Origin: Candidatus Gastranaerophilales bacterium
GTDB lineage: Bacteria; Cyanobacteriota; Vampirovibrionia; Gastranaerophilales; Gastranaerophilaceae
Length of the DNA: 51,567 nucleotides
Direction: 5' to 3'
Assembly: GCA_947588785.1 (NCBI GenBank)
Contig: CANPZN010000004.1
Coordinates: 1 to 51,567, forward strand
Part shown: piece by piece, positions 1 through 51,567 of the stretch
Layout of the letters: every line of letters starts with the position of its first letter
Position numbering within the stretch: the stretch's first letter is position 1
The notes under the pieces: model-generated
Database searches by the model: none
Seen by the model: only the letters and a program-made list of their open reading frames with translations
Told to the model about the DNA's origin: nothing
Position numbers and translations under genes: made by a program

Positions 1-481
1 CTCTTAATTTTCCTGAACTTCCGCCATCATCGCCTACTGTAACTATTGCGGTAATATTATTGGTAATTTTTTTTATTCCCTTTAACATCGTAGATAGCCC
101 TGTTCCACCGCCGATAGCAACTATTTTAGGCCCTCTGTTTAATTTTCGGCGTCTATATAAATCTTCAAGTAATGCATGTCTATTTCTTTCATTATTTGCA
201 TCAAGTATTGAATAATTAGTATTAAGCCAGCCGATTATGAACAGTAAAGCCCCTGCAGCTATTAATATCCAGCCGAATAAATTGGGTGGAAGGGTTTGAG
301 ATACTTTTTGAATAATATTGTACAAACTTATTAAAGGTCTTAACCCTGAAATAATACATAATCCTATAGTCGCCATTACCGCACCGACAATGATTAAAAG
401 AAACCATCTTTTAATCTCCAGTCCCGGAAGCAGCCAACCTGCATCTTTTGGTATTTTAAGAAAAAGTTTGTTTAATTTCAC
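1..481 (-). CDS. YvcK/CofD-like protein with N-terminal membrane anchor (3' end outside window)
   Basis: Partial gene; about 160 N-terminal residues are visible and it continues past base 1. The start is a GTG at 481, preceded by an AAAGGAGAA ribosome-binding site, 13 bases after the pxpA stop. Two hydrophobic segments (about residues 22-45 and 65-85) precede the cytosolic domain, which opens with KIVAIGGGTGLSTMLKGIK and TVGDDGGSSGKLR. These are the nucleotide-sugar/phosphate-binding loops of the YvcK (gluconeogenesis factor) family. Known YvcK proteins bind UDP-sugars and affect cell-wall growth and carbon use. The N-terminal membrane hairpin is absent from the short Bacillus form. Family call is firm; the role here is inferred. 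Confidence 0.85.
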   Translation of the reverse strand, partial: MKLNKLFLKIPKDAGWLLPGLEIKRWFLLIIVGAVMATIGLCIISGLRPLISLYNIIQKVSQTLPPNLFGWILIAAGALLFIIGWLNTNYSILDANNERNRHALLEDLYRRRKLNRGPKIVAIGGGTGLSTMLKGIKKITNNITAIVTVGDDGGSSGKLR

Positions 482-494
482 TGACTTTTCTCCT

Positions 495-1265
495 TTAAAC
501 CCATCCGGAAAGTTCTGCCTTATTGTAATTGAATGGAGTAGGTTTTATAATATCATTTGCTTCTTTGAGTAATTTGTTTATATTAGGATTCTTTGTATTA
601 AAATGTATTGTATCTGTTTTTACGGGCATAAAAATTCCATTCCCTAACTTTATTTGAGATGAAAATAATACAGTTCTTATTCTGTTTAATGCATCTTCAT
701 CACTTATAATTTTGGGTGAATTCCAATCTATATTGAACTCAGGTGTATAAACTTTGTCGATAAATAATTCACGACTGATAATAATATTAGATTCAGATGC
801 AACATCTCCTAAAATTTCATTGTCCAAACCTACATATATTAACCATTTGTCAAATTTTTGAATAGCTCTTGCTATGGCTAATGAAAAATTAAAGTTTTCA
901 CTTGCAAGTTTATACATAGCACCGTGCGGACGAACGTGGTCTATTGTTAATCCGTATGATTTTGCAAATGATGCAAGTGCCCCTATTTGATATAGAACTA
1001 TTGCTTCAATTTCGTCATTTGATAGCTCCATTGGACGATACCCAAGTCCTGATATGTCGTTAAATCCGATATGTGCACCTATTGTGATATTCTTATCTTT
1101 ACATTTTAATAAAAACTCTCTTATTAATAACGGATCACCGGCATGAAATCCGCAGGATATATTTACAGAACTTACATAGTCAAGGAGTTCTGATTCTTTT
1201 TCATTTTTAAAAAGCCCGAATCCTTGTGCGGCATCTATATTAAAATCTATATATTTACTTGGCAT
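495..1265 (-). CDS. pxpA: 5-oxoprolinase subunit A (LamB/YcsF family)
   Basis: 256 residues, a normal length for LamB/YcsF proteins. The family signatures are all visible: DFNID at residues 7-11 (usual DLNCD), NISCGFHAGDP at 35-45, GAHIGF (usual GAHPGF) around 83, YQIGAL, and RPHGAMY around 132. PxpA works with PxpB and PxpC in ATP-dependent opening of 5-oxoproline (pyroglutamate) to glutamate in the cytoplasm. No pxpB or pxpC is visible in this window, so the partners must be elsewhere or the protein acts differently. It precedes the YvcK-like gene by 13 bases, so the two are probably co-transcribed. The ATG at 1265 has AGGGGAG seven bases upstream. Confidence 0.85.
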   Translation of the reverse strand: MPSKYIDFNIDAAQGFGLFKNEKESELLDYVSSVNISCGFHAGDPLLIREFLLKCKDKNITIGAHIGFNDISGLGYRPMELSNDEIEAIVLYQIGALASFAKSYGLTIDHVRPHGAMYKLASENFNFSLAIARAIQKFDKWLIYVGLDNEILGDVASESNIIISRELFIDKVYTPEFNIDWNSPKIISDEDALNRIRTVLFSSQIKLGNGIFMPVKTDTIHFNTKNPNINKLLKEANDIIKPTPFNYNKAELSGWV

Positions 1266-1528
1266 AAAACTCCCCTTTATAAATCTGTTTTTTATATTAA
1301 TTTATACTGGTGTTGTATTTGTCTGAATTTGTAAAAATATTTTTTCAGATAAACTATACTCCTATATTATATATCAATATTGAATATAGTCTAGTTGATT
1401 AAGATATGAAAACTTTGACTTCTTCAAAATTTACATTAATTATTAATAAATATCATTCAATCAGATGTATTTTAAGAATATTAGATGTAGCATAATAAAA
1501 ATGTAAAATTTTAATTTTTTGAAATAGT
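1266..1528. other. Divergent intergenic region between pxpA and fliJ
   Basis: 263 AT-rich bases between two divergent genes, so it should hold promoters for both. I see no tRNA, clear terminator or strong sigma-70 pair that I would defend. A TATATTATATATCA stretch near 1360-1373 is a plausible AT-rich promoter element but is not distinctive in this base composition. Confidence 0.4.
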
Positions 1529-1987
1529 ATGCCATTTAGATACAGACTGCAGAAAGTATTAGATTTTAGAATAAGAAAGAAAGAAGAACAACTTCAGGAA
1601 GTAATAAAAGCAAAAAATGAAGTAGATAAAATTCAAGCTATAATTGATGAAAATAATAGTGAAATTGCCGGAGTTATTAAAATAATGAGAACTGCTCAAG
1701 ATTTCAGATTAATGGATTCTTATGATAAATATCTTAAACATCTTTATGAAAAGGCTGATGAATTGGAAAAGCAAAAACAAGAAGCTGTAAAATTATGGGA
1801 AATTGAAAAAGAAAAACTTGTAAAATGCGAAAAAGAAGTTAAAGTAATGGAAAAACATAAAGAAAAATCAAGAGAAATCTATTTGGAAGAAGAACGTGCA
1901 ATTGAAAATAAGCAGTTATCTGAAGTCGCAGTACAGAAATATTTTGAAAGAACACGTGCAAAAAAAGAAGAAGAAGGCGAAGATTAA
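1529..1987 (+). CDS. fliJ: Flagellar export protein FliJ
   Basis: 152 residues, the usual size of FliJ. The N-terminus MPFRYRLQKVLDFRIRKKEE matches the conserved FliJ opening (F-x-YRLQKVLD-x-R). The rest is almost entirely a highly charged Lys/Glu-rich coiled coil, as expected for this soluble chaperone-escort/ATPase-stalk component of the flagellar type III export machine, which sits at the inner face of the export gate with FliI and FliH. It heads a three-gene flagellar run (FliK-like at +11 bases, hook/rod protein next). No strong Shine-Dalgarno is visible before the ATG. Confidence 0.85.
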   Translation: MPFRYRLQKVLDFRIRKKEEQLQEVIKAKNEVDKIQAIIDENNSEIAGVIKIMRTAQDFRLMDSYDKYLKHLYEKADELEKQKQEAVKLWEIEKEKLVKCEKEVKVMEKHKEKSREIYLEEERAIENKQLSEVAVQKYFERTRAKKEEEGED

Positions 1988-1997
1988 AGAGGTGTAA

Positions 1998-2612
1998 ATG
2001 AAAATAAATTCCCAATTAAGTCATGAAATAGATAACAAAGATGATGTTGTACTTCGACCTGAAGATATTCAAGTAAATTCAAATATAAATATGCCATTTT
2101 CCGGTATTTTACAGGGACAAGTAAATTTAAATGACCAAAATCAAGAAGAATCTGATATATTAGCAGATTTTAATTATGATTCTTTATTAATGGATATTAA
2201 AGATGCGGAATTTTTTATAAATTTAGCTCAAGATGGTCAATTTTCGCTTTCAACTGCCGAAAATGAAAATTTTGGTCAGTTGATTCAATTAAAAATTGCC
2301 CAGACGGAAGTTACTCAAAAATCTGCTGTTGTTACAAATAAGTTAGTTGAATTAATAGAGAAAGCTCATAGTACCCAAAAACCTGTTCGTATTTCATTTG
2401 ATAATGATGTATCCGTGATTTTAAAAATAGATAAAAATGGGAAAATAACGGCAGAGTTTATTCCGGGCAGTATGGAAGTAGAAAATTATTTAAGAAATAA
2501 TATTGCTTTATTAAAACAAAAATTTGATAATCAAAATTTGCCATATAATGATCTGTTTTATAGACAAAATAGCAGGCAAGACAGAAGAAAAAATAAAAAT
2601 AGAGGAGAGTAA
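1998..2612 (+). CDS. FliK-like flagellar hook-length control protein
   Basis: 204 residues. The N-terminal half is acidic and polar and lacks a recognisable fold. The C-terminal part (about residues 130-195) has the FliK C-terminal domain pattern: VRISFDNDVSVILKIDKNGK, then AEFIPGSMEVENYLRNNIALLK and a QNLP segment. In FliK this domain senses hook length and switches export specificity. The position between fliJ and a hook-family gene supports the call. It is much shorter than classical FliK (about 400 residues), so it could be a minimal or divergent form. AGAGGTG lies just upstream of the ATG; the next gene starts 2 bases after the stop. Confidence 0.6.
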   Translation: MKINSQLSHEIDNKDDVVLRPEDIQVNSNINMPFSGILQGQVNLNDQNQEESDILADFNYDSLLMDIKDAEFFINLAQDGQFSLSTAENENFGQLIQLKIAQTEVTQKSAVVTNKLVELIEKAHSTQKPVRISFDNDVSVILKIDKNGKITAEFIPGSMEVENYLRNNIALLKQKFDNQNLPYNDLFYRQNSRQDRRKNKNRGE

Positions 2613-2614
2613 TA

Positions 2615-3448
2615 ATGCGTGATTCTTTTATTAATGCATTAAATACACAAAAAGTTACACATGATTGGGTTACCAGTATATCTGAAAATCTTGTCAATGT
2701 CTATACACCCGGTTATAGGGAACGTAAATTTACCTTTAAAACATTTTTAAACGGTTCTGTCGGGGATGATACTTTAAGAAATGTAGGACAAGGAAAATCA
2801 TCACCCGGTACATCCGATGAAAATATATATTTAGAAGGTTCCGGTTATTTTGTTTTAAGAAATGATAAAGGAAGAATTGTATATACAAGACTCGGCGAAT
2901 TTAAATTTGATGGTGATGGGGTATATAGAAGTTCTGACGGACAGGCTGTACAAGGTTATATATTGAATGATAAGGGTGAAATAATGAACGGAGCAAAACC
3001 GATTGATGCTGAATCCTTTGTTGATACTGCCTTTGATGGTGGTGCTGCTTCTGTACCGACTACAAACATTAAATTATGGATTGATCCAAGTAATGGAAAA
3101 TATCTTGGCAAATATGAAGAATTTGAATTTAAAGATGATGGTATTTTGTATGGAAAGGCTGATGGCGGAAAAATAAAAACTCCTTTATATAAAGTAGCAA
3201 TAATTAATTTCCATAATCCTCAAAAATTATACCAAGTAGCAGATGGACAATATATAGAAACTGAAGAATCAGGAAAACCTGTAGTAGGCAGAGGTGAAGT
3301 AAGAGGTGGGCTGATTGAACTTTCTAATGTCGATTTCGATGCTAATACCGCATATTATCAGCAAGCTCAAGTACAATTGGAAATGGCTAATCAATTGATA
3401 AAATCTCATAAACAATTATTACAAAATATTGTAGCTATGCTTGAGTGA
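2615..3448 (+). CDS. Flagellar hook / basal-body rod family protein (FlgE/F/G type)
   Basis: 277 residues. The N-terminal rod-type segment carries NLVNVYTPGYRERKFTF (usual N-x-x-N-x-x-TPGY/F). The middle has GSGYFVL, YTRLGEFKFDGDG and AVQGYILN motifs of the D1 domain. The C-terminus has LIELSNVDFDANTAYYQQAQVQLEMANQLIKSHKQLL-like coil, the helical zipper that polymerises rod and hook. The length fits FlgF/FlgG or a short FlgE rather than a full-sized hook protein, so I do not choose among them. It has a strong GAGGAGAG ribosome-binding site overlapping the end of the FliK-like gene. It would be exported through the flagellar apparatus without a cleaved signal. Confidence 0.8.
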   Translation: MRDSFINALNTQKVTHDWVTSISENLVNVYTPGYRERKFTFKTFLNGSVGDDTLRNVGQGKSSPGTSDENIYLEGSGYFVLRNDKGRIVYTRLGEFKFDGDGVYRSSDGQAVQGYILNDKGEIMNGAKPIDAESFVDTAFDGGAASVPTTNIKLWIDPSNGKYLGKYEEFEFKDDGILYGKADGGKIKTPLYKVAIINFHNPQKLYQVADGQYIETEESGKPVVGRGEVRGGLIELSNVDFDANTAYYQQAQVQLEMANQLIKSHKQLLQNIVAMLE

Positions 3449-3479
3449 TTTTTAATATTTCTTAACGCAAAATCTTTTA

Positions 3480-3501
3480 TTTTAAGTTTTTTTACTTAAA
3501 A
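3480..3501 (+). terminator. Weak AT-rich hairpin after the flagellar genes
   Basis: TTTTAAGT (3480-3487) can pair with ACTTAAAA (3494-3501) across a six-T loop. It lies 31 bases after the hook/rod gene stop and just before the next gene. The stem is almost all A-T, so terminator strength is uncertain. Confidence 0.3.
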
Positions 3502-3514
3502 AAGGTTTCATATA

Positions 3515-4447
3515 ATGTTTGTTCACTATCAAGCCATATTAAACTTGAATAAATATTTGCATAGAAATTCTTGTAATCTGTCATTTGCTAATAATCAAAA
3601 AGGTAAAATGCAATCGGATATTGAAACAAAAAGTGTATTAAATCCGGTGTCGCACTTTTGTGCCGATTCATCGTTGCCGTTTAATTGTTCACCTTTTGAA
3701 ATCGTCACTCCAAAATTTCGTTCATGTTACTTATCTCAAAATATTCTCGGACGTTCTTTATTTGAATATAACTCACCAAATAATATTGTTAAGAATGAAA
3801 AAAAATCAGATTATTTAAAATCTTTGCCAGAAATTAATTCAAAACAAATAAAAGCAAATTTTTTACCATCTTTTGGACGTTATAAAAATGTTGGAACATC
3901 ATATATTAAAGACAGAAAAACAGGTAGTGAGATAAAAGCTGTTGTAAAAAAAGATAAAATAGGATCTTATATTTCTTTTAAATTATTTGTTGGAAAAAAA
4001 GAAGTTGGGTTTTTAGATATGGATTCGGCTTCTGTTGTTCCTGAAGTTGATTTTATAGTAACAGAACAAACAAATGCTTTCCCTAAAGTTCTTCATTTAA
4101 GAACTTTAGAAGGTGAAAAATATAGAGGTATAGGAACAGAATTAATAAAAATCGCAATTCAGGAAAGTTATAATTGCGGAAAAAAAGGAAATTTATGGCT
4201 TGAGGCTAAAGAAGGTTATGCAGAAGGATTATCAGATTATCGAAGCGGAGAAAACCCTATTCCGTTTTATTATAAATGTGGATTCTATTCCCCTATAGAA
4301 AAGGTTGATAAACAAATAAGAGAAAAATTATCTGATAAGGATTTTAGAAATCTACCAGAATATGAACTTTTAATACTGGATTCAAATGCAAGAGATAATT
4401 GGTTGAATGAATTAAGTGAAAATCCAATTTTACAATCAAAATTTTAG
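3515..4447 (+). CDS. GNAT-like acetyltransferase domain protein with a long N-terminal extension
   Basis: 310 residues. The second half resembles a GNAT fold: LHLRTLEGEKYRGIGTELI is the acetyl-CoA pyrophosphate-loop pattern (R-G-x-G-x-E/A), followed by NLWLEAKEG and NPIPFYYKCGFYSP, the typical FY-x-K-x-GF end strand. The first about 120 residues are polar, Ser/Asn-rich and of low complexity, with no signal peptide or membrane segment. The substrate cannot be told. The 3' end overlaps the convergent LUD gene by 4 bases. Part of a putative dispersed repeat (3636-3678) lies inside the N-terminal extension, suggesting that region tolerates insertions. Confidence 0.6.
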   Translation: MFVHYQAILNLNKYLHRNSCNLSFANNQKGKMQSDIETKSVLNPVSHFCADSSLPFNCSPFEIVTPKFRSCYLSQNILGRSLFEYNSPNNIVKNEKKSDYLKSLPEINSKQIKANFLPSFGRYKNVGTSYIKDRKTGSEIKAVVKKDKIGSYISFKLFVGKKEVGFLDMDSASVVPEVDFIVTEQTNAFPKVLHLRTLEGEKYRGIGTELIKIAIQESYNCGKKGNLWLEAKEGYAEGLSDYRSGENPIPFYYKCGFYSPIEKVDKQIREKLSDKDFRNLPEYELLILDSNARDNWLNELSENPILQSKF

Positions 4448-5100
4448 AAACCTAAATCTTCATTAACTAAAATAACTTTAATTCTTTTTTCAGGGAAACA
4501 AAGACGTGTAATTACTATGTTTGAGCAAATAGAATCTTTTGAAAAACAGTCACTGCAATAGCCTGTCGAAAAGCAAGGAGTTTCTTTTATGTTATTGCCT
4601 GCAACTCTTTGAATATTTATCGGAGCAGCATATTGTCTGGCTCTTTTTATAGCATCATCAAACGTAGATACAATTTTGTTTATACCTGCTACAATAATGA
4701 CATTTTTTGGCCCATATAACAAAGCAGCAACTCTATTCCCGACACAATCAATATTTACGAGTTCTCCTGTTTTGCTGATCGCATTTGTCCCCATTATATA
4801 TGTATCACACAATAAAGATTGTTTATAAATTTCAGCCTTTTCTTCAGCAGTTACTGCTAGATCTCTATTTATGACATTATAACCATTATTTATAATATGA
4901 TTAAGAAGACCTATTTCTATTATTGACATTGAACCGCCCCAAGCAATTTTGTCTTCCTTTGAAATTAGACTTAATGCAATAGAAAGAGCATCTTCTTTTG
5001 TTTGAGCATAATAAGATTCAAAATGTCTTTTATTAAATGCAGAAATAACCTGATTCGCAAGTTTTTGTCTTTGTATTTTTATATAATTATTTGATCCCAT
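4444..5100 (-). CDS. LUD-domain protein (LutC/YkgG-like, DUF162)
   Basis: 218 residues, a complete LUD domain. Visible signatures are AWGGSMSIIEIGL near residue 54, DTYIMGTNAISKTGELVNID near 100-120, GNRVAALLYGPKNVIIVAGINKIV near 122-145 and a cysteine cluster TPCFSTGYCSDCFSKDSIC near 175-190. LUD proteins include LutC of the lactate-utilisation operon, but stand-alone members with the C-terminal cysteines are common and poorly defined. No lutA/lutB neighbours are present, so lactate oxidation is not supported by context. The cysteines suggest metal or Fe-S binding (inference). It is convergent with the GNAT-like gene. Confidence 0.75.
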   Translation of the reverse strand: MGSNNYIKIQRQKLANQVISAFNKRHFESYYAQTKEDALSIALSLISKEDKIAWGGSMSIIEIGLLNHIINNGYNVINRDLAVTAEEKAEIYKQSLLCDTYIMGTNAISKTGELVNIDCVGNRVAALLYGPKNVIIVAGINKIVSTFDDAIKRARQYAAPINIQRVAGNNIKETPCFSTGYCSDCFSKDSICSNIVITRLCFPEKRIKVILVNEDLGF

Positions 5101-5207
5101 TTAAATACCTTTCAAAATTATATTCTATTAATTTATTGAAAAAATTACAATAAGAATGAAAAAAATTTAATATTTTTCATTAATTTATTATGAATTTTCT
5201 CGTACAA

Positions 5208-6899
5208 TTATTTGTTTTTGTTTTTATAATAACTTTCTAAAAAACCAACAGAACAAGCTTTATAAATATGTTCATCAAAATTATCAGTATTTAAATTAAA
5301 TCGATTACTGTCATAAAATTGTAATAAATAATCTTTTTGATCCTTAATAACTTCTTTATCTGAAGTTGTGAAACCTTGTTTGATGTTATTCTTATAAATA
5401 AAATCTATTTTATATTTCTTTAATATTTCACGAAGTATAGCTTTGTATCCTATTCTATTTACTTTATATTCCAGTGGTAAATTTAGAGCAAATTCAACAA
5501 TTCTATAATCTAAAAAAGGATTCCTTAATTCAATTGAGTTGGCATTAAGTATTCTGTCCCAATATCTTAAAACTTTTGGAAGGTTATAATATAATATTAA
5601 ATTTAGCAAATATTTTAAATATAAATTTTTATCAATTTTATTAGGATGAAGCAGATAATTTTTAATTTGATTTTTTTCATCAACACATAGTGGTCTTTTT
5701 ATATTCTTTTTATAAAGATTAAGAATATGTAGAGCCAGTAACCACCTTTTTTCTCTTATTGCATGTCCTATTGCAAGCATGAAACCTTTATAATATCCAA
5801 AAATTTCATCGGAACCATGTCCTTCTATAACCATCTGATAACCCATTTCATGAATTTTTTTGTAAACACTATAATAACCGGCATCTGATATACAACATGG
5901 GGCATTTAAAGCAAGAAGTACTTGTTTATAATCTTCTTTAAAACTATCTTTTGAATATCTAATTTTAACTATATCATCTTTATATTTTTCAGCTAATTTT
6001 TTTACTCTGCTATATTCGTCTATATTTTTGTCTTCATTTGAATATGTAAAAGCTTTAATATTATAACCGAGTTTTTCTTTTATCAATGTGTATATTATGG
6101 AAGTATCTATTCCTCCTGATAAAGTCATAGCAATTGGAATTTTTGAATCACATCTTAATCTTATTGAATCAGTTAAAAGATTTTCAAAATAGTCAATTAT
6201 TTCTTTTTTATTTTTGTAATTTAGATTTAAACTTTTTACATTGAAATCATTGAATGTATAATATTGTTTTGTTTTTATTTTATTGTCTTGTGTTATTTCA
6301 ATATATTCTCCGGCATGAACTATTTTTATATTTTTATTGAGTATTTTTTTCTCAAAATCTAAACTATTATAAACTAATAATGTATTAACAAATGATTGAT
6401 TAAATTCAAACGGAAAATGTAAAGCCTTTGTTAAAATAGATTCTGATGATGAAAAAGCATAGGAATCACCATTATTATAATAAAATAATTGCTTAACTCC
6501 GAATCTATCATTAACTAAAAAAATTGAACCTGTTTTCTTTTCATAATAAGCAAAAGAAAAAATACCATTTATCTTATTAAGAATCTCTAAACCATATATT
6601 TTAAGCAGATGTAATAATACTTCTTCGTCAGAATTATAAAACAATTGAACATCTGTAAGATATTCTTTTTGCAATTCTTTATAATTGTATATTTGTCCGT
6701 TAAAAGCTATTATATTTCCATCTAAGACCATTGGATCAAAATCATTATTAGATGAATAATTTTTTGCAAGTCTTGCTTGACAAAAAGTGATATTATCTTC
6801 AGATTGAATAAGAAAATTATTTAATTGATTATTAAGTAGTTCTGATTTAACTTCACTAATATTTAAATTAATATTTTTATATCCAAATATTCCGCCCAT
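5208..6899 (-). CDS. Asparagine-synthetase homologue lacking the glutaminase cysteine (putative RiPP amide-forming enzyme)
   Basis: 563 residues with the two-domain layout of AsnB. The N-terminal Ntn domain starts MGGIFGY, where active glutaminases have MCGI: the catalytic Cys2 is Gly. The glutamine-binding NGE is also NGQ (67-69). The C-terminal ATP domain looks intact: SGGIDTS at 261-267 (PP loop), EGHGSDEIFG at 359-368, SIELRNPFLD at 455-464 and Lys486 in IGYKAILRE. So it should adenylate a carboxylate but cannot release ammonia from glutamine. Known relatives of this kind (lasso-peptide cyclase McjC, beta-lactam synthetase) use an internal amine instead. Its ATG overlaps the radical SAM stop (TAATG), so it belongs to the peptide cassette. 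Predicted reaction: lactam or amide formation on the 55-residue peptide (inference). Confidence 0.85.
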   Translation of the reverse strand: MGGIFGYKNINLNISEVKSELLNNQLNNFLIQSEDNITFCQARLAKNYSSNNDFDPMVLDGNIIAFNGQIYNYKELQKEYLTDVQLFYNSDEEVLLHLLKIYGLEILNKINGIFSFAYYEKKTGSIFLVNDRFGVKQLFYYNNGDSYAFSSSESILTKALHFPFEFNQSFVNTLLVYNSLDFEKKILNKNIKIVHAGEYIEITQDNKIKTKQYYTFNDFNVKSLNLNYKNKKEIIDYFENLLTDSIRLRCDSKIPIAMTLSGGIDTSIIYTLIKEKLGYNIKAFTYSNEDKNIDEYSRVKKLAEKYKDDIVKIRYSKDSFKEDYKQVLLALNAPCCISDAGYYSVYKKIHEMGYQMVIEGHGSDEIFGYYKGFMLAIGHAIREKRWLLALHILNLYKKNIKRPLCVDEKNQIKNYLLHPNKIDKNLYLKYLLNLILYYNLPKVLRYWDRILNANSIELRNPFLDYRIVEFALNLPLEYKVNRIGYKAILREILKKYKIDFIYKNNIKQGFTTSDKEVIKDQKDYLLQFYDSNRFNLNTDNFDEHIYKACSVGFLESYYKNKNK

Positions 6900-8230
6900 T
6901 AATCGTTCTCCAATGCCTTTTTGTATGCTTTAGCATCTTCACAACACATTTTAGATTTTTTTAGAAATCCGTTTTTCTGTTCAAACATTGAAAAAGTTGG
7001 GCAGTATTTGCAATAACTGCAATAATCATATTTAAAACATTCTTTTAAATTACTTTTTATAAATTTTTTTCTAAAATCAGGTAGTACTTCATTCCAAATT
7101 TGATTAAGTGAATTTTCATTAAAATTTCCAAGAATGTAATTAAAATCTATACAAGGCGTGATATTAAGATTTGGCATTACATTTAGAATTGTATTCCCGG
7201 CCGGACATACAATATCATTAGATTTATAAGTCTTTTCTATTCTGATATGTGGTAATTGTTCATATAATTTTTCTAATTTTTTAGGAGTTAATCTAATTTG
7301 AGAATTGTTATTATTTATATTTTTTATAAAACGATTTGAACTTAAAAAATAAGAAGCACCTATAGATTGTGCGTAATTTTTAACATCTTCATTTTTGTCA
7401 TAATTAATTTTCAATAGTATGTTATTAATAGTCACATTGATGTTATTTTCTCTGAGTTTATTTATAACATGTATGGTTTTTAAATGAGAATTTTTAATAC
7501 CGGTAATATAATCATGGATTTTCGGATCCATACTGTAAAGACTTATTTTTACTTCATGAGGATATAAATTTATTATATGATTTAATAAGTTACTATCGTC
7601 ATAGAATATTTGCCCATTGGTAAGAATTCTCAAAGAAATATATCTATTTCTTATATATTTTGCAATATTAAAAAAATCTTGGTTAACGCTACATTCTCCC
7701 CCGGAAAGAGTAATGGTATTTACACCTAAATTAGCGGTTTCATCAATAATTTTTTTTGCATTGTTAAAAGATATATAAAAATTTTGCATATTTTTGGGAT
7801 TATAGCAATGTTTACAATTTAAGTTACAATTATACGTTAACTGCATATATAAATGCTCAAGCTTATTAAAAGATATTATACTTTTAGATTTATAATTATT
7901 ATAAACCCCAAAATTTGGAGAATTTTCTAAGATATGTTGAGTGAGAAAGTTAACATTATTAATTTTTTTTATATTTTTAATTTTAATAATATTAAAATAT
8001 GCTAATTCATTTAAAAAATCTGAAATATTACATTGAATTTTATTGATATTAGCATAATTTAATAACTGCTTGTAGTTTTGAGTTTTAACTATGATATTCC
8101 AAAGATTAGATAATTCACCTTTTAAAATGTAATGAATATGCTTAGATTCATCAATGATATAACTTATAGATTTATTTAAATTTTCATTGTATGTCCTTGT
8201 TGATAAATAATTTGGTAATGTTATCATCAT
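6899..8230 (-). CDS. Radical SAM/SPASM peptide maturase with N-terminal RRE-like domain
   Basis: 443 residues. Residues 1-90 look like a PqqD/RRE winged-helix peptide-binding domain (hydrophobic pattern SISYIIDESKHIHYILKG then FLNELAYFNIIKI). The radical SAM core has CNLNCKHC (Cys135, 139, 142) for the SAM-binding 4Fe-4S cluster and SGGE at 176-179. The C-terminal SPASM-type region has Cys342, Cys360, Cys398, 404, 407, 410 and Cys429/430, enough for auxiliary Fe-S clusters. Such enzymes install thioether, C-C or other crosslinks in ribosomal peptides (family knowledge). It starts 52 bases after the Cys/Gly-rich peptide gene and overlaps the asparagine-synthetase homologue by one base. The ATG doublet at 8230 leaves the exact start open by one codon. 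Very AT-rich coding sequence. Confidence 0.88.
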   Translation of the reverse strand: MMITLPNYLSTRTYNENLNKSISYIIDESKHIHYILKGELSNLWNIIVKTQNYKQLLNYANINKIQCNISDFLNELAYFNIIKIKNIKKINNVNFLTQHILENSPNFGVYNNYKSKSIISFNKLEHLYMQLTYNCNLNCKHCYNPKNMQNFYISFNNAKKIIDETANLGVNTITLSGGECSVNQDFFNIAKYIRNRYISLRILTNGQIFYDDSNLLNHIINLYPHEVKISLYSMDPKIHDYITGIKNSHLKTIHVINKLRENNINVTINNILLKINYDKNEDVKNYAQSIGASYFLSSNRFIKNINNNNSQIRLTPKKLEKLYEQLPHIRIEKTYKSNDIVCPAGNTILNVMPNLNITPCIDFNYILGNFNENSLNQIWNEVLPDFRKKFIKSNLKECFKYDYCSYCKYCPTFSMFEQKNGFLKKSKMCCEDAKAYKKALEND

Positions 8231-8282
8231 AGTCTATATTTTCTATTTATTTTAATAATAAATCGTTTAAGAATTAAATCTA

Positions 8283-8450
8283 TTATTTTGGACCGGAACA
8301 ACCTCCACCACTTTTTCCATTGTCGCAACAAGATTCATAGGCTATTACAGAATCATTATCAAATTCTATAATATCTCCAAATAGTTCTTGTAGTAATTCA
8401 TTTGAAATTCCATCCATTGTATTATCTAAGTTATTTTCATTATTTTCCAT
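8283..8450 (-). CDS. Cys/Gly-rich RiPP precursor peptide (55 aa)
   Basis: A 55-codon gene whose ATG shares one base with the ATP-grasp stop (TAATG at 8448-8452 read on the minus strand). The leader (1-39) is acidic and Asn-rich with an amphipathic LLQELFGDIIEF segment at 19-30, typical of a recognition helix for an RRE domain. The C-terminal core is SCCDNGKSGGGCSGPK (40-55), with Cys41, Cys42, Cys51, Asp43 and Lys46 as possible crosslink sites. There is no signal peptide and no GG cleavage site before the core. It is flanked by a modification enzyme on each side, the defining layout of a RiPP locus. I do not recognise the core from any described family. Coding status is inferred from coupling, composition and context. 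Confidence 0.85.
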   Translation of the reverse strand: MENNENNLDNTMDGISNELLQELFGDIIEFDNDSVIAYESCCDNGKSGGGCSGPK

Positions 8451-9424
8451 TATTTGTTCCCTTTTAAATTTAACATTTTACCTAATTTTAAATTCCAATC
8501 TTTGTATTCAATTGGGAAATCAATAAACCCTGAGAAAGGAGTAAAAGTCATTTCATTAAAATAAAGCTGATTATTGTAAACTAACCAATCAACTCTAACT
8601 AATTTAAAATTTTTTGCTAATTTTTTACTAAGAGAAGTTGCGTTTATAATGATATTATCAACTGGTTCATGTTCTAAAACATAATGCTCCTTAAATTTGA
8701 AGTTTAAATTATTAAATTTATCATCATAAGTGCTAACAATAGGCGGAGCATAGTATTTTATTTTTTGAATTATTTTAGGTTCACCATTAAAACAATAAAT
8801 TTCAATTTCCATAGGGAGTTTATTATCATTATCTCTAAGTAATTGTTCAATTATAATTTTAGGAGAAATATCTTTATACTGAAGTTCTAAACCTGACCAA
8901 AAACAATAAGATTGATTCATCCAACCTGCAAATTGTTTTTTTAATAAATACTTGAGATTAGTATTATTTAAAAAACTATTTTTATCTTTTATTATAAATT
9001 GCCATTTACAACCGTGATTACATTTAATAACGAACCTATTAGGAAGGTTATCAAAATTTATTTCATCATAACTGTCATAAACATTAAAAATCGGTTTTAA
9101 ATAATTTTCTCCTATACAATTTTTGACATAATCTCTTACAAGAAATTTGTCAGTAAGTTGAGTTTTTAAAGAAGTTGAATCATAAAGTTTTAGATATTGA
9201 ATTTTTTCATTAAAAGTTTTTGGATTTTTTAAATTTAACCTATAGCCAACCATATTAAAAAAAAGATGTTTTAAATAATCAGGATATTGTTTTTCAGGAA
9301 GAGATAATTGGAATAGATAATTATTATAAGAACCTAAAATAAACGCATTAGGCGGATATGCTCTTCCCCCCCCAGTGCTGAGCGAGTCAAAGAAATTATT
9401 TAATTTATCTATTAAACTAAACAT
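8450..9424 (-). CDS. TupA-like ATP-grasp protein of the RiPP cassette, with an intragenic G8 tract
   Basis: 324 residues of the ATP-grasp TupA-like family: LNLKNPKTFNEKIQYLKLYD around 63-82, DKFLVRDYVKN around 92, LPNRFVIKCNHGCKW around 133 (ATP-grasp lysine) and the C-terminal VDWLVYNNQLYFNEMTFTPFSG with metal-binding Glu/Asn. Family members are linked to ATP-dependent amide formation, such as teichuronopeptide synthesis and polysaccharide modification. Here it starts the peptide cassette and is coupled to the precursor, so ligation or crosslinking on the peptide is a reasonable inference. Codons 17-20 are encoded by a run of eight G (9366-9373), which would switch the gene off with any indel. 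The start has an AAAAGGTG site 8 bases upstream and a good promoter. Confidence 0.8.
   Translation of the reverse strand: MFSLIDKLNNFFDSLSTGGGRAYPPNAFILGSYNNYLFQLSLPEKQYPDYLKHLFFNMVGYRLNLKNPKTFNEKIQYLKLYDSTSLKTQLTDKFLVRDYVKNCIGENYLKPIFNVYDSYDEINFDNLPNRFVIKCNHGCKWQFIIKDKNSFLNNTNLKYLLKKQFAGWMNQSYCFWSGLELQYKDISPKIIIEQLLRDNDNKLPMEIEIYCFNGEPKIIQKIKYYAPPIVSTYDDKFNNLNFKFKEHYVLEHEPVDNIIINATSLSKKLAKNFKLVRVDWLVYNNQLYFNEMTFTPFSGFIDFPIEYKDWNLKLGKMLNLKGNK
9366..9373. repeat. C8/G8 homopolymer inside the ATP-grasp gene
   Basis: Eight consecutive C on the plus strand (G8 in the sense of the gene), encoding Gly-Gly-Gly in STGGGRAY near residues 16-23. The current length keeps the gene open. Such tracts are typical slipped-strand contingency sites. 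Confidence 0.7.
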
Positions 9425-9446
9425 AGAATTTACACCTTTTAATTTT

Positions 9447-9475
9447 AGTTTAGTTCAAATTATCTAAAAAGTCAA
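9447..9475 (-). promoter_or_regulatory. Sigma-70-type promoter for the RiPP cassette
   Basis: On the minus strand TTGACT (9470-9475) and TAAACT (9447-9452) are separated by exactly 17 bases. The -10 box ends 22 bases before the ATG of the ATP-grasp gene, leaving room for the AAAAGGTG ribosome-binding site. It is the first gene of the cassette, so this promoter would drive all four genes. Confidence 0.6.
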
Positions 9476-9632
9476 GTTAATTGAGTTATAATTTAGTGCA
9501 TATTGTACTTATAACTTTTTTGCAGACATTATTGTATTGTACAAATTTTTCAAACAAATTAAAATATAAAATTATAAGAGAAAAATTTTTTACGAAAGTT
9601 AAAAAGTTACTGAATATATTGAAAGATTAACA

Positions 9633-10199
9633 ATGAAGAATATTAGGTTTTTATTTATAATTATATTTTCTTTTATAACATTAAAAGTATTTGCCTTAGA
9701 CTATGAGGGAATATATGATAATTATCAAGTTACATATTCACCTTCCACAAATACTTTTTCAACCGGATCAATAACGGGAGACAGAGTTGTTTTAACTAAA
9801 CATGTAGTTTTTGGAGGGTATTCTCAATATGTGGGAAGGTATAATAATACTAAATGTAAGTGTTGGGATCAGAAAAAAGATACACAACAAATTGAGGAAC
9901 AGTGTATAGAATTAAATTTAAACTCAAATTTTGAATTTATATGGAATTCACGTTTAATAGGAATAGATAATGAAAATTTAAAAGTATATGAAACAAAATA
10001 TATTGATAAAAAATTTGTTGAAATTGAAATAACTCCCGATGAAGTTCAAAAGATCTTTTTTGATTATGATATATTAAGGATTTCAGATTTTAAAAAGAAT
10101 ACTTATACAATTTTAAGTAATAATACTGAAAAGAATGTTTTAATTATAAATGATACAGATATAGATTTTCATAAATTAATCCGCAAAATTGTTCAGTAA
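9633..10199 (+). CDS. Small exported protein of unknown function, likely frameshifted near the 3' end
   Basis: 188 residues beginning with a signal peptide (MKNIRFLFIIIFSFITLKVFA, cleavage after VFA). The rest is polar with KCKCW and a later Cys, no family I recognise. The reading frame stops at 10199, but another frame, open from 10175, continues as a convincing protein tail ending in HTDDKKQKVYVVKVK at 10303. Joining the frames after DIDFHK gives a smooth sequence, so a one-base loss near 10170-10180 probably truncated the gene, or the assembly is wrong there. Carbonic anhydrase starts 3 bases after that second stop, which fits the longer gene being the original operon member. Confidence 0.6.
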   Translation: MKNIRFLFIIIFSFITLKVFALDYEGIYDNYQVTYSPSTNTFSTGSITGDRVVLTKHVVFGGYSQYVGRYNNTKCKCWDQKKDTQQIEEQCIELNLNSNFEFIWNSRLIGIDNENLKVYETKYIDKKFVEIEITPDEVQKIFFDYDILRISDFKKNTYTILSNNTEKNVLIINDTDIDFHKLIRKIVQ

Positions 10200-10303
10200 A
10201 CAAAGATATAAAATTTATGATAAAATTACCAAAAAGAGGTAAAGTATATTTATCTCATACAGATGATAAAAAACAAAAAGTATATGTAGTAAAAGTAAAA
10301 TAG
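10175..10303 (+). pseudogene. Out-of-frame C-terminal tail of the 9633 gene
   Basis: Open frame from 10175 to a TAG at 10301-10303, reading INPQNCSVNKDIKFMIKLPK and then a Lys-rich end. There is an internal ATG at 10217 (28 residues) but no ribosome-binding site, so a free-standing small gene is less likely than a tail displaced by a frameshift. Confidence 0.45.
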
Positions 10304-10305
10304 AA

Positions 10306-10905
10306 ATGAATATAAAGATTCCGAAAAATATACCTGAAAAAGCAGAGAAAGAATTGATAAAATTACTTCAAGGTAATAGAAATTTTGTTGAAGGCAGACC
10401 GACGGCAAAAAACATGTCACTTGAAACACTTAGGAAGTATGCATATCATCAAGAACCTTATGCGATTGTATTAAGTTGTTCAGATTCCAGAGTAGTGCCT
10501 GAAATTATATTTGATTGCGGTATAGGAGAGCTTTTTGTTGTAAGGGTTGCAGGTATTACAGCAGGTGATAATGTTATCGAGAGTATAGAATATGCGGTAA
10601 AAAAATTAAATGTACCATTGTTAATATTGCTTGGTCATGATGATTGTGGGGTTATGAAGTATGCCAAAGATCATTATCCGGAGCCAACTGTTGATTTTAA
10701 ATCTATAATATCTTGTGTTTATCCTGTTTTAGATATGCATGAAGACATAAGTTGTCATAATTTTTTTGCTCAACAGCATACAATATGGGTAGAAAATGTT
10801 TTGTTGAAACGTTCGGTTATAATAAAAAAGGCAGTAGATAATAAAGAACTGTATATTGCAAAATGTCATTTGGATCATTCTACAGGTTTTGTAGATTTAA
10901 TATAG
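10306..10905 (+). CDS. Beta-class carbonic anhydrase
   Basis: 199 residues, normal for the beta class. The zinc and catalytic residues are present: CSDSRV with Cys58, Asp60 and Arg62, and GHDDCG with His111 and Cys114. It interconverts CO2 and bicarbonate in the cytoplasm (no signal peptide), supplying bicarbonate for carboxylations. ATG is 3 bases after the tail of the preceding secreted-protein gene, suggesting co-transcription, though the two products are not obviously related. Downstream is a 358-base gap starting with a dispersed repeat. Confidence 0.92.
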   Translation: MNIKIPKNIPEKAEKELIKLLQGNRNFVEGRPTAKNMSLETLRKYAYHQEPYAIVLSCSDSRVVPEIIFDCGIGELFVVRVAGITAGDNVIESIEYAVKKLNVPLLILLGHDDCGVMKYAKDHYPEPTVDFKSIISCVYPVLDMHEDISCHNFFAQQHTIWVENVLLKRSVIIKKAVDNKELYIAKCHLDHSTGFVDLI

Positions 10906-11263
10906 AAAAGCAACTTTACAGCTTAGATGAGCAAACGAAAGGTTGCGACACTAGTTTAAGTATTTTTAGTGAAAAAAGTATTAAGATGTTATTTTAATCT
11001 TATGATTGTTTATTGAAAGTAAAGTGTAGTTAATTTTTTAATTAATTACCAAAGAGTTCCATAACAATCTATTAATTATTGTAAAAAAAAACTTCTATAT
11101 CTTCTTTATGAAGCAAAAATAATTATGTTCATTATTATAATTTGTGAATATAATCAGAGGATATTTTTTTCTAAAAAATGAGAAAAACGTAAAAAATGTA
11201 AGATTTAACTTTAAATGAACAGAATAAAGTAATGTTAAATCAAAAATCAAGTAAGGATATAAG
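10906..11263. other. 358-base intergenic region after carbonic anhydrase
   Basis: Starts with dispersed-repeat copy A (10908-10955). The remainder is AT-rich with no ORF, tRNA or strong terminator. It must carry the promoter of the giant gene; a TAAGGATATAAG stretch directly before 11264 supplies its ribosome-binding site. Confidence 0.5.
10908..10955 (+). repeat. Dispersed repeat, copy A
   Basis: Contains CAACTTTACA (10911-10920), GATGAGCAAACG (10926-10937) and GGTTGCGACA (10941-10950). Same order of blocks as copy B at 39309-39347 on the opposite strand, with about three quarters of positions matching by eye. It directly follows the carbonic anhydrase stop. Confidence 0.6.
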
Positions 11264-14200
11264 ATGAAAATACAACAAATACAATTAGGAATAAACAAGA
11301 ATAATATAAAGTTTAAAAGTATAAGAACAGACAAAAGCACAATATCAGTACTAAAAGAAGGTAATCATCCGATCCTAGAGAATGAACGTATAAATATATT
11401 AAAAGCACTTGATAATTTTCAGAATAATCCGAATAGAGATGGAATAGAATTTTTACTGGATGTAGCTGATCAAATAAAATACGGACAGGGAATAAATTCT
11501 GAATTTAGGACTGTATTAGATGAAGACGGTATAACTGGTAGTGATCGAGAGAATACGGAATGGCTTAACATTCTTTCAGATACCGTAAATAAAATGATAA
11601 CAATGACAGGTGAAAATGAAGATTTAATTTCAGAATCTCAAAGAGTATTTAGAACAGAAAAGAGATTAAATCAAAGTCAAATTAAGATATTGGAATCAAG
11701 GAAAGAAATAACTGACTTGGTATTAAATTGTTATGCAAAAAATGAGGAAACTATAAAAGTAGCAAGATTTAGACAAAATTTAGATTATTTCATAGCCTCA
11801 TCCGAGATTTCAGAGAGTGAAAAAATAGAATGTTTAAACAGATTTGAGAAAATACTGAATGGCGAATATAAAATAAATCCGCAATTGGAAGAAAGACGCT
11901 TTGAAGTTGCCGATGAGATGATAAATGATTTAATAATAAAAAGACCTGACGAGAATGTATTGACGATAAAGGATGTATCACAAGTAAATTCAGGAATATG
12001 TGCAGCTATTTCAATATGCCGAAAAGCAATAGCATACGAAGATAAAGTACGATATATGGATATTGTAATGGATGAATTAAATGATAAGCCATATATGCAG
12101 GTGTATGATGTTACGGAACTTGATAATAAGTCAAAGAAGGTAAAAATACCAAAGATAGAACTTGATTATGATACAGGAATAGCACAAGGATATAGAATAT
12201 TAGATATATCAGCACATAATTGGATGCAAAATGCCCATACAGGCGGAGATGGATCAATAATTACCGGTAAGTATTGTGTATTTGATGAAGATAATTATGG
12301 AGTAAGTCATGATTCAAATTGGTATGAAGGACTCGGAGAGGAATTTTCATCTGAAAAGAATTTATTAAAAGCATTAATAAAAGAGAATGAATATCTTGAA
12401 TCGTTACAGAGTAAAAAGAAGCAACGGGCAGAAAATCAGAGAGATGTTTTATATGTAAAAAAGAGTACAATAAATTATCAAGGAGAAATCATAGAGAAAT
12501 TAAGATCTAATATACAAAACATATATCCGAATAAAACGAGACGTGAAGTAAATTTAATAATAAACGATTTAAATAAATTTTATAAAGGGAAAAAAGATAA
12601 TTCAAACGAAATAAATGTTGCGATACAGCTGCCGAATGAAGTAAAGGAGGTAGTAATATCCGAATATTTAAGGAATAATCACGGGGAGTTTAAACAACAA
12701 GAGGGAGAAATAAAGCAAATATGCGAATATCTTAAATTGTATAAATCGTCAGAAGATGAATTAACGAAATTAACGAATACAAGATCCAGGGTACAGAATT
12801 ACAGATATTATAGGAATTTATTTAATTTAGCAGCAGCACACAGATATGCGATAGAATCGGATTTACATACAATGGATGGTGTTGTTAGATTAGGGAAATT
12901 TGCTGGTCTTCCTCCAAGAGATGTACAGATAAGTCAATATTTGAAATCTAAGGCAAAGAGAGATGACAATGCCCAAATAGATGCAGATATAATAAGAATA
13001 GAGGCCGAACTTCCATATAGATTGAATGAGGTAACGAAAAAACTTTTTGGTCATACGACAGCAGAGTTAGCCAAGGTTTTATTTTCAGATATAAAGAAAT
13101 CGATATTAGCAAGAGATGAAAGTATATTGGAGATGGCCGCCGTTACAATGAATTTACCAAAGGAAAAGGATGTTGTAACAAAATATATAGATAAATGGTG
13201 TGAAAAATTAACAAATAATCCATCCGGAGAAGTTGTACAACAGGCTGCTCGCATGTTAGGATATGAAACTGTATTTAATATGGTCAATCATAGTTATAGC
13301 TTGATGTTAGATTCATTGAGGTCAGGAATAAGCGAAGAGACATTTATGGAACTAGCCCAAAAATATGGCGGAGTTGAAAGGGTAGCACCGACAATAGAAC
13401 AATACGGAGAGCAATTAAAGAAGATAAGAGAAGAATATTTGCGAATAGTTGAAAAATGGGATGTTCCGCAATCCGACACAATAATATTAGAGCAAATGGA
13501 GAAGACAGGAAAGATATTATCAAGAGAGAAGCTGGATAGACTTAACGAAAGATTTAAAAAGATTGATTCACAAATAGTAGCGAATAAGAATATAGAGAAT
13601 TTAAATGAAAGGAAAAAGGCAAATAACTTATTATATCAATATGAGCCTGAAGAAATAGATATATTAAAGTCTATAGAAAAGGATATACCCTTTATAAAGA
13701 AATATTGTAGACTTCAATATCAGGCAATCAACACATATTTAGGTGAAGGTTTAGAAAAACAGTATTCAAATATAGGGAAATTAAAAGGGCAATATTGGGT
13801 TAGAGAGGAAGGGAGTGCCGGACTTAGTGCCGTTGAGCAATTAAGAATAATAGAACAGATGACAGGGAAGGCACATTATATAGAATATAATCCAAAGAAA
13901 GCGGCAATGGAGATTAAGCAAGGGAAAGGCGGAGGAATTGTATCAACGAGCGTAGATAATTCAGATTATGCTTTTCATGCACAATATGTACCCAGTGTAA
14001 CTACAGAAGTTTTTAAAGATCCTGTAAACGGAGAAGAAACGAGAGAGGATATAATGTGGACGGATAATACCTGGGGAAGACAGGAAGGAGATTATTACTG
14101 GGATGGTAAGAACGGATTTAAATATACTGATTATGGTTCAGGATATGGCTGGAAAAACGGATTTATATTAAAAGATGATTATAAGATTGGGTTACCGGTA

Positions 14201-16978
14201 AGTGAATTAGTAGGAGCGGTTGGAGAGATAGATAAAGGTAATCAAAAAGGGAAATTTGGATTATATACGGACATGATATTACCCGGAATACCAATAAATG
14301 CATATCAAAAATTATATAAAATGTTTTCATATATATTAACGGCAAAGGATGCAAGAAAAGATTTTGAGAGATTGGAGACCTTATTAAAAAGAGGGTATAA
14401 GGTTGATACGAAATATTTAGAAGGACTGGATTCAATAGCCGAGAATGCAACGGAAAAAATCAGGGAAAGACTAGAAAAAGAAATACAAACCCGAGAAGAT
14501 TTTGAAAAATTACCTGAAAATGATGAAGTTAAATTTTATATGAATTTATTGTCATTATATTTGGCGACAGATAATCCCGAATTAAAAGAAGAAGTTCCGT
14601 ATATAACAACAAGCAAAAAAATTGAAAAAACGAAGCGGGATATGTTTCAAGAGCATATAGACAATATGGGAGCGATTCTTGCAAAGACTGATATAACCAT
14701 AGAAAATTTATTAATGTCATCAAAGAATAAAATTAATGATTTAATTAAGGATTTAGAAAAAGATTATGGAATAAAATTAAAGAAAAAGGAAATAGAAGAA
14801 ATAATAAACTCGATATTTTTCGATTCCGAAACATTAGAGAATAACGACGGATCACTTCAATGTTTAGAAGATTGTTTAAATAACAGAGTAATAACAGTAG
14901 CATTGGATAATATAGAAAATGAAGAATCGGCAAGATATTTTATTGAAAATATGCAAAAGATAATAACCGAAGGCATAGATTCAACAATAAGGATAAAATC
15001 GCTGCAGGATAATGAACTTGTAAATCATCCGTTAGCTAAAGAGCTTATAGCGGCAATAGATAAATATTTTAATCCGTCAACGGATGAAGAATTGCTGGAA
15101 ATCATACAAAATTTGCAGAATTCTACATATGAAACAGCAGATAAATTTTTTGATTTATTAACAGAAGAAGATGTAGGGTTAAATTTTCAGGATCCGTATG
15201 AATTAATAAAGAGATTCAAAGGAGAAGATCCTGAAGTATCAGATGCGATTTGGGAAATAATAGCTTCTAATATAATACATAGAGGAATGGAAAAAAAGAA
15301 AAGTAAATTAGAAAGTAAGGCGGCGGATAATTATTTCAGACATGCATATGTGAAGTTATCGGAATTAGATATACAAAAGCATGTAAAGAAATTTCAAACT
15401 CAATTTTTTAATAAATATAAAGTAAGACAGGCATTTCCAACACCTGTTGTTATATCTGATGAAATGATAGCGAAAGCCGGAGTACAAATGATTGATTTAA
15501 TAACAAATCATTTTTATTCAATAGAAAATTATAAATATTATATAGAAGTAATAGATAGAATGGAGTCAATAAAAAAGAATTATTATAAGACAGCTACAAT
15601 AAGAAATTTGGCAAATGGAGAAGACGTAAAAATAACAGCAAAAAATAAGGATTTAATAAATAGATTTACAAAAGAAATGGAAGAGTTATACAGCTTATTA
15701 TCGAAGAATGAAAATTTGAATTTATTTATAGATCCGATAAAAAATATACTGGATGAAATAAATGAATCAGAAGAAATTATATCAGGAGCAAAAATAAAGG
15801 ATAATTTAAATGAATATATGTCAATTTCAAATGAATGGCTGTCGGCAATATTAAAGAAATCAGAATTTATAAATAATAAAAATTCTGAGATACAGGAGTT
15901 AAGAGAAGATATTAAATATATGATTAATTCCAATGTTGAGCCGGCACATAGAAATAAAGCAATTCAAATTTTAAAAGAATATATAAATAAAATGAAAACA
16001 GAGCCGGAATATAAGGAATTGGAAGAAATAGAAAATGAATTTATTGGTTTATTAATAGAGGAACATATAACGAAGAATCCTGTTGCATTATTGAATGAAT
16101 GTGTAAAACTTATTCAATCAAAGCAAACAAAAAATAATGAATATGATATTTTAAAAGAATATTTGGTAAGTGCCTTAGAAGTTGCATATTTAAATAGTAT
16201 ACAATTTAAATTGGTAGAGAATCAGGGAGAGGGAATAAATTCAAAGATAAAGGATATGTTAGCATTGTTTAATGTTACAACAGACGATGGCAAAGTATAT
16301 AGTATGGATAGTGATGTAGGATTATTATATTTGGTAAATCAACTGTATAATTCAACTGAAAATTTTGAAACATTAAATATATTTTTAAATCAATCAGGCT
16401 TATCACAAAGGACGTTAAATGCGATACTAAATAATTATCAAATAGAAAAGTCATATGATTATGTTGAAAAGAAAACAAAAATATCAGATCAATATATAGA
16501 AGGAATAAATAATTTAATAAAAATATTTAATGAATATAAAAATCAAAGCAAAATAGATAGTAAAACATTGCAGGAAGCGATTTTACAGATAAAAAATTAT
16601 GTCAACAGACGTACAATGAAAATGAAAGATAATGATGTATATAAGAAATACGTTGATTATCTTGATTCTATAATAAAAGAAAATAAATCTACATTTATTT
16701 CCGGAAATTTATTAAAAGAAACTATTGATACAATAAATCAAGATGCAATGGACTTTTTGTTTGAAGAAGTAGAAGCTCAAATAAATTTTATAAAAGAACT
16801 ATACGAATCATTGAAAGATAGAGAAAATTTTGTAAATTCAATAGATGTTCCCGAAGATTCAACTGTATATAAAATGCGTGAAGAATATAATGTAAAAAGT
16901 GCAGAAATAATGGAAATCATGGATAATACCATAAATGATATTAATATGAAATTAGAGGAAATATCAAATAATTTATAG
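11264..16978 (+). CDS. Giant 1904-residue protein of unknown function, possible papain-like elements
   Basis: I do not recognise this family. It starts MKIQQIQLGINKNNIKFKS after an AAGGATATAAG site and has no signal peptide or membrane segment. Most of it is Lys/Glu/Ile/Asn-rich helical and coiled-coil sequence. Two islands look folded: residues 235-340, containing QVNSGICAAIS with Cys246, and residues 845-990, rich in Gly/Trp/Tyr, containing FHAQYV (His905) and MWTDNTWG (Asn935). The latter pair resembles the His and Asn-Ser-Trp-Gly elements of C1 (papain-like) peptidases, but the Cys is about 650 residues away, so this is only suggestive. Codon use favours ATA, AGA and GGA more than neighbouring housekeeping genes. 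A small exported protein follows by 29 bases. Toxin, adhesin-like effector or cytoplasmic scaffold are all open. Confidence 0.7.
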   Translation: MKIQQIQLGINKNNIKFKSIRTDKSTISVLKEGNHPILENERINILKALDNFQNNPNRDGIEFLLDVADQIKYGQGINSEFRTVLDEDGITGSDRENTEWLNILSDTVNKMITMTGENEDLISESQRVFRTEKRLNQSQIKILESRKEITDLVLNCYAKNEETIKVARFRQNLDYFIASSEISESEKIECLNRFEKILNGEYKINPQLEERRFEVADEMINDLIIKRPDENVLTIKDVSQVNSGICAAISICRKAIAYEDKVRYMDIVMDELNDKPYMQVYDVTELDNKSKKVKIPKIELDYDTGIAQGYRILDISAHNWMQNAHTGGDGSIITGKYCVFDEDNYGVSHDSNWYEGLGEEFSSEKNLLKALIKENEYLESLQSKKKQRAENQRDVLYVKKSTINYQGEIIEKLRSNIQNIYPNKTRREVNLIINDLNKFYKGKKDNSNEINVAIQLPNEVKEVVISEYLRNNHGEFKQQEGEIKQICEYLKLYKSSEDELTKLTNTRSRVQNYRYYRNLFNLAAAHRYAIESDLHTMDGVVRLGKFAGLPPRDVQISQYLKSKAKRDDNAQIDADIIRIEAELPYRLNEVTKKLFGHTTAELAKVLFSDIKKSILARDESILEMAAVTMNLPKEKDVVTKYIDKWCEKLTNNPSGEVVQQAARMLGYETVFNMVNHSYSLMLDSLRSGISEETFMELAQKYGGVERVAPTIEQYGEQLKKIREEYLRIVEKWDVPQSDTIILEQMEKTGKILSREKLDRLNERFKKIDSQIVANKNIENLNERKKANNLLYQYEPEEIDILKSIEKDIPFIKKYCRLQYQAINTYLGEGLEKQYSNIGKLKGQYWVREEGSAGLSAVEQLRIIEQMTGKAHYIEYNPKKAAMEIKQGKGGGIVSTSVDNSDYAFHAQYVPSVTTEVFKDPVNGEETREDIMWTDNTWGRQEGDYYWDGKNGFKYTDYGSGYGWKNGFILKDDYKIGLPVSELVGAVGEIDKGNQKGKFGLYTDMILPGIPINAYQKLYKMFSYILTAKDARKDFERLETLLKRGYKVDTKYLEGLDSIAENATEKIRERLEKEIQTREDFEKLPENDEVKFYMNLLSLYLATDNPELKEEVPYITTSKKIEKTKRDMFQEHIDNMGAILAKTDITIENLLMSSKNKINDLIKDLEKDYGIKLKKKEIEEIINSIFFDSETLENNDGSLQCLEDCLNNRVITVALDNIENEESARYFIENMQKIITEGIDSTIRIKSLQDNELVNHPLAKELIAAIDKYFNPSTDEELLEIIQNLQNSTYETADKFFDLLTEEDVGLNFQDPYELIKRFKGEDPEVSDAIWEIIASNIIHRGMEKKKSKLESKAADNYFRHAYVKLSELDIQKHVKKFQTQFFNKYKVRQAFPTPVVISDEMIAKAGVQMIDLITNHFYSIENYKYYIEVIDRMESIKKNYYKTATIRNLANGEDVKITAKNKDLINRFTKEMEELYSLLSKNENLNLFIDPIKNILDEINESEEIISGAKIKDNLNEYMSISNEWLSAILKKSEFINNKNSEIQELREDIKYMINSNVEPAHRNKAIQILKEYINKMKTEPEYKELEEIENEFIGLLIEEHITKNPVALLNECVKLIQSKQTKNNEYDILKEYLVSALEVAYLNSIQFKLVENQGEGINSKIKDMLALFNVTTDDGKVYSMDSDVGLLYLVNQLYNSTENFETLNIFLNQSGLSQRTLNAILNNYQIEKSYDYVEKKTKISDQYIEGINNLIKIFNEYKNQSKIDSKTLQEAILQIKNYVNRRTMKMKDNDVYKKYVDYLDSIIKENKSTFISGNLLKETIDTINQDAMDFLFEEVEAQINFIKELYESLKDRENFVNSIDVPEDSTVYKMREEYNVKSAEIMEIMDNTINDINMKLEEISNNL

Positions 16979-17007
16979 TATTATATGAATATAAGGAGAA
17001 TAGTATT

Positions 17008-17286
17008 ATGAAAAAGATAATTGCATTGTCAATAATTTACGCTTTTATATCAGGGATGTTCATAATGCCCGTATATGCATTAAACGTTGGAACTTATAAA
17101 ACGGAAACCGAATATGGTTTATTAGACGGATTTAAAATTAATTGGAAGAGAAAAGATAAGACACAGCCTTTTATAGAACCGAGAGAAGAGTCTACAAAAA
17201 AGGATATGGAAAGAGAATATAAAAATTATCAAGAATCGGAATATGAAAGGACAAAATATATGTATGAAGGAAAATCAATTATATAA
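17008..17286 (+). CDS. Small exported protein downstream of the giant gene
   Basis: 92 residues with a clear signal peptide (MKKIIALSIIYAFISGMFIM, cleavage probably after VYA near residue 24) and a mature part of about 68 residues that is charged and Tyr-rich (KNYQESEYERTKYMYEG). No known domain recognised. The ATAAGGAGAAT ribosome-binding site is strong, and it is 29 bases after the giant gene, so both are likely one transcript ending at the 17339-17367 hairpin. Its role beside the giant protein (chaperone, anchor or unrelated) cannot be read from sequence. Confidence 0.65.
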   Translation: MKKIIALSIIYAFISGMFIMPVYALNVGTYKTETEYGLLDGFKINWKRKDKTQPFIEPREESTKKDMEREYKNYQESEYERTKYMYEGKSII

Positions 17287-17338
17287 TTGTAAGTTAGTTA
17301 TAACCTAACAGGCATAATTAGGTAACAATTTATAACAC

Positions 17339-17367
17339 AAAAAGAGAAGCATAATGCTTCTCTTTTT
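17339..17367. terminator. Bidirectional intrinsic terminator
   Basis: Perfect 13-bp stem: AAAAAGAGAAGCA (17339-17351), loop TAA, TGCTTCTCTTTTT (17355-17367), with A- and T-runs on both sides. It sits between the convergent small exported gene and tpsB and can serve both strands. Confidence 0.9.
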
Positions 17368-17383
17368 GTATAAGTATTTATTA

Positions 17384-19150
17384 TTATAATATATTGGATG
17401 TAAGAGTGAAGTGAAATCTTGCAGTATCTCTGCGAAGGCTGTTATTGTAATCGGGTAAATGTTTACCGATCGGGAAGCCCCAATATAAGTTAGCTGATAA
17501 ATACTTAGTAAGTTTAACGACGACACCTGGACCGGCACTCATTAAGTATTCAGAGCTGCCATCTTGGAATCTGTCGCCATACCAACCGAAATCATAGAAA
17601 CCTGCCAACTGGATACTATCACTAATGAAACCATATTTTTCAGGTAGCATAGCTTTTAAGCCCGGGATAGGAGTTCTATATTCAAAGCTGGCAGTAACAC
17701 CATAGTCACCGATACGGAAGCCTTCATCGTAGCCTCTAACAGAAGTTATACCGCCGATTGACATAGCTTCAGAAGCCCATAAATGTCTGTTAGCGTACTG
17801 TGTATTAACTTGTAAGATAGCCAAAGTATTTTCAGGGAGTACTTGTAAACGAGCTGCACTTGCAGTAGCTTTTATGAAATTGTTACTTGACATATTTCTG
17901 GCTTTTAGATTATCAGAAGCACCGAAGATTGGTAAACCGGTAGCGGCACCGACATTAAATAGCCATCTGCCGTATGAATCATCTTTAACATCTGTTAAAG
18001 AAGCTCTAACTACTCTTGACTTGTAATCAGTGAATAACTGATCTAAAACAGGCCAGCAATCAGAACCCAAATCAGTATTACGGAAATCTAAGGTAATATC
18101 ACCATATAACCTGTAGTCTTCACCTTTAGCCAATCTGCTTGAAACTCCGAGGAAAACGTCGTGAGAATCACCTTTTATGTTCCAATCTTTGTAGCTTTTA
18201 CCCAATCTAACGTGTGAGTATGAATATCCGAGATTTAATCTTGTATCATTTTTAGCTATTGGGAGCGAGTACATACCGCCGGCACCGAATGATCTTTCTG
18301 ATAGAGCTAAAGTACCCATTAAAGTATCACCGTGACCTGTTACATCGTGAAGACCGGCATATAATACGCCTCTTTGAGTTCCGATTAACTCTCTACCCTG
18401 ATTATCATATCTAAGATCTACATTAATTGGGAACCTGTCTTTAACATCGAGGGTGATATCTGAGTATTCTTCTGATTCTTCATTATCAGAGAATGAAATA
18501 GCACCTTTCATGTATTCTTCTGTAGACATATCAGTTAGTGCATTACGGACATCTTTTACATTTAGGACTTCGCCTTGTTTAATTTTGTTATCATCGAGAT
18601 ATCTTTTTGCGAGATAGGATTTTCTTTCCCATTTTCCATTGTTAACGGTAATATTTCCATATTTACCTTCCAAAATTTTAATTTCGATTACACCATCTTT
18701 AACTTTTTGTGGAGGTAGATAAGCTATAGTTGAGAGATATCCTTTTGATTGATAGTAATCAGTGATGTCATTAGCAGACATAATTAAATCGTTGATAGTA
18801 ACTTTTTGACCGATTTTAAAATCAACCAACCTCATTAACTTATATTCAGGGATTTTTGTATTTCCTGAGATATTAATTTTTTTCAATGTGAAAGCGACTT
18901 GCTCAGTGTTAAGCAAATCCATTTTTCTTGAAATTTCTTCTTCAATGACTGCAGGATCTTTAGTTTCTTCGTACTTAACTTTTTCTCTGTATTTTTGAGT
19001 TTGTATAAAGTTAGTACTGTCGATAAGACCTGGGTCATAACCGCCATATTGAGTACCTAATGTGCTGGGGTCAGGAGAAGCTATTGCACTTGTTGCCGCC
19101 ATTAAAGCTGTTGCACATAGTAGGGATGTTTTAATCATTAAATTTTTCAT
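17384..19150 (-). CDS. Two-partner secretion outer-membrane transporter TpsB (FhaC/ShlB family)
   Basis: 588 residues. A signal peptide (MKNLMIKTSLLCATALMAAT..., cleavage near AIA at 22-24) leads to two POTRA domains (about 86-235; FTLKKINISGNTKIPEYKL and VIEIKILEGKYGNITV) and a C-terminal beta-barrel. The barrel carries the family signature ITSVRGYDEG near residue 488 (VRGY loop) and ends in FHFTLTSNIL, a membrane-targeting aromatic end. TpsB transports TpsA exoproteins with an N-terminal TPS domain across the outer membrane. It is divergent from three such tpsA genes (19454-26780), its obvious clients. The presence of a transporter of this type requires an outer membrane. Confidence 0.93.
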   Translation of the reverse strand: MKNLMIKTSLLCATALMAATSAIASPDPSTLGTQYGGYDPGLIDSTNFIQTQKYREKVKYEETKDPAVIEEEISRKMDLLNTEQVAFTLKKINISGNTKIPEYKLMRLVDFKIGQKVTINDLIMSANDITDYYQSKGYLSTIAYLPPQKVKDGVIEIKILEGKYGNITVNNGKWERKSYLAKRYLDDNKIKQGEVLNVKDVRNALTDMSTEEYMKGAISFSDNEESEEYSDITLDVKDRFPINVDLRYDNQGRELIGTQRGVLYAGLHDVTGHGDTLMGTLALSERSFGAGGMYSLPIAKNDTRLNLGYSYSHVRLGKSYKDWNIKGDSHDVFLGVSSRLAKGEDYRLYGDITLDFRNTDLGSDCWPVLDQLFTDYKSRVVRASLTDVKDDSYGRWLFNVGAATGLPIFGASDNLKARNMSSNNFIKATASAARLQVLPENTLAILQVNTQYANRHLWASEAMSIGGITSVRGYDEGFRIGDYGVTASFEYRTPIPGLKAMLPEKYGFISDSIQLAGFYDFGWYGDRFQDGSSEYLMSAGPGVVVKLTKYLSANLYWGFPIGKHLPDYNNSLRRDTARFHFTLTSNIL

Positions 19151-19453
19151 GTGTGTTCCACTCTCTATATAAATTACATAATAAATTTTAGTTCATATTA
19201 AAATTATATATCAAAAAAAAAATATTTCTACATTATATCAATTTATTAACATTTTTTATAAGTAATTATATAGTTTTTTTTGATGAATTAATATAATTTG
19301 ATTGGATGAAATACCGTAAAAATTTTTTTTGCTAATTTAAAAGAGAATTATTTTAATAAACTTAATATAAATTTTTGTATCAAGTGATTAAATTAATGTG
19401 TACTAATAATTATTAGTATGTATAATTATTTTACTTTGTTGAAAGGAATGTGT
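19151..19453. other. Divergent promoter region between tpsB and tpsA1
   Basis: 303 AT-rich bases. On the minus strand TATATAGAGAGTGGAA lies just upstream of tpsB. On the plus strand GAAAGGA (19441-19447) is the ribosome-binding site that selects the ATG at 19454. No repeat or RNA gene seen. Confidence 0.5.
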
Positions 19454-21715
19454 ATGAAACAAAAATGTTTTTTGTTATTTATGGTAATTCAAAGTTGTTT
19501 ATTTCTAAATCCTGGTGCAGCAATGGCTGATGTTCCGTTGGGAATGCTTCCTGAACTAAAAAATTCGCAAAATGCGGATGTAACGATTGACAGACAAAAT
19601 AACAGTATGAATGTTGAGATTGAAAAAGGTAACGGCATGGTCGGTACATTAAACTGGAACAGTTTTAATGTAGGGGCGAATGCCGGTGTAAATTTCAGAT
19701 TTACGGGACATAATCAAACGGCATTTAATAAGGTTGAAGGAACAGGCATGTCGCAAATATACGGAAGGCTCAGTCAATCTTCAAGTTGTAGTGCTTGCGG
19801 TTATGCAAATACATCAAAGGTAATATTATTGAATCCAAACGGAGTTTTGTTCGGATCAAATGCCAATGTAAATTTAAATTCTTTAACGGTGTCTACAATG
19901 AACGGATCATATGATCCGTCATCAAAGCAATTGACATTGCAGCGAGGAATGACTCCGTCAAAAGGAATACTTGTATATGGTAATGTGCATGCTGATAAAG
20001 GTATAACATTTGCTTCCGATAATGTTGTATTATATGAAGGATCAAAATTAACAACAAACGTAAAGAATAACGTAGATAATTCCGCATACGGAAAAGTTAA
20101 GATAGTAACGGCGGATGGTGTCAATTTTACATATTACAACAATGGTGCAGTTAAGAAAGTTGACGGTTTAAAAGGTTCAACTGATAAAATGCTTGTATCT
20201 GTTAACGGGAATATAGAATCGGGACGAATAGATATAAGAAATGCTTCTAATCATGAAGATAGTGTAATAAGTGTAAAAAATGGTGTTTTGAAGGCGACTA
20301 AAGCGGAAATAGGAAATGATGGAAATATTTGGTTGACTTCAAACGGTAAAATTCTTGTTGAAGATTCAACAATTCAAACGATAAATACTAACAAAACCAA
20401 AAAAGATAGTGCTGATATAAGATTGGTTGCGGATGATAAAATTTCAATAAAAGGATCAAATATAAATTCTGCGAACGAGATTTTATTGAAATCAAAAGAA
20501 AATGATTCCGTTATATCTTCAACAGATGTAAGTTCTCAAAATACATTTAACATGGAAGCAAAGAACGTTGTTGCACTTGAAAACAATACAACGATAAAAG
20601 CTGATGATGTAATATTGACCAGTGGCGGCAGAACTCAACTTTTGGAGTCAAAAATAAATGCAGGCGGTACTGTTTATTTACTATCAACAGGTGATATGAT
20701 ATGGGCGAGAAATTCAGATATAAGAACTGTAAATGATCGTATTTTTATTGCAGCCGATAACGGAGCATTAAAAATGACAGATACAACGATATATACAATG
20801 GATGATATTTACATGTCATTCCGTGAAGATATTTTATCCGAAGATTTTCATGGCAATAATATATTAACGGCAAAAGATATAAGCATGGAAACTCAAGGAA
20901 GTATAGTTCTTAACGGATTGGATGATTTTCATAGTATAAGATCAAATATAATATTAAAAGCCGGGAAAGATATAAAATTTATTTCGGATGAAGATTTAAT
21001 AGTAGGTTCATCATTTACAAAGCATGTATTGGAAGCACAAGGCGGAATATATATGGAGTCTGTAAATGGGAATTTGACAGTCAGAGGAAAAACTTTAACC
21101 TTAAAAAATGCAAAAAACTTGAATTTAACGGCAAAGAATAACATACAGTTATATAATGTTGATTCTAACGGCATACAAACAAATATATCCGCAGGCAATG
21201 ACATAAATGGCGTATTAAAAGGAGTTACTGACCATGCCAACGGATTAAATGCAAAAGCAGGAAATGATATAACCATAGATACGCAAAATAATAACTTGGC
21301 AATATCAAGAATGGAAGCAAACGGAGATATAAATTTAACTGTAGGTGAAGGAAAAATTCTTGCAGGTGAACCATATACGGATGAATACTTAAATGAAGCC
21401 GGTGACAGTTCGGATATGGGATATATTAAAACAGGCGGTTCATTCAATGTTGATAAAGAATATAGTGTCAAAGAATCCCAAAACCCAAATAAACATCATA
21501 TTGAATTTGAATCAGATGATGATTTAAACATGGAAGTTGAAAAGTTTTTACTTGAAACTTTTGTGGCAACTGATGAAGAAGTAACAGAACCTGAAGTTGA
21601 AGATCCTATAGAAGCAGATAATGTTTTGCCTGAAGAAATTTCAGAAATATCAAATGTAGAAAATACAGCTTCAACATTAATAAATACAGATGATTTAAAA
21701 AATAAAAAATTATAA
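19454..21715 (+). CDS. TpsA exoprotein 1 (haemagglutinin/TPS-domain)
   Basis: 753 residues from the ATG at 19454, chosen because GAAAGGA lies seven bases upstream and the protein then opens with a standard signal peptide (MKQKCFLLFMVIQSC... to AMA). The TPS domain follows: GTLNWNSFNVG, FTGHNQTAFNKV and NPNG (127-130). Just before NPNG is a Cys pair, CSAC (112-115), shared by the two paralogues below. The long middle is beta-helix-like repeats (short Asn/Gly/Asp-rich strands such as GNDGNIWLTSNGKI). The end is acidic with a KHHIEFE motif. Predicted to be secreted by TpsB to the surface as an adhesin-like filament. Its codons (many ATA, GGA) differ from those of tpsA2/3 (GGT, GCT). Confidence 0.88.
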   Translation: MKQKCFLLFMVIQSCLFLNPGAAMADVPLGMLPELKNSQNADVTIDRQNNSMNVEIEKGNGMVGTLNWNSFNVGANAGVNFRFTGHNQTAFNKVEGTGMSQIYGRLSQSSSCSACGYANTSKVILLNPNGVLFGSNANVNLNSLTVSTMNGSYDPSSKQLTLQRGMTPSKGILVYGNVHADKGITFASDNVVLYEGSKLTTNVKNNVDNSAYGKVKIVTADGVNFTYYNNGAVKKVDGLKGSTDKMLVSVNGNIESGRIDIRNASNHEDSVISVKNGVLKATKAEIGNDGNIWLTSNGKILVEDSTIQTINTNKTKKDSADIRLVADDKISIKGSNINSANEILLKSKENDSVISSTDVSSQNTFNMEAKNVVALENNTTIKADDVILTSGGRTQLLESKINAGGTVYLLSTGDMIWARNSDIRTVNDRIFIAADNGALKMTDTTIYTMDDIYMSFREDILSEDFHGNNILTAKDISMETQGSIVLNGLDDFHSIRSNIILKAGKDIKFISDEDLIVGSSFTKHVLEAQGGIYMESVNGNLTVRGKTLTLKNAKNLNLTAKNNIQLYNVDSNGIQTNISAGNDINGVLKGVTDHANGLNAKAGNDITIDTQNNNLAISRMEANGDINLTVGEGKILAGEPYTDEYLNEAGDSSDMGYIKTGGSFNVDKEYSVKESQNPNKHHIEFESDDDLNMEVEKFLLETFVATDEEVTEPEVEDPIEADNVLPEEISEISNVENTASTLINTDDLKNKKL

Positions 21716-21836
21716 TTTAACAAAAATTAAAATAATAGCAAATATATTTTTGTTAAAATTTTAATGTAAAATGTAAATGGGCATGATAATATAAAATCAC
21801 TCATAAAGTAATTAAACTAAAAAGGATGGAGAAAAA

Positions 21837-24398
21837 ATGAGAAAAACATTATGTACAGCTTTAGCTCTGGGTGTGATGAGTTCAACATCATTAATGCCTG
21901 CTGCTTTTGCTGATGTATCTGCAGGAACATTACCTCAGTTACATCAAGGTGGTGCTGTTAATGGTAGTGTATCTACTCCGGGATCAGACCATAAAATGGA
22001 TGTTACAGTCGGAGAGGTTGGCAAAGGACAACAAGGGTTGGTAGGTTCTTTTACTTGGGATAGTTTCAATGTAGGATCTGATGCTCAAGTTAATTTTGAA
22101 TTTACGGGTCATAATCAAACAGCTTTTAATAAAGTAGTTGGTCCTGATGTATCACAAATTTATGGTAAACTTACTTCTTCAGGATGCCAAAATTGCGGCT
22201 ACGAAGCAACAAGTAAAGTTATATTACTTAACCCAAACGGTGTAATGTTTGGTAAAGGAGCTAATGTAAATCTTAACTCATTCACTGTTTCAACATTAGA
22301 TGGTGAATATAAAGATAACAATTTAACTTTACACAGAACACCAGGATCTGATGCTCGTGGTATTGTTATAGATGACGGTGCGGTATTAAAAGGATCTAAA
22401 GGTTTAACATTTGCTTCTGACAATGTTGTAATTTATAAAGGTTCAAAACTTTCAACTGATATTACAAATAATGACAATGGTGCAGCATATGGTAAAATTA
22501 AAATTGTTACAGCTGACGGTGTAAATTTCGGATACTATAACAATGGTGCCGTAAAAGAAGTAAAAAATGTAAAAGCTTCTAATGATAAAATGGTTGTATC
22601 TGTTGAAGGCGGAAGTACTCTTGAATCAGGTCATATTGATATAAGAAATGCTTCTAATCATAAAGATAGCGTTTTAAGTATTAAAGGTGCTACATTAAAA
22701 GCAACAAAAGCTGCAAAAGGTAATGACGGTAACATTTGGTTAACTTCAAATAATGATATATTAGTTGAAAAAGCAAACCTTCAAACAGCAAAAAATAGTG
22801 ATGTAACTGGCTTAGGCGGTGAAGTAAGAATGACTGCCGGTCATAAAATTTCAGTTTCAGATACAAAATTAACAGCTGCAGGTAATGTTGTAGCAACTTC
22901 AAAAAATTATGATGTTGTTTTAGACGCTTCAAACGTTACAGCAGATGGTGACGTAACTGTTACGGCAAAAAATATTGCTGCTATTCAGAAAAAAGAAGGT
23001 CAAAATCCAACTTCTACAGTAACTGCAAAAGGTAAAGTAACTGTTAACGGTAAAACAAGAGGTCAAATCTTAGATTCAACTGTTAATGGTGAAAAAGGTG
23101 TAGATTTAGTTTCTGATAATTATGCTTGGACAAGATCTGCTTCTATTCAATCAAAAGAAAATGTAAATATTACATCCGGTAAAGATCTTTTAATGCAATC
23201 TACAGCAATAGTTACACCTAAAGATATTAATATAAAGACTGCAAATGATATTACTACTTCAAATTTCACTGGTAATGTATTAATGACTTATGATGGTGAA
23301 GATAAACCCGGTGATGGAAATATTAATGTTGAATCAACAAATGGAAATATTCTTTTAGAACATTTAGGTAGTTTCCATCCTAATAATACAAAAGTACCGG
23401 GCGGAAAAGGGCAATTAACTTTAAAAGCTGCTAAGAATGTTGAATTAAATACAACTGATAGCGATTTAAAAGATAACGGTCACAAAGTTGTTATTGAAGC
23501 AGGTGATAATATCCATATTACATCAACTTCTACAAATGCACTTAACGTTAAAGATAATATAACTTATAAAACCGGTGATAAAATTTATATCGAAGGTAAA
23601 GGCGATGTTACAGTAAATGGTAATATGAACGGTATTCAAACAAACCTTAAAGCCGGTCAAAATCTTAATGCTAATATTACAGGCGTAAATTCTAAAGATA
23701 AAGGTTTAGTTGCTGAAGCAGGTAATGACATGACTATTAATACAAATAACACAGATTTATCAGTTTCTAAATTAGTATCAGGTCATGATATGAATCTTAA
23801 AACTGGAACAGGAAAAGTACTTTCAGGTTCTCCAAAAACAACCGAATACTTAGAACAAGCCGGTGATAGTAATGATCGTGCATTAATAAAAGTTGGCGGT
23901 ACATTTACTTCAAGTCAACAATACAATGTTTCAAAATCAGGTGATATCTCTGATGATGGACAAGTCAATCATAAACATCATATTGAATATGGTGATAACA
24001 AAGATGAAAAAATCTTATTAGTTAATGATAGACCTGTTGATAATAAAGTAACTGATCCTAATATTGATGATCCAAACAATGCAGGAAATGTAAAACCGGA
24101 AGAACCTGGTCAAGTTCCCGCAGGGCCGGCTCCAACTGATCCGAGCCAGGGACAAGGTACTGATACACCTGATCCGGGACATGGCGGTGAAACTGATCCT
24201 GGAACTACCCCAGGCGGACAAGGTGGCGGTGATGGAGGAGATGACGGCGAATGTACAGATCCTTCAAACCCTGATAAAGATAATCCAGATCAGGAAGATA
24301 ATCCGGATACTGTAAGTGTAAACAATATTAATTTACGTTCAGTTATGAACAATTCAATAGCTTCATTTACAGCTAGTGATAATTATAAAGAATTCTAA
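21837..24398 (+). CDS. TpsA exoprotein 2 (haemagglutinin/TPS-domain) with Pro/Gly/Asp-rich tail
   Basis: 853 residues, signal peptide 1-25 (ends AAFADV). TPS domain: GSFTWDSFNVG, FTGHNQTAFNKV, CQNC (117-120) and NPNG (132-135). Beta-helix repeats follow (for instance VTADGDVTVTAKNIAAIQ). It ends with KHHIEYGDNK and ILLVNDR, then a Pro/Gly/Asp-rich stretch (about 745-820) that looks like a flexible stalk or wall-spanning linker, and a short C-terminal segment. Strong AAAGGATGGAG site before the ATG. Similarity to tpsA3 is high through the first 300 residues, pointing to tandem duplication. Codon choice (GGT, GCT, GTT, AAA) suggests high expression. Followed by a strong terminator. Confidence 0.9.
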   Translation: MRKTLCTALALGVMSSTSLMPAAFADVSAGTLPQLHQGGAVNGSVSTPGSDHKMDVTVGEVGKGQQGLVGSFTWDSFNVGSDAQVNFEFTGHNQTAFNKVVGPDVSQIYGKLTSSGCQNCGYEATSKVILLNPNGVMFGKGANVNLNSFTVSTLDGEYKDNNLTLHRTPGSDARGIVIDDGAVLKGSKGLTFASDNVVIYKGSKLSTDITNNDNGAAYGKIKIVTADGVNFGYYNNGAVKEVKNVKASNDKMVVSVEGGSTLESGHIDIRNASNHKDSVLSIKGATLKATKAAKGNDGNIWLTSNNDILVEKANLQTAKNSDVTGLGGEVRMTAGHKISVSDTKLTAAGNVVATSKNYDVVLDASNVTADGDVTVTAKNIAAIQKKEGQNPTSTVTAKGKVTVNGKTRGQILDSTVNGEKGVDLVSDNYAWTRSASIQSKENVNITSGKDLLMQSTAIVTPKDINIKTANDITTSNFTGNVLMTYDGEDKPGDGNINVESTNGNILLEHLGSFHPNNTKVPGGKGQLTLKAAKNVELNTTDSDLKDNGHKVVIEAGDNIHITSTSTNALNVKDNITYKTGDKIYIEGKGDVTVNGNMNGIQTNLKAGQNLNANITGVNSKDKGLVAEAGNDMTINTNNTDLSVSKLVSGHDMNLKTGTGKVLSGSPKTTEYLEQAGDSNDRALIKVGGTFTSSQQYNVSKSGDISDDGQVNHKHHIEYGDNKDEKILLVNDRPVDNKVTDPNIDDPNNAGNVKPEEPGQVPAGPAPTDPSQGQGTDTPDPGHGGETDPGTTPGGQGGGDGGDDGECTDPSNPDKDNPDQEDNPDTVSVNNINLRSVMNNSIASFTASDNYKEF

Positions 24399-24418
24399 TT
24401 CCAATATTCATTAAATCT

Positions 24419-24456
24419 AGGGGGCTGCGTAAGTTATGCTTCCCCCTCTTTTTTTG
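24419..24456 (+). terminator. Intrinsic terminator after tpsA2
   Basis: AGGGGG (24419-24424) pairs with CCCCCT (24442-24447), with an inner GC/GC pair, followed by a T-rich run to 24456. It lies 20 bases after the tpsA2 stop, so tpsA3 needs its own promoter. Confidence 0.85.
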
Positions 24457-24728
24457 TTAATAAATTGTAATATTTTTATTTTATTTTGTAAAAAAATAAA
24501 CCCTAAATGTTTTTATTATAGTATAAATTAAGTATAGTTTTAAATTTATAAAGAGAGAATAATTAACATCATAAATAAAATATTAAATACTTTTGAACAA
24601 AAATTTGTATTTATATTAAAATAGAATATGTAAAAAATGTTTACAAATTGGCAATTTTTTTTTTCAGGGTATTTAAAATTATTGTTGATCTTAATAAAAT
24701 AAATAACATATAAATAAGGAAGAAGAAC
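24457..24728. other. Intergenic region with the tpsA3 promoter
   Basis: 272 bases of very AT-rich sequence after the terminator. No ORF or RNA gene. TAAGGAAGAAG just before 24729 is the ribosome-binding site. T-runs (24656-24664) and several TATAAA-like boxes are present; I cannot choose a single promoter. Confidence 0.4.
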
Positions 24729-26780
24729 ATGAAAAAACTTTTAAGTACAACAATTGCAGTAGGAATTCTAGCAACAACAAGCATGACTCCTGTTTTTGCT
24801 AATGTAGCTGCAAATACATTGCCTCAATTACAAAGTAATGGTGCTACAAATGGTAGCGTATCCAGTTCAGGTAACAGAATGGATGTTACTGTTGGAACAA
24901 AAAATGCTGAAAACCAAGGCGGTATAGTTGGATCATTTAATTGGGACAGCTTTAACGTAGGTTCGGAAGCTCAAGTTAACTTTGAATTTACGGGTCATAA
25001 TCAAACAGCATTTAATAAAGTAGTTGGTTCTGATGTATCACAAATTTATGGTCAAATTACATCATCAGGATGTTCCGGTTGTGGTTATGCTGATACCGGA
25101 AAAGTAATATTAATTAACCCAAATGGTGTAATGTTTGGTGATGGTGCTAACGTAAATCTTAATTCATTTACCGTTTCAACTCTTGGCGGAAGTTATGATA
25201 AAGAAAATAATAAGTTAGTATTAGATCAAAAACCAACAAGCAATTTTGGTATAGTAGTCGGATCTGAAGGGGGTAAAGGTGCTACTCTTCATGGGTCTAA
25301 AGGTTTAACTTTTGCTTCAAATAATGTAACAATATACAAAGGTTCAAAACTTTCTACTGATATAGTAAACAATGTTGATGATGCAGCTTATGGTAAAATT
25401 AAAATTGTTACTGCTGACGGCGTAAACTTCGGTTACTATAATAATGGTGCAGTAAAAGAAGTTAAAGATTTAAAGGCTTCTGATGATAAAATGGTTGTAT
25501 CTGTTGAAGGCGGAAGTACTCTTGAATCAGGTAATATTGATATAAGAAATGCTTCAAATAATCAAGATAGCAAAATCAGTTTAAATAATGCAACATTAAA
25601 AGCAACTAAAGCTACAAAAGGTAATGATGGTAATATTTGGTTAACTTCTAATAATGATATTTTGATAGAAGATACAACACTTCAAACATCTGAAGCTACA
25701 GGTTCAGAAGCTGTAAATGGTGCTAATGTTCGTATCGTTGCTGGTAAGAAAATATCTTTAAAAAATAGTAAAGTAGACGCAAAAGGAAGCGTTGATATTA
25801 TTTCTAAGTATAATGATGTAGTTCTTGCAGATGGCACAATTGTTACTTCACCGAAAGATGTTAATATTGAAGCTGCCGGAATTGCTTCAATTCAAAAAGT
25901 AAATCCTGAAGAACCTAATGCAGAAACAAAGAGTTCTAAAGTTCAAGGTAAAAATGTAAAAATTAAAGGCGGTACAAGAGCTCAAGTTAATGATTCTTTT
26001 GTAGTAGCTGATGAAGATGTAAATATAGACGCAGAAAATGTTTGGTTCAAAAACTCTAATGTTAAAGCTAATAAAAAATTAAATGCTACAGCTTCAAATG
26101 GTTATGTTCGTTCTGACGGTGCAACTTCTTTAGACGCAGAAGAAATTAATTTAACAGCTAAAACTGATGTTACCGGTCAAATGAACTTAAATAACCGTAA
26201 AACTACAATGAAAGCTGAAACAGGTAAAATCGATGTTACTCTTGCTAATGTAGCTGAAAAGAATAATGGTTTAACTGCTGAAGCTGAAGGTGATGTTTCT
26301 GTTACAACTGATGGCACATTATCAGTTTCAAGATTAGTATCAAAAAATGGTAATATGCACTTAAAAGCTAAGAAAGTTATTGCAGGTCTGCCTTATACAA
26401 ATGAGGAAAAAATACCTGGTGATGATTCTCCTCGTTCATACATATACGTAAAAAATGGTACATTTACTTCAGATGTTGAAGAAGATAACTTTACAGTTAC
26501 AGCTTCTGATAAAGTTACTCCGGATGGTAAACATAAAGAAAGACATCATATCCAATACGGTGATGAAAAGATCTTGTTAATCAATGACAGAGAATATGAA
26601 CCTGAAGTAGCTCATTCAGCAACTCCTTCAATTGATCAGGAACAAGCTCAAAGAATTAACAAATTACCTCGTCAACCTGAAACTTACAGCAATGTAGCAA
26701 ATGTTTCAGATGGCAGAACCTCTTTCGTAGATGTATTCGCTGCAGCAAGCCAAATCGAAATTGAAGAAGACGAAGACTAA
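24729..26780 (+). CDS. TpsA exoprotein 3 (haemagglutinin/TPS-domain)
   Basis: 683 residues, signal peptide 1-24 (ends PVFANV). TPS domain: GSFNWDSFNVG, FTGHNQTAFNKV, CSGC (115-118) and NPNG (130-133). Then beta-helix repeats, shorter than in TpsA2, and a C-terminal RHHIQYGDEKILLINDRE motif shared with TpsA2. The final about 50 residues are amphipathic and acidic (QIEIEEDED). Between residues 60 and 300 it follows TpsA2 almost line by line, so they are recent duplicates under divergence. Secreted through TpsB by inference. Ends in its own terminator. Confidence 0.9.
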   Translation: MKKLLSTTIAVGILATTSMTPVFANVAANTLPQLQSNGATNGSVSSSGNRMDVTVGTKNAENQGGIVGSFNWDSFNVGSEAQVNFEFTGHNQTAFNKVVGSDVSQIYGQITSSGCSGCGYADTGKVILINPNGVMFGDGANVNLNSFTVSTLGGSYDKENNKLVLDQKPTSNFGIVVGSEGGKGATLHGSKGLTFASNNVTIYKGSKLSTDIVNNVDDAAYGKIKIVTADGVNFGYYNNGAVKEVKDLKASDDKMVVSVEGGSTLESGNIDIRNASNNQDSKISLNNATLKATKATKGNDGNIWLTSNNDILIEDTTLQTSEATGSEAVNGANVRIVAGKKISLKNSKVDAKGSVDIISKYNDVVLADGTIVTSPKDVNIEAAGIASIQKVNPEEPNAETKSSKVQGKNVKIKGGTRAQVNDSFVVADEDVNIDAENVWFKNSNVKANKKLNATASNGYVRSDGATSLDAEEINLTAKTDVTGQMNLNNRKTTMKAETGKIDVTLANVAEKNNGLTAEAEGDVSVTTDGTLSVSRLVSKNGNMHLKAKKVIAGLPYTNEEKIPGDDSPRSYIYVKNGTFTSDVEEDNFTVTASDKVTPDGKHKERHHIQYGDEKILLINDREYEPEVAHSATPSIDQEQAQRINKLPRQPETYSNVANVSDGRTSFVDVFAAASQIEIEEDED

Positions 26781-26801
26781 TATAACTTCTTTTAAATAAT
26801 T

Positions 26802-26833
26802 AAAAAAGGGAATCCGCAAGGTTTCCCTTTTTT
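26802..26833 (+). terminator. Intrinsic terminator after tpsA3
   Basis: A-run plus GGGAA (26802-26812) pairs with TTCCC plus T-run (26823-26833) around a CC-GCAA-GG tetraloop helix. 22 bases after the tpsA3 stop. Confidence 0.9.
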
Positions 26834-26835
26834 GT

Positions 26836-26865
26836 TTGACTTTCGATATACTGTTAATGTAACAT
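26836..26865 (+). promoter_or_regulatory. Candidate promoter of the TPR gene
   Basis: TTGACT (26836-26841) and TAACAT (26860-26865) with 18 bases between, directly after the tpsA3 terminator and 29 bases before the ATG at 26895. AAGGA (26882-26886) is the ribosome-binding site. Confidence 0.45.
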
Positions 26866-26894
26866 ATACATGGGGATAATTAAGGATTTTTTCT

Positions 26895-28655
26895 ATGAAT
26901 ATTAAGTTTTTATCAATTGCTTTGTTATTATGTTGCAGTTCTTCTGCTTTTGCTGATGCAATATATGGTATGCAAAATTATTCTAAACGTTCTGCAATTC
27001 AATCTACTAGTGCAAAGCCCATAATTATTAATGTGTCTGAACAAAAAAATTCAGGTGCTTATTCAAAAGCTATTGAGGAACTTAAAATTAAAATAGCTTC
27101 AGAACCTTCTAATTATATTTTATATGTTAATCTAATTGATTTATATATAAATTCCGGCATGTTTGATCCTGCGTTCCAAGAACTAATGAATCTTGCAGCT
27201 TTGAATGATAAAAAGTTACTTTCTTCAAATGTTTTTATTTCTCTAAAAAAACTTAATAATAATATTAAAAGTCAGGTAAGATATTCTGTTGCCAGCTCTA
27301 ATTATTTAATTTGTTCTTCTATAATAAATATAATTCTTAATGATTATAAAACAGCTGAAAAATGTCTTAATATTGTTATTTCAAAGCCTAATATTTCACA
27401 TCATTTAATAGAATCAATAAATTTTGTTTATAATAAGACAAAAAATTATTCTGAAGCTGTTTCTTGTTTAGATGAGATACTTAAAAAAAATCCGAGTGAT
27501 ATTAATGCTAAAAAATCAAGAGCTTTTTATTTGATTAAATTAAATAAAAATAAAGGGGCACTTAATGATTTTTCAGAAATTTTATTTCAAAATCCTGATG
27601 ATCAACAGGTTTTTTATGAAATTTATAAAATCCTTAAATCTCAAAAAAAATCTGAAAAAGAGTTTGTTAATTATTTTGTTAAAAATCTAAAATTTACTGA
27701 AGAACAAACTTTTGATTCACTTTCTTCAATATTATTAAACAATGAAGATTATTCTTCGGCTGAATTTTATGCTCAAAAATTAATAAAAAAATATCCTGAT
27801 AATGCCAACGGATATATTGTCCTTTCTGAAATATACAGAAAACAAGGTAAATTAAAAGAATCTTATGAAATTCTTCAAAAGGTAAAAGATAAAGCTGATG
27901 ATAAAAATTCAATTGCTAAATATAATGTTCTTTCGGCTAAATTATCGGAACAACCTGTTAAAGAGGCTGTTACTCTTATGAATAATGCATTGTATTCTCA
28001 AGCTCTTGAAGTCTTAGATTCGGCTGATCCTGATAATCTTTATGTTATACTTAATAAATCTGTTTGCTATTATTATTTAAATAATAAGCAAAAGGCTTTA
28101 GAACTGGCTAATACTGCTATGTCTTTTTATCCTAAAAATCCTGATGTATTCTATAATTTTGCTTTCTTATTCTTTAATGAAAATGATCTTGAAAGTTCAA
28201 GAAATTATTTAAATAGTGCATTAAAAATTAATCCTTCACATAAAAAAGCTCTTATTCTTCAAGATAGCATTAATAAAGCTGAAGCTGATAAACTAATTGA
28301 TCAAATTCTGGCTTGTTTGGATTCCCAAAATTATAATGAGGCTATGAGATTGATAAATAAGGCTTTAAGTATTAATTCTAAAGATTCATTTCTATATCTT
28401 TATAAGGGTATTACTTATATCGCTCAGAGTAATTATGCGGCTTCTACAGCCATGCTATATAAGGCTATTGATCTTGATAAATCTAATTTCCTTGCATATT
28501 ATTATCTGGCTGTCGCTTTTGATAATTTATCTGAGTTTTCTAATGCTCTCGAAAATTATAAAATCTTTGTTAATAAATTACCTAAAGATGCTTATCAGGA
28601 AAGTGAAAAATATGAGTATGCAAAATTACGTATTGAAAAACTTTCCGCTAAATAA
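26895..28655 (+). CDS. Exported tetratricopeptide-repeat protein
   Basis: 586 residues with a signal peptide (MNIKFLSIALLLCCSSSAFA). The mature protein is built of TPR helix pairs, at least ten by eye, including YSEAVSCLDEILKKNPSDINA, YSSAEFYAQKLIKKYPDNAN and YAASTAMLYKAIDLDKSNFL. TPR arrays mediate protein-protein contacts; with a signal peptide it should act in the periplasm or at the outer membrane. It follows the exoprotein genes but has its own promoter and a terminator in front, so a secretion role is possible but not shown. The LLCCSS stretch could be read as a lipobox-like cysteine, but AFADA fits signal peptidase I better. Confidence 0.85.
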   Translation: MNIKFLSIALLLCCSSSAFADAIYGMQNYSKRSAIQSTSAKPIIINVSEQKNSGAYSKAIEELKIKIASEPSNYILYVNLIDLYINSGMFDPAFQELMNLAALNDKKLLSSNVFISLKKLNNNIKSQVRYSVASSNYLICSSIINIILNDYKTAEKCLNIVISKPNISHHLIESINFVYNKTKNYSEAVSCLDEILKKNPSDINAKKSRAFYLIKLNKNKGALNDFSEILFQNPDDQQVFYEIYKILKSQKKSEKEFVNYFVKNLKFTEEQTFDSLSSILLNNEDYSSAEFYAQKLIKKYPDNANGYIVLSEIYRKQGKLKESYEILQKVKDKADDKNSIAKYNVLSAKLSEQPVKEAVTLMNNALYSQALEVLDSADPDNLYVILNKSVCYYYLNNKQKALELANTAMSFYPKNPDVFYNFAFLFFNENDLESSRNYLNSALKINPSHKKALILQDSINKAEADKLIDQILACLDSQNYNEAMRLINKALSINSKDSFLYLYKGITYIAQSNYAASTAMLYKAIDLDKSNFLAYYYLAVAFDNLSEFSNALENYKIFVNKLPKDAYQESEKYEYAKLRIEKLSAK

Positions 28656-28710
28656 TTATTTATTTTAACATTGTATTTAAAAATATTTATTAATTTGTTA
28701 TTATATTAAA

Positions 28711-28956
28711 ATGGATATATTAAAATCTTTTGAAATATTTTTATCTACACCTTTAAGTATCATACATAAGCGAAAAATCAAAATTATGCATGTTGAAACA
28801 AATATTTTTGCTTCAAATATCCCAATTGATGTAAAGTTAGATCAAGATATTAATTTAACTGTTTATAATAATAAAAAGGTTTATAATTTATTATCCAGTG
28901 TAATTTATAAGAGAAAATTAAAAAATGAAAATAATAAAAGCACAATTTCTGACTAG
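28711..28956 (+). CDS. Hypothetical 81-residue protein overlapping engB
   Basis: An 81-residue ORF that ends 32 bases inside engB. The composition is plausible for a real protein (IFASNIPIDVKLDQDINLTVYNNKKVYNLLS) and it would be the first gene of an engB transcript. There is no clear ribosome-binding site, no recognisable domain, and the overlap is longer than usual, so it may be spurious. Confidence 0.35.
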   Translation: MDILKSFEIFLSTPLSIIHKRKIKIMHVETNIFASNIPIDVKLDQDINLTVYNNKKVYNLLSSVIYKRKLKNENNKSTISD

Positions 28957-29506
28957 TGCTCCTTCTATAAATGAATGTCCTATTTATAATCTGCCGGAGT
29001 TCGCTCTAGTGGGCCGTTCTAATGTCGGTAAATCTTCTTTTATTAACTCTTTGGTTAATATAAAAGAATTGGCTAAAACAAGTAATACTCCGGGTAAAAC
29101 TAAATTAATAAATCTGTTTAAAATAAATGATAATTTTATTTTCGCTGATCTTCCCGGCTATGGTTATGCCAAAGTTTCCGCTAATATTCAAAATCAATGG
29201 AAAAAAAATTTAGAAACCTACCTCTTAAAAAGAAAGGATATTGTTTCTTTAATTCAATTAATTGATTCACGTCATCCTGTTCAAAATAATGATTTATTAA
29301 TGGCTGAATGGATTAATTTTAATAAACTTCCTTGTTTTTGTATCGCTACTAAAATTGATCAAATTCCTAAATCTAAAATTATAAATGTTTGTAATAATTT
29401 TGAAAAAATTCTAAATCTGCCTGTTTTTCCTTTCTCTAAATCAGTTTCTTTTTATAATCTAAAAATCCTTGATGAAATTGAAAAATTATTACAACGTCCT
29501 TTTTAA
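28925..29506 (+). CDS. engB: Ribosome-biogenesis GTP-binding protein EngB/YsxC
   Basis: 193 residues, the normal size. GTPase motifs in order: G1 GRSNVGKSS near residue 29, G2 SNTPGKTK, G3 DLPGYGYA, G4 TKID near residue 140 and G5-like SKSVS. EngB is an essential GTPase that helps assemble the large ribosomal subunit. The 3' end overlaps the convergent small membrane-protein gene by 18 bases, showing how tightly packed this stretch is. Confidence 0.95.
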   Translation: MKIIKAQFLTSAPSINECPIYNLPEFALVGRSNVGKSSFINSLVNIKELAKTSNTPGKTKLINLFKINDNFIFADLPGYGYAKVSANIQNQWKKNLETYLLKRKDIVSLIQLIDSRHPVQNNDLLMAEWINFNKLPCFCIATKIDQIPKSKIINVCNNFEKILNLPVFPFSKSVSFYNLKILDEIEKLLQRPF

Positions 29507-29833
29507 AAATTTTTTTATACATTCATCTATACTTGCAGGAGTCTGTAATTCATTTTGACTATTTTCATTATGTTCTCCTGTTTTATATTTAGTTTCACTA
29601 TTACCTTTTATATAAAATTTTTTTACTGCTAACAATATTAATACAATTATAATTATTGATATAATAGTAATCCCAAATGAAATAAATGCTTTCCCCATAA
29701 TATATGAACTTTCATTCGGAATTACTTTTTCTTCTGTCTTTACTGGTATTCCTTCAATATCTTCTTGCGATAATATTTCAAATTCTTCTTTAAATAAATC
29801 TTGATTTTTTGCTATTAAAATCAGGTTATTCAT
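29489..29833 (-). CDS. Small single-pass membrane protein next to RNase E/G
   Basis: 114 residues with one strong hydrophobic segment at about 49-70 (FISFGITIISIIIIVLILLAV). The N-terminal half is acidic, and a polar, Asn/Glu-rich C-terminal part ends in CIKKFLKRTL. No family recognised. Its ATG overlaps the end of the RNase E/G gene by 8 bases, so it is likely translated from the same message. A membrane anchor beside an RNase E/G recalls the membrane association of RNase E, but a functional link is only a guess. Confidence 0.55.
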   Translation of the reverse strand: MNNLILIAKNQDLFKEEFEILSQEDIEGIPVKTEEKVIPNESSYIMGKAFISFGITIISIIIIVLILLAVKKFYIKGNSETKYKTGEHNENSQNELQTPASIDECIKKFLKRTL

Positions 29834-31544
29834 TTGTTACAAGTTCACTCTCTTTTTTTGTTTTTTTTCTGCCAGGCTTCCTTTTGGGTTTTTCACCTTC
29901 ATTTTGTTCCGTTGTTTTTGTTCTTTTTCTTCCGGGTTTCTTTTTCGCAGATTTATTTTCTTCTTGATTTTCTTGATTCTCTTGATTCTCAGAAACTTCT
30001 GTTTCTTTATTTTGTTGTTGTTCTTCTATTTTAATTGTATTTTCTTCTGTACTTATTTGTTGTATATTTTCTTCTTTCTTTTGGATTTCTAATTCTTCTG
30101 CTTCTTCTAATTTTGTTTGTTGAACAGTTTCTTGTTGCTGTTTTTGATTGTTATTGAATTTGTTAAATTTCTTTTGCTGATTTTGGTAATTATTTTCATT
30201 TTCAGCTAGAGGATTATTGTTTGGATTATTAAATACTTTATTTTGTTTATAATTTTGTGTTTTATTTTTTATTTGTTGAACAGGTACTTTTAATTTTGCT
30301 GCTTTTGCTTTTATTTCGCCTTCAACACTTGGTGTTGAAAAGATTAATTCATCCGCTATATACCCTGTACCTTGGCAATGAGGACATTTTTTACTAAAAA
30401 TTTCTGATAAACTTTGACCTTGTCTGTGTCTTGTTAATTCAACCAATCCTAAATCCGATAATTGCCCTACTTGCGGTTTTGACTTGTCTTTTTCTAATGC
30501 TATTTCAAGTTCTTCCATTATTGCCAGTTTGTCGTTTCTATTTGTCATATCAATGAAATCTATTATAACCATACCGCCTATATTACGAAGTCTTAATTGT
30601 CTTGCAATCTCATGAACTGCTTCTAAATTAGTCTTTAATATAGTTTCATCTTGTGTATTTGAACTTACAAATTTTCCGCTGTTGACGTCTATTACTGTTA
30701 ATGCTTCGGTTGTTTGTACAAACAAATATCCTCCGCTTGGTAAATTTACTTTTGTTTGTAATGCTGACTTTATTTCTTTTACTATTCCTGATGCGGCTAA
30801 CAGTGTTTCTGAACCTTTATAAACGTTAACCTCAATCTTTTTTGGCATATTCCAGTTCTGTAAAATTTGTTGAGTTCTGTGTGCACCATATGATGTATCT
30901 AATATTATTTCATCTACATCTTCATTGCATGCTTCTCTCATTACTCGATATAATAAATCTTGATCTCGGTATAACAGGCTTGGTGCAGGTCTCGTTTCTG
31001 CTGCTGCTATTATTGTATTCCATTTATCAAGTAGAATTTCTAAATCTTCTTGGATATCGGCATCTGTTTGCCCTTCGGCTTCTGTTCTTACTATTACTCC
31101 TATCCCTACAGGTTTTAATAAACTTATTATTGATTTTAATCTTGCTCTCTCTTTGGTTGATACGATTTTCCTTGAAACATTTATGCCGGGTTCTTGCGGC
31201 ATTAATACTAAAAATCTGCCGGGTAAACTTATTAGCGTTGAAACCCTCGGCCCTTTATGTCCTACAGGCTCTTTTACAACTTGTACTATTAATTTTTGCT
31301 TCGGTTGTAATTTCTCTTTCAATGTGCCTTTCCCTATCGCATCGTGTGCGTGCAAAAAACCCATTTTATCATATCCGACATTTACGAATGCAGCATCTAT
31401 ACTTGGTAATATATTATCTACTGTTGCCAAATATACATCATTTAACAGCATATCTCCTTTTTGTACATAAAATTCACATATCTTCCCATCTTCTATAACT
31501 GCTGCAATATTATCTCTTTCTGCTACAACTATCGCTTTTGTCAT
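29826..31544 (-). CDS. rng: Ribonuclease E/G with a repetitive basic C-terminal tail
   Basis: 572 residues. Residues 1-405 are the catalytic part: an S1-like domain (VYLATVDNILPSIDAAFVNVGYDKMGFLH near 37-65), the DNase I-like metal site (LTVIDVNSGKF near 280 and GMVIIDFIDM near 321) and the zinc-link CPHCQGTG near 395 that joins dimers. The rest (about 170 residues) is Gln/Asn/Glu-rich low complexity ending in two copies of a basic motif, KKPGRKRTK and KRKPGRKKTK, which look like AT-hook or RNA-binding patches. The enzyme cuts single-stranded, 5'-monophosphate RNA in rRNA maturation and mRNA decay. Length and tail resemble cyanobacterial-type enzymes more than E. coli RNase G. Confidence 0.92.
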   Translation of the reverse strand: MTKAIVVAERDNIAAVIEDGKICEFYVQKGDMLLNDVYLATVDNILPSIDAAFVNVGYDKMGFLHAHDAIGKGTLKEKLQPKQKLIVQVVKEPVGHKGPRVSTLISLPGRFLVLMPQEPGINVSRKIVSTKERARLKSIISLLKPVGIGVIVRTEAEGQTDADIQEDLEILLDKWNTIIAAAETRPAPSLLYRDQDLLYRVMREACNEDVDEIILDTSYGAHRTQQILQNWNMPKKIEVNVYKGSETLLAASGIVKEIKSALQTKVNLPSGGYLFVQTTEALTVIDVNSGKFVSSNTQDETILKTNLEAVHEIARQLRLRNIGGMVIIDFIDMTNRNDKLAIMEELEIALEKDKSKPQVGQLSDLGLVELTRHRQGQSLSEIFSKKCPHCQGTGYIADELIFSTPSVEGEIKAKAAKLKVPVQQIKNKTQNYKQNKVFNNPNNNPLAENENNYQNQQKKFNKFNNNQKQQQETVQQTKLEEAEELEIQKKEENIQQISTEENTIKIEEQQQNKETEVSENQENQENQEENKSAKKKPGRKRTKTTEQNEGEKPKRKPGRKKTKKESELVTNE

Positions 31545-31567
31545 ATTTTATCCTTTTCTTTAAATCT

Positions 31568-31755
31568 TTATAATTCTTTCATATTTTTATCATAAAATGC
31601 TGTTCGTATAATTCTGAATGTAATTTCGGGCTTATATTTCTTTATGATATCATCCGGCTTTACTGATGGTATCTCTTCCGATTGCCCGGTCTTTAATATC
31701 ATATACAGCTTATCTTCTTCAGATTCTACTGATTTTATTGAAGATTTTATATTTA
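31568..31755 (-). pseudogene. Out-of-frame C-terminal tail of the TIGR03960-type radical SAM gene
   Basis: Directly after the annotated stop at 31756-31758, the +1 frame is open and reads LVNIKSSIKSVESEEDKLYM, then a 40-residue end with ITFRIIRTAFYDKNMKEL, closing with TAA at 31568-31570. This matches the expected end of the DUF2344/TIGR03936 module (short acidic strand, Pro-containing loop, R-T-x-x-Y). One extra A in the A8 run at 31760-31767 would join it to the main gene. It has no start codon or ribosome-binding site of its own except a late internal ATG. Confidence 0.6.
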
Positions 31756-34116
31756 CTAGTTTTTTTTACCTTTTTTTTTTATCTTCTCTATAAATATTTC
31801 ATTACTTGAAGATATCATGTCTTTAATATACAACAAATCTTCTTTTTTTAAAATACCCTTATCAAAGGCGGTAAATGAATATTTCGCCCATTGTGCCATG
31901 ATATCAATGGCTTCAATCGTTTTATCAATCTTCTTCGCTTCTTTTATTCTTATATTTTCTGGTAGTACTTTATTTAATATTTCTTTAAGTTCGTTTTCTT
32001 TTATCTCATCATATATTTCAATATCTATTAGTTCACATTCACTTTCTATAAATAGAGGCAATGCTATTCCCAATGAAATCTTTGGACTCGGATTGTATCC
32101 TTTTGAATAACAAAGATTCAAATCTGATCGTATTAACATTTTTATTATCGTATTTTGCCAATCTAAATGTGAAATATTTCTTAATTCGTTATTCTTTGTT
32201 ATTTTTAATCTGTATCTGTATTCTTCTCTCTTAACTTCTTTATTTCCTTCTTCTTTGTTATTTAATCCGTTGTCGCAACCGTAAAGTTGCTTACCTTCAT
32301 TATCGCAAAATTTTTTCGGACAATATATATATTCTTTATCTATTATTTTATGAGTATTTAAATTCTTACATACTCCACATTCTACGCAATTAAATTCACA
32401 AGGAATTATATTTATTTCTTTTAATGCATTTTTATATTGTGTTTTTAACCATTCTTTATCTATTCCTGTGTCTATTATATCCCACGGAAATTCTGTATCT
32501 GTGTTATATGTTTGCCGGGCATCTTGATCTATATCAATTCCGCATTCTAAGGCACTATCTATCCATAATTTGCTGTCTATATTTTCATCCCATGTTGATA
32601 GATATACTCCTTTTTTGTGTAAATTTAAAAAGAAATTATTATATCTTTTGTCACCTCTTGTTATTGCACATTCTAATTTTGATACAAAACTATTATGATA
32701 ATTAATCTTTACGCCCTTAATTGTCTTTATTCCATCCAATAGATATTTTATTTTTTCTTTTATTTCATCTTGTTTATTTTGCCCGCACCATTGAAATGGA
32801 GTAAATGGTTTCGGCACAAATATTGATACACTGCAAGTTAAGTTTATACTATCTTTTATTCCAAGTTCTTGTTTTAGTTCTTTTCCTTTGAATCTTATCT
32901 TCTTGAACAATTGCAGCATTTCGTCCAAATCTTCAGTTGTTTCTGTCGGAAGTCCAATCATAAAATATAATTTTATTCGGCTAAAGCCGCTTTTATAACA
33001 TTCTAATATTGTGTTTATAATTTGTTCTTCCGTTAGATTCTTATTGATAACATTCCTTAATCTTTGACTGCCTGCCTCAGGAGCTAATGTCGCTGTGGTC
33101 GCCCTTACCCCTCTTACCATTTGAGCCAGCTTTGAACTATACCTGTCTATTCTTTGGCTCGGCAGTGATACTGATACACGTTTTTTATTCATATCTTCAG
33201 ATAAACATTCTATAACACTTTCTATATTCCTATAATCATTGGATGACAATGATAAAAGTGAATATTCATTATATCCTGTTTCTTTTATTGACTCTTTTAC
33301 CATTCTTATAATATCTTCGGCATTCCTCTCTCGTATCGGAAGATTGACATGTCCCGCCTGACAAAAACGACACATCCTTCCACAGCCTCGTCTGATCTCT
33401 ATTATGCTTCGATCATGTACCGCCGAACTATATGGTATCGGACTTCTATATATTTTTTCCCCTTGTTTAAAATTATATATCCTTTTTTTTGTTTTATTCC
33501 TTAACTCGGGAGAATATATACCTTCTATTTTTGAAAGTTCTTTTATAATATATTTTCTGCTTTTTCCTTTTAGTTCTCTGTATTTATTAAGTACGTCTGT
33601 TATTAATTCTTCTCCATCGCCTATCATAAATAAATCAATAAATTCTTCAATCGGGGCAGGATTATAACAGCAAGGCCCACCGGCAAGTATAATAGGATCT
33701 TTTTCTTCTCTTTCTTCTCTTAATATCGGTATCTTTGATAATTTAAGCATTTCAATCATTGTAGGATATGCAAGTTCATATTGTAGTGAAAAACCTACAA
33801 AATCAAATTGATTAACCTCTCTTTTGCTCTCCAGCGTCGTTAATGTTTCGTTCTTTCTCTCAAGAATGTTTTTATAGTCAATATCCGGGGCATATACTCG
33901 GTCTGCCATATATTTATTATTATTATTTACTATTGAGTATAATATTTTTTGTCCTAAATTACTTATTGCTATTTCATATTTATCAGGGAAAGCAAGTGCA
34001 ATTTTAACTTCTGCACTTTCAAAATCCTTGTTATAACTTAAGTATTCACCGCCTATATATTGATATGGCTTTAAAACTGTACATAAATCGCTTTGTTTTC
34101 TATTAATGTAACTCAT
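31756..34116 (-). CDS. TIGR03960-type radical SAM protein fused to a TIGR03936/DUF2344 domain
   Basis: 786 residues. The N-terminal B12-binding-like Rossmann region (VKIALAFPDKYEIAISNLG...) is followed by the radical SAM core with GCGRMCRFCQAG (C-x3-C-x2-C, near residue 245). The C-terminal third (from about residue 645, YRYRLKITKNNELRNISHLDW) is a DUF2344 domain, known from TIGR03936. Members are uncharacterised; a link with rRNA/tRNA or ribosome maturation through the neighbouring RNase E/G gene is widespread in genomes. The linker region (about 600-645) is Cys-rich and contains GCDNGLNNKEEGNKE, encoded by copy C of a dispersed repeat. The annotated end is probably premature (A-run frameshift). 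Confidence 0.88.
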   Translation of the reverse strand: MSYINRKQSDLCTVLKPYQYIGGEYLSYNKDFESAEVKIALAFPDKYEIAISNLGQKILYSIVNNNNKYMADRVYAPDIDYKNILERKNETLTTLESKREVNQFDFVGFSLQYELAYPTMIEMLKLSKIPILREEREEKDPIILAGGPCCYNPAPIEEFIDLFMIGDGEELITDVLNKYRELKGKSRKYIIKELSKIEGIYSPELRNKTKKRIYNFKQGEKIYRSPIPYSSAVHDRSIIEIRRGCGRMCRFCQAGHVNLPIRERNAEDIIRMVKESIKETGYNEYSLLSLSSNDYRNIESVIECLSEDMNKKRVSVSLPSQRIDRYSSKLAQMVRGVRATTATLAPEAGSQRLRNVINKNLTEEQIINTILECYKSGFSRIKLYFMIGLPTETTEDLDEMLQLFKKIRFKGKELKQELGIKDSINLTCSVSIFVPKPFTPFQWCGQNKQDEIKEKIKYLLDGIKTIKGVKINYHNSFVSKLECAITRGDKRYNNFFLNLHKKGVYLSTWDENIDSKLWIDSALECGIDIDQDARQTYNTDTEFPWDIIDTGIDKEWLKTQYKNALKEINIIPCEFNCVECGVCKNLNTHKIIDKEYIYCPKKFCDNEGKQLYGCDNGLNNKEEGNKEVKREEYRYRLKITKNNELRNISHLDWQNTIIKMLIRSDLNLCYSKGYNPSPKISLGIALPLFIESECELIDIEIYDEIKENELKEILNKVLPENIRIKEAKKIDKTIEAIDIMAQWAKYSFTAFDKGILKKEDLLYIKDMISSSNEIFIEKIKKKGKKN
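32266..32292 (-). repeat. Dispersed repeat, copy C, inside the radical SAM coding sequence
   Basis: Read on the minus strand it contains AAGCAACTTTAC followed directly by GGTTGCGACAACGG; the ten-base GGTTGCGACA is identical to copies A and B. It encodes KQLYGCDNG in frame within the linker between the radical SAM and DUF2344 domains. Confidence 0.55.
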
Positions 34117-34434
34117 CTATGCTAAATCTTCCGGTATATATCTTTCAATATCTATTATTTCACCATATGATTTATTTTTAAATTCATTTATAAATTTTAA
34201 TAAGGATTCATAAGGAACTTTATATTTATATATGGCAACCCCGATACCATTTTCCCTCATTACACTTATTATGTAATAACATTTTTGAGCATATTCTCTT
34301 AATGATTCTTCTTTAAAATAATTATTATTCTCATCTTTAACAATTTTGACATATTGGAACCCCTTGAAAAATCTTTGAGATTCATCAAGTAAAGGTTTTT
34401 TATTGAAATTTATAATATTATTCTTATTATCCAT
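34117..34434 (-). CDS. Hypothetical protein upstream of the radical SAM gene
   Basis: 105 residues, no signal peptide or membrane segment, mixed alpha/beta composition (YYIISVMRENGIGVAIYKYKV). Not recognised. Its stop codon directly abuts the ATG of the radical SAM gene (34117/34116), so the two are co-translated and probably functionally linked. Confidence 0.6.
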   Translation of the reverse strand: MDNKNNIINFNKKPLLDESQRFFKGFQYVKIVKDENNNYFKEESLREYAQKCYYIISVMRENGIGVAIYKYKVPYESLLKFINEFKNKSYGEIIDIERYIPEDLA

Positions 34435-34511
34435 ACCTTTATTGAACTGTTTTTTATAAAATCGGTCAAATAGTTAACAATTTTTTTACAGAATTACAGT
34501 ATTCCCTTCTG

Positions 34512-35942
<1,431 letters not shown>

Positions 35943-35959
35943 TATATCCTCAAAATCTT

Positions 35960-36529
35960 TTATTGAATAGTTTTACTTTTTGCCAGTTTCGCTCTTCTTG
36001 TAATTTCTTCATAATCAGCATCTTTATATAATGCTCTTCCAAGTCCTACTGCTTTTGCACCTGCTTTTATATATGACGGAATATCATTTATTTGTATGCT
36101 TCCTGCCGCAATTATATTTAAAAATTTCATTGGTCTTAATATGTCTTCTACGTATTCAGAACCACCCATAGGATTGGCAGGTGATATTTTTATTAATTCA
36201 GTTCCAGCTTTCCAGGCTTCATAAGCTTCATTCGGTGTTGTCGCCGTCATTATTAACGGAATTTTTTGATTTTTACATAATCTTACTAAATTCATTTGAA
36301 ATATTGGTGATACTATAATATCAACTCCGGAATCTATTGCTATTTGTGCCTGGCGTTGTGTTATTATACCTCCTGCCATTATTAAAGGTTTATTTTCTTC
36401 TGCTGCTATTTCTTTTATGACTTTTACAGTATCTGGAGTCTCTATAACAATTTCTATAATATTAATTCCGCCATTTTGTATTGATTTTATTAATTGTTTT
36501 ATTTTGTATGCTTCATGTAATCTTAATAC
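35960..36529 (-). CDS. eda: KDPG/4-hydroxy-2-oxoglutarate aldolase without a canonical start codon
   Basis: From the first in-frame ATG (36379) only 139 residues would be made, but homology clearly extends upstream in the same frame: [20 protein letters not shown] and [19 protein letters not shown] match the first strand-helix units of KDPG aldolase. Schiff-base lysine is in [13 protein letters not shown] and the catalytic Glu in IEIVIETP. From the GTA at 36529 the protein has 189 residues, against about 205-215 normally. There is no ATG, GTG or TTG between the upstream in-frame TGA and 36380. The frame is entered by a -1 shift at A AAA AAG (36529-36535) in the end of dacA. Reaction: cleavage of KDPG or 4-hydroxy-2-oxoglutarate to pyruvate and an aldehyde or glyoxylate. 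Confidence 0.75.
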
Positions 36530-37311
36530 TTTTTTAAAATTCCGTCAATTGCAATAGAAATATCTCCGGTTTCTTCTGATACTACAATACAGGCAGAATC
36601 TGATGTTTCGCTGGCACCTATAGCGGCACGATGCCTTGTTCCATATCGCCAGCTTAATTTGGGATCTTCAGTCAAAGGTAATAATACACCTGCAGCTATA
36701 ATTTTATCATTATATATAACCATTGCACCATCATGTAACGGAGTATTCGGGAAAAATATTGTTAAAATTAGTTCGGTTGTTATATTCGCATTAATATATG
36801 TTCCTACTTCGTTATATAAAGATTTATCTTCGGATTTTTGAAGAACCATTAATGCTCCTCTTTTAACTCTGCTGCAATATTTAACAGCTTCGGTTATTTC
36901 TTTTACAACATTGGTTTTTTGTATTTTTGAATTATTTTTAAAGATAAATAAATTTTTTGATACTAAACTTGTTTGTCCCAAGTGGACTAACAATCTTCGT
37001 ATTTCAGGTTGAAATACTATTACCATTGATAATGATATACCAATGAGTAAATATTGGGCAATTTGACCTAAAATTTTAAAATCAAAATATATTAATACTG
37101 CTGAAAATAACCACGCCGTAATTACAAAAAATAATATACCTCTCACCAATTTTTCAGCTTGAGTATTTCTAATAAATTTCATATAAAAATAAATTACTAT
37201 AAGTACAATTAATAAAATTTGTACAAAATCTTTTATTGAGAATGTTGCGGGTTGACTTAATAACTCACTGCCAAATGTTTTTCTATAAAAGTCCAGTATT
37301 CTATCTATCAT
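36523..37311 (-). CDS. dacA: Diadenylate cyclase CdaA/DacA
   Basis: 262 residues. Three hydrophobic N-terminal segments (about 28-44, 55-75 and 83-100) precede the DAC domain, which has the catalytic PLHDGAMVIYN near 190 and GTRHRAAIGASE near 222. It condenses two ATP into cyclic di-AMP, a second messenger for potassium and cell-wall homeostasis. CdaR, its usual regulator, is not beside it; instead it lies 7 bases after lysA. The last codons (TTA AAA AAG TAT TAA) contain a dnaX-like slippery heptamer that leads into the aldolase frame. The normal end, IDGILKKY, is about right for the family. Confidence 0.94.
   Translation of the reverse strand: MIDRILDFYRKTFGSELLSQPATFSIKDFVQILLIVLIVIYFYMKFIRNTQAEKLVRGILFFVITAWLFSAVLIYFDFKILGQIAQYLLIGISLSMVIVFQPEIRRLLVHLGQTSLVSKNLFIFKNNSKIQKTNVVKEITEAVKYCSRVKRGALMVLQKSEDKSLYNEVGTYINANITTELILTIFFPNTPLHDGAMVIYNDKIIAAGVLLPLTEDPKLSWRYGTRHRAAIGASETSDSACIVVSEETGDISIAIDGILKKY
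36529..36535 (-). promoter_or_regulatory. A AAA AAG slippery heptamer at the dacA/aldolase junction
   Basis: In the dacA frame the sequence is TTA AAA AAG TAT TAA. The heptamer A AAA AAG is the same as the E. coli dnaX -1 frameshift site. A -1 slip here bypasses the dacA stop and continues as GTA TTA AGA into the aldolase reading frame. No stimulatory stem-loop was verified. Confidence 0.4.
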
Positions 37312-37318
37312 TTATTAC

Positions 37319-38644
37319 CTAATTCAATCTAGTCGGAATATTATCCGAAATACACAATTGCTCATATGTTTGTCTATTTATTATGATATCAGATTTTCCA
37401 TTATTTACAAGTACTGCAGCAGGTTTTAATACTCTGTTATAATTACTTGACATTGAATAGCCATAAGCTCCTGTTGTATAAAAACAAATTGTATCTCCTT
37501 CTTCAATTTCAGGAAGCATAATATCTTTTGCTAAAATATCACCTGATTCACAATGTTTACCTGAAATAGTAACTTTTTCTACGGCTTCTCCATTCGGATT
37601 ATTGGCAACCTCTACGCTATACTTAGCTTGATATAAACTTGGACGGGCATTATCGGACATTCCTCCGTCTACGGATTGATATTTCCTTCCTTTCGGTACT
37701 TGTTTTGAACTTCCTGCCGTATATAGTGTTACTCCTGCCGTACCTACTATACTTCTTCCGGGTTCTATGAATACATACGGTTCTTCTATATTATATTTTT
37801 TACTGTGTACTTTTATTGAATCTATTATTGTTTCGGCAATATCATATATGGAAATTGGTCTGTCTTCCTCGGTATATTTAATTCCTAAACCGCCGCCCAA
37901 ATTTATTTCATTTAAATTTATTCCATATTTATCTTTAATTCTTTTTATTTCTTTAAATATTACCTCTACTTCATCATAATAAACCTGTTTTTCAAAAATT
38001 TGAGAACCAATATGTGCGTGTAGTCCTACCAATTTAAGATTTATATATTCATCTCGTATTAATTCAACCGCTTCATCTGTTTGTGTAAGATCAAATCCGA
38101 ATTTTGAATCTAAGTGTCCGGTTTGTATGTATTCGTGAGTATGACATTCTATTCCGGGAGTAATTCTCAGTAATATTCGTACTATTTTATTTTGTGTTTT
38201 TGCTATGTTATTTAAAAGTGCCAATTCAAAAAAATTATCAACTGAAATGGTATTTATTCCTGATTCAATTGCGTAATTTATTTCATCATAAGATTTATTA
38301 TTACCGTTGAATAATGTTTTTGTCATATCGAAACCGGATGAAACAGCTGTATATATTTCTCCTCCGGAACATAAATCCAGTCCGAAACCTTCTTGTTGCA
38401 TTATTTTACATATTGCTTTTGTCATAAATGCTTTTGCTGCAAACATCATATTAATTTTAGGATAGTTTTTAAATGCATCTTTGTATCCTTTTGTCATTGA
38501 TCTTATTGTTTCTTCATCATATACATATAATGGAGTCCCGTATGTATTGGCTAAATCAACTAAATCACATCCGCCTATTTCAATATTTCCATTTTCATTA
38601 ATTTTTGTTGTTACGGGTTTGATATCTTGATTTGCGGTTTTCAT
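37319..38644 (-). CDS. lysA: Diaminopimelate decarboxylase
   Basis: 441 residues, typical length. PLP lysine in MFAAKAFMTK near 67, LGGGLGIKY near 250 (phosphate-binding glycine loop), EPGRSIVGTAG near 298 and the substrate-binding CESGD near 365. It makes L-lysine from meso-diaminopimelate in the last step of the DAP pathway; dapB is at 49114-49908 in the same window. A strong AAGGAGATAAT ribosome-binding site precedes the ATG. It heads the minus-strand run with dacA, the aldolase and gcvPB. Confidence 0.95.
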   Translation of the reverse strand: MKTANQDIKPVTTKINENGNIEIGGCDLVDLANTYGTPLYVYDEETIRSMTKGYKDAFKNYPKINMMFAAKAFMTKAICKIMQQEGFGLDLCSGGEIYTAVSSGFDMTKTLFNGNNKSYDEINYAIESGINTISVDNFFELALLNNIAKTQNKIVRILLRITPGIECHTHEYIQTGHLDSKFGFDLTQTDEAVELIRDEYINLKLVGLHAHIGSQIFEKQVYYDEVEVIFKEIKRIKDKYGINLNEINLGGGLGIKYTEEDRPISIYDIAETIIDSIKVHSKKYNIEEPYVFIEPGRSIVGTAGVTLYTAGSSKQVPKGRKYQSVDGGMSDNARPSLYQAKYSVEVANNPNGEAVEKVTISGKHCESGDILAKDIMLPEIEEGDTICFYTTGAYGYSMSSNYNRVLKPAAVLVNNGKSDIIINRQTYEQLCISDNIPTRLN

Positions 38645-38730
38645 ATTATCTCCTTTTATACTGATTATTTCTATTTTAACACAAAGAAATTTCTGCTTGA
38701 TAATTATAAAATATATATTAATATTTTATT

Positions 38731-39291
38731 ATGAATAAATTATTTCTCTTATTATTTTTCTACATTTTTTCTGTATGTTGCACTTTCGCCAATACGGATT
38801 ATGATAAATTATATGATGAAGCTGAATTATTTCATTCAAAACTTTATAATGATATAGATCCATTTCAGGATGAAGACTCTTTAAAATATGCTTGGTCGCC
38901 TTATCCTTTGTTTAGAACTTCTGCCGAATTGTACTTTAAAACTATTAAAATTCCGCCGGGCTATTATCTTTTAACACCTAGAACTTTAGGCGGAAAAGAT
39001 TTTATTTTGTTTAAGGAAAATGGTAAAGTTTCATATATTATTCCTGTTATGAAAAAAGAAGCTACACCTTTAAATTTTTACGAGGCAAATACTCCTCAGA
39101 TGAAAAAAACACCGTGGCAAAAATTTTCATCCGGGGTTAAAAAAAGATTTTATTCTGCGGCTAAAGATTCTATGCGAATTGATCCTCCAAAATCTTTAAT
39201 TGATATTCAAGTTGAAATTAAATATATTGTTATGACTTTTTATTATGGTGAAAGCAAATATACGATCCTATTCAGAAGAACTCCTTATTAA
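38731..39291 (+). CDS. Exported protein of unknown function
   Basis: 186 residues with a signal peptide (MNKLFLLLFFYIFSVCCTFA, cleavage after FAN or before). The mature part includes IPPGYYLLTPR and KDFILFKENGKVSYIIPV, a pattern of alternating strands. No family recognised. Divergent from lysA with only 86 bases between, and followed by dispersed-repeat copy B. The SVCC stretch allows a lipoprotein reading, but no good lipobox is seen. Confidence 0.6.
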   Translation: MNKLFLLLFFYIFSVCCTFANTDYDKLYDEAELFHSKLYNDIDPFQDEDSLKYAWSPYPLFRTSAELYFKTIKIPPGYYLLTPRTLGGKDFILFKENGKVSYIIPVMKKEATPLNFYEANTPQMKKTPWQKFSSGVKKRFYSAAKDSMRIDPPKSLIDIQVEIKYIVMTFYYGESKYTILFRRTPY

Positions 39292-39308
39292 TTTATATAT
39301 TTAATTTG

Positions 39309-39347
39309 GTGTCGCAACCTGCACTTACTCATCACAACGGTAAAGTT
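39309..39347 (-). repeat. Dispersed repeat, copy B
   Basis: Read on the minus strand: AACTTTACCGTTGTGATGAG then GTGCAGGTTGCGACACC. The two halves may themselves be tandem variants of one unit (CCGTTGTGAT / AGGTTGCGAC). Lies between the ends of two convergent genes. Confidence 0.6.
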
Positions 39348-39376
39348 CTCATATATACTTATGAACTCTTATTACT

Positions 39377-39595
39377 TCATTTCTGTTTATTTCTACGTTT
39401 GATTAGCTGCTTCTTTTTTATTAAATATCCGCATTTTGAACATACTAAAATTTTACCCGTGGAATCAATAGGCATAAAGTTATGATTACACGTTAAAATA
39501 TCTTCTAAATTATTATCATTTTCTTCTATAATGAAATTTTCTTTTTTGCTTTTGAATTTTAAATATAATTTAACCAGTAACTCTATAACATACAT
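39377..39595 (-). CDS. Small zinc-ribbon protein
   Basis: 72 residues. Residues 36-60 hold C-N-H...C-S-K-C-G (LTCNHNFMPIDSTGKILVCS then KCGYLIK), a likely zinc ribbon with two half-sites, followed by a very basic end (KKKQLIKRRNKQK). The N-terminus is amphipathic and may sit on the membrane. It overlaps the prenyltransferase gene by 26 bases in the same direction, indicating coupled expression. DNA, RNA or protein binding is possible; no partner is evident. Confidence 0.6.
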   Translation of the reverse strand: MYVIELLVKLYLKFKSKKENFIIEENDNNLEDILTCNHNFMPIDSTGKILVCSKCGYLIKKKQLIKRRNKQK

Positions 39596-40607
39596 ATTCT
39601 AATACCATTGATATACATAATATGATTGTAAATGAAGATAATAAATTTTGAATTAATAAAAATTTAATTATAAAATTTTTTTGTTCGTCAGGTATCGCAG
39701 GAGAATACTTAATCGGGCCCATTAATATATGATATTCTATTTTTTCTTCAGGATTTTTAATATGTTTACTCATTACATTTAGTAATATTAATGAACTTGG
39801 AATTGTAATTAATGGTAATAAAAACCATAAACTTAAATACCCTTGAACTATCCAAATTAATAAATTAATATAAGCCGAAAATATAAAAATTTTCAGTAAA
39901 ATAAAAGCATTTTTTTCACTTCCCGTAATTCGGCAAAGAGTAATCTTTCTGTTTGTTGTGTCATATTTGAAGTCCAATAGCATATGATTATGTAAAACGG
40001 CAACCGTTAAAAATCCAGTAGAAATAGAAAGCATTAGTATTTCGTTTGAATAATTACCGCTCATGACATAAAATACCCCTGAGTACAAAAGTGGTGAAAA
40101 AATTGCGGCAATAATAATTTCACCAAAACCCAAACTCCCTAAAATCGGGTATAAAAGACACAAAATAGCAGTCGGTATGATTATATATAACAAATTAAAA
40201 CCTGTTGTATTGATAAAAAATACAGCTATACACAATGAAAATAAAAATAATAAGAAATCCAGCAAATATAACCATTTTATTTTAAATGTACCATTTATTA
40301 TATAAGCACATTTTCCTTTCTGAAAATTAAAATTATCAATTATTCCTTTGTCTATTAATGATCTGGCTTTTTTATAGTCAACGATATCATCAAAGAGATT
40401 TGAGGCAAGATGTAATGAAATAATTCCAATAAGAGCTATAATACCGTTTTTAATATTTCCGTTATGTAAACAGCCAAAAATAAAAGGAACAACCCATGAC
40501 ATAACCGAAATAGGTAATGAATATGCTCTGCAAATAACTAATATGATACTTAATTTCTTAAAAAAGGCTTGCATAAAACACAAAATCCACCAATATATTA
40601 CAATCAT
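39570..40607 (-). CDS. UbiA-family prenyltransferase (MenA-like)
   Basis: 345 residues with eight or nine membrane segments. The two Asp-rich motifs of UbiA enzymes are present: NLFDDIVDYKKA near 89-100 (N-D-x-x-D) and LLDFKYDTTNRKITL near 212-226. Such enzymes transfer a polyprenyl chain to an aromatic acceptor in quinone synthesis; the D-x-x-x-D-x-x-x-x-K/R-T-L form of the second motif is closest to MenA/DHNA octaprenyltransferase. No other menaquinone gene is nearby. The start is uncertain: ATG at 40607 or the one at 40574 (MQAFFKK), which has GGTGG 12 bases upstream. Confidence 0.75.
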   Translation of the reverse strand: MIVIYWWILCFMQAFFKKLSIILVICRAYSLPISVMSWVVPFIFGCLHNGNIKNGIIALIGIISLHLASNLFDDIVDYKKARSLIDKGIIDNFNFQKGKCAYIINGTFKIKWLYLLDFLLFLFSLCIAVFFINTTGFNLLYIIIPTAILCLLYPILGSLGFGEIIIAAIFSPLLYSGVFYVMSGNYSNEILMLSISTGFLTVAVLHNHMLLDFKYDTTNRKITLCRITGSEKNAFILLKIFIFSAYINLLIWIVQGYLSLWFLLPLITIPSSLILLNVMSKHIKNPEEKIEYHILMGPIKYSPAIPDEQKNFIIKFLLIQNLLSSFTIILCISMVLEYVCYRVTG

Positions 40608-40920
40608 ACAACAAAAATAAAGAAAAAATGTTAAAAAATGTTAAAAATAATTTCCATTTATATCTTAATTAGATATAATGTTAAAAAAACAATAGCAAGA
40701 CACACGTTTAAAAATTATAAAAAGTATGTAAATTTACAAAAAAATATGTTATTATATAGTAACAAATGTTGATAAAGTGTTTCATATACATTTTATTAAT
40801 ATGGCAAAAAATATTTTGTTAATATTTTGTAAAAAATAAAAACTAAAACGCAATTATTAAAATAAAAAATTTTTTATATATAAGTGATGGTAAGTAAGTA
40901 AATTTTTTGTCGGAGGAAGA
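40608..40920. other. 313-base divergent intergenic region before the HEAT gene
   Basis: Extremely AT-rich. Holds a short direct repeat TGTTAAAAAA / TGTTAAAAAT (about 40628-40646). CGGAGGAAGA directly before 40921 is one of the strongest ribosome-binding sites in the window. No ORF or RNA gene. Confidence 0.45.
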
Positions 40921-41763
40921 ATGACAATAAGTGTGAACTCTAGAAAAAAACAAGCAAAAAAATCTTTTGATGAGTTATTAAATGATTTAAGAACAAGTAA
41001 TTCTGAAAAAGTTAGGTATAACGCTGCAAGAGTACTCGGCGAAATGGGTGACTCCAGTGCGGTAGAACCTTTAATTGATGTTTTAAAAAATGATCGTAAC
41101 GGGTCTGTTCGTTTATATGCTGCCAGAGCTTTAGGTGAATTGGGAGAAGTTTCTGCTACTACTCCTTTAATTGAATCACTTAGAGAAGATAGAAATGTTG
41201 ATGTCCGTGTACGTGCTGCCAGAGCTTTAGGTCGCCTCGGCGGTCGTGAAGTTGTTGAACCTCTGGTGGAAGCTTTAAATGATGAAAATCCTCAAGTTTG
41301 TATTACCGCTACCGATGCTTTAATTGAAATCGGTGATGTCGCTACTGATGCCTTAATTGAATCACTTGAAAGTGAAAAAGTTAATGTAAGATGTGATGCT
41401 ACCCGTGCTTTGGGTGAAATAGGTAATCCTAAAGCTGTTGATTATATAATCAAAATGCTTAAAGATGAATGGGTAAATGTTAGAATTTATGCCGTTACAT
41501 CTTTAGGAAAATTAAATGATACTAAAGCTGTTCCTTCTTTAATTGAAGTTATGAAAAATGAAAAAGAAAATGATTTAGTTAGAGCTGGTGCCGCTGCTGC
41601 TTTGGGCGTTCTCCGTGACCAAAGAGCTTTACTCCCGTTAAGAGAATTAATTGTTAAAGCTGATGAACTCGGTGAATTAGAAGATACTGCTCTAAAATCA
41701 TTTAAGAAAATAATGGCAGCTAATTGGAAACCTGTTAATGATGTAAAAAAAGTTAGTGCTTAA
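40921..41763 (+). CDS. HEAT-repeat protein (PBS-lyase type)
   Basis: 280 residues made of about seven 31-residue HEAT/PBS-lyase repeats, each with the core A-x-R-A-L-G-E-x-G (AARVLGEMGDSSAVEPLIDV, AARALGELGEVSATTPLIES, AARALGRLGGREVVEPLVEA, then more diverged ones). No signal peptide. Repeats of this kind form superhelical scaffolds; in cyanobacteria they include bilin lyases (CpcE/F), but no phycobiliprotein is present here, so a general scaffolding role is more likely. The strong CGGAGGAAG site and GGT/GCT-rich codons suggest high expression. It has its own terminator. Confidence 0.88.
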   Translation: MTISVNSRKKQAKKSFDELLNDLRTSNSEKVRYNAARVLGEMGDSSAVEPLIDVLKNDRNGSVRLYAARALGELGEVSATTPLIESLREDRNVDVRVRAARALGRLGGREVVEPLVEALNDENPQVCITATDALIEIGDVATDALIESLESEKVNVRCDATRALGEIGNPKAVDYIIKMLKDEWVNVRIYAVTSLGKLNDTKAVPSLIEVMKNEKENDLVRAGAAAALGVLRDQRALLPLRELIVKADELGELEDTALKSFKKIMAANWKPVNDVKKVSA

Positions 41764-41781
41764 TAGTTAAATATCATGGAT

Positions 41782-41811
41782 AAAAAATGCCTCGTAACTG
41801 GGGCATTTTTT
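41782..41811 (+). terminator. Intrinsic terminator after the HEAT gene
   Basis: AAAAAATGCC (41782-41791) pairs with GGCATTTTTT (41802-41811), 18 bases after the stop codon. Confidence 0.85.
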
Positions 41812-41958
41812 GTGTTTGAAAAATGTAAATTTTTTTTCTATTTTTGACACTTTTCTTTTTTTTATTTAAAGTATATATGCTTGGCAAATTTTGCAGATTC
41901 AAATAAAAAATTTACAAAAAGTTTGTATTCGTTTGTATTTGTTGCTCGGTGTGTAGGT

Positions 41959-41976
41959 GGGGGGGGGGAAAAAAAA
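41959..41976. repeat. G10A8 homopolymer tract
   Basis: Ten G directly followed by eight A, preceded by GTGTAGGT. Same architecture as the G10A10 tract at 50791-50810. Confidence 0.85.
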
Positions 41977-41989
41977 GAGAAAAAATCAA

Positions 41990-42025
41990 GACAGCAAGCT
42001 GAAGGTTGTGATATTAGGTTAAATT
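41990..42025 (+). repeat. Dispersed repeat, copy D (diverged)
   Basis: AGCAAGCTGAAGGTTGTGAT, then ATTAGGTTAAA, aligns with copy A (AGCAAACGAAAGGTTGCGAC, ACTAGTTTAAG) with few changes, mostly C to T. Confidence 0.5.
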
Positions 42026-42115
42026 AAAATGCTAAGATATAACTATTTATGAAAATTATATGTTTGTAGTATAATTATATTTTGTATAATTCTATTTTAT
42101 ATTATAAAGGTATTT

Positions 42116-42838
42116 ATGAAAATAAAAGCGGAAAATCTTGTTAAAATATACAATGATAGAACAGTTGTTAATGATATTTCAATTGAGGTTAATAAAGGTG
42201 AAGTTGTAGGGTTATTGGGCCCTAATGGTGCCGGGAAAACTACTACATTCTATATGGTTGTAGGGTTGATTAAACCAAATTCGGGGAAAATATACATTGA
42301 TAATAAAAATTTAACTGATTTAACCATGAATGAAAGAGCTGCCCAAGGTATTGGATATCTTCCTCAAGAGTCTTCTATATTTAGAAAATTATCTGTTGAG
42401 GACAACATTAAATTAGTTTTAGAGCTTAATAATAAGTTAGATAAAAAACAAAAAAAGGAAAAATTAGAAGAATTATTAGAAGAATTCAGAATTAAAAAAT
42501 TAAGAGATACTTCAGCTGTTTCTTTATCAGGTGGTGAAAGAAGAAGAGTTGAAATTGCAAGAGCTTTGGCAGCAAGTCCTGAATTTATACTTTTAGATGA
42601 ACCTTTTGCCGGCATTGATCCGATTGCTATAGGGGAAATAAAAGATAATATTAAAATTCTTTCTGATAGAGGTTTAGGCGTATTAATAACTGATCATAAT
42701 CCAAAAGCTACATTATCTATTACAGATAGGGCTTATGTTATTTTTGACGGAAAAATTAAAATTAAAGGTACTCGTGATCAAATTGCAAATGATGATATCG
42801 CAAAACAATTCTATTTGGGAAAGGATTTTGCACTTTAA
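42116..42838 (+). CDS. lptB: LPS export ABC transporter ATPase LptB
   Basis: 240 residues, the exact LptB size. Walker A GPNGAGKT (35-42), Q-loop YLPQESSIFRKLSVEDN, signature LSGGERRR, Walker B FILLDEPFAGIDP and switch His in LITDHNPKA. The FRKL and RRRVEIARAL pattern is typical of LptB rather than other ABC ATPases. It powers extraction of lipopolysaccharide from the inner membrane with LptF/LptG. The next gene, an LptF/G permease, overlaps by one base (TAATG). Confidence 0.95.
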   Translation: MKIKAENLVKIYNDRTVVNDISIEVNKGEVVGLLGPNGAGKTTTFYMVVGLIKPNSGKIYIDNKNLTDLTMNERAAQGIGYLPQESSIFRKLSVEDNIKLVLELNNKLDKKQKKEKLEELLEEFRIKKLRDTSAVSLSGGERRRVEIARALAASPEFILLDEPFAGIDPIAIGEIKDNIKILSDRGLGVLITDHNPKATLSITDRAYVIFDGKIKIKGTRDQIANDDIAKQFYLGKDFAL

Positions 42839-43941
42839 TGAAAATTAAGTTACTTGACAGGTATATATTCCAACAAATTTTTATTGCTTGTTTTGCTTGT
42901 GTTTTTATATTTATGATTATTTGGATAATGCCTGAAACTTTTTTAAAAACTGTTCAGAGAACTATAAATGGTATTTATACATTTAAATCTGCTTGTTTTA
43001 TTCTGCTATACGAACTTCCTAAAGTTTTAAATATTGCTCTGCCTGTTGGAATGTTACTAGGGGCTTTATTTACTTTTGATAAACTTAGTAAAGATTTTGA
43101 AATTACTATATTGAGAAGTATTGGAATTTCTTTCTTTAGAATTATTGCACCTGCTGTTGTTTTGAGTATTTTATTTGCTTGTTTTAATTTTATAGTAGGT
43201 TCTAAATTTTTACCGATTTCAGCTTCAAAATTAACAGATATAAAAGGTGAACATAGAGTTTCACAATTTGTTTTTCCCGTGAAAAAAACTGATCAATCTA
43301 TGGAGAAAATTATTATTGTTTCTAATTTTGATGAAAATAATATTCGTGATGTAATTGTATTAAATTTTTATGATGAAGTATCTGATGGATCAAGTTTATT
43401 ATCAAGTATATTAATATCAGATTTTGTTAAATATGATTATAAAACTTGGAAGATTAATACTGCAAAAAAATATAATATATTGAAATCAGGGGTTTTTAGT
43501 ACTATTGAAAATGTTAATGATTTAATTATTTTAGATGGGCAGAGTTCTGTTAATGCCTATAAACTTATGAAATATTCCGTAAGCAGAGATAGGGAACTTA
43601 CCAATTCTCAAATATCAGAATATATTAAACTTCTAAAAAAAGAAAAAATGGACGATGAATATAGGTTTATGTTAAATAAATATATTCAACGTTATACCCA
43701 CTCAATTATGTGCATAATTTTTGCTATATTAGGATGTCTATTAGGCTTTTCAAAACCCAGAGAGCAAAAATTTATTGGAATGTTAATTGCAGTTGGTATT
43801 ATTTTTGCTTATTATATTACTATACCATTTTTTGATTTACTTGCTGAAAAGGCGGTTTTATCACCTTGGATTACATCTATGATAGCTCCGTTTGTTTGTA
43901 TTTTATTAATAATTTTACTTAAAAAAATTAAAGATTTGTAG
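42838..43941 (+). CDS. LptF/LptG-family LPS export permease
   Basis: 367 residues with the YjgP/YjgQ layout: N-terminal membrane segments (about 13-35, 50-75, 95-125), a central periplasmic beta-jellyroll (about 130-265) and three C-terminal membrane segments. It starts LLDRYIFQQIFIACFACVF, the usual LptF/G opening. Only one permease is present, so the transporter may use two copies or a partner elsewhere; many non-proteobacterial diderms have a single LptF/G next to LptB. The start overlaps the lptB stop by one base. Confidence 0.9.
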   Translation: MKIKLLDRYIFQQIFIACFACVFIFMIIWIMPETFLKTVQRTINGIYTFKSACFILLYELPKVLNIALPVGMLLGALFTFDKLSKDFEITILRSIGISFFRIIAPAVVLSILFACFNFIVGSKFLPISASKLTDIKGEHRVSQFVFPVKKTDQSMEKIIIVSNFDENNIRDVIVLNFYDEVSDGSSLLSSILISDFVKYDYKTWKINTAKKYNILKSGVFSTIENVNDLIILDGQSSVNAYKLMKYSVSRDRELTNSQISEYIKLLKKEKMDDEYRFMLNKYIQRYTHSIMCIIFAILGCLLGFSKPREQKFIGMLIAVGIIFAYYITIPFFDLLAEKAVLSPWITSMIAPFVCILLIILLKKIKDL

Positions 43942-43956
43942 AAAATAGGTGGATTT

Positions 43957-44769
43957 ATGAAAAATAATTTTATTATAGTTGTGTTATCAATGATTTTTAT
44001 TCTTTTTTTTCAAAATACTGTTATTGCGAAATCTCTTCCTTATAGTATAGTCCAAGATCCTAATGGTGTTTATGTTGTTCAAATAAATACAATAAAAGCA
44101 AAAAATAATATTATGCCATTTGCTGTAGATGGATTAGAAACAAATTATGATGTTTTTAAATATTTAGGTGCAAAACTGGTTGTTAATGCTGGTTTTTTTG
44201 ATCCTAAAAATAAAAAAACTGTTTCTTATGTTGTTATTAATAATGAATTAATTTTAGATCCTACTAAAAATGAAAATTTAATGTCTAATGAATCTTTGAA
44301 GCCATATATGGATAAAATCCTTAATCGTTCGGAATTTAGAATATTAGAAAATGACAAAGGACATTTAATTTATGATATTGCTTTACATAATTCTGAAGCA
44401 ATTGACGGATATAAAATTAAACATTCTATTCAGGCAGGCCCTATGCTGCTTCCTAATTTACAATTAGAAGATGAATTCTTTATTGTAAAAAAAGACGGAA
44501 AAATTGTTACTGAATCTGCTTCATCTTTGCATAAATATGCCAGAACTGCTATTGGTATAAAAGAAGATTATATTTATTTATTTATCGTTACTAATGAAAA
44601 TCCTATGAATTTAATGGAGCTTAGAGATTTAACAAAAAAATGGGGAATGGAAAAGGCTATGGCTTTTGATGGCGGCGGTTCTACTTCTTTTGATGTCCAA
44701 GAATTACATATTGTTTCTGAAAAGGATAATCAGGCAAGAAAATTAAAATCTTTTTTAATAATTAAATAA
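43957..44769 (+). CDS. Exported phosphodiester glycosidase (NAGPA/DUF2233 family)
   Basis: 270 residues with a signal peptide (MKNNFIIVVLSMIFILFFQN..., cleavage after VIA near 24). NAGPA-domain motifs: VVNAGFFDPKNK near 73, IQAGPMLL near 162, ARTAIGIKED near 190 and AFDGGGSTSF near 236. The family cleaves sugar phosphodiester bonds, from mannose-6-phosphate uncovering enzyme to bacterial envelope glycans. It follows lptF/G by 15 bases in the same transcript, so action in the periplasm on an envelope glycan is likely. Confidence 0.88.
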   Translation: MKNNFIIVVLSMIFILFFQNTVIAKSLPYSIVQDPNGVYVVQINTIKAKNNIMPFAVDGLETNYDVFKYLGAKLVVNAGFFDPKNKKTVSYVVINNELILDPTKNENLMSNESLKPYMDKILNRSEFRILENDKGHLIYDIALHNSEAIDGYKIKHSIQAGPMLLPNLQLEDEFFIVKKDGKIVTESASSLHKYARTAIGIKEDYIYLFIVTNENPMNLMELRDLTKKWGMEKAMAFDGGGSTSFDVQELHIVSEKDNQARKLKSFLIIK

Positions 44770-44834
44770 AGATTATCTGATTGAGTTTTTATATTTGAAA
44801 TATTACAAAAAAATTCCGATAAGCAATCAGAAAA

Positions 44835-44872
44835 GCAATATATGATTATTTATTTAAATAATCATATATTGC
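44835..44872. terminator. Perfect 18-bp inverted repeat at a convergent gene end
   Basis: GCAATATATGATTATTTA (44835-44852) and its exact complement TAAATAATCATATATTGC (44855-44872) with a two-base centre. The right arm covers the last nine codons of aroQ. Probably a bidirectional terminator for the lpt run and aroQ, although no long T-run follows. Confidence 0.55.
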
Positions 44873-45280
44873 AAGTAACCCTAACTTGTAACTTCCAATA
44901 CCGAATCCTGTTATTTGTCCTATACAAGCAGGTGCCGTTAATGAAATTTTCCTAAAATCTTCTCGTGTGTGTATATTTGATAAATGAATTTCAACAACAG
45001 GCATATTAACAGCAAGAATTGCATCTCTTATGGCAACACTTGTATGTGTATATGCAGCCGGATTTAAAACTATTCCGTCATATATACCTTTTGCTTCTTG
45101 AATTTTAGTTACAAGCTCTCCTTCTATATTACTTTGAAAAAAAGTGATTTCTATATTAAGTTTTTCAGCTTCAATTCTTGTAAAATTTTCAATATCTTTT
45201 AAAGTATTTGTTCCGTATTTATCAGGTTCTCTTGTGCCTAACATATTTAAATTCGGCCCATTTAAAAATAAAATTTTCAT
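44846..45280 (-). CDS. aroQ: Type II 3-dehydroquinate dehydratase
   Basis: 144 residues, standard for the type II enzyme. [20 protein letters not shown] at the start holds the lid Arg and Tyr partners; [17 protein letters not shown] contains the Asn/His pair; [15 protein letters not shown] contains the His-x-Arg element. It dehydrates 3-dehydroquinate in the shikimate pathway. ATG overlaps the dxr stop by four bases (ATGA). Third in the manC-dxr-aroQ run. Confidence 0.95.
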
Positions 45281-46434
45281 AAATTTCCTTTTGATTTTAT
45301 ATATTCTTTAGTCATAATTCTTATTTTTTCATCTTCTTCTATTATGTTATTAATTGTAGGATTGTCTATAGATTTATAAGAATCAAAAATATTTTTTGTT
45401 ATTTTATAAATGTCTGTAAATTTGATTTGTTTTTCAAGAAAAGCAAAAACAGCTTCTTCATTTGCTGCATTTAAGCAAACAGAAAATGTACCTCCACGCT
45501 TTCCTGCTTCAAATGCAAGTTTCAATGCCGGAAATTTTTCATGATCCGGTTCAAAAAATTCCAGTTTCCCGGCTTTTATGAAATCAAAACTTTCTGTTTC
45601 TATTCCTTCTTTTCTTTCAGGGTAAGTGAGAGCATATTGTATGGGAATATGCATGCTCGGTATTCCTATTTGGGCAATTATACTTCCGTCTTTGTATTCT
45701 ACCGCACTATGAATATAACTTTGGGGATGAACTACAACTTTTATATTTTCATAACTAATATTAAATAAATGATGTGCTTCTATTACTTCTAAGCCTTTAT
45801 TCATTAATGTTGCGGAATCTACTGTGATCTTTTTCCCCATATTCCATCTCGGATGGCTGAGTGCTGATTTTAAATCGGCATTTTCTATTTCTTCCCTTGT
45901 TGCGGTTCTGAATGGCCCGCCTGATGATGTTATAATTATATGATTTACATCTTTTCTATCTGATAAACATTGGAAAATAGCACTGTGTTCACTATCTACC
46001 GGCAGTATTTTTACATTATATTCTTTTGCCAGTTTCATTACGATTTCCCCTGCCATAACAAGAGTCTCTTTATTTGCCAATGCTATATCTTTTCTGTTTC
46101 TTATTGCTTCTATAGTCGGTTTTAGTCCTGCTTTCCCTGAAACTGCAACTAATATTAACTCTATGTCTTTATTTTGACATATTTCTAATAAGCCTTCTTC
46201 TCCGTATAAAATTTTAATTTGTGGGAATCGTTTTTGTAATATTTCTGCATCAAACTTAGTACTTATTGAAATAATTTGCGGTTTGTATTTTTCTGCTTGC
46301 TTTGCAATTAAGTTTACATTACTTCCTGCTGATAATGCTATAATTTCAAAATCACTATTTAATTTGTCTATTACCTCTAACGCTTGTGTTCCTATAGAAC
46401 CTGTTGAACCTAAAATCGCTATTTTCTTTTTCAT
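45277..46434 (-). CDS. dxr: 1-deoxy-D-xylulose 5-phosphate reductoisomerase
   Basis: 385 residues. NADPH loop [11 protein letters not shown] (9-19), metal and substrate residues in [11 protein letters not shown] near 147 and SSGGPFRT near 171, and [21 protein letters not shown] near 190-215. It makes 2-C-methyl-erythritol 4-phosphate, the first committed intermediate of non-mevalonate isoprenoid synthesis. The start directly abuts the manC stop (46434/46435) and the end overlaps aroQ. Confidence 0.96.
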
Positions 46435-47883
46435 TTATACTCTTCCGTATATGTCTTCTAACCGTTCGATATCATTTTCATCAAGTATATCACCTTGTTG
46501 AACTTCTATAATTTTTACTTCTTCTGAACTTAAATTTTGTAATGAATGAATTTCTTTGACATCAATATCTATGCTTTCGCCCGGAAGTAAAGTATATTTC
46601 TTTTGTCCTTTTATTATTGTTGCTTGTCCTTCAAGTACAATCCAGTGTTCACTTCGGTGGTTATGTTTTTGTAAGCTTAATTTTGAATTAGGATATACCG
46701 TTATACATTTTGTCAAAAAACCTGATCCGTTTTCAAGAACTGTATAATAGCCCCAAGGTCTTATAACCGTTTTATGAATTTCTTTTGCTTGAACATTTTT
46801 ACCGTTTAATTTTTTATAGATATTTTTTATTCCGGTTTCTATATTATTTTTTCCGCAAACCAATATTGCATCTTCTGTTTCAACAACAACCGTATCATTT
46901 AATCCTATTGTTGCTAAAAGTTTTGAAGTTGAATATATTAGCGAATTTTTAGAACCTATATCTATTACTTTTCCTGAAAAATAATTGCCTCTTGTATCTT
47001 TATTTGCAAGTTCATATATTGCATCCCAAGAGCCTATATCTTTCCATCTTATATTAAACGGTATGGTGACTAATTTCTTTGTTTTTTCCATAACAGCATA
47101 ATCTATTGATATTTCGGGTAATTTTTCATATATTGCCAGATCTATTGAAGGGATATTTGTTTTTATTTTTGTATTATAAAGTGTTTCATATATTTTAGGT
47201 GCATATTTCTTTAATTCATTCATATATGTTTCTGCCGTAAACATATATATTCCTGAGTTTTGATATATTTTACCTCTTAATATATTTTTTTGTTCTTTTG
47301 TTTTTGCTTTTTCAATAAAATTAACAGCTTTTAATGCATCAATTTCTATTTCTGAAATTTTGGGATTTTTTCTTGCTTTTAAGTATCCGTAATTTTCATT
47401 AATTGATTCTGTTTCCGTTCCAAATGAAACTATATATCCTTCTTTTGCCAGATTTATACCTTTTTCAATAAGATTTGCAAATAATTCTCTGTTTTCTATT
47501 ATATGATCACAAGGTGAAACTATAATGACAGGTGATTCGGAAGAAGATTTATTTATATCTTCAATATGTTTTACTGCCAGTGTAATAGAAGGTGCGGTAT
47601 TTCTGCTTACAGGCTCGGTAATCATTGTATAATCGTTATTTCTGCAAAATTTTTCTTTCATTTTATTTAACTGGGTTTTTATTGCAGAAGCATGTTTTAC
47701 GTTTGTTGTAGTAATGATGTTTTTATCATCAGTTACAGAGGCAAGTCTTAAAAATGTTTTTATGAAAAGTGTTTCTTTATCATTATCCAATTTAAATATT
47801 TGTTTTGGATACATTTCTCTTGATAACGGCCATAATCGACTTCCGGCTCCGCCTGCTAATATTACCGAATATAAAACTGACAT
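46435..47883 (-). CDS. manC: Mannose-1-phosphate guanylyltransferase / mannose-6-phosphate isomerase
   Basis: 482 residues, the long bifunctional type. N-terminal nucleotidyltransferase signature LAGGAGSRLWPLSREMYPKQ (10-29), VSPCDHII near 118 and WKDIGSWDA near 278. The C-terminal cupin domain has RPWGYYTVLENG, KLSLQKHNHRSEHWIVLEG and PGESIDI. It supplies GDP-mannose for surface polysaccharide. Linked to dxr by a zero-base junction, although the pathways are unrelated. Confidence 0.94.
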   Translation of the reverse strand: MSVLYSVILAGGAGSRLWPLSREMYPKQIFKLDNDKETLFIKTFLRLASVTDDKNIITTTNVKHASAIKTQLNKMKEKFCRNNDYTMITEPVSRNTAPSITLAVKHIEDINKSSSESPVIIVSPCDHIIENRELFANLIEKGINLAKEGYIVSFGTETESINENYGYLKARKNPKISEIEIDALKAVNFIEKAKTKEQKNILRGKIYQNSGIYMFTAETYMNELKKYAPKIYETLYNTKIKTNIPSIDLAIYEKLPEISIDYAVMEKTKKLVTIPFNIRWKDIGSWDAIYELANKDTRGNYFSGKVIDIGSKNSLIYSTSKLLATIGLNDTVVVETEDAILVCGKNNIETGIKNIYKKLNGKNVQAKEIHKTVIRPWGYYTVLENGSGFLTKCITVYPNSKLSLQKHNHRSEHWIVLEGQATIIKGQKKYTLLPGESIDIDVKEIHSLQNLSSEEVKIIEVQQGDILDENDIERLEDIYGRV

Positions 47884-47979
47884 ATATTTCCCCTATTTTT
47901 CTTATTATACAATAAATTCAATCAATTTTGAAATTGTAAATATATGTTCAAAATTAAAACTAAATTGTATAATTATTAT

Positions 47980-49110
47980 ATGAAAAATTATAAGACGGTA
48001 ATATCAATGATGTCAGGGACTTCTCTGGATTCTATAGATGCATGTCTTCTTAATATTTATGAAGATTTAACTTTTGATATTATTGGAAATTATTCTTTAG
48101 CATATCCTAAAACAGTAAAATTGAAATTATTTGACCTGGCTAATAATAACGGTTCAGTTTCTGATGTATGTTTTATGAATTTTGTTGTCGGAAATTTATT
48201 TGCCGATTGTGCAAATAATTTGTTAAAAAAAGTTCATTATAAAAATGAAAATATAGATTTTATATCTTCACATGGACAGACTATTTATCATATTCCAAAA
48301 GAAATAAGTATTGATTCTGTTAAAACTAAATCAACACTTCAAATTGGGGATATTTCCGTAATTTCTCATAAAACAGGAATTTTGACAGTAGGTGATTTTA
48401 GAACTAAAGATATGGCGGCAAATGGTCAAGGGGCTCCTTTAGTTCCTTTTGCTGATAAAATAATTTTTGGTTTGGGAAAAAATAGGTTAATTCAAAATAT
48501 TGGCGGTATATCTAATGTAACGCTACTTGCTGATAATTGTGATATTTTTGCTTTTGATAACGGCCCTGGCAATATGCTTATTGATTATTTTACTGACAAG
48601 TTATTTCATTTACCTTTTGACAGGAACGGAGATATTGCGTTAAAAGGAAAAGTAGATTCTATTTGGCTGGAAAAACTTATGACAGAACCTTATTATTCAA
48701 TAAAACCTCCAAAAACTACTGGGAGAGAGCTATTTAACAGTAAATATGCCGAAAATATTTTTCTTTCAGCTCCTTCTGATCCTTGTAATGTAATTGCAAC
48801 AATTACTGCCTTAACGGCAAAAGTAATTGCAGATTCATATAAAAACTTTATTTTCCCTAAAACTTATGTAGATGAAGTGGTTTTGGGCGGCGGTGGTGCA
48901 TACAATCTTGCTATTATTAAATTTTTAAAGGAATTTCTTCATAATAATATCCATGTTAAAACTCATGAAGATTATAATATTCCGAATAAATTAAAAGAAT
49001 GTATTGCTTTTGCATACTTAGGATATTTTACTTTAAATAAAAAATCAAACAACATACCATCAGCAACAGGTGCTGACTGTCCTGTTGTTATGGGTAAAAT
49101 TTCATTTTGA
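47980..49110 (+). CDS. anmK: Anhydro-N-acetylmuramic acid kinase
   Basis: 376 residues from the ATG at 47980, chosen because the family starts close to MSGTSLD (here MKNYKTVISMMSGTSLDSID); an in-frame ATG 12 codons earlier has no better ribosome-binding site. Other motifs: SSHGQTIYH near 93, GDFRTKDMAANGQGAPLVPF near 130, NIGGISNVT near 165, DNGPGNMLID near 185 and VLGGGGAYN near 295. It phosphorylates and hydrolyses anhydro-MurNAc in peptidoglycan recycling. It lies head-to-head with manC and tail-to-tail with dapB, 3 bases apart. Confidence 0.94.
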   Translation: MKNYKTVISMMSGTSLDSIDACLLNIYEDLTFDIIGNYSLAYPKTVKLKLFDLANNNGSVSDVCFMNFVVGNLFADCANNLLKKVHYKNENIDFISSHGQTIYHIPKEISIDSVKTKSTLQIGDISVISHKTGILTVGDFRTKDMAANGQGAPLVPFADKIIFGLGKNRLIQNIGGISNVTLLADNCDIFAFDNGPGNMLIDYFTDKLFHLPFDRNGDIALKGKVDSIWLEKLMTEPYYSIKPPKTTGRELFNSKYAENIFLSAPSDPCNVIATITALTAKVIADSYKNFIFPKTYVDEVVLGGGGAYNLAIIKFLKEFLHNNIHVKTHEDYNIPNKLKECIAFAYLGYFTLNKKSNNIPSATGADCPVVMGKISF

Positions 49111-49113
49111 TTT

Positions 49114-49908
49114 TTACATTATATTATCTAATCCGTATATAAATTCATTATGTTCATTTATATATCTAACGGCAAGTAAAACACCGGCCATATAACATGA
49201 TCTTTCCATTGTATGATGTGAAAGTTTAAAAATTTGCCCTGAAGCTCCAAATATAACTTCTTGAGAAGCAATATAACCCGGCATTCTGACTGAATGAATA
49301 TGTATATTAGAATTTGAAACTCCGCCTCTTGAACCTTGAATTATCTCTTTTTCACTACAATTCCCGAGTGAAAAATTTGAATTGACTTCAGACATTAATT
49401 GTGCTGTTTTTATTGCAGTTCCTGACGGTGCATCTTTTTTTTGATTGTGGTGTAATTCGATTATTTCCGCATTATTAAAATATTTTGCAGCTTGTTTTGC
49501 AAACATCATTAATAATACTGCACCAGTAGAAAAATTTGGGGCTATTAAACAACCGGTATTATTATGTTTTGACATTTCTTTTAATTCTGTTATATCTTTT
49601 TCCTGCAAACCGGTTGTTCCTATTACTGATTTTACTTTGTTATTTATGTAAAGTTTAACGTGATTTAAAATTTCATTCGGTTGTGTAAAATCAATTATTA
49701 CATCAGGTTTTTTTGTTTTAATTGCTTGTTCTAAGCCGGATTCAACGTAAATTCCGCATTCTTTTCCGTTTATTTCTTTACCTATATCATAGCCTTCACC
49801 TTTTATATCAATGGCAGAAACTAATTCTGTATCTTCTGCTTCCAATACGGCTTTTACAACTTCTTTCCCCATTTTCCCGAGTGCACCGGCTACTGCTATT
49901 TTGATCAT
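49114..49908 (-). CDS. dapB: 4-hydroxy-tetrahydrodipicolinate reductase
   Basis: 264 residues. Cofactor loop VAGALGKMGKEVV (6-18), VIDFTQPNEI near 76, GTTGL near 98, APNFSTGAVLLM near 123 and the substrate motif ELHHNQKKDAPSGTA near 152-166 with both catalytic His and Lys. It produces tetrahydrodipicolinate for DAP and lysine; lysA lies 11 kb away. GGAGAAAAT precedes the ATG. Divergent from the small gene at 50061. Confidence 0.95.
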   Translation of the reverse strand: MIKIAVAGALGKMGKEVVKAVLEAEDTELVSAIDIKGEGYDIGKEINGKECGIYVESGLEQAIKTKKPDVIIDFTQPNEILNHVKLYINNKVKSVIGTTGLQEKDITELKEMSKHNNTGCLIAPNFSTGAVLLMMFAKQAAKYFNNAEIIELHHNQKKDAPSGTAIKTAQLMSEVNSNFSLGNCSEKEIIQGSRGGVSNSNIHIHSVRMPGYIASQEVIFGASGQIFKLSHHTMERSCYMAGVLLAVRYINEHNEFIYGLDNIM

Positions 49909-50060
49909 TTATTTTCTCCTGTTTTCCTTCTTCTATTTTATCATAACTGTTTATACTTCCTTTTATACTATTTGTTAATAAATATTTAAAATATTTTTTT
50001 ATTCTTGATATAAATAGGAAAATATGTTAGTATAATATCAAAATAAATTGTGAGGTGTAT

Positions 50061-50288
50061 ATGCAAGAAAAAAAAATAATCGAAATTGACAAAATCGAAA
50101 ATAAAATTCAGTCAGTAGGCATTGATTTAAGTATTTTAAATAGTCTTGTAAATTTCCTTAATTACGGAATAGAAGACGGATCTGAATTCAATAATGCCGA
50201 TATCGCTAATCTGGCTATTCAAATTAGCAGAATGACTAAATCAATAATTTCTAAATATGATACTATTGAACAAATACTTGATATTTAA
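50061..50288 (+). CDS. Small hypothetical protein (75 aa)
   Basis: 75 residues from the ATG at 50061, preferred to a GTG two codons earlier because GAGG (50052-50055) sits five bases before the ATG. Acidic, helical, with regular hydrophobic spacing (IDLSILNSLVNFLNYGIEDG, then NLAIQISRMTKSIISKYDTIE), so probably a small helical bundle or dimer. No family recognised. An AT-rich region with TTGATA and TATAAT boxes lies upstream. Confidence 0.55.
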   Translation: MQEKKIIEIDKIENKIQSVGIDLSILNSLVNFLNYGIEDGSEFNNADIANLAIQISRMTKSIISKYDTIEQILDI

Positions 50289-50377
50289 TATTTATCCTTA
50301 TATCTCTAAATTATTGTTGACCTTTCTTTACTAATTTATTACTATATTAACAATAGTTTGTGATCTGCTTTATTGTA

Positions 50378-50415
50378 GTGATATGCTTCAATAAGGTTGC
50401 AAAATAGGATTAAAT
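50378..50415 (+). repeat. Possible dispersed repeat, copy E (diverged)
   Basis: AAGGTTGCAAAATAGGATTA with a preceding GTGATATGCTTCAAT resembles copy D (AAGGTTGTGATATTAGGTTA). The match is weaker than A-D; it ends just before the ribosome-binding site of the next gene. Confidence 0.3.
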
Positions 50416-50428
50416 ATAGGAGGAGTAT

Positions 50429-50686
50429 ATGACACAGCCTTTTAATCAGGCTAGTCAAATAAAAAAAAGACTGGCTGTTTTAGTTTTCTTGAAAGCTACT
50501 ACTGCACCACTAGTTTTATATGTCGATGATCCAATTGCATTATATGATGAATTATCTATGATCTTAAAATTAAATTCTCAAGTCGGTAAATTAATAGAAA
50601 AAAATACTTTAGGGCCTATTAAAAAGGTTTGTATTCAATCAACACAAATTTGTGCAATCGCTCTTCAAGAAGAACAATATATGTAG
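50429..50686 (+). CDS. Small hypothetical protein (85 aa)
   Basis: 85 residues with a near-consensus ribosome-binding site (ATAGGAGGAGTAT). The sequence (KKRLAVLVFLKATTAPLVLY, YDELSMILKLNSQVGKLIE) is amphipathic, with two Cys near 68 and 74 (VCIQSTQIC). It looks like a short folded cytoplasmic protein with two beta strands and a helix. I do not recognise it. Followed by the G10A10/C9 region. Confidence 0.6.
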   Translation: MTQPFNQASQIKKRLAVLVFLKATTAPLVLYVDDPIALYDELSMILKLNSQVGKLIEKNTLGPIKKVCIQSTQICAIALQEEQYM

Positions 50687-50968
50687 TTTATTTGAATAAA
50701 TTTCTATGCTAACTTGTATGAGTTGTGAATGGCGTTTTTTGTAGTGGTGGAGGAGAGTAGTGATCAGTAGTGTTTGTAAGATTGTGTACTGGGGGGGGGG
50801 AAAAAAAAAACAACCTTTGTAAGAGGAAATAGCGAATGTAAGACGAAGTTGAACGAGCCAACTACCCCCCCCCATGTATGAAAAGCAATTTTAATACGCA
50901 ACGCCCGAAGTAAACTTCATTCCTTTTATCCCCCTACCATCATAGAAAAGGAAACTTAAGATTCTACA
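50687..50968. other. 282-base intergenic region with G10A10 and C9 tracts
   Basis: No ORF of note. Holds G10 (50791-50800), A10 (50801-50810) and C9 (50865-50873), and a short palindrome GAAGTAAACTTC (50907-50918). It is visibly richer in G and C than the intergenic sequence elsewhere in the window. Confidence 0.5.
50791..50873. repeat. Inverted pair of homopolymer tracts (G10A10 ... C9)
   Basis: G10 at 50791-50800 followed by A10, and C9 at 50865-50873 64 bases after G10. Flanks are similar when inverted: TGTACT before G10 and CATACAT before G9 on the other strand. The G and C runs could pair in RNA. Confidence 0.7.
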
Positions 50969-51567
50969 CTATTTCATATCTATTAGTATTTTGACTGTGT
51001 CTTTTATTAATCCGTAAGACCATTTTAATATTAAATAACCACCTAATATCCCTATTAAAGAATCTAAGTATATTATGTTTAAATATTTTCCTGCCGTTAA
51101 TGCAATAATTGCAAATATTGATGTAAGTGCATCAGCCAATATATGATAATATGCAGCTTTAAAATTATAATCTTTACACTTAAAATCAGATTCTTTTATA
51201 TGCTCACAATTATTGCAATGATGATGTTCATGTCCTTCATGTTTACAATTTTTATATTCCATTATTATTATGCATATTGTATTTACAATTAACCCTATTA
51301 TTGCTACTATAATTGCTTCGTCAAAATGAATCTGAACAGGATTAAAAAATCTTTTAACAGCTTCTAATATTATCCAGCCGCCTGTTAAACCTAAAAATAT
51401 TGAACTCGTATATGCAGATAAAGTCCCTATTTTTTCAGTCCCGTTTTTGAATAATGAGGAATTTTTTAATCGTCTTGTTAAAACATATGCTATATAAGTG
51501 AGTCCTAAAGCTAAAGCATGAGTACCCATATGATACCCATCTGCTAATAATGCCATTGAATTAGTTT
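50969..51567 (-). CDS. dmeF: DmeF-like cation diffusion facilitator (5' end outside window)
   Basis: Partial: the visible 198 residues begin TNSMALLADGYHMGTHALAL; the frame is open to the window edge, so the N-terminus is missing. Four membrane segments are visible. CDF metal-site residues are in LLADGYHMGTH (D-x-x-x-H) and ILADALTSIFAI (D-x-x-x-A/D). A His/Cys-rich loop HEGHEHHHCNNC lies between the two halves. The YHMGTH motif and ending KDTVKILIDMK are typical of DmeF Co2+/Ni2+ exporters rather than CzcD/ZitB. It expels divalent metal by proton exchange. Confidence 0.85.
   Translation of the reverse strand, partial: TNSMALLADGYHMGTHALALGLTYIAYVLTRRLKNSSLFKNGTEKIGTLSAYTSSIFLGLTGGWIILEAVKRFFNPVQIHFDEAIIVAIIGLIVNTICIIIMEYKNCKHEGHEHHHCNNCEHIKESDFKCKDYNFKAAYYHILADALTSIFAIIALTAGKYLNIIYLDSLIGILGGYLILKWSYGLIKDTVKILIDMK

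Follow-up and report, generated by a model that had tools for sequence, protein, structure and literature searches.

A multicopy RiPP-type cassette with variable cores and a putative phase-variation tract in gut Gastranaerophilales

What might four adjoining genes of a gut Candidatus Gastranaerophilales bacterium make together, and is their association typical of its relatives? The genes lie in a stretch of 51,567 nucleotides (GenBank assembly GCA_947588785.1, contig CANPZN010000004.1, positions 1 to 51,567), which is referred to here as the window, and they encode an ATP-grasp ligase, a small peptide, a radical SAM (rSAM)/SPASM protein and an asparagine-synthetase homologue (AsnB) (Table 1). 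The original prediction was a four-gene RiPP cassette in which these three enzymes modify a Cys/Gly-rich core. As described below, the RiPP-type character, the leader and core, the RRE-bearing rSAM/SPASM protein and the Cys-less state of AsnB all stand, but AsnB is not a constant part of the cassette and the core is not conserved.

Table 1. Features of the cassette, with positions in the window.
Feature	Position	Strand	Basis
ATP-grasp ligase (TupA-like), 324 aa, cassette gene 1	8450..9424	-	PF14305 ATPgrasp_TupA E 2.6e-31; 23-member family alignment; Foldseek ATP-grasp matches
Putative phase-variation tract of 8 G (sense strand), 17 codons into the ATP-grasp gene, which is open at G8	9366..9373	-	Tract scan; 15/23 family 5' ends
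Precursor peptide gene, 55 aa	8283..8450	-	Leader profile match 5.6e-10 (itself one of 16 seeds); homologous precursors
Conserved acidic leader, residues 1-29, NLSxEEIxELFxDIIE type	8364..8450	-	Alignment; dN<dS
Junction FDNDSVIA, [ILV][AS] motif, candidate cleavage site	8340..8363	-	Motif in 24/25 precursors
Predicted core YESCCDNGKSGGGCSGPK, hypervariable between paralogues	8286..8339	-	Precursor comparison
Radical SAM/SPASM maturase, 443 aa	6899..8230	-	PF04055 Radical_SAM 9.5e-19; PF13186 SPASM 7.6e-7; Foldseek; PDB profile search
RRE-like N-terminal domain, beta3-alpha3	7991..8230	-	AlphaFold2, residues 1-80, block pLDDT 87-95
CxxxCxxC cluster motif (C135, C139, C142)	7805..7828	-	Invariant in 27 aligned sequences
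SPASM region, seven invariant Cys (342, 360, 398, 404, 407, 410, 430)	6941..7207	-	27 aligned sequences
Asparagine-synthetase homologue (AsnB)	5208..6899	-	Asn_synthase 2e-42; GATase_7 5e-27

The four minus-strand reading frames are intact from 9424 down to 5208, and the two TAATG junctions described originally are present between the ATP-grasp and precursor genes and between the rSAM and AsnB genes; at the third junction the precursor and rSAM genes are 52 nt apart. The single promoter proposed in front of the operon found no clear support: there is one 9/12 match at 9447-9475, but the number of such matches in this AT-rich stretch, 53 vs 44.5 +/- 6.4 by chance, is not clearly raised. By its sequence the locus is a RiPP-type cassette, with a precursor beside modifying enzymes, and it very probably makes modified peptides. 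What is said below about the chemistry, export and bioactivity of the product we infer.

Relatives of the rSAM protein (E <= 1e-20; own genome included in each count) are present in 19 of the 41 genomes of the genus, in 11 of 288 in a family sample and in 7 of 386 in a phylum sample, one of the latter being outside the family at 24% identity. Nine loci are in named genomes, eight of them in MAGs of Candidatus Gastranaerophilales with the name Lapin and one, a distant match, in Oscillospiraceae. The Oscillospiraceae locus L034, which has rSAM genes without ATP-grasp matches, was set aside. Carriage of the rSAM gene by known plasmids was rejected, with no match at 1e-20. The genome of the window itself has another complete set at L035 (ATP-grasp, 48-aa precursor, rSAM) and the remnant of a truncated rSAM gene at L036; two more of its ATP-grasp genes are flanked by other genes. 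A genome has up to six rSAM matches, some of them fragments, and the precursors differ where seen.

We read 53 wide loci, the window included, each with an rSAM match and many cut by contig ends. An ATP-grasp gene lies directly ahead of the family rSAM gene at 28 places, and at 24 of these an ORF matching the leader profile lies between them (disrupted in L044 and without the usual start in L077); the profile was seeded from 16 of the precursors later recovered. In a 25th place, L038, the leader is interrupted by a stop, L053 has a different small Cys/Gly-rich ORF at this position, and L088 and L091 have no leader ORF there. Homologous loci without a small peptide gene between the two enzymes had been named in advance as evidence against the prediction; the gene is there in most cases, but three places have no leader ORF. 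As judged from these loci, the recurring unit in the relatives is an ATP-grasp gene, a precursor gene and an rSAM gene.

The 55-aa peptide has no NCBIfam or Pfam match. Its proposed construction from a leader and a core is borne out by the relatives, which combine a conserved leader profile (M...NLSxEEINELFxDIIExPD) with the [ILV][AS] junction and then about 20 variable residues that form distinct cores. Our precursor counts rest on 25 sequences. Those dropped are L038 (stop in the leader), L077 (no usual start), L102 (split rSAM) and both L044 precursors (C tracts break the frame). Of these, L038 and L077 contain Cys, the L102 core does not, and the in-frame parts of the L044 precursors have one Cys in the first ORF and none in the second. 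Loci with MKKLYI-type leaders (L047, L052, L098, L101) and MLKIS-type leaders (L046, L048-L050, L094, L096) are among the 53 and outside all precursor counts. The hydrophobic-Ala/Ser junction is present in 24 of the 25 precursors, and three control segments give 5, 0 and 1 of 25; the core borders are approximate, because the same junction was used to place the start of the core.

All 25 counted cores contain Cys, where 7.6 would be expected from local proteins (P 7e-14), and Cys accounts for 10.8% of core residues and 0.1% of leader residues. The "Cys/Gly-rich core" thus reduces to the presence of Cys. Otherwise, the cores have little in common. Their mean identity is 0.22 vs 0.21 for shuffled cores (300 pairs), only Cys and the [ILV][AS] junction recur between otherwise unalignable sequences, and the leader and the rSAM protein have a mean identity of 0.47 each (300 pairs). 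In the five pairs with the most similar rSAM proteins (72-85%), core identity ranges from 0.15 to 0.59, so that some near relatives, such as L076 and L078, do have a core in common. Two copies in genome G306 have leaders identical at 54 of 54 nt and different cores. Among 77 pairwise DNA segments that reach the precursor start (16 cassettes), 74 end by nt 95, within the leader (39 at nt 0-36 and 35 at nt 50-95), and three extend through the core. In the leader, dN<dS in 22 of 23 usable pairs (from 25 close pairs, which are not independent). A core conserved among relatives had been set beforehand as a test, one that counts its failure against the prediction. With the cores at the shuffled level we dropped core conservation as a criterion for the RiPP idea; because the leader stays conserved and evolves under purifying selection, we read the pattern as diversifying cores.

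In an AlphaFold2 model of the rSAM protein (12-sequence alignment, pLDDT 84), residues 9-78 have the beta3-alpha3 topology of an RRE, and this, together with the invariant SPASM-region Cys (Table 1), bears out the RRE-like N-terminus and SPASM cysteines originally noted. The best PDB matches of the model by Foldseek are SuiB, SkfB and CteB (400-498 columns, 15-18% identity), a PDB profile search gave SkfB at 1.2e-20, and no NCBIfam model reached its cut-off among the matches listed (25 of 53). By predicted domain architecture, the window protein is an RRE-fused rSAM/SPASM protein. The RRE is not universal in the family, since the N-terminus is short or aberrant in some rSAM proteins (e.g., L044, L084, L087, L092).

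Only ATPgrasp_TupA clears the Pfam cut-off for the ATP-grasp protein, and it was not recognised as MdnB/C-type. Foldseek matches its model, of moderate confidence (pLDDT 72), with ATP-grasp structures that include D-Ala-D-Ala ligase, and a PDB sequence search with its profile gave no match. Lys134, Arg277 and Asp279 are invariant in the family alignment and Glu291 is nearly so; we take these residues to be ATP or metal ligands. The lactam or ester on a core Asp/Glu that had been proposed cannot be general, as five of the 25 cores have neither residue, and the conserved Asp/Glu plus Ser/Thr/Lys pairs of the graspetide type were not found in the 25 unalignable cores. Four phage records have ATP-grasp matches (<=36.5% identity, unannotated).

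The ATP-grasp genes extend well beyond the rSAM cassettes. At 1e-15 their profile finds matches in 34 of the 41 genus genomes, and the sister genomes G142 and G295 have 61 and 60 matches (some fragments or cut by contig ends) and no window-type rSAM gene. The family-wide search scored eight candidates per genome at 1e-90, so weaker relatives may exist elsewhere. In all of the wide loci, a leader-like ORF lies <=250 nt downstream of 58 of 99 ATP-grasp ORFs. The 37 precursors outside rSAM cassettes (29 from G142) have a mean length of 108 aa, and all have Cys beyond residue 30 (mean 7.4). Some have other partners; those at L150 are a 341-aa rSAM protein and one of 374 aa that matches nothing in NCBIfam. 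The ATP-grasp/precursor pair thus looks like the common unit, with the rSAM protein as a frequent partner and AsnB as a rare one.

Two aspects of the locus are new relative to the first reading, its membership in this multicopy family and the G tract near the start of the ATP-grasp gene. Sense-strand runs of G8-G11 are present at 15 of 23 ATP-grasp 5' ends and in 245 of 20000 random 340-nt windows (1.2%) taken from these loci without removing the tracts; the P value of ~1e-23 is nominal because the copies are related. The 23 starts are the rows of alignment A2, that is, 22 beside an rSAM gene plus L099, which is not, leaving out truncated ATP-grasps and those of L053 and L091; eight have no tract. 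In total, 35 runs of >=7 G or C occur in the 895,223 bases scanned.

In several copies an ATG and about 20 similar codons precede the tract. Four of the 15 have a start before the tract that is in frame with the rest of the gene (the window at G8, L075 at G10, L082 at G11 and one L083 copy at G9), such starts are out of frame in seven (L040, L043, L051, L074, L077, L092 and the other L083 copy), and in the remaining four only a GTG at the tract edge is in frame (L035, L081, L088, L102); the lengths are assembly values and range from 8 to 11 across paralogues. The tandem L083 copies have near-identical 5' ends, one with G9 and in frame and the other with G10 and out of frame. At L044 two precursors carry a C tract where the leader meets the core, C11 in one and C9 in the other, and core-like frames with Cys follow these tracts. 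A long homopolymer in a coding start, its length setting the frame, is the arrangement of a contingency locus, and because frame status differs between the tract-bearing copies, slipped-strand phase variation is the probable reading. Among the G142 loci read, a tract at the ATP-grasp start is present in one only (L183); therefore, switching would not be general to the larger ATP-grasp family.

Taken together, the locus comprises, as read from its letters, a conserved acidic leader joined to a hypervariable core with Cys, an ATP-grasp gene ahead, an RRE-rSAM/SPASM gene behind and a frame-setting G tract. We consider it likely that it is one member of a multicopy gut Gastranaerophilales RiPP family that is modified and switched as follows. 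The RRE of the rSAM enzyme would bind the leader, and the SPASM/rSAM centre would modify the core. The chemistry would most likely be a thioether, a core Cys sulphur joined to carbon, because Cys alone occurs in every counted core, as in sactipeptides and ranthipeptides. The TupA-like ATP-grasp would form an amide on a carboxylate, and because some cores have neither Asp nor Glu, the peptide C-terminus or a partner acid is a likelier site than these residues. At the window locus there is probably a second activation by the Cys-less AsnB, which would form an amide or lactam and could act on core Asp/Glu and Lys. Cleavage near the [ILV][AS] junction would presumably be left to a general cellular protease. 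As originally noted, no protease or exporter is visible: none was recognised flanking the cassettes (neighbours inspected by eye), no C39 peptidase domain was found in the host assembly (2.1 Mb, 153 contigs, 93% complete), and a lasso B1/B2 leader protease is absent among the ORFs searched around the window cassette. Slippage in the G tract would turn the ligase on and off, perhaps with the whole operon by polarity, and because of this switching a population would show a changing set of products.

We are slightly more doubtful than confident about a broader proposal, in which the RiPP repertoire of the group is phase-variable. Dispersed cassettes of ATP-grasp and precursor genes, which number dozens in some genomes, would have a common leader and common enzymes, cores would be replaced from the leader border, and G/C tracts in the ligase or at the leader/core border, above all in the rSAM-bearing type, would switch them, so that the modified peptides differ from cell to cell and change over time, and the TupA-like ligase might display them on surface glycan.

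Whether AsnB is instead a genuine fourth enzyme, and the window locus one of a four-enzyme RiPP class, is a possibility that we lean against. Its gene overlaps the rSAM gene at TAATG and the protein has lost its glutaminase features: it begins MGGIFG, so that Cys2, the catalytic residue of asparagine synthetase B, is Gly, and RGPD and RLxIxD are also lost, which makes the glutaminase half look dead, with the synthetase motif SGGID retained. The predicted loss of Cys2 is thus confirmed, but AsnB adjoins the rSAM gene at one of 53 loci, the window, and was rejected as a constant part of the cassette. NCBIfam places the protein nearer to asparagine synthase (4e-77) than to the lasso cyclase model (1.8e-31; 109 bits vs a cut-off of 525), both below cut-off. 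Six AsnB homologues were found in the genus, four without Cys2 (Gly, Gly, Ala, Ser) and two with it. All five Cys-less proteins, the window included, are in genomes with rSAM matches (hypergeometric P 0.016, or 0.033 without the own genome) and the two Cys-bearing ones are in genomes without, but this co-occurrence is weak and not corrected for kinship, and the other four genomes place AsnB among other genes, none beside cassettes in the stretches read and twice adjoining a gene that we take to be RadA-like. AsnB is an add-on to the three-gene unit and a rare partner.

The other explanations concern the product itself. The ligase could link an amine of the peptide to a uronic acid or else attach an amine to the peptide, which would make the cassette a source of phase-variable, antigen-like surface decoration and not of a diffusible RiPP. 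The acid-free cores and the lack of a recognised dedicated exporter beside the cassettes (by eye) would fit this coupling, and the characterised TupA-like domain, that of C. jejuni Cj1438, forms amides on the glucuronate carboxylate of a polysaccharide (PMC11800379, part of the text); phase variation driven by repeats typically affects surface structures, as in C. jejuni (PMC8437040, part of the text). However, each precursor has its own ligase gene and the cassettes lie mostly between unrelated genes and not in recognisable glycan operons (by eye), so we regard it as unlikely. The broken copies (the L036 remnant, the L038 leader stop and the split L102 rSAM) and the frequent ending of contigs inside copies might suggest decaying or selfish repeats, duplicated gene sets with small ORFs that give no product. 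The leader dN<dS, the invariant cluster and ATP-site residues and the Cys in every counted core all argue against decay, which we find very improbable. We give almost no credence to a cofactor or metal-binding peptide precursor like PqqA or that of mycofactocin: PqqE and the mycofactocin maturase are among the rSAM/SPASM relatives, but nothing alignable is common to the cores except Cys, and a genome can have up to six rSAM matches with differing precursors.

If the multicopy, switched family is real, RiPP production would work here in the manner of antigenic variation: a single type of leader would go with many unrelated cores, and slippage in repeats would switch them on and off. The family would also be a natural library of cores processed by homologous RRE-rSAM and ATP-grasp enzymes, it would link TupA-like ligases to ribosomal peptides, and it would give gut Gastranaerophilales a testable tool for competition or host interaction. 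The hypervariable cores, the copy number and the probable switching are more interesting than the AsnB that drew first notice.

Several known systems resemble parts of the cassette. The RRE-rSAM/SPASM maturases SuiB, SkfB and CteB, its top Foldseek matches, have the SPASM Cys and a leader with a small core, but they differ in their low identity to the window protein and in lacking a TupA-like ATP-grasp partner and hypervariable cores. Beta-lactam synthetases and lasso cyclases are AsnB-like and resemble the window AsnB in homology and in an inactive-looking glutaminase half; the window protein differs in being nearer to the ordinary asparagine synthase model than to the lasso cyclase model, and in lying beside a cassette at one locus only. 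Teichuronopeptide TupA also forms amides, and it and Cj1438C have the same Pfam domain as the window ligase, which is paired with a ribosomal precursor and not with glycan genes. In grasp-with-spasm systems, an ATP-grasp is paired with a SPASM rSAM protein. Graspetides of the microviridin type likewise have an ATP-grasp beside the precursor and sometimes a SPASM rSAM protein (PMC8939145, part of the text), unlike the window in that its ATP-grasp belongs to ATPgrasp_TupA and its core has no conserved acidic acceptor; the word "TupA" is absent from the main text of that survey. Among the papers listed by our open-access literature search, which leaves most subscription papers outside, none describes a RiPP that involves a TupA-like ATP-grasp or is phase-variable, and none deals with RiPPs of Gastranaerophilales; such work may exist beyond these listings. 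Prochlorosins share with the cassette a conserved leader with diversified cores. Their many precursors are served by a single promiscuous enzyme (PMC10783134, part of the text), whereas the window family gives each precursor its own enzymes.

The genome also carries an additional cassette (L150), composed of an interrupted ATP-grasp gene, a precursor of 62 amino acids that contains Cys, an rSAM protein of 341 amino acids and a protein of 374 amino acids, for which an NCBIfam search returned no matches. At the ATP-grasp locus L166 of a relative, the ATP-grasp gene is followed by genes for a PurD-like ATP-grasp protein, a second protein that resembles it and two precursors, both of which have a related leader of the type LTxxQINELYDD. 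C9 tracts lie within and behind the first of these precursors.

Coordinates of the loci and of the other G/C tracts of the window
Feature	Location	Position	Remark
Additional cassette, own genome	L150 (G000:C23:5500-12000)	2062-5351	
ATP-grasp locus	L166 (G305:C85)	1449-5752	
Tandem rSAM genes	L043	6460-9282	
G10 tract	window	41959-41968	outside large ORFs
G10 tract	window	50791-50800	outside large ORFs
C9 tract	window	50865-50873	outside large ORFs

The first of the three window tracts is 5' of an ABC-transporter ATPase gene, presumably LptB-like, and the other two are in the interval between small ORFs and a gene that we take to be cation-efflux-like.

Two tandem rSAM genes at locus L043 encode proteins with an identical internal stretch and different ends, a pattern that gene conversion or an assembly chimera would leave. 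At six loci (L046, L048, L049, L050, L094 and L096), related rSAM genes are preceded by Cys-containing peptides of 32-36 amino acids that start with MLKIS, and no ATP-grasp match adjoins the rSAM genes at these six. The MLKIS-type loci would be a second rSAM peptide family within the same bacterial family.
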